Shown here: in pieces, positions 1 through 23,847 of the stretch
Layout of the letters: every line of letters begins with the position of its first letter
Position numbering within the stretch: position 1 is the stretch's first letter
Notes under the pieces: model-generated
Told to the model about the DNA's origin: nothing
Database searches by the model: none
The model's input: only the letters and a program-made list of their open reading frames with translations
Translations under genes and position numbers: made by a program
NCBI GenBank assembly: GCA_003535195.1
Contig: DOHN01000102.1
Coordinates: 1 to 23,847, forward strand
Direction: 5' to 3'
Source: Ruminiclostridium sp.
Lineage (GTDB): Bacteria > Bacillota > Clostridia > DSM-8532
DNA: 23,847 bases

Positions 1-108
1 GTTCACCGCAATCAATCCAAGGGCATTGAGACAGAGGACCACTGCCAGGAGAAACCAGTCGACTCCTTTTAAAAGCGACGGTCCTTTATTTTTTTCTATG
101 GTTACCAT
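1..108 (-). CDS. Probable RodA/FtsW/SpoVE-family protein, N-terminal fragment cut by the window edge
   Basis: Thirty-six codons are readable from an ATG at 108 to the window edge, with no stop. A GGAAAGG ribosome binding site lies five bases upstream and the gene starts 12 bases after the lgt stop, so it is the next gene of the same operon. The peptide has a short polar, basic head followed by a first membrane helix (GVDWFLLAVVLCLNALGLIA). A D-W-x-L-L start running into a helix with a Gly-Leu-Ile end is typical of SEDS-family glycosyltransferases (RodA, FtsW, SpoVE), which polymerise peptidoglycan glycan strands. The family call rests on one helix and its position beside lgt; another polytopic membrane protein is possible. 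Confidence 0.5.
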   Translation of the reverse strand, partial: MVTIEKNKGPSLLKGVDWFLLAVVLCLNALGLIAVN

Positions 109-120
109 GGGATCCTTTCC

Positions 121-1158
121 TTACTCATCAATCGATCTTTCTTCATTACTGCTTTGATCAGAAGGTTCCGGGTGAGGCTCTTCCGTTTTTATTGCCCCTG
201 CTTCGGACGGTTCTGATACTTCTTTCGCTTCTGCCGGCGCCGGATCATTGATCACTTCGGTTTCTTCCGATTCCCCAGATCTCTCCTCTTCAATGTTCTC
301 CGGGTTTCCGAAAGCAGTGCCGGATTCGGGGTTTTCTTGAGGTTGAACCGCCTTACGCCTGTTGAGATAGATAAACCAGAAAAGAGCGCCGACAAACACA
401 AGCAGCGCAAAAACCTGGTTATATCTTATATCGCCGATTCCGAACTCATCGGTTCTTAAGAATTCCATCAGGAACCGGACAAAGCTATATAACATTAAAT
501 AGGAGGCAAATACCGTCCCTTTCACCTTGCGGTTCTTTCTGAGCCGGAGCAGTATTGCAAAAACAATAAGATTCAGAACGGACTCATACAGAAAAGTGGG
601 ATGGACCAGCTTCGTTCCATCCACCCCTTGGGCCGGAAAAGTCTGAATAATGTTTCCCGTCATGCCCCAGGGGAGATCTGTATTTTTGCCATACAGCTCC
701 TGATTGGTAAAATTGCCCCAGCGCCCGATAGCCTGGGCGAGGGGCAGATAAACGCAGGCAAAATCCAGCAGATCCAGCATATTCATCTTTTTCCGCCGGG
801 TATAAATAAACACCGAAAGGACGGCGCCGATAACGGCGCCATAAATGGCAAGGCCGCCCTTCCATATTTTGAAAATCCCCAGGAAATCATTTTTGTACGA
901 TTCCCAGGTGAATACCACAAAGAAAAGTCTGGCAAAAATAATAGAAACCGGCAATGCAATGAGGAACATATCAATAATGTCGTCTTCCGTGTAGCCAAAT
1001 TTCTTGGTCTCCTTTAAAGCCAGGCTCAGTGCAATCATAATAGCTCCGGCTATAATAATGCCGTACCAATAAACAGATATGCTGCCAATGGAAAAAGCAA
1101 CCGGACTAATATTTAAGTGTATTCCCAATTTGGGAAATTCAATAAAGTAGACCCCCAT
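121..1158 (-). CDS. lgt: Prolipoprotein diacylglyceryl transferase with a long acidic C-terminal tail
   Basis: Lgt transfers diacylglycerol from phosphatidylglycerol to the lipobox cysteine of prolipoproteins, the first step of lipoprotein maturation in the cytoplasmic membrane. The 345-residue protein has about seven membrane helices in residues 15-270. It contains the family signature GRWGNFTNQELYG near residues 145-157, with the conserved Arg, Asn and Glu. The N-terminal SPVAFSIGSISVYWYGI stretch and the RFLMEFLRTDE segment near the last helices are also typical. AGGAGGT sits seven bases before the ATG. Most Firmicute Lgt proteins end near 260-290 residues. Here a further tail of about 70 residues is very rich in Glu, Ser and Pro and is probably disordered and cytoplasmic. 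The gene follows ymfH by 20 bases and precedes a probable SEDS gene by 12. Confidence 0.97.
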   Translation of the reverse strand: MGVYFIEFPKLGIHLNISPVAFSIGSISVYWYGIIIAGAIMIALSLALKETKKFGYTEDDIIDMFLIALPVSIIFARLFFVVFTWESYKNDFLGIFKIWKGGLAIYGAVIGAVLSVFIYTRRKKMNMLDLLDFACVYLPLAQAIGRWGNFTNQELYGKNTDLPWGMTGNIIQTFPAQGVDGTKLVHPTFLYESVLNLIVFAILLRLRKNRKVKGTVFASYLMLYSFVRFLMEFLRTDEFGIGDIRYNQVFALLVFVGALFWFIYLNRRKAVQPQENPESGTAFGNPENIEEERSGESEETEVINDPAPAEAKEVSEPSEAGAIKTEEPHPEPSDQSSNEERSIDE

Positions 1159-1178
1159 AGGTCAGACCTCCTATATCC

Positions 1179-2456
1179 TTACTGTGGATTGATCACCGAT
1201 AAAGCGGCTTTATTGTTAAAAACCTCTCTAAGCGCTTCATTTGCATAGCCCAGATCAAGCTCGTCATAAATCCTGCCGGCATCCAGGTAGCAAGCGCCGT
1301 TGAAATAGGAATCCATCATTTCGCGAGCAATATTGTCGATAGAATTAAGGCTCCTGATAAACATACCCTCATGGGCTTTTTTAATCCGTTCAAAAGCGTT
1401 CCGGTCTATGCCCCGGGCTGCAATGTCCTTTAAAGCTCCTGATATAATTTCCGCGGTCTTTTTGGGGTTCAGGGACTGACCGCCCCATGCCAGATAGCCG
1501 TAGCCCCGGTCAAGAGAAGCTTCATAGCGGAAGCTCGCATTGATAAGTCCTTCGTCATACAGCCGGTTGTAAAGATCCGAACCTCTTCCGAAGGTATCGG
1601 AGAGAACAATTCCCATGGCAATGCGCCTTTTTAAGAGCTCAGCGCCCGAGACTCTTGCAGGATCCTTGATACCCATATAGAACAGGGGCATGGACACGGC
1701 GAGCTTCTGCTCCTTATATTCCCGATTAAGCTCCTCGGGCTCTTGAGGATACCTTTTCTCGACTCTTTCTTTATCTTTAAATTGTATCATATTATCCACA
1801 ATTGAAAAGACTTCTTCCGGATTTAAATCCCCCACTGCCACGACCACCATGTTGGATGGGGTGTAAAATGTGTTGTAACAGTCATAAAGAAGCTCTTTGG
1901 TAATTTGTGACACGCTTTCGATGCTGCCCGCAATTTCCAGCTTAACCGGATGCTTTACATACAGGCAATCCAGCAGGTTAAAAAATACCCGCCAATCGGC
2001 ATTGTCCTCATACATGCGGATTTCCTGGCCGATAATACCTTTTTCCTTTTCGACATTTTCGTCGGTCAGCCAGGGATGCTGTACATAGTCCAGCAGCATT
2101 TTAAAGTTTTCATCAAACAGATCGGTACAGGAAAAATAGAATACCGTCTGGTTAAAGGAAGTAAATGCATTAGGAGAGGAGCCTAGCTTGGAGAATTTTC
2201 CCAGCATGTTCTCCCCGTCCTCCTGCTCAAAAAGCTTGTGCTCGAGGAAATGGGCAATGCCGTCGGGCACCCTGATTTCCTTATCGCTTCCCTGGACCTT
2301 GAAAACGCTGTCAATGGAACCGTAATTGGTGCCAAACATGGCTGTTTTTTTATTGTATCCGGGCTTTTGGACCAGAAAAGCCTTCAATCCCGATGGGTGA
2401 TCGTATTCATAGAGGGTTTCTCCCAACCTCTCAAAATTAACTGTCCGGTAGTTCAT
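1179..2456 (-). CDS. ymfH: M16-family zinc peptidase, YmfH type (catalytic partner)
   Basis: This 425-residue protein belongs to the M16 (insulinase/pitrilysin-like) peptidases. The inverted zinc motif HxxEH is seen as HFLEH at residues 69-73, with the downstream acidic ligand likely E145 in the GQEIRMYED segment. The surrounding GIAHFLEHKLFE and SSPNAFTSFNQTVFYFS patterns are typical of the YmfH group. A C-terminal M16 half follows, with an R/Y-like region around RFRYEASLDRGYGYLAW. The start codon overlaps the stop of the upstream M16 gene in an ATGA junction, implying translational coupling and a heterodimer. Databases name YmfF/YmfH homologues as associated with 5-aminopentanol modification of EF-P, but the substrate is not evident from sequence. 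Confidence 0.9.
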   Translation of the reverse strand: MNYRTVNFERLGETLYEYDHPSGLKAFLVQKPGYNKKTAMFGTNYGSIDSVFKVQGSDKEIRVPDGIAHFLEHKLFEQEDGENMLGKFSKLGSSPNAFTSFNQTVFYFSCTDLFDENFKMLLDYVQHPWLTDENVEKEKGIIGQEIRMYEDNADWRVFFNLLDCLYVKHPVKLEIAGSIESVSQITKELLYDCYNTFYTPSNMVVVAVGDLNPEEVFSIVDNMIQFKDKERVEKRYPQEPEELNREYKEQKLAVSMPLFYMGIKDPARVSGAELLKRRIAMGIVLSDTFGRGSDLYNRLYDEGLINASFRYEASLDRGYGYLAWGGQSLNPKKTAEIISGALKDIAARGIDRNAFERIKKAHEGMFIRSLNSIDNIAREMMDSYFNGACYLDAGRIYDELDLGYANEALREVFNNKAALSVINPQ

Positions 2457-3766
2457 ATATTCCCCTCCTTCTTCTCGCTGCCATCAGGTTTCAGGAAATA
2501 AACCGTATCAAGCTGAACCTTCTGTGCTACCCGAACCACATCTTCCAGGGTAACGCTCTTAAATTTTTCGGTCATTGTTTCAAAATCATCCTCGCAATTG
2601 GTTAAGTTCTGGCTCATAAAGAAGTCAACAATGGCCCCCTGACTATCCTGCATAGCCCTTGTGCCAGTTTCCAGCGCATTTTTGGCAGCCTTTAAATCCG
2701 CCTCCGAGAGATTGCCCTTCTTCATGTCCTCCACTTGCTCTAAAATAATCTTTTCGGCCTTTCCACGGTTTTCCGCCTCAATGCCGCTCATGATAATCAT
2801 CAGACCCTTGTATTTTTCAAGGACGGATTGGGCGTAGTAGGCAAGGCTTGCCTTTTCCCGCACATTTCTAAAGAGCTTCGAATTGGTATCGCCGCCTAAA
2901 ATCCCGTTATATACCACCAGCGGATAGTAATCCGGCGAGCAGGGATCAATATTGGTGCGGAATCCCAGGCAAAGCTTTCCTTGATTCACATCCATATTTT
3001 CGTCCACACGTTTGACCTCTTTGGCCTCTTTCTGTACGCATTGGGTGCTGATGGGCTTTATACTGTCCCTGCTCTTGGCAAGGAAACTGTCTATAAAGCG
3101 TTCTAAGCTCCTGTCGTCGACCTGACCCGATATATAGGCGTAGGCCGGGTAGGTGTGTATCATCTCCTGATGAAGCTCAAGGGTATTTTGGGGAGTCAAA
3201 AGGAGTACATCTTCCTCAGAGCCTTCTTCATTCACGGCATAGGGTTCACCGCTGCACATTTCCTCTATGCAGCGTGAAAATGAAAAACGCATTTTATCAT
3301 TTACCCTGCTGCGAATATAATCCACCATATTATCCCGTTCCTGTTTAAACAGCGACTCTTTAAAGCCATTGCCCTCCACAAGCGGGTTTTCGAGCATGCA
3401 TTGCAAAAGCTTGCCGCATTCATCGAACAATTTTTCATCACCGCCGGTATAGCGGTCCGAGATGTGGGATACGTGAAAAGCCAGAAACTGCAATTCGCCC
3501 TTTTTGATGACACCGCCGTCCAGATCCGCGCCATAAAGTTCTTCCAACTTTTTTTCCAGTTCTTTCACACTGGGATAGGCAGAACATCCTCTTTTCATGA
3601 GTAAAGGCAGTAAGGCGTTGCCGCTGGCCCTTTCTTTTTTTAATTCATCCAAAAAGAAGACATCCACTCGCGTTGTTTTAAATTTATCAGAATTGATGCG
3701 GTAGAATGTAACACCATTCTTTTCCGCAAGCTTTTCAGCCGTTGTTTTTCCGGCAGTCATACCCAT
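2453..3766 (-). CDS. ymfF: M16-family peptidase-like protein, YmfF type (non-catalytic partner)
   Basis: The 437-residue protein aligns in character with the YmfF subgroup of M16 proteins, but no HxxEH or HxxEH-like zinc motif is present. The equivalent region reads LLPLLMKRGCSAYPSVKELEK. A C-terminal M16 half is recognisable (NVREKASLAYYAQSVLEKYKG, near residues 305-325). M16 enzymes often act as a pair of one zinc-bearing and one degenerate subunit, so this is probably the structural partner of the next gene, which it overlaps by four bases. It is the first gene of the minus-strand operon. AAGGAGG lies seven bases before the ATG. A candidate promoter is at 3817-3845. Confidence 0.88.
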   Translation of the reverse strand: MGMTAGKTTAEKLAEKNGVTFYRINSDKFKTTRVDVFFLDELKKERASGNALLPLLMKRGCSAYPSVKELEKKLEELYGADLDGGVIKKGELQFLAFHVSHISDRYTGGDEKLFDECGKLLQCMLENPLVEGNGFKESLFKQERDNMVDYIRSRVNDKMRFSFSRCIEEMCSGEPYAVNEEGSEEDVLLLTPQNTLELHQEMIHTYPAYAYISGQVDDRSLERFIDSFLAKSRDSIKPISTQCVQKEAKEVKRVDENMDVNQGKLCLGFRTNIDPCSPDYYPLVVYNGILGGDTNSKLFRNVREKASLAYYAQSVLEKYKGLMIIMSGIEAENRGKAEKIILEQVEDMKKGNLSEADLKAAKNALETGTRAMQDSQGAIVDFFMSQNLTNCEDDFETMTEKFKSVTLEDVVRVAQKVQLDTVYFLKPDGSEKKEGNI

Positions 3767-3816
3767 TAAAATCCCTCCTTGTTGTCGTATACAAGGTATT
3801 TTTTCTTATTAATGCT

Positions 3817-3845
3817 ATCTTATACCTTTATAAATTATTGAACAA
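3817..3845 (-). promoter_or_regulatory. Candidate sigma-A promoter for the ymfF-ymfH-lgt operon
   Basis: On the minus strand TTGTTC is followed by a 17-base spacer and TAAGAT. Spacing is ideal but the match is only moderate (three and four of six). It lies about 50 bases before the ymfF start, and the surrounding AT-rich DNA offers other TATAAT-like sequences, so the exact promoter is uncertain. Confidence 0.3.
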
Positions 3846-3847
3846 GT

Positions 3848-3876
3848 TTGCCGCCATTATTATATCTATTTATTAT
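3848..3876 (+). promoter_or_regulatory. Candidate plus-strand promoter upstream of the hairpin region
   Basis: TTGCCG, a 17-base spacer and TATTAT (four and five of six against sigma-A consensus). An overlapping alternative is TTGAAC at 3838 with TATATC at 3861, also with 17-base spacing. It would start transcription near 3883, ahead of the hairpin and terminator elements. Confidence 0.35.
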
Positions 3877-3917
3877 AACCGCCAAATTCCTCCAGCCGCA
3901 AGAGATAACCTGTCTAA

Positions 3918-3956
3918 CTTTAATTCACTCTACTGGTGCCGTGAGTGATATTAAAG
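3918..3956 (+). repeat. Imperfect inverted repeat, 13-base arms with one bulge
   Basis: The left arm CTTTAATTCACTC (3918-3930) is the reverse complement of GAGTGATATTAAAG (3943-3956) apart from one extra T. The loop is TACTGGTGCCGT, inside which AC and GT can pair further. No T-run follows, so it is not a terminator. It may be an RNA stem in a leader or a protein-binding palindrome. Confidence 0.6.
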
Positions 3957-3994
3957 TGTGTAAGCGGAGCAGGATTGAGGGGCAGCGCGAATCG

Positions 3995-4034
3995 AAGCTT
4001 TCTAAAGATCCGGTTCCGGGGAACAGCTTTTTTT
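3995..4034 (+). terminator. Terminator-like hairpin upstream of the diguanylate cyclase
   Basis: AAGCTTTC (3995-4002) can pair with GAACAGCTT (4021-4029), leaving one bulged base, and the arm runs straight into seven T (4028-4034). The inner segment is rich in CCGG. No plus-strand gene precedes it in the window, so it would act on a short upstream transcript, either as an attenuator or as the end of a small RNA. The stem is modest in strength. Confidence 0.4.
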
Positions 4035-4119
4035 AGAATAAAGAAAATTAAATTACTCCCGCCATAATACCGATAATACCGTTAAAGTATAAATTTTGAA
4101 AAATCCTGAGGAAAGTTTT

Positions 4120-5313
4120 ATGTTGTTTTTGAATGTGGAAAATCAGCTTTTTCTGATTATAGCGCTGGCTTTTTCATCTTTGATTCTGGCCTTGTCCCTT
4201 GTGGTCCGGCATCAAGCAACAAGCTTAAGAGTTTTTGAGTTGTCTTTTGCCATCCCCTTTTTCCTGACGGCTTCGGCTTTTTTTGCCTCTCCTTACCAGA
4301 AAACGAGGGCAGAGGCTTTTATGTTTTTCGGACAATTGTTTCTGGTTTTGCTTTGCACTGTTGTCATTCAGGTGAAACCCAGCTCCGAAGCCTTAAAGCT
4401 GTTTTATTTCATCCCCTTTGTTTTGATCGGCATCGCTCTGTTCATGGCAGGAAACCTTTTATATCAAGAGCTCTTCCTCGGCATCTACATTCTTAATCTG
4501 ATGGTTATGCTTCTCCAGCTTGCCCTGGCGATTCATTGTCTGATGCAGAAAGAAAAAAACCGCCTTACTGCTTATCTGGGCCTTTTTACTTTGTCGGTAT
4601 TTCTGGGGTTATGGCTGCTGTTTGGCGAGTTATCCCTTGAATCACTTCTGCTCATGGTTCTGGGCTATTTCCTGTGTGCTTTGTACGTCTATCAGAACAC
4701 ATTGAAACCGCTTTTTGCGGAACATCAGCAGAATTCAGAGGCTCTTAAGCAAATGAACGCCCATGTTCAAATGGAAGTGATCCGGCGGGTGGAGGAAGTA
4801 GAACGCTCCAACCGGAAACTTGTTGAAATATCAAAAATGGACAGTATGACCGGAATTTATATGAAAACAGCCGTTATGAAAAATCTGGAATCCATTTTGG
4901 AGCGCTCGCCCCAAGCCACGCTTTCAGTGTTGATGGTGGATATTGATCATTTTAAGCAAATCAATGACTCGATGGGCCATCAAATAGGCGACCGCTGTAT
5001 TAAAACTCTGACAAGCCTTGCACAGTCCTGTTTCCGGAAAGATGATATTTTAGGCAGGTTCGGGGGCGACGAATTTTTAATTCTGCTGCCCGCCACTTTG
5101 CCTGCCCGGGCATTTCTTATTGCCGATCGTTTCAGGCAGCAGATACAAAACAAAACCGCCCCTCCCATAACCATTTCCGTCGGCATTGCCAGCTATCCGG
5201 AGGATGCCGGGACGGCTGCGGCTCTTATTGAAGCGGCTGACAAAGCTCTTTACCATTCTAAGCAAAATGGCAGAGATCAAGTCACCCTGTATTCGTCACT
5301 GAAAGAAGATTAA
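4120..5313 (+). CDS. Membrane-bound diguanylate cyclase (GGDEF) with intact inhibitory site
   Basis: The 397-residue protein makes cyclic di-GMP from two GTP. Residues 1-195 form about seven hydrophobic helices with no recognised sensor family. A helical, probably coiled-coil linker follows at about 205-235. The GGDEF domain spans about 238-390, with the metal site in VDIDHFKQIND (residues 273-283) and GGDEF at 315-319. An RKDD sequence exactly five residues before GGDEF matches the RxxD inhibitory site, predicting product feedback. No EAL or HD-GYP domain is attached. The ATG at 4120 is preferred because GAGGA lies seven bases upstream; a TTG at 4096 in the same frame has no ribosome binding site. 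The signal sensed by the membrane part is unknown. Confidence 0.93.
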   Translation: MLFLNVENQLFLIIALAFSSLILALSLVVRHQATSLRVFELSFAIPFFLTASAFFASPYQKTRAEAFMFFGQLFLVLLCTVVIQVKPSSEALKLFYFIPFVLIGIALFMAGNLLYQELFLGIYILNLMVMLLQLALAIHCLMQKEKNRLTAYLGLFTLSVFLGLWLLFGELSLESLLLMVLGYFLCALYVYQNTLKPLFAEHQQNSEALKQMNAHVQMEVIRRVEEVERSNRKLVEISKMDSMTGIYMKTAVMKNLESILERSPQATLSVLMVDIDHFKQINDSMGHQIGDRCIKTLTSLAQSCFRKDDILGRFGGDEFLILLPATLPARAFLIADRFRQQIQNKTAPPITISVGIASYPEDAGTAAALIEAADKALYHSKQNGRDQVTLYSSLKED

Positions 5314-5356
5314 TCCTTCAATACCCATGCCAGATATAAAATCTCATGATGGATTA
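5311..5356. repeat. Inverted repeat just after the diguanylate cyclase stop
   Basis: TAATCCTTCA (5311-5320) and TGATGGATTA (5347-5356) are inverted copies with one mismatch and a 26-base loop. There is no T-run, so it is at best a weak terminator and may be an operator for the next gene. Confidence 0.35.
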
Positions 5357-5395
5357 GAATTCAGTTAGAAGTACATTAGACTATTTGAAAATCTA

Positions 5396-5424
5396 TTGTA
5401 TGCACCTTTTTTTTCTGATATAGT
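5396..5424 (+). promoter_or_regulatory. Sigma-A promoter with extended -10 for the HAAS-DUF4097 gene
   Basis: TTGTAT, a 17-base spacer and TATAGT. The -10 is preceded by TGA, giving an extended -10 (TGN). It lies about 40 bases before the start codon, which fits a short leader and the AGGTGAG ribosome binding site. Confidence 0.6.
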
Positions 5425-5464
5425 CATCGTAGTTCTTTCAATGAAAATGAATAGGTGAGTTAAC

Positions 5465-6730
5465 ATGAACCGTGAACAATATTTATTGGCGTTCTACGAT
5501 GCTCTGGGCGACCTGCCTCCAGGTACTAAAGCCAATGTTATGCGTGAGTACCAGGATTATTTTAAAGCAGGAATAGAACAGGGTAAAACAGAAGAAGAAA
5601 TCGCCGCTTCTCTCGGCGACCCTTTTACACTGGCCTATGCCGTAAAACAGCGTTACGGAAGCGCCGGCGCCCCCCCGCCCCCGCCCAAAAGGCGCAAACG
5701 CTTCCGTTCCGGCCGTTTCATATGGATAATAATAATAATTGCAGCCTCTCTGCTTTCCGTTAATTTTGCCGTTAACACTAAAAAAGGATTCTCTATTAAT
5801 TTCGGCTTTAATTTAGGAACCCGGCATGAGGTGAATCAATCAAAAGAAATTGATTTAGGCGGTATAAAAAAGATAGAAATAAATACAACCTCTTCGGACA
5901 CAACCATTTTGAAAAGCAGCTCCGCAAAAGTGAAGGCCTCATTGAGCGGGCATCTCCGGACTTCTGATGAAAAATCCATCCCTGCCCTGGAAGTCAGTCA
6001 GTCCGGCGGGACATTGTTTATTGCGGAGAGAAGAGAATCCCGCTCAGTCTCTTTTTCTTCAAGCAGTTTAAAGCTAGATATCAGCATTCCGGAAGGTTTT
6101 GACGGCGAAGTTGTATTTAAAGGGGTCTCGGGAGACTTTACGGCTTCGGACCAAGCCCTTAAAAATTTAACACTAAAACTTACTTCCGGGGATGTTGAAC
6201 TTAAAAATATTCTCCTAGACGAGGGCTTTGAAGGGATTTCTGTCTCAGGTAATATCCAGATAGAGAATCTTTCAGCCCCCCGGGATGTTCAGGTCAACTC
6301 GTCCTCCGGAGATATCCGGATAGAAGACCTCAGCTGCAGTCAACTAATGCTGGGGAGCACTTCGGGAAATATTAGGGCAAATCAGAGCAAGGCTGGTGTC
6401 TCGGCCAAAACAGTCTCCGGGGATATCACCCTTGAAGACTTAAGCGGCGGGGTCGAGCTGAAATCAACATCGGGTGATATCAAAGTCACTTGTATTAGCC
6501 CGGAGCATGAGTTCGATTTGTTAGCCGTAAGCGGAGATATAGAAATCTCCTTCCCTGCGGGAACCGGCTTTGATTTGGATGCCCTGACTACCTCCGGCAA
6601 TATAACTTGTGATTTTGATCTGGCTGATGCTGAAAAAGGCAAAAGAAGCCTCGAAGGCACCAGCGGAACCGGTGAAATTTCGGTGGAGGTGAAAACAACC
6701 TCCGGAAATATCAGCATGCTAAAAAAATAG
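5465..6730 (+). CDS. HAAS (DUF1700) - transmembrane - DUF4097 beta-repeat protein
   Basis: The 421-residue protein has three parts. Residues 1-65 are a HAAS/DUF1700 domain, starting MNREQYLLAFYDAL and ending in the ASLGDPFTLAYAVKQRYG pattern; such domains usually partner PadR-like regulators. A proline run (about 70-74) and a basic patch lead into one membrane helix (about 84-102). Residues 130-421 are a DUF4097 beta-strand repeat domain, where SGDI or SGNI recurs roughly every 20 residues (SSGDIRIE, STSGNIRA, TVSGDITLE, STSGDIKV, AVSGDIEI, TTSGNISM). The topology implies a cytoplasmic HAAS domain and an extracellular beta-helix. AGGTGAG precedes the ATG. No PadR gene is in the window. A role in envelope stress sensing or adhesion is inference. 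Confidence 0.88.
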   Translation: MNREQYLLAFYDALGDLPPGTKANVMREYQDYFKAGIEQGKTEEEIAASLGDPFTLAYAVKQRYGSAGAPPPPPKRRKRFRSGRFIWIIIIIAASLLSVNFAVNTKKGFSINFGFNLGTRHEVNQSKEIDLGGIKKIEINTTSSDTTILKSSSAKVKASLSGHLRTSDEKSIPALEVSQSGGTLFIAERRESRSVSFSSSSLKLDISIPEGFDGEVVFKGVSGDFTASDQALKNLTLKLTSGDVELKNILLDEGFEGISVSGNIQIENLSAPRDVQVNSSSGDIRIEDLSCSQLMLGSTSGNIRANQSKAGVSAKTVSGDITLEDLSGGVELKSTSGDIKVTCISPEHEFDLLAVSGDIEISFPAGTGFDLDALTTSGNITCDFDLADAEKGKRSLEGTSGTGEISVEVKTTSGNISMLKK

Positions 6731-6763
6731 CAATAAAGTGTTTTCCCGGTATCACCGCAAAGC

Positions 6764-8011
6764 TTATACCTGCCAGCTTCCAAGATATTTTTTCTGCTCC
6801 TCTGTCAGGCTGTCGATCCGGAGACCTAAGCTCTCCAGCTTCCGGGCAGCAATTTTCTGGTCAATGCTCGCAGGAATATTGAACACTTTTGGCGGGAGCT
6901 TGCCCCTGTTCTCCATAATATAGAGGGCGCCCATGGCCTGTACGGCAAAGCTCATATCCATGATCTCGGCCGGGTGCCCGTCGCCGCAGGCTAAATTAAC
7001 CAGGCGGCCTTCGCCTAAAAGGTAAAGAATTCGGCCATCGGTCAGGGTATACCCCATGATGTTTTTACGGTATTCACAGATATCCTTTGACAGGCTTTCC
7101 AGCTCCGGGATGCTGATCTCCACATTAAAATGGCCTGCATTGCAGAGTATGGCGCCATCCTTCATTTTTTCAAAATGACCGCTGTGTATGACGCGGTCAC
7201 AGCCGGTGACTGTGATAAACAGGTCGCCCAGGGGAGCCGCTTCTTCCATGGTCATTACCGAAAAACCATCCATAATCGCCTCAATGGCCTTTACGGGATC
7301 AATTTCAGTGACAATAACTTTAGCACCTAAGCCCTTTGCCCGCATGGCCACGCCCTTGCCGCACCAGCCATAGCCTGCCACAATAACGGTTTTGCCGGCC
7401 ACTATGAGATTGGTGGTGCGGTTGATGCCATCCCAGACTGATTGCCCCGTACCGTACCTGTTATCAAAAAGGTGCTTGCACAGGGCATCATTAACGGCCA
7501 TCATGGGCACTTTCAGGGCCCCGTCCCGCTCCATTGCTTTCAGTCTTATGATGCCGGTGGTTGTTTCTTCACAGCCGCCCCAGACTCCGGGTATCAGGTG
7601 CGTCATTTTTGTATGGAGCGCCGAGATCAGGTCGCCGCCGTCGTCAATGATGATATTGGGGCCATGCCGCAATGTCATTTCAATATGCTTTTCATATTCC
7701 TCGGGGGTGGAACCATACCAGGCGAATACCGGGATTCCGTCTGCTGCAAGACTTGCCGCTACATCATCCTGGGTAGAAAGGGGATTGCTGCCGGTAACCG
7801 ACATTTGGGCGCCGCCCGATGCAAAAACCTTAGAGAGGTAAGCCGTTTTTGCCTCTAGATGAACCGAAAGTGAGATTTTGACCCCCTCAAAAGGCCGTGT
7901 CCGTTGAAACTCCTCCTCAAGTCCTGACAAAATAGGCATATTCCGCTTCACCCAGGCGATCTTCTGCCGCCCTGATTCAGCCAATTTTATATCCCGTATT
8001 AAACAATCCAT
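6764..8011 (-). CDS. ahcY: S-adenosylhomocysteine hydrolase, Thermotoga/archaeal type
   Basis: The enzyme reversibly cleaves S-adenosylhomocysteine to adenosine and homocysteine with bound NAD, relieving inhibition of methyltransferases. At 415 residues it is shorter than the roughly 430-480 residue enzymes of most bacteria and eukaryotes. Substrate-site segments are HLEAKTA (51-57), [17 protein letters not shown] (about 122-127) and EETTTGI (148-154). DNRYGTGQS precedes the Rossmann motif GYGWCGKG (213-220), followed by NAGHFNVEI. The chain ends KKYLGSWQV, as in the Thermotoga maritima enzyme, and lacks the C-terminal Lys-Tyr extension that closes the NAD pocket in the larger enzymes. GGAGG lies seven bases before the ATG. 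It is convergent with the DUF4097 gene, with no clear terminator in the 33-base gap. Confidence 0.96.
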
Positions 8012-8113
8012 TGTTTATCCTCCAAAACATTTTGCTTATCTGCCGATAAACTGATTATAACCTTATCTGTATCTGTCTTCAACGATAGGGTATACAATCA
8101 GGAGTGTGGAATT

Positions 8114-10042
8114 ATGAGAGAATTAATTAGAAGTGACCCTTCCCTTTGCCAGGGCTGCAACAGGTGCATTCGCGTATGTCCGGTAGCAGAGGCAAACATC
8201 GCTTATTGCGAGGACGAAAACAACAAAATCCGAATTGACCCATCCAAGTGTATCCATTGCGGAGCCTGCATCAAAGCCTGCCAGCATGGAGCCCGGTATT
8301 ATGAAGATGATACCGTGAAGTTTTTTTCTGATCTCAAAAAGGGAGAGAAGATCTCTGTCATCGTGGCCCCTTCGAGCCGGGCCTGTTATGGGGATGATCT
8401 GAGAAGACTTCTGTCTTATCTGAGAAAGCTCGGCGTGGAATATATCTATGATGTCTCATTGGGGGCCGACATATGCACCTGGGCTCACATCAGGTACATC
8501 AAAAAATACAATCCTCCGGCCCTTATCACCCAGCCCTGCCCGGTTATAGTCAATTACATCACGCACTACAGAACAGAAATTCTGAAAAATCTGTCGCCGA
8601 TCCAGAGTCCCATGCTCTGCACGGCCATATACATGAAAAATAACAAGGGTATTACCGGTAAAATCGCCGCTTTGTCGCCCTGTATCGCAAAAGGCGATGA
8701 ATTTGATGATACCGGTCTAGTTCAGTATAATATAACCTTTTCAAAAGTGAAGGAATACCTTGTTAAAAACAAGGTTGTTTTGCCTAAAGAAAACGGTTCA
8801 TTTGATGATATCGAAGCCTCTCTCGGCGGTATTTACCCAATGCCCGGAGGATTAAAAGAAAATATCCAGTTTTATTTAGGCAACAGCCTGAGAATCGATA
8901 AGGCAGAAGGTCCATCGATGGTCTACAGTGCCCTTGATGAATATTCCACACAGGCTTTAAAAGACCTTCCTGCAATTTTTGACGTCCTCAACTGCGATCA
9001 GGGCTGTAATTTCGGTTCGGCCTGCAGCGTTGAGACTTCCCAGTTCGAGGTCAACAAGATCATGGACGATGTCCGGAAAAATGCCCAGAACAAGTATCAC
9101 AAAACTTTGCTTGCACAGATGACAAAGCTATTTGCAAAGTTCGACCGCCTTTTAAAGCTGAACGACTTTATTCGCAGTTATAAAGCAGACAAAGTTGATG
9201 AAATCCATATCACTGAAGATGATATTGAAAAAGCTTTTATCAGACTCAAAAAATTCAGCAGCGAACAGCGGGAGCAGAACTGTTTTGCCTGCGGATCCAT
9301 GACCTGCCGCAAAATGGCGGAGAAGATTGCCAAGGGAATCAATACCGAAAACAATTGCATAGAAAAGGCCAAGCAGGACATTAAAGATGAGCATGGCGCA
9401 TATATGCAAGCTTATCAGGGAACCAATGAACTGCTTTCTAAAAATACCGTCCTTTCCCGGGATCTTGGAGAATATGCGAAAAAAACGCTCCATGCTTTTG
9501 CCATGATCCGGGACAATATTTCAGAGATTACTCAGAATAATGAAACCAATACTCAGGCAATGGGCGATTTAGTAAACGGGTTATCAGAAATAAAGGATCT
9601 CTCCGCACTGATGATAAAATCCCTGGCTTCGGTGGAGAAGGCTATTTCTACGTACGTCAATATGTCGAATATCATCATTGAGGTGGCGGATCAGACCAAT
9701 ATGCTGGCTTTAAACGCCTCCATTGAAGCCGCGCGGGCTGGAGAACAGGGGAAGGGCTTTTCAGTGGTTGCCGAGGAGATCAGAAAGCTTGCTCAAAACT
9801 CCCAGAAAGCTGTTGAAGAAGCTAATTTGAATCAGGAATTTTCCCTCGGGGCCATTGAATCCATAAAAAAAGCCAGTTCCGATGTAGATAAGTCCATCGC
9901 CAATGCCAACAGCCATATCGAGCATATATTCACTTCAGCACAGGAAACGGTGTCCAAATCAGAAGAGATCGTCATGAGCACCAACTCCCTTTTGAGCCAG
10001 TCCCATGACATAGACCGAATCATATCCGGTATCCGAAGCTAA
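8114..10042 (+). CDS. [FeFe]-hydrogenase-like sensor fused to a methyl-accepting chemotaxis domain
   Basis: The 642-residue protein has no membrane helix. Two ferredoxin motifs lie at C12-C15-C18-C22 and C46-C49-C52-C56. Residues 75-310 are an [FeFe]-hydrogenase large-subunit domain. All four cysteines expected to hold the H-cluster [4Fe4S] unit are visible: C142 ([10 protein letters not shown]), C190 ([11 protein letters not shown]), C294 and C298 (NCDQGCNFG). The proton-relay cysteine of catalytic enzymes (TSCCP) is replaced by Pro (TQPCP). A four-Cys Fe-S motif follows (C390, C393, C398, C415). Residues 430-642 are helical with a standard chemotaxis hairpin tip ([20 protein letters not shown]). 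The pattern matches sensory rather than catalytic hydrogenases, with output to CheA/CheW. H2 versus general redox sensing cannot be settled from sequence. GGAG precedes the ATG. Confidence 0.93.
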
Positions 10043-10090
10043 AAAACAAGGAAGCAGGGTGAAAAACCTTGCTTCCTTTAATCTTCTTTG
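10041..10090. terminator. Bidirectional rho-independent terminator
   Basis: AAGGAAGCAGGG (10048-10059) and CCTTGCTTCCTT (10067-10078) form a 12-base stem with one G-U pair and a TGAAAAA loop. T-rich DNA follows on the plus strand (TAATCTTCTTT). A run of A precedes the stem, giving a good T-run on the minus strand. It should end the hydrogenase-like gene and, from the other side, pnp. Confidence 0.85.
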
Positions 10091-10152
10091 CAGTGCCGGC
10101 CGCAAGCTTGTTCTGCCGGGTGATGTCTGGCTATATTCTCCAATTGTCAGGA

Positions 10153-10974
10153 TCACCAGTTCTCAACAATCCTGCTGATAAGGCTTGAGAACTTCTTTTC
10201 AACCTGCCTGCCGGTCTCCATGACCTCTGCATGGTTTAAAGGCTGGTCCAAAATACCGGCCGCCATATTGGTGATGCAGGAGATGCCCAGCACACGCATG
10301 CCCATGTGCCTTGCCGTAATAACCTCCGGCACCGTCGACATGCCCACCGCATCGGCTCCCAACATCCGAAGGCTCCTAATTTCTGCGGGGGATTCATAGG
10401 AAGGGCCTTTGCAGTAGGAATAGATGCCTGTTTTTAAATCAATTTCCAGCTCTTCGGCAGAAGCCCGGGCAAGCTGCTGAAGTCCTTTGTCATAGGCCTG
10501 GGACATATCGGGAAAGCGGGGTCCTAAGCCATCCGGGTTTTTGCCCCGCAGGGGGTTATCGCAGAACAGACTGATATGATCGCTGATAAGCATCAAATCT
10601 CCCGGTTTGAAATCCATATTGACACCCCCGGCTGCATTTGTAACAATAAGGTTTTCGATGCCCATGGATTTAAATACGCGGATGGGATATACCACAACCC
10701 CCATATCATTTCCCTCATAGAAATGGAACCGGCCTTTCATGGCAACCACTTTCCGCCCTTTAAGAGTACCGAAAATCAGTTTGCCCTCATGGCCGGCCAC
10801 GGTGGTTTCAGGAAAATTTGGGATATCCTCATAAGCGATCTCCTGAGTGTCCTCAATGAAGTCGGCCAGCTTACTTAAGCCCGAGCCAAGTATAATGGCA
10901 ATCTCAGGGATAAAACCAATTTTACCTTTCAAAAAGTCCACTGTCTCTGCGAGCTTTTTCATCATATCCTTCAT
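10153..10974 (-). CDS. punA: Purine nucleoside phosphorylase (trimeric, PunA type)
   Basis: The enzyme phosphorolyses purine nucleosides, mainly inosine and guanosine in this class, to base plus ribose-1-phosphate. Recognisable segments are the phosphate loop ILGSGLSKLA, GRFHFYEG, VTNAAGGVN, the base-site GPSYESPAEIR, and GADAVGMSTVPE. The length, 273 residues from the chosen start, is standard for the family. The open frame extends to a GTG at 10983, but GAAAGG would lie only two bases before it. The ATG at 10974 has the same site 11 bases upstream and gives an N-terminus like relatives, so it is preferred. The gene follows polC after 219 bases and probably has its own promoter: a perfect TATAAT lies upstream without a convincing -35. 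Confidence 0.95.
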   Translation of the reverse strand: MKDMMKKLAETVDFLKGKIGFIPEIAIILGSGLSKLADFIEDTQEIAYEDIPNFPETTVAGHEGKLIFGTLKGRKVVAMKGRFHFYEGNDMGVVVYPIRVFKSMGIENLIVTNAAGGVNMDFKPGDLMLISDHISLFCDNPLRGKNPDGLGPRFPDMSQAYDKGLQQLARASAEELEIDLKTGIYSYCKGPSYESPAEIRSLRMLGADAVGMSTVPEVITARHMGMRVLGISCITNMAAGILDQPLNHAEVMETGRQVEKKFSSLISRIVENW

Positions 10975-11193
10975 AAAACACACAGCCTTTCAACCATAAT
11001 TATTTTATCAATTATATACCCTTTTCTTTATACTCATTCACAGGCGGAGCTACCGGATAAAATCCCGGACGGATTTTCTTAAAGGGCGCACAAAACATCA
11101 CTCATGGCGCTGAATTATGAGTTGGAGATTTCGAATGGGGCCCGGTAACCTTGTTGTATCCACAATAAGGGCAATACGAGCCCGCCTCCGCCT
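10975..11193. other. polC-pnp intergenic region bracketed by an 8-base inverted repeat
   Basis: AGGCGGAG (11042-11049) and CTCCGCCT (11186-11193) are perfect inverted copies bracketing about 150 bases. Inside, AAAATCC and GGATTTT form a 7-base stem with a 5-base loop (near 11060-11078), and CTCAT/ATGAG can pair. None is followed by a T-run on the minus strand, so no clear polC terminator is present. The region may be a structured 3' untranslated segment; no gene is supported here. Confidence 0.4.
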
Positions 11194-14100
11194 TTAAAAC
11201 AGGCACAGCTGACTGCTTTGATCCAGTCCCTTAAAAGCGCCGTGGTTCTCAAGGATTTCGATGACCGCCTTTGAAACGCCGGAACGCATCTTTACATCCT
11301 CAATGGAAATAAACTCTCCGCCTTTGCCTCTGGCTGCCACTATATTATTGGCAGCGGCCGCTCCCAAGCCCTGCAGGGCTGTAAACGGCGGAAGAATGCC
11401 CTCTTCGGTTATGGTGAATTTTGTGGCTTCGGACTTGTATAAGTCCACCGGCAGACATTTAATTCCCCGGACATACATTTCCTGCGCCACCTCCAAAATG
11501 GTCTGCAAATCCTTTTCTTTGGCAGTGGCGGCGTTTCCTTTATGCTCGATTTCTTCAATGGCTCTCTTTACTGCATCCAGGCCTTTTGAAACAATGTTTG
11601 CATCAAAAGAGTCCGCCCTTACCGAGAAATATGTACAGTAAAAAGCTTCCGGATAATACACCTTGAACCAGGCAATGCGGAAGGCCATCATGACATAGGC
11701 CGCCGCATGGGCCTTAGGAAACATATACTTGATCTTCTTGCAGGAATCGATATACCAGTCGGGAACGTTGTTCTCACGCATCAAGGCCTCATTTTCAGGG
11801 CTGAGGCCTTTTCCCTTACGGACACTTTCCATGATCTTAAAGGATGTTAAAGGCGGCAGTCCCCTCTGAATGAGATAAAGCATAATATCGTCACGGGTGG
11901 AAATGACCTCTTTAAGCGTTACGGTTCCCGCTTCCACCAGTTCCTGGGCATTATTGATCCAGACATCGGTCCCGTGGGACAAGCCCGAAATACGCATGAG
12001 CTCTGCGAAAGTCTTGGGCATGGTATCCACCAGCATCTGCCGCACAAACTTGGTGCCGAATTCGGGCACACCGTAGGTTCCCACCAGGCTGTTAATATCC
12101 TCCGGTTTGACACCCAACGGCTCGGTGCCGGAAAAGATGCCCATGGTCTTCTTCTCACCGATGGGTATGGTTTGGGCATCAATACCGGTCAGGTCCTCCA
12201 GCATACGGATCACCGTGGGATCATCATGGCCCAGAATATCCAGCTTCAGAATACGGCCGCTGATGGAGTGATAATCAAAGTGGGTGGTCGTTATTTCCGA
12301 ACTGGTGTCATCGGCTGGCCGCTGGATGGGTGTAAAGTCATATATGTCCTTGTGATGGGGACAGACCATGACACCGCCGGGATGCTGGCCCGTCGTTCTT
12401 TTGATGCCGGTGCAGCCCGCTGCCAGGCGTTCGGTTTCAGCCCGGGTGCCGATAATATTCTTTTCTTCCATATATTTTTTGACAAAGCCATAGGCCGTTT
12501 TCTCGGCAATGGTGGCAATGGTTCCTGCCTTAAAGGTATAGCCCGTCCCGAAAAGCTCTTCGGTGTATTTATGGGCCTTGGCCTGATATTCTCCCGAAAA
12601 GTTCAAGTCGATATCGGGTTCCTTATCCCCGTCAAAGCCCAGGAATGTCTCAAAGGGAATATCATATCCGTCTTTGATGAGCGGTTCCCCGCATACCGGA
12701 CAAACCTTTTCAGGCAGGTCGAAACCGCAGGATACAGTGGCATCCTTATCAAAAAACTCCGAATACTTGCATTTGCCGCACCGGTAATGGGCCGGCAGCG
12801 AGTTTACTTCGGTGATTCCAATGAGATATGCCACAAAGCTGGAGCCCACCGAACCTCTGGAACCTACCAGATAACCGTCGCTGAGGGATTTATTAACCAG
12901 CTTTTGCGCAATGATGTACATGACCGAGAAACCGTTTTTGATAATGGAATTCAATTCCTTTTCAACACGCAGCCGGACGATCTCAGGCAGCGGATCTCCA
13001 TAAAGCTCCCGGACCTTTGATTCGCTCATTTTCTTGATATCCTCCTCGGCCCCGTCGATATGAGGAGGGTAGGTTCCGCTGGGAATGGGCTGAACCACTT
13101 CTATTTCATCGGCAATTTTATTGGTGTTGGCAACGACCACCTCATAAGCCTTTTCTTCACCAAGATAAGAAAACTCGCCCAGCATTTCCTCGGTGGTCCT
13201 GAAATAGATAGGAGCCTGGAAGGAGGCATCCTTATAGCCCTGGCCCGTCTGTAAAATTTCCCTGTAGATGGCATCGTCGGGATCCAGGAAATGCACGTCG
13301 CAGGTGGCCACTACCGGCTTATTGAGGCGCTCCCCAAGCGCTACAATACGGCGGTTCAGGTCTTTAAGCCCCTCTTCGTCGGCGACAAGGCCTTCACGGA
13401 CGAGGAAATTATTATTGCCGATGGGCTGGATCTCCAGGTAGTCATAATAGGAGCCGATACGGTCCATTTCCTCCTGAGACGCCCCGTTTAACATGGCGCG
13501 GAAAAGCTCGCCGGCCTCGCAGGCGCTTCCGATGATAAGTCCTTCCCTGTATTTTTCAAAGAGGGATTTGGGAACCCTTGGCCTTTTATAAAAATAATTT
13601 AAGTGGCTTTCAGAAACAATGCGATACAGGTTTTTAAGGCCCACCTGATTTTTTACCAGAATGACGGCATGGTAGGTGTCACAATGCTTATAGTCCAGCT
13701 CGCCCTTCCCGTTAAATCTCTCATTGGCAATAAAATAGGCTTCCATGCCATATAGAATTTTGATTTCCTGGTTTTTCTTCTTTTTCAGGTCACCCACAGT
13801 GTTTTGGGCTTCGGGATAGGCCTGCACCACACCATGATCCGTAATGGCAACCGCGGTATGGCCCCAGCCGGCAGCCCGGCTGATGAGATCCTTCGCACTG
13901 GTGATGGCGTCCAGCTGGCTCATCTGTGTATGCAAATGGAGTTCAACCCGCTTCACGGGAGCATTGTCGGTACGCTTTTTCTCCGTCTTGCTTTCTATCA
14001 GCAGAATATCCCGTGCCAGCACAACAAGCTCCTTTGAGAACATATCATACTGGGCCTCACCGTCAAGCCGGATATTTTGGCCCTTTACGATTTTTTCGGC

Positions 14101-15006
14101 GATGACGGGAAGCTCTTCCTCCCTGGGAAAAAGCTTGCAGGTAAGGGAGGAGGAATAATCGGTTATATCGAACATGACCAAAATCCTTCCGGATTTCAGC
14201 TGTCTTTGATCGGTCTTTAAAATCTGGCCTTCAATGGCGACAAAACCGGAATTCACATCGACCTGATCCATTTTCATGACCTGGCCTCTGATACCCCGGC
14301 CAAAAATAAGATTGGGATCCTTCTCCTTTTTCTGGGATCTGTATTTGGAGGAGCCGTTATCCCCTTTATATGGAGCCGGCTTATAAGGTTTGCCGGAATC
14401 TCCGACACTTTTTTGGGGTACCGGAACAGGGTTCGAAGCCATCATTTCAGCAACGGCACGGGCTTCGACCTGCTGCTTTTTAGCAATATAGTCCACTACT
14501 TTCCCGGTAGCCGGAGCATCTATAAAGACGACCCTGGCTTCATGATTAAAAAGCTCTCCCATGGCCTGTTCCAGGCATTGACCCACGCCCGCCGACGAAA
14601 GAATAGCCGAGGACTGGTTCTTTAAATATACCGAAAGCTTTCTTCCCGAGAGCTTAAACTGGGCCCCTTCAAAAAAATCCAGCATATGCGGCTTTTCAGA
14701 TTTGATTCTATCTAAGAGAAATTCCTGGCGCCAGCCCTGGGGCTCCTCGGTCAGCGGGCATTTGAAGCCCGGCACGATATTAACCTGAACTGAAAAATGT
14801 TTTGAAATAGCCCGCTCAAGCTGTGTAATCTGGTCCGGCATGACGCTGTCATAGCATTCAATATGAAGATCTATCTTTTGATCGGATTTGTAATAGCAGA
14901 GATTATCAATAAAAGCACTTGCAAAAGTCTTTTCCAGTTTTTCTTTTTCAATAACATTTTTAAACGCCTCGCAAAGCGGCGACTTCTTGAGAACGTCTTT
15001 ATCCAT
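11194..15006 (-). CDS. polC: DNA polymerase III alpha subunit PolC lacking the internal 3'-5' exonuclease domain
   Basis: PolC is the replicative polymerase of Firmicutes. N-terminal domains fill about 1-230 and an OB fold about 240-340. The PHP domain spans about 352-580, palm and fingers about 620-1110, and the helix-hairpin-helix and tail follow. Palm aspartates are D798 and D800 (PDIDLNFSG) and D923 (LKLDILGHDD). A four-Cys zinc site (C743, C746, C769, C772) and a C-terminal clamp motif QLCLF are present. The usual length is about 1430-1450; this one is 1270. The difference is one missing block: after YGMEAYFI (419-426) the chain goes straight to DTYHAVILVKN (443-453), where relatives carry the DEDD exonuclease (FDVETTGL motif). 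PHP metal residues H357, H359, D366, H391, E422, H446, C496, D570 and H572 are all kept. AGGAAG precedes the ATG. Confidence 0.97.
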   Translation of the reverse strand: MDKDVLKKSPLCEAFKNVIEKEKLEKTFASAFIDNLCYYKSDQKIDLHIECYDSVMPDQITQLERAISKHFSVQVNIVPGFKCPLTEEPQGWRQEFLLDRIKSEKPHMLDFFEGAQFKLSGRKLSVYLKNQSSAILSSAGVGQCLEQAMGELFNHEARVVFIDAPATGKVVDYIAKKQQVEARAVAEMMASNPVPVPQKSVGDSGKPYKPAPYKGDNGSSKYRSQKKEKDPNLIFGRGIRGQVMKMDQVDVNSGFVAIEGQILKTDQRQLKSGRILVMFDITDYSSSLTCKLFPREEELPVIAEKIVKGQNIRLDGEAQYDMFSKELVVLARDILLIESKTEKKRTDNAPVKRVELHLHTQMSQLDAITSAKDLISRAAGWGHTAVAITDHGVVQAYPEAQNTVGDLKKKKNQEIKILYGMEAYFIANERFNGKGELDYKHCDTYHAVILVKNQVGLKNLYRIVSESHLNYFYKRPRVPKSLFEKYREGLIIGSACEAGELFRAMLNGASQEEMDRIGSYYDYLEIQPIGNNNFLVREGLVADEEGLKDLNRRIVALGERLNKPVVATCDVHFLDPDDAIYREILQTGQGYKDASFQAPIYFRTTEEMLGEFSYLGEEKAYEVVVANTNKIADEIEVVQPIPSGTYPPHIDGAEEDIKKMSESKVRELYGDPLPEIVRLRVEKELNSIIKNGFSVMYIIAQKLVNKSLSDGYLVGSRGSVGSSFVAYLIGITEVNSLPAHYRCGKCKYSEFFDKDATVSCGFDLPEKVCPVCGEPLIKDGYDIPFETFLGFDGDKEPDIDLNFSGEYQAKAHKYTEELFGTGYTFKAGTIATIAEKTAYGFVKKYMEEKNIIGTRAETERLAAGCTGIKRTTGQHPGGVMVCPHHKDIYDFTPIQRPADDTSSEITTTHFDYHSISGRILKLDILGHDDPTVIRMLEDLTGIDAQTIPIGEKKTMGIFSGTEPLGVKPEDINSLVGTYGVPEFGTKFVRQMLVDTMPKTFAELMRISGLSHGTDVWINNAQELVEAGTVTLKEVISTRDDIMLYLIQRGLPPLTSFKIMESVRKGKGLSPENEALMRENNVPDWYIDSCKKIKYMFPKAHAAAYVMMAFRIAWFKVYYPEAFYCTYFSVRADSFDANIVSKGLDAVKRAIEEIEHKGNAATAKEKDLQTILEVAQEMYVRGIKCLPVDLYKSEATKFTITEEGILPPFTALQGLGAAAANNIVAARGKGGEFISIEDVKMRSGVSKAVIEILENHGAFKGLDQSSQLCLF

Positions 15007-15147
15007 GAGGTACTTCCTTTCGTATCTATAGTCGGCAGCGCCGCTGCTTTTTATGCCGCGGTGCTTAAGCAGTTAAAACGCATGCCGGGAAAGCCCCTTA
15101 TGCCGGAACTCCCTGTATGCTGAAAGTATAATCCAATGCTTCAAAAT

Positions 15148-15699
15148 TTAACGGACATATCCCGCATTGCTGAACGGAAAAATCCTGATCCAGCTCTTCC
15201 CCAATATCCGGTCGGTGCTTACCGGGCCAAAAGCTCTGCTGTCACGGCTTTTGTCGGGGATTCTGTTATCGCCCAGGACATAGATACAGCCTTCAGGAAC
15301 GGTTATATCCGCATATAAAGAGTTCTCAACCGCAGTCTCGCCGGCACCGGCACTGACGTACGGCTCCGAAAGCTCTGATCCGTCTATAAAAACCTTTCCG
15401 TCACGGATTTCCACATGCTCATTCTCTGTAGCGATTACCCTTTTGATGGCATATTTTTTCCGGTTTTCCAAAAGCTCCGGAATTTTAAGAACTACAATAT
15501 CACCGGATTGAATAGTGCCAAAGCGTGGGGTGACGGCTTCGATAATGATGACATCCCCATTTTGAAGGGTGGAATTCATAGAATTTCCATCCACTACCGT
15601 AAGCCGTCCCAAAAACACAGTGATCAATAATCCCAGTGCTATGGCCAGAACAATATGGAGCACCCAGTCCAAAAGATTTTTTAAATCATGCTTATTCAC
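15148..15699 (-). CDS. sipS: Signal peptidase I (S26 family)
   Basis: This peptidase removes signal peptides from Sec- and Tat-exported proteins. The 183-residue, single-span form is typical of Firmicutes: a membrane helix at about 13-30, catalytic Ser40 in GNSMNSTL, and the general-base Lys86 in YAIKRVIA. The box GDNRIPDKSRDSRAFG follows near residues 143-158. The start is a GTG whose last bases form the aspS stop (GTGA overlap), with GGTGG seven bases upstream, so translation is coupled to aspS. It is third in the hisS-aspS-sipS-polC run. Other signal peptidases may exist elsewhere, so its share of the load is unknown. Confidence 0.95.
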   Translation of the reverse strand: MNKHDLKNLLDWVLHIVLAIALGLLITVFLGRLTVVDGNSMNSTLQNGDVIIIEAVTPRFGTIQSGDIVVLKIPELLENRKKYAIKRVIATENEHVEIRDGKVFIDGSELSEPYVSAGAGETAVENSLYADITVPEGCIYVLGDNRIPDKSRDSRAFGPVSTDRILGKSWIRIFPFSNAGYVR

Positions 15700-17483
15700 T
15701 TTGGTTCCACCGTTTCGATATTCAGCTCCTGAAGCTGCTTATCATCTACAAAATCCGGGGCGTTGCTCATCAGATCCGAGGCGTTCTGAACCTTGGGGAA
15801 TGCAATAACCTCTTTAATATTATCGGTTTTTGCAAGGAGCATAATCAGTCTGTCCAGGCCAAAAGCCAGGCCGCCGTGGGGCGGGGTTCCGTATTTAAAG
15901 GCTTCCAAAAGGAAACCGAATCGATCCTGTGCCTGCTCAGTGGATAGGCCAATGACATTGAACATCTTGGTCTGAAGCTCCTGGCTATGAATTCGTATGC
16001 TTCCGCCGCCGGCCTCATAACCGTTGATGACAATATCATAAGCCTTTGCCCGAGCCCTTCCCGGGTCGGAATCCAAGTATTGTATATCTTCATCCATGGG
16101 CGAAGTAAAGGGATGGTGCTTGGCCACCCAGCGGTTTTCCTCCTCATTCCGCTCGAGAAGCGGGAACTCGGTAACCCACAGGATATCATACCGATTGTGA
16201 TCAATGAGACCGAGCCTCTCGCCAAGCTCCAGCCTCAGGTGTCCAAGACTGTCAACTACCACATCATTGTTTTTATCTGCCACAAACAGCAGAAGATCAC
16301 CCTTCTCAGCCTCCATGCGCTGCAGAACGGCCGATTGCTCCCCCGCTGTAAGGAATTTGGCGATGGGAGATTTAATGCCCTCCCCGGTCACATTGATCCA
16401 TGCAAGACCTTTGGCTCTATAGGTTTTTACCAGTTCGCCCAGTGCGTCGATTTCTTTTCTGGAGAAGGATTTTCCGGCGCCCTTTGCATTGACGGCACGC
16501 ACGCTTCCACCGCCGGAAACGGCATCCTGAAATACTTTAAATCCAGTTTTTCCGGCTATCTCTGAAACATCCACAAGCTCCAGGCCAAAACGGGTATCCG
16601 GCTTGTCTGAACCGAACCGGGACATGGCCTCTTGATAGGGCAGTCGCTTAAACGGCGTTGGAATATCAATCTGGAGAATCTCCTTAAAGACCTTCTGTAT
16701 AAAGCCTTCATTGACGCCGATAACGTCCTCCACATCCACAAAACTCATTTCCAAGTCAATCTGTGTAAATTCTGGCTGGCGGTCCGCTCTTAAGTCCTCG
16801 TCCCTGAAGCATTTGGTGATCTGCATATAACGATCATAGCCCGATACCATCAAAAGCTGCTTGAAAAGCTGAGGAGATTGAGGCAGCGCATAAAACTTCC
16901 CTGGATGCACACGGCTGGGGACCAGGTAATCCCGGGCACCTTCAGGCGTGCTCTTCGTGAGGACCGGGGTCTCGATCTCAAGAAATCCGTTCTCATCATA
17001 GTAATCACGGGCCAGCTTAGCCACCCTGTGACGGAGCATAATTTTTCTTTGGAGATCCGGTCTTCTTAAATCCAGATAGCGGTATTTCAGCCTCAGCATC
17101 TCATTGGCTCCCGAGTCCTCTTCAATATGAAAGGGCGGGGTTTCGCTTTTGCTTAGAATCCGGAGTTCCGATGCAATAACCTCCAATTCGCCTGTAGGCA
17201 TATTTCTATTGATTGCCTCGGGGCTTCTGAGCTGAAGGGTGCCCCGGACGGCCAAAACATACTCGCTTCTGACCAGTATTGCCTTTTCATGAAGTTTGGA
17301 ATCCAGTTCACTGTTAAAAACCACCTGGATGATTCCGCTTCTGTCTCTTAACGTAACAAAGACAAGAGCACCCAGATCTCTTCTCTTTTGAACCCATCCC
17401 ATCAGAACAACTTCTTTTCCGACGTCATTGGCGGTGAGCTCCGCACAGCGATGAGTTCTCTTCATGCCCTGTATATTTTCCAT
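15696..17483 (-). CDS. aspS: Aspartyl-tRNA synthetase (bacterial type)
   Basis: This class II synthetase charges tRNA-Asp. The 595-residue length and architecture are those of the bacterial form. An N-terminal OB anticodon-binding domain (GWVQKRRDLGALVFVTLRDR) covers about 1-110. Motif 2 is FRDEDLRADRQPEFTQID. A GAD insertion sits around 280-430, and motif 3 is GLAFGLDRLIMLL near 530-545. Sequence alone does not show whether it is strictly Asp-specific or also charges tRNA-Asn in a GatCAB pathway. It follows hisS by 22 bases and overlaps sipS by four, as part of one operon. The start is the ATG at 17483, with AGGG-type pairing upstream in the short gap. Confidence 0.97.
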   Translation of the reverse strand: MENIQGMKRTHRCAELTANDVGKEVVLMGWVQKRRDLGALVFVTLRDRSGIIQVVFNSELDSKLHEKAILVRSEYVLAVRGTLQLRSPEAINRNMPTGELEVIASELRILSKSETPPFHIEEDSGANEMLRLKYRYLDLRRPDLQRKIMLRHRVAKLARDYYDENGFLEIETPVLTKSTPEGARDYLVPSRVHPGKFYALPQSPQLFKQLLMVSGYDRYMQITKCFRDEDLRADRQPEFTQIDLEMSFVDVEDVIGVNEGFIQKVFKEILQIDIPTPFKRLPYQEAMSRFGSDKPDTRFGLELVDVSEIAGKTGFKVFQDAVSGGGSVRAVNAKGAGKSFSRKEIDALGELVKTYRAKGLAWINVTGEGIKSPIAKFLTAGEQSAVLQRMEAEKGDLLLFVADKNNDVVVDSLGHLRLELGERLGLIDHNRYDILWVTEFPLLERNEEENRWVAKHHPFTSPMDEDIQYLDSDPGRARAKAYDIVINGYEAGGGSIRIHSQELQTKMFNVIGLSTEQAQDRFGFLLEAFKYGTPPHGGLAFGLDRLIMLLAKTDNIKEVIAFPKVQNASDLMSNAPDFVDDKQLQELNIETVEPK

Positions 17484-17505
17484 ATATTAAACCCTCCAGG
17501 TATTT

Positions 17506-18771
17506 TTATATTTTATTTTTAACCAATCGGTCTATCAGCGTATCAAGGCTTATATCCTTTGCCTCGCCGGTGGCCATATCCTTCAGCTGAGCCCTGTTGC
17601 TTTCAATTTCATTATCGCCCAAAAACAGTGTATAGCGAACTCCAAGCTTATCGGCATATTTCATCTGCGCTTTAACGCTCCGGCCCATAATATCCTTCAC
17701 ACATGTTATATTATTTTTTCGGAGTTCCCATGCAAGCCTTTCACAAGCTAAAGCGGCCTTTTCTCCAATAGCCCCGATATAAATATCCGAGGGTTCGGGC
17801 TTAGGAATCTCTATGCCCTGGCTTTGAAGCTCCAAAAGAAGGCGTTCCACGCCCAGTGCAAAGCCGATGCCGGGTGCCGGCGCTCCGCCGCATTCCTGCA
17901 CTAATCCGTCGTATCGCCCGCCGCCGCAAACAGTGCCTTGGCTTCCTATATTTTTGGAAACAAACTCAAAAACGGTCTTGGTATAGTAATCTAGACCTCT
18001 GACAATATTTTTGTCAATGGTATAAGGGATGCCGATGGCCTCCAGCTTACCGATCACCGCCTCAAAATGCATTCTGCACTCGTCGCAAATATTATCCAGA
18101 AGGGCCGGGGCATCAATGATTTGTTTCCTGCAGGATTCTTCCTTGCAATCCAGTACGCGCATGGGGTTTCTGTTATACCGCTCCTTGCAGGTATCGCACA
18201 TATGGCCGATCCTGTCTTTGAGAAATTCTTTTAGCTTTTCATTGTATTTGCTTCTGCATTCCGGGCATCCGATACTGTTCAGGTTCAAAACAAGATTTTT
18301 AATGCCCAGCTTTTCAAAAAACAGTGAAAGAATAGAGATAATTTCAACATCGGCAGCCGGATCAGCGGCGCCCAAAAGCTCCACGCCGAATTGATTAAAC
18401 TCGCGGTAACGGCCTTTTTGAACATTTTCATAACGATAGGCTGTGATCTGATAAAAAAGCTTTACCGGCTGGGGCTGGGAAGACATGCCGTGCTCAATAA
18501 AGCTCCGAACAACCCCTGCCGTCCCTTCGGGCCGGAGAGTGATACTGCGTCCCCCCTTATCCTGGAAGGTGTACATTTCCTTTTGAACGATATCCGTGGT
18601 ATCCCCCACACCGCGCTGAAAGAGCTCCGTATGTTCAAATACCGGAATACGGATTTCTTTGTAGCCGAATACCTTGCAAATATCGGCAAACACTTTTTCT
18701 ACATAATTCCATCGATATATATCTTCAGGCAATATATCCTTGGTTCCTTTTGGTGCTTGCGTCAGCATCAT
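17506..18771 (-). CDS. hisS: Histidyl-tRNA synthetase
   Basis: This class II synthetase charges tRNA-His. The 421-residue protein shows motif 1 around FGYKEIRIPVFEHTELF and LRPEGTAGVVR. Motif 2 is YRYENVQKGRYREFNQFGVE. The histidine-specific segments are GLDYYTKTVFE and CGGGRYDGL, motif 3 is GIGFALGVERLLLE, and a C-terminal anticodon-binding domain covers about 325-421. The middle insertion carries several CxxC pairs (CPEC, CDTC, CDEC) that may bind zinc, as in some clostridial enzymes. AGGAG lies six bases before the first of two adjacent ATG codons. It is the first gene of the operon, read from the promoter at 18842-18870. No T-box element is present in the 95-base leader region. Confidence 0.97.
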   Translation of the reverse strand: MMLTQAPKGTKDILPEDIYRWNYVEKVFADICKVFGYKEIRIPVFEHTELFQRGVGDTTDIVQKEMYTFQDKGGRSITLRPEGTAGVVRSFIEHGMSSQPQPVKLFYQITAYRYENVQKGRYREFNQFGVELLGAADPAADVEIISILSLFFEKLGIKNLVLNLNSIGCPECRSKYNEKLKEFLKDRIGHMCDTCKERYNRNPMRVLDCKEESCRKQIIDAPALLDNICDECRMHFEAVIGKLEAIGIPYTIDKNIVRGLDYYTKTVFEFVSKNIGSQGTVCGGGRYDGLVQECGGAPAPGIGFALGVERLLLELQSQGIEIPKPEPSDIYIGAIGEKAALACERLAWELRKNNITCVKDIMGRSVKAQMKYADKLGVRYTLFLGDNEIESNRAQLKDMATGEAKDISLDTLIDRLVKNKI

Positions 18772-18841
18772 GCTTCACTCCTGTCGGATGTTTCAATTCA
18801 TTCATTAATAGGCTTTTATGGCCCAGTCATCCATCAAAATA

Positions 18842-18870
18842 ATTGTATATATTCAGTCGTTTATTGTCAA
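18842..18870 (-). promoter_or_regulatory. Strong sigma-A promoter for hisS-aspS-sipS-polC
   Basis: TTGACA (perfect), a 17-base spacer and TACAAT (five of six). The TGA stop of the upstream thioesterase gene lies within the TTGACA box. Transcription would start near 18835, leaving about 64 bases before the hisS ATG. Confidence 0.8.
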
Positions 18871-19334
18871 CAAACCCGTCTTGAAAGACGAACCTCTCGG
18901 CGTTTAGCAGCCTTCTCATTTTCGCAGCGCTCCTCCTCGGTCTCAAGAATCAGGCCCGGAACAGGGTGAGGCTTGCCGTTCTGATCCAGGGCAACAAAAG
19001 TGAGATAGGCTTTATTGGTTAATTTGGTCTTCCCCGTCAAGTAATTTTCAGAATAAGCTTCCACCAGAACTTCCATGGAGGTCCTCCCCACCCATGTAAG
19101 CCTTGCTTTCAGAACGATCATCTCGCCTACATGCACCGGCTGGCTGAACTCCACACTGTCAATAACGGCTGTGGCCACGATGGACTGGGCATGCCTGGAG
19201 GCTGCCATAGCACCCGCGATATCGGCCCAGTGCAGCAAACGTCCTCCAAGCAGATTTCCCAACATATTGGTATCATTGGGAAGAACCAATTCTCTCATTT
19301 CAACAATTGAATCTGAAATTTTTTTTGCTTCCAT
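18867..19334 (-). CDS. Hotdog-fold acyl-CoA thioesterase
   Basis: The 155-residue protein is a single hotdog-domain thioesterase of the YciA/BACH-like group, which hydrolyse acyl-CoA thioesters to free acid and CoA. The typical helix segment is NMLGNLLGGRLLHWADIAGAMAASRHA (two overlapping pieces, residues about 23-49), with the catalytic acidic residue expected in the WAD position. VDSVEF-like IDSVEFSQPVHVGEMIVLKA and a later YLTFVALD strand follow. The last 25 residues are charged (ERCENEKAAKRREVRLSRR). AGGA lies seven bases before the ATG. It is divergent from azlC and ends inside the hisS promoter. Substrate chain length cannot be told from sequence. Confidence 0.9.
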   Translation of the reverse strand: MEAKKISDSIVEMRELVLPNDTNMLGNLLGGRLLHWADIAGAMAASRHAQSIVATAVIDSVEFSQPVHVGEMIVLKARLTWVGRTSMEVLVEAYSENYLTGKTKLTNKAYLTFVALDQNGKPHPVPGLILETEEERCENEKAAKRREVRLSRRVC

Positions 19335-19490
19335 ACTTTTTCCTTCATTGTCTGCATTTTTGTAGTTTTCTTTAAATTTTACCCATCCATTGGGCTCATA
19401 GTCTTTTATCCGGAGATGAGTATCTCTATTTTATCACAGAAATTTAATATAAAAGACCATATCCTTCCTATTCATGACTAAAAATTATGA

Positions 19491-19518
19491 TTTACTGACT
19501 GATATTTTATGCTACAAT
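19491..19518 (+). promoter_or_regulatory. Sigma-A promoter with extended -10 for azlCD
   Basis: TTTACT, a 16-base spacer and TACAAT preceded by TGC (extended -10). The predicted start near 19525 would leave the first TTG at 19532 almost leaderless. That supports the TTG at 19556, which has GGAGAG upstream, as the azlC start. Confidence 0.6.
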
Positions 19519-19555
19519 ATGTTGAAAAACATTGGAATGGAGAGTTCATTTTACA

Positions 19556-20254
19556 TTGCAGCAAAAAACCAAAGGACTGAAGGCCGCATTTCCTTATACC
19601 ATTCCCATTATGACGGGATATTTGTTTCTCGGCATGGCATTCGGCATATTGCTGAACAGCAAGGGCTACCATTTCGGCTGGGCTGTTTTAATGAGCATAT
19701 TTATATATGCGGGTTCCATGCAATTTGTGGCGGTCAATCTTTTGACCCTGGCTTTCAATCCTCTCAATGCTTTTTTAATAACGCTGATGGTAAACGCCCG
19801 GCATTTATTCTACGGGCTTTCCATGCTGGGCAAATTTAAAGGGACCGGCAATAAAAAGCCCTACCTTATTTTCGGCCTGACCGATGAAACCTACTCCATT
19901 CTTTGCTCTGCTGAGCCTCCGGAAAGTATGGACAAAAACGGGTTTATGTTTTCCGTCACCATTTTGAATCAATTTTACTGGGTGGCCGGGTCTGCGGCAG
20001 GGGCTCTGTTGGGGGCCGTGTTCACCTTTAATGCCAAAGGCATCGACTTTGTGATGACGGCTTTGTTCGTGGTCATTTTTGTCAGCCAGTGGCAATCACA
20101 AAAAAAACACGCTCCCGCCGCCATCGGCATAGCTGTATCAGTGACCTGTCTTTTGATATTCGGGCCGGATCATTTCATCATTCCCGCCATGGGTTTAATA
20201 ACACTGGTTCTGACGGTATTTAAAAAGCACATAGAAACGGAGGCGCAAACATGA
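19556..20254 (+). CDS. azlC: AzlC-family branched-chain amino acid exporter, large subunit
   Basis: AzlC and AzlD together export branched-chain amino acids and analogues such as azaleucine. The protein is about 232 residues with several membrane helices. Family segments are KAAFPYTIPIMTGYLFLGMAFG at the start (read here in two overlapping parts), IYAGSMQFVAVNLL, MVNARHLFYGLSM and the FGLTDETYS motif. The chosen start is a TTG at 19556, 11 bases after GGAGAG. The frame also has a TTG at 19532, but without a ribosome binding site and only about seven bases after the predicted transcript start. The stop overlaps the azlD start (ATGA), so the two are translationally coupled. Confidence 0.92.
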   Translation: MQQKTKGLKAAFPYTIPIMTGYLFLGMAFGILLNSKGYHFGWAVLMSIFIYAGSMQFVAVNLLTLAFNPLNAFLITLMVNARHLFYGLSMLGKFKGTGNKKPYLIFGLTDETYSILCSAEPPESMDKNGFMFSVTILNQFYWVAGSAAGALLGAVFTFNAKGIDFVMTALFVVIFVSQWQSQKKHAPAAIGIAVSVTCLLIFGPDHFIIPAMGLITLVLTVFKKHIETEAQT

Positions 20255-20586
20255 CACTCACTTCGCACCAATCACTTATCACCGTTTTGGTGATTGCGGC
20301 CGCCACCATACTGACCAGGGCTTTGCCCTTTGCTCTGTTCCCCGACAACAGGGAAACCCCCAAATATATCGTCTATCTGGGACAAGTCCTCCCCTATGCA
20401 TTAATGGGTTTTTTGGTGGTCTATTGCTTAAAGGGCATTTCACTTATTTCAAGCCCTTTTGGTATACCTGAGGCCATTGGCATCATTTGCGTGGTATTTC
20501 TCTACCTCTGGAGAAAAAATATTCTCTTAAGCATCGCTGGGGGCACCATGGCCTACATGGTGCTGGTACAGACAGTTTTTAGCTAG
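20251..20586 (+). CDS. azlD: AzlD-family branched-chain amino acid exporter, small subunit
   Basis: The 111-residue protein has four hydrophobic helices, the usual size and layout of AzlD, the small partner of AzlC. Typical segments are the early ATILTRALPFALFPD and, after the first helix, YLGQVLPYALMGFLVVYCLK. It starts within the azlC stop. Its own stop (TAG) shares the palindrome CTAG with the stop of the oppositely oriented gene downstream, so the genes meet tail to tail with a four-base overlap and no terminator hairpin between them. Confidence 0.93.
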   Translation: MTLTSHQSLITVLVIAAATILTRALPFALFPDNRETPKYIVYLGQVLPYALMGFLVVYCLKGISLISSPFGIPEAIGIICVVFLYLWRKNILLSIAGGTMAYMVLVQTVFS

Positions 20587-22133
20587 GAATTATCAATATC
20601 GTTTTGGGTTCTTCTATTTCCTGCTTTGCCGGCGAAAATTCTCAAGCCATGATAGGACATGAGGATCAGATAAGGATAAATCGGATAAATATAGCGGGGT
20701 TTAATCTCCCAAAGGGTATAAAAGCCTATAAAGCCCAGTAAAATAATAGCCGGAAAAATGAGGGCATAGGAATACTTTTTAAATATGGAGTGAAAAAGTC
20801 CGACGCAGATCAGGCTCAGCATCAGCAGGTTGGTCACATGCAGGACCCACCGGACAGCATCCCGAAGCCCGGTATTATATTGCACGTACCGGGTTGCAAA
20901 AGTGGAATACAAATAGCCCCGGGAGCCTATGCCGTAATATTCCGCCTGGTAGGTTCCCTCGGACCATAACCAGATATTTTTCTTTAAATAAACACTGGCA
21001 ATCCTTTTCGGTCCTTTTTCTTTAATATTCCTGCGGATCATCTCTGAATAGAACTTTGCGCTTATGGCTTTGTTCCATTGCCCCTGGTGGGTATAAACAT
21101 TATAAGAACGCGAATTATCCCAATACCCCATCTTTTCCTCATTCATGCCAATATGAATCCACATATGGATAGGAATAGAATTTTTGCCCACCGGCTCGGA
21201 AATTTTATTTGTATGCAAAAAATAGGCATTAACAATGGATAAGGGGAGATTCAGCATGAACAGCATGGCGGCAAAAAAAGCCAATATCTTTATCAGGTTT
21301 ACTCTCTGGATGATAAAATAAAGGGTTACAGCCAATAGAAATATAACTCCCAGCTGCCTCAGAAAATTTCCCGCCGTCACAAATAAGCCGGCCGGCACCA
21401 GATGTACCGCCTTTTTGGTCTTTAAATATCGGATCGAGCAATAGACAAATCCGGCAAACAGAGCAGTGGCATAGACATCGTTATAGGCAAGGTTATTGAG
21501 CAGTATCATGGGCGGATAAACCCCGGAAAATATCAGAATTCCATAAGCTTTACCGGCTTTTGGCCGGCATAATTCCTCATATATTCTGAATATAAAAAAT
21601 GCGGTAGCAGTAGAAAAAGCGACATTTATAAGTTTCGGCACCAAAAGCGTATGGGGGAAAATTTTATACATCATAGACAAAAACAATGTTATTCCTACAT
21701 TGTTGGGGTACTGGTAAAGGTATCCCCCTCTATTAAATGCAGCGTAGCCGCCTTTGATGAGCTTCACAGCCAGCAGATTGACCGTTTCCTGGTCCGCAAA
21801 CTGCTTGGCTGGAAGGAGCAGAATATAGAACAGCTGAAGCACAGCCGAGCTGTAAAGAACAGCCAGGATAACCTGCTTCCGGTTATATTTTTCAAGCCTT
21901 TCTCCCAGCTTGTAAACCAGAAAAAAAACGCATAACAATAAAAAGGCGGTAAGCACAAGAAAAAAAATGTCCTGATCGATCCAAGCGGGATTATCGCCAT
22001 GCCTGTACCAGCAAAATTCGGCGCGTATAAACAGGGAAGCACTCAGGATACATACTAAAAAAGCCGATAGGAGGAAAACAGGAACTCTATTAAGTATAAT
22101 CAGTATTTTGCCAGGTTTTTCTCCGGTATTCAA
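20583..22133 (-). CDS. Polytopic membrane protein, probable GT-C (family 39-like) glycosyltransferase
   Basis: The 516-residue protein has about eleven to thirteen membrane helices. After the first two helices, a loop carries AKQFADQETVNLLAVKL (residues about 109-125, with D114 and E116) and a GGYLYQYPNNVGI segment. This resembles the acidic catalytic loop and YPP-type motif of GT-C enzymes (PMT/ArnT-like), which use polyprenyl-phosphate sugars to glycosylate lipids, polymers or proteins outside the membrane. A large extracytoplasmic segment around 325-420 is followed by further helices and the WEIKPRYIYPIYPYL motif. The start is a TTG with GAGAGGG eight bases upstream; no better ATG exists nearby. 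The substrate is unknown. It is a lone gene, overlapping azlD tail to tail. Confidence 0.8.
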   Translation of the reverse strand: MNTGEKPGKILIILNRVPVFLLSAFLVCILSASLFIRAEFCWYRHGDNPAWIDQDIFFLVLTAFLLLCVFFLVYKLGERLEKYNRKQVILAVLYSSAVLQLFYILLLPAKQFADQETVNLLAVKLIKGGYAAFNRGGYLYQYPNNVGITLFLSMMYKIFPHTLLVPKLINVAFSTATAFFIFRIYEELCRPKAGKAYGILIFSGVYPPMILLNNLAYNDVYATALFAGFVYCSIRYLKTKKAVHLVPAGLFVTAGNFLRQLGVIFLLAVTLYFIIQRVNLIKILAFFAAMLFMLNLPLSIVNAYFLHTNKISEPVGKNSIPIHMWIHIGMNEEKMGYWDNSRSYNVYTHQGQWNKAISAKFYSEMIRRNIKEKGPKRIASVYLKKNIWLWSEGTYQAEYYGIGSRGYLYSTFATRYVQYNTGLRDAVRWVLHVTNLLMLSLICVGLFHSIFKKYSYALIFPAIILLGFIGFYTLWEIKPRYIYPIYPYLILMSYHGLRIFAGKAGNRRTQNDIDNS

Positions 22134-22260
22134 AATATTGACCCTCTCAAATATAAAGTTGAATTTATTCTTCTCCTGTTTCTCCCTTCGTTATACAGAA
22201 GACCAAAGTGGGGAATAATTCCATTAAAGATTTACATCAAATTAATACGCTATTCATAAC

Positions 22261-22301
22261 TTGTACATATTTGCCTAATATGATTAAATAGTAACTATAA
22301 T
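22261..22301 (+). promoter_or_regulatory. Promoter region of the PrsA-like foldase gene
   Basis: Two overlapping candidates are visible: TTGTAC, 17 bases, TTAAAT with a TGA extension (22261-22289); and TTGCCT, 19 bases, a perfect TATAAT (22271-22301). Either gives a short leader before AAGGAG and the ATG at 22331. Confidence 0.5.
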
Positions 22302-22330
22302 TTCATTCTGAATATAAAAGGAGCAAAATA

Positions 22331-23215
22331 ATGAAAGAATCTCTTAAAAACAATGTAGTTCCAATAATCCTTGCGGCCCTCTTGATTATTGCAGTAGTTG
22401 CGTTAATTGTTACTTTCACGGGTAATAATCCAGTGGTTGCCAAAGTGAACAGCGAAAAAATCACAAAGAACGACCTATATAATACTCTCGTAGAATATTA
22501 CGGGCCTTCGGTTCTGGACAGCATGATAGCGAAAAAAATCGTTAAAATGGAAGCCGAAAAGGACAATATCACTGTTACCGATGAAGAAATACAGGCAGAG
22601 TTGGATAAAATGGCCGAAGCCTACGGCGGAACAGAGACCTTTAACCAGCAATTGCAGATGTCAGGTATTACTATGGACGCCATGAAGGAGGATTTGAAAA
22701 ACTATCTTGAAATTTCCAAATTAATGGATCCCCTTATAACAATCACCGATGAACAGATCAGCACCTATTTTGAAGAAAACAAGGAAAGCTTTGCCCAACC
22801 TGAACAGGTAAAAGCAAGCCATATTTTAGTGGCCGATGAAGCAACTGCCAAGGAAGTAAAGCAAAAACTTAATGAAGGCGGTGATTTCGCCGCACTTGCC
22901 GCTGAATATTCCACTGATAAAGAAAATGCACAAAACGGCGGAGAATTAGGATTCTTCGGGAAGGGCAAGATGGTGGAAGCTTTTGAAACCGTCGCATTCT
23001 CCATGAAAGTCGGTGAGATCAGCGAGCCTGTCAAAACAGACTTCGGCTATCACATCATTAAAGTAACCGATAAAAAAGAAGCCAAGGAAGCCAATCTTGA
23101 AGAAAGCCGGACTGAAATAGAAGATGTTCTGAAAGAGCAGCAGCTGAATACCACATATACCAACTGGCTCACCGAAAAAAAGGCAGCGTATAAAATTACT
23201 AATAACCTGAAATAA
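22331..23215 (+). CDS. Membrane-anchored parvulin-type peptidyl-prolyl isomerase (PrsA/SurA-like)
   Basis: The 294-residue protein is an extracytoplasmic folding factor. One N-terminal helix (about 9-30) is followed by a SurA/PrsA-type helical domain ([18 protein letters not shown], and [15 protein letters not shown]). A parvulin rotamase domain spans about 158-248: [38 protein letters not shown] and GYHIIKV, with the conserved histidines H163 and H241. A short helical C-terminal tail follows. Classical PrsA is a lipoprotein, but no lipobox cysteine is present here, so it is anchored by an uncleaved helix. AAGGAG lies seven bases before the ATG. It is a single-gene unit with promoter candidates at 22261-22301 and a terminator at 23239. 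Confidence 0.93.
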
Positions 23216-23238
23216 AATTTCGGCAATAATCTACTCAA

Positions 23239-23273
23239 AACGGTCTGAAACAAATAGTTCCAGATCGTTTTTT
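23239..23273 (+). terminator. Rho-independent terminator after the PrsA-like gene
   Basis: AACGGTCTGAAAC (23239-23251) pairs with GTTCCAGATCGTT (23257-23269) with one G-U pair and one A-C mismatch. The loop is AAATA, and a run of six T (23268-23273) follows. Confidence 0.85.
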
Positions 23274-23299
23274 GCATTTTTAATTTCAGCATTATATAC

Positions 23300-23328
23300 T
23301 TTATTCCAGGGTTTAAACAGGGTATAAT
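23300..23328 (+). promoter_or_regulatory. Promoter candidate for the zinc-ribbon membrane gene
   Basis: A perfect TATAAT lies 17 bases after TTTATT. The -35 is weak, but the position, about 35 bases before the start codon and after the terminator of the previous gene, fits. Confidence 0.5.
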
Positions 23329-23361
23329 GCAGAAAAGAGATAAAAATTGGAGGGTGAGGGA

Positions 23362-23772
23362 TTGGAAAAATTCAGATATAAACTCATTCGATTTATGTCG
23401 GGCAGATATGGCGCCGATCAACTATACTATGCAATGACCGTATTATGTATCCTCTTGATGATTCTCAATTCATTCCTGCGGATACCTCTTTTGAATATTC
23501 TGGTATGGTCCCTGCTGATTCTCATGGTTATCAGATCATTTTCCCGGAATATTTACAAAAGACAGCTGGAAAACCAAAAATTCCTGAGAATCTATAACCC
23601 TGTCAAAGCAAAAGTGATGCTGACAGTACGTAAAATCAGGGAAATCAGGACAAACCGCTACCGTACCTGCCCCCACTGCAAAGCCTCCCTTCGGCTGCCC
23701 AAGAAGAAGGGAAAGCATACGGTAGAATGCCCCCGCTGCCATAAAGCGTTTCAAGTGTCGGTCAGGTTTTGA
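23362..23772 (+). CDS. Small membrane protein with C-terminal zinc ribbon, function unknown
   Basis: The 136-residue product has an N-terminal basic stretch, two adjacent hydrophobic helices (about 22-40 and 42-58), a basic helical middle (IYKRQLENQKFLRIYNPVKA) and a C-terminal four-Cys ribbon (C103-P-H-C106 and C123-P-R-C126). The ribbon likely binds one zinc ion on the cytoplasmic side. I do not recognise a named family beyond a generic zinc-ribbon membrane protein. The TTG at 23362 is preferred because GGAGG lies eight bases upstream. An earlier TTG in frame at 23347 overlaps that site and has none of its own. It is a single gene with its own promoter candidate. The 75 bases to the window end hold nothing recognisable. 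Confidence 0.8.
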   Translation: MEKFRYKLIRFMSGRYGADQLYYAMTVLCILLMILNSFLRIPLLNILVWSLLILMVIRSFSRNIYKRQLENQKFLRIYNPVKAKVMLTVRKIREIRTNRYRTCPHCKASLRLPKKKGKHTVECPRCHKAFQVSVRF

Positions 23773-23847
23773 AAAAAATAGGGATCACTGTTTCTATTTA
23801 GCGATCATAATGACTTTGAAAAGCGGCAGAGTGATGTTTCAGTGCGT

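Follow-up and report, generated by a model that had tools for sequence, protein, structure and literature searches.

The polC gene and the missing exonuclease domain

A DEDDh exonuclease (Exo) inserted in the PHP domain is a hallmark of PolC, and it appeared to be absent from the PolC encoded in the window, the whole stretch of 23,847 nucleotides analysed here. This raises the questions of whether the domain is truly missing, how often such a change has occurred, and which activity would proofread in its place. The window contains one polC gene (11194-15006, minus strand), which encodes 1270 aa without an internal stop. The minus-strand gene order is hisS, aspS, lepB, polC, and purine nucleoside phosphorylase, and the same four genes neighbour polC in three relatives (L001, L004, and L005). 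Elsewhere in the window, a plus-strand frame at 8114-10042 joins an iron hydrogenase large-subunit domain with ferredoxin clusters to a signalling domain of methyl-accepting chemotaxis proteins, an arrangement that presumably resembles the chemotaxis-linked group C hydrogenases. The features of polC are as follows.

11194..15006, minus strand: polC, PolC-type DNA polymerase III alpha subunit without Exo, 1270 aa (ORF, Pfam, NCBIfam)
14005..14241, minus strand: OB-fold domain, residues 256-334 (PF01336, score equal to the cut-off)
13735..13953, minus strand: PHP part preceding the usual Exo insertion, about residues 352-424 (Pfam, alignment)
13684..13734, minus strand: junction loop, residues 425-441, at the usual DEDDh exonuclease site (alignments)
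13087..13683, minus strand: PHP part following the usual Exo insertion, about residues 442-640 (Pfam, alignment)
13930..13938, minus strand: PHP metal ligands H357 and H359 (alignment)
13909..13911, minus strand: PHP metal ligand D366 (alignment)
13834..13836, minus strand: PHP metal ligand H391 (alignment)
13741..13743, minus strand: PHP metal ligand E422 (alignment)
13669..13671, minus strand: PHP metal ligand H446, directly past the junction (alignment)
13519..13521, minus strand: PHP metal ligand C496 (alignment)
13291..13299, minus strand: PHP ligands D570 and H572 (alignment)
12607..12615, minus strand: palm aspartates D798 and D800 in PDIDLNF (alignment, sequence)
12238..12240, minus strand: palm aspartate D923 in KLDILGHDD (alignment, sequence)
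11197..11211, minus strand: C-terminal QLCLF, resembling a beta-clamp binding motif (sequence; QxxLF motif as given in the available text of PMC12926913)

The protein scored 1601 bits against NF001688 and 1456 bits against TIGR01405, far above the curated cut-offs of 873 and 1043, respectively; together with the uninterrupted frame, this agrees with a preliminary description of the locus, in which the rest of PolC was intact and in frame. The OB, PHP, polymerase, finger, and HhH domains were all found by Pfam, and the N-terminal domains gave weak matches under the Pfam cut-offs. The palm aspartates are present (PDIDLNF starts at residue 797 and KLDILGHDD at 921), and the stretch from D798 to D923 was aligned to PolC of G. 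kaustophilus without a gap. Both NCBIfam PolC models skipped the Exo segment, their best stretches starting downstream of it (residues 436-1270, corresponding to model positions 372-1211, for TIGR01405), and a genome search with TIGR01405 gave two blocks, model positions 6-173 and 372-1211. PF00929 was not found in the protein at E ≤ 0.01 in the Pfam scan. A hidden divergent Exo inside the window PolC was considered and excluded, as a profile based on the Exo domains of 86 PolCs, most of them clostridial, gave no match to the protein at E ≤ 1 with filters off. The insertion site, which holds ~205 residues in most Exo-bearing PolCs, is occupied by a 17-residue loop that is conserved among relatives. 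The preliminary description had reported a PolC without its exonuclease domain, proposed a domain search for a DnaQ-like exonuclease, and placed a junction of about 16 residues at 13678..13735. The search, now run, found nothing, the gap in the NCBIfam models points the same way, and the position of the loop differs from that first given by no more than two codons.

Distribution of the gap among relatives

Relatives of the window genome are named as Clostridia. In a close-relative set of 61 genomes (the window genome and 60 relatives), its family, f1, comprises 32 genomes and the sister family, f2, a single genome. Every PolC that was seen across the junction in genus g1, in family f1, and in the f2 genome showed the Exo gap; for G009 no PolC-level match was listed, and in G021 and G026 PolC is split over two contigs, one of which carries the gapped junction. 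The possibility that close relatives all carry Exo at this place, raised in the preliminary description, thus turned out not to apply. Family f1 includes the cultured, non-pathogenic thermophile Thermoclostridium stercorarium; PolC of the closed f1 genome G020 is 99.92% identical to the T. stercorarium PolC, and a protein of that name among the listed homologues (P0072) is exo-less. Frameshift or misassembly was ruled out by the in-frame ORF and the same gap in family relatives, in keeping with the clean domain loss originally described, and the absence of Exo from the window PolC was confirmed as real and not an assembly artefact.

Four genomes of other families in the 61-genome set also lack Exo (G033, G042, G045, and G054). 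Among the best 80 of 588 relatives, 14 were exo-less (L001-L007, L016, L030, L032, L039, L050, L051, and L065, with L003 scored from the tblastn span only and L039 from a partial protein), 62 had an insert of normal size, and 4 were too short to score. One of the exo-less loci, L006, belongs to the cultured Heliobacterium mobile. A class-wide set of 137 genomes (the window genome and others at least 95% complete) contained 21 exo-less genomes, 104 in which Exo is present, 4 whose insert is odd, and 8 that gave no PolC-level match. PF00929 was absent in 88 of the 120 homologues listed, of 7996 scored, including the first 60 and the window's own, according to a hand count over precomputed domains in which some proteins are partial. 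The absence of Exo noted at the outset is real, but such a PolC is less unusual than was first supposed, exo-less examples having been published in 2013 (PMC3919608).

As a separate observation, the PolCs of three genomes of one genus in family f41 (L163, L164, and L165 in G159, G143, and G084, respectively) are ~1650-1700 aa long and have an insert of ~320 residues at the Exo site, which was unmatched by the 86-sequence Exo profile. A profile-profile probability of 77% over 49 columns suggests that this insert may be a decayed Exo whose catalytic DxE is lost. It would be an exception to the pattern described in the available text of PMC12926913, in which PHP rather than the DnaQ proofreader gets inactivated in Pol III.

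Repeated changes of the Exo state

On a tree of 125 rows built with FastTree, with the Exo columns left out, parsimony requires at least 12 changes of the Exo state, of which 9 are forced by well-supported branches. On a second tree of 56 rows (IQ-TREE, mixture model, quick search), whose rows were hand-picked with the first tree in view, it changes 12 times, with 5 changes forced. The window's own clade represents one change event (16 rows on the first tree, support 99). A single clade of the 21 exo-less rows, a group defined by the trait and not taken from a tree, was rejected (p-AU 1e-5). Thus the mapping of exo-less PolC on a tree of Clostridia, as proposed at the outset, revealed several separate changes. 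The exo-less rows are nested among Exo-bearing rows on both trees, and Exo has one shared insertion site with shared DEDDh residues (DEDHD at the same PHP site in 84 Exo-bearing rows out of 86; in the remaining two, that end is incomplete or damaged). We therefore read these changes as losses. Transfer of whole polC genes may be part of the pattern.

The PHP metal site and the partner polymerase

The PHP ligands, numbered after Table 1 of Barros 2013 in the form available, are H357, H359, D366, H391, E422, H446, C496, D570, and H572 in the window PolC. This series, HHDHEHCDH, agrees with the nine-ligand motif HHDHEH[C/H]DH of PMC12926913 and bears out the earlier claim that all nine positions are present, the DxH Asp included. 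All nine were intact in the 43 scorable exo-less PolC rows (40 distinct, with three identical pairs) and showed no variation when the PHP domains of 12 exo-less PolCs from several lineages were aligned; they were also complete in 83 of 84 Exo-bearing rows and in all three ghost-insert rows. The sole deviation among the Exo-bearing rows is Oceanobacillus PolC (L080), which has Asn in place of the DxH Asp, as does G. kaustophilus PolC (N743) at the position of D570; the Asp is kept in 43/43 exo-less rows and is residue 544 in T. stercorarium PolC. By motif, D570 may be equated with D226 of M. tuberculosis DnaE1. Slower evolution of PHP after Exo loss was considered as a mark of compensation and discarded, as exo-less branches showed no detectable slowing of PHP (PHP/Pol length ratio 1.19 versus 1.33, p 0.13). 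Because Exo-bearing clostridial PolC keeps PHP too and the PHP/Pol ratio does not differ, an intact PHP alone is no evidence of compensation.

DnaE is present in the window genome, as is mutL. The PHP domain of DnaE was intact in all ten full-length proteins sampled from families f1 and f2 and in both of those sampled from Exo-bearing genomes, suggesting that the partner polymerase is probably DnaE1, not DnaE3. The window genome's own dnaE, on contig C62 (L089), is incomplete, with two non-identical dnaE pieces joined via runs of N, and the scaffold looks chimeric.

Exonucleases elsewhere in the genomes

We examined the genomes with three profiles: RNase_T (E ≤ 0.001), a profile of the PolC-type Exo and two stand-alone exonucleases (E ≤ 1), and one of a helicase-fused DEDD domain. 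RNase_T had no match in 25 of the 32 family genomes, the window genome included, and none of the three profiles gave a convincing DEDD exonuclease in the window genome, a fragmented assembly in which a dnaQ may have been missed because it is only 81.6% complete. Across the family, 17 of 32 genomes, including the closed G020, gave no convincing DEDD exonuclease by the three profiles, with weak PolC-Exo/DnaQ matches in G030 (E 0.08) and G000 (E 0.4, 111-aa frame). Some DEDD-type match occurred in the other 15 (RNase_T in 7, the helicase-fused domain in 12, both in 4). The idea of a family entirely without a DEDD exonuclease was therefore abandoned as too strong, the profile search having exposed ~1600-aa proteins with a divergent DEDD domain. 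Since the first profile missed this helicase-fused kind, further divergent DEDD domains may be missed.

One such ~1600-aa chain (L195:1009-5817, minus strand) combines a divergent DEDD exonuclease with a RecQ-like and a UvrD-like helicase; the domains were scanned in L195 only, and the DEDD domain, missed by the Pfam RNase_T model, was called by eye and profile. Similar frames lie in L194, L197, and L198, and the N-terminal domain of the fusion was found in 12/32 family genomes; in 9 of these 12, the frame exceeds 1400 aa. The one copy scanned has the appearance of a helicase for repair or defence. In G012, a genome of genus g1 whose PolC lacks Exo, a stand-alone 277-aa DnaQ similar to the PolC Exo domain is encoded at L189:4224-5057 (minus strand), among neighbours that look chromosomal by eye; it may be a supply in trans or a later gain. 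The exo-less G042, of another family, has a DnaQ-BRCT protein.

A search of 32 genomes (G020-G031 left out) with PF01612, the Pol I type exonuclease, found none in the window genome and mostly weak matches to Pol I-sized frames in the family, with stronger matches in G019 (one, 646-aa frame) and G015 (two strong, 386- and 582-aa frames). Across the class, RNase_T proteins other than PolC were present in 5/20 exo-less and 51/104 Exo-bearing genomes (Fisher p 0.054), a comparison that treats genomes as independent, counts the Exo-bearing matches without individual inspection, and misses the helicase-fused domain. Enrichment of RNase_T proteins, considered as a sign of supply in trans, was thus not seen in exo-less genomes, which if anything have fewer. 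The preliminary description had suggested proofreading either by PHP or in trans. We favour PHP, given that no convincing DEDD exonuclease turned up in the window genome and that exo-less genomes show no surplus of RNase_T proteins; yet PHP is equally intact in Exo-bearing PolC, and the initial interpretation is partly supported.

Proposed account and alternatives

We consider it probable that Exo loss is lineage-wide and that the PHP domain of PolC proofreads, with the DnaE1 PHP and mismatch repair behind it. On this account, which draws on sequence comparison, an inserted Mg-type DEDDh exonuclease would have been lost once, prior to the split of family f1 from its sister family, and several further clostridial lineages would have undergone similar changes independently. 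The window's lineage would have retained the palm, fingers, OB domain, N-terminal region, and a tail resembling a clamp motif. A misincorporated 3' end would be removed by the three-metal site in the PHP of PolC, as in M. tuberculosis DnaE1; the PHP domain of DnaE1 would proofread as well, with mismatch repair through MutL as a backstop behind both. Most Clostridia have three apparently active proofreaders, according to the available text of PMC12926913, so that the loss of one would leave two, which would explain why it is tolerated. A broader version is put forward more tentatively, with slightly less than even confidence: the replisome of the whole family would consist of PolC and DnaE1 without a DnaQ-fold exonuclease, the PHP of PolC would be a true metal-dependent proofreader, and, being the older one, it would have allowed the Mg-type Exo to be discarded repeatedly in Clostridia and not in Bacilli, where the PHP site is often broken.

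An alternative that we regard as unlikely, and yet the most serious, is that PolC does not proofread at all, its PHP only holding the fold, and that fidelity comes from the DnaE1 PHP and mismatch repair. The near-universal PHP ligands of Exo-bearing PolC allow conservation to be structural, the PHP of E. coli Pol III, several of whose ligands are lost, plays a structural part (PMC3666897, as available), mutL is present, and a PHP/Pol rate signature is absent. However, a purely structural PHP would permit Asn in place of the DxH Asp, as in G. kaustophilus and Oceanobacillus, and no exo-less row has it; Asn at this position leaves M. tuberculosis DnaE1 inactive with its metals retained (PMC5636811). 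Less likely again is proofreading in trans by a separate DEDD exonuclease. The DnaQ of G012, the DnaQ-BRCT protein of G042, and the helicase-fused domain speak for it, but the window genome has no convincing match and the closed G020 none at all by the three profiles, RNase_T enrichment is lacking, and the fusion, judged by the copy scanned, resembles a repair or defence helicase.

That Exo was never present in the ancestor of the exo-less PolCs, a primitive state, is very improbable: change counts alone do not tell gain from loss, but the nesting on both trees, the rejection of a single clade, and the shared site and residues of Exo all argue against it. An assembly deletion of ~550-600 bases, conceivable in a fragmented assembly with one scaffold joining two unlike dnaE pieces, is a negligible prospect given the same junction in family relatives, including a closed genome, and a conserved loop in place of the domain.

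Comparison with known systems

The preferred account touches the question of whether the PHP of PolC can proofread; in G. kaustophilus PolC one ligand of this site is mutated. PolCs that lack Exo by nature and have an intact PHP, one of them belonging to a cultured species whose genome is closed, would permit a direct test without domain removal. That the state changed repeatedly inside a single class would hint that PolC can do without its embedded DEDDh exonuclease when PHP is intact, a point that bears on how proofreaders succeed one another. In the literature searched, we found no report of PolC PHP exonuclease activity, and no printed account of repeated independent Exo loss or of the pattern in the T. 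stercorarium family.

Exo-less PolC was reported in 2013 by Timinskas et al. (PMC3919608), in the available text of which 6% of PolC sequences lack Exo, all of them from Clostridia or Negativicutes apart from one additional copy in Thermotogae, and those of Clostridia and Negativicutes are paired with DnaE1; the absence from Bacilli assumed above rests on the same source. The window PolC fits this variant, with no Exo insertion and with OB, PHP, polymerase core, and HhH intact, alongside DnaE as in the Clostridia described there, and no structural difference from that description was seen. By its sequence, it is thus an addition to the exo-less PolCs known since then, and what is added here is the family-wide case, the repeated independent changes, and the survey of alternative exonucleases.

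DnaE1 of M. tuberculosis proofreads by its PHP, and its D226N variant is inactive though the metals are kept (PMC5636811, as available). It resembles the window PolC in having nine PHP ligands and no DnaQ-like domain in the chain; it differs in belonging to the DnaE1 class, with activity and zinc demonstrated. Mycobacteria are without mismatch repair, in contrast to the window genome with its mutL. Among solved structures, G. kaustophilus PolC, 3F2B, matches best (1226 bits), with an alignment from residue 250 to the end. This polymerase, with one PHP ligand mutated, has no PHP exonuclease activity according to PMC5636811. In 3F2B, Exo was removed for crystallization (PMC12592400, as available) and the PHP carries N743, whereas in the window PolC the absence of Exo is natural and the corresponding residue is Asp.
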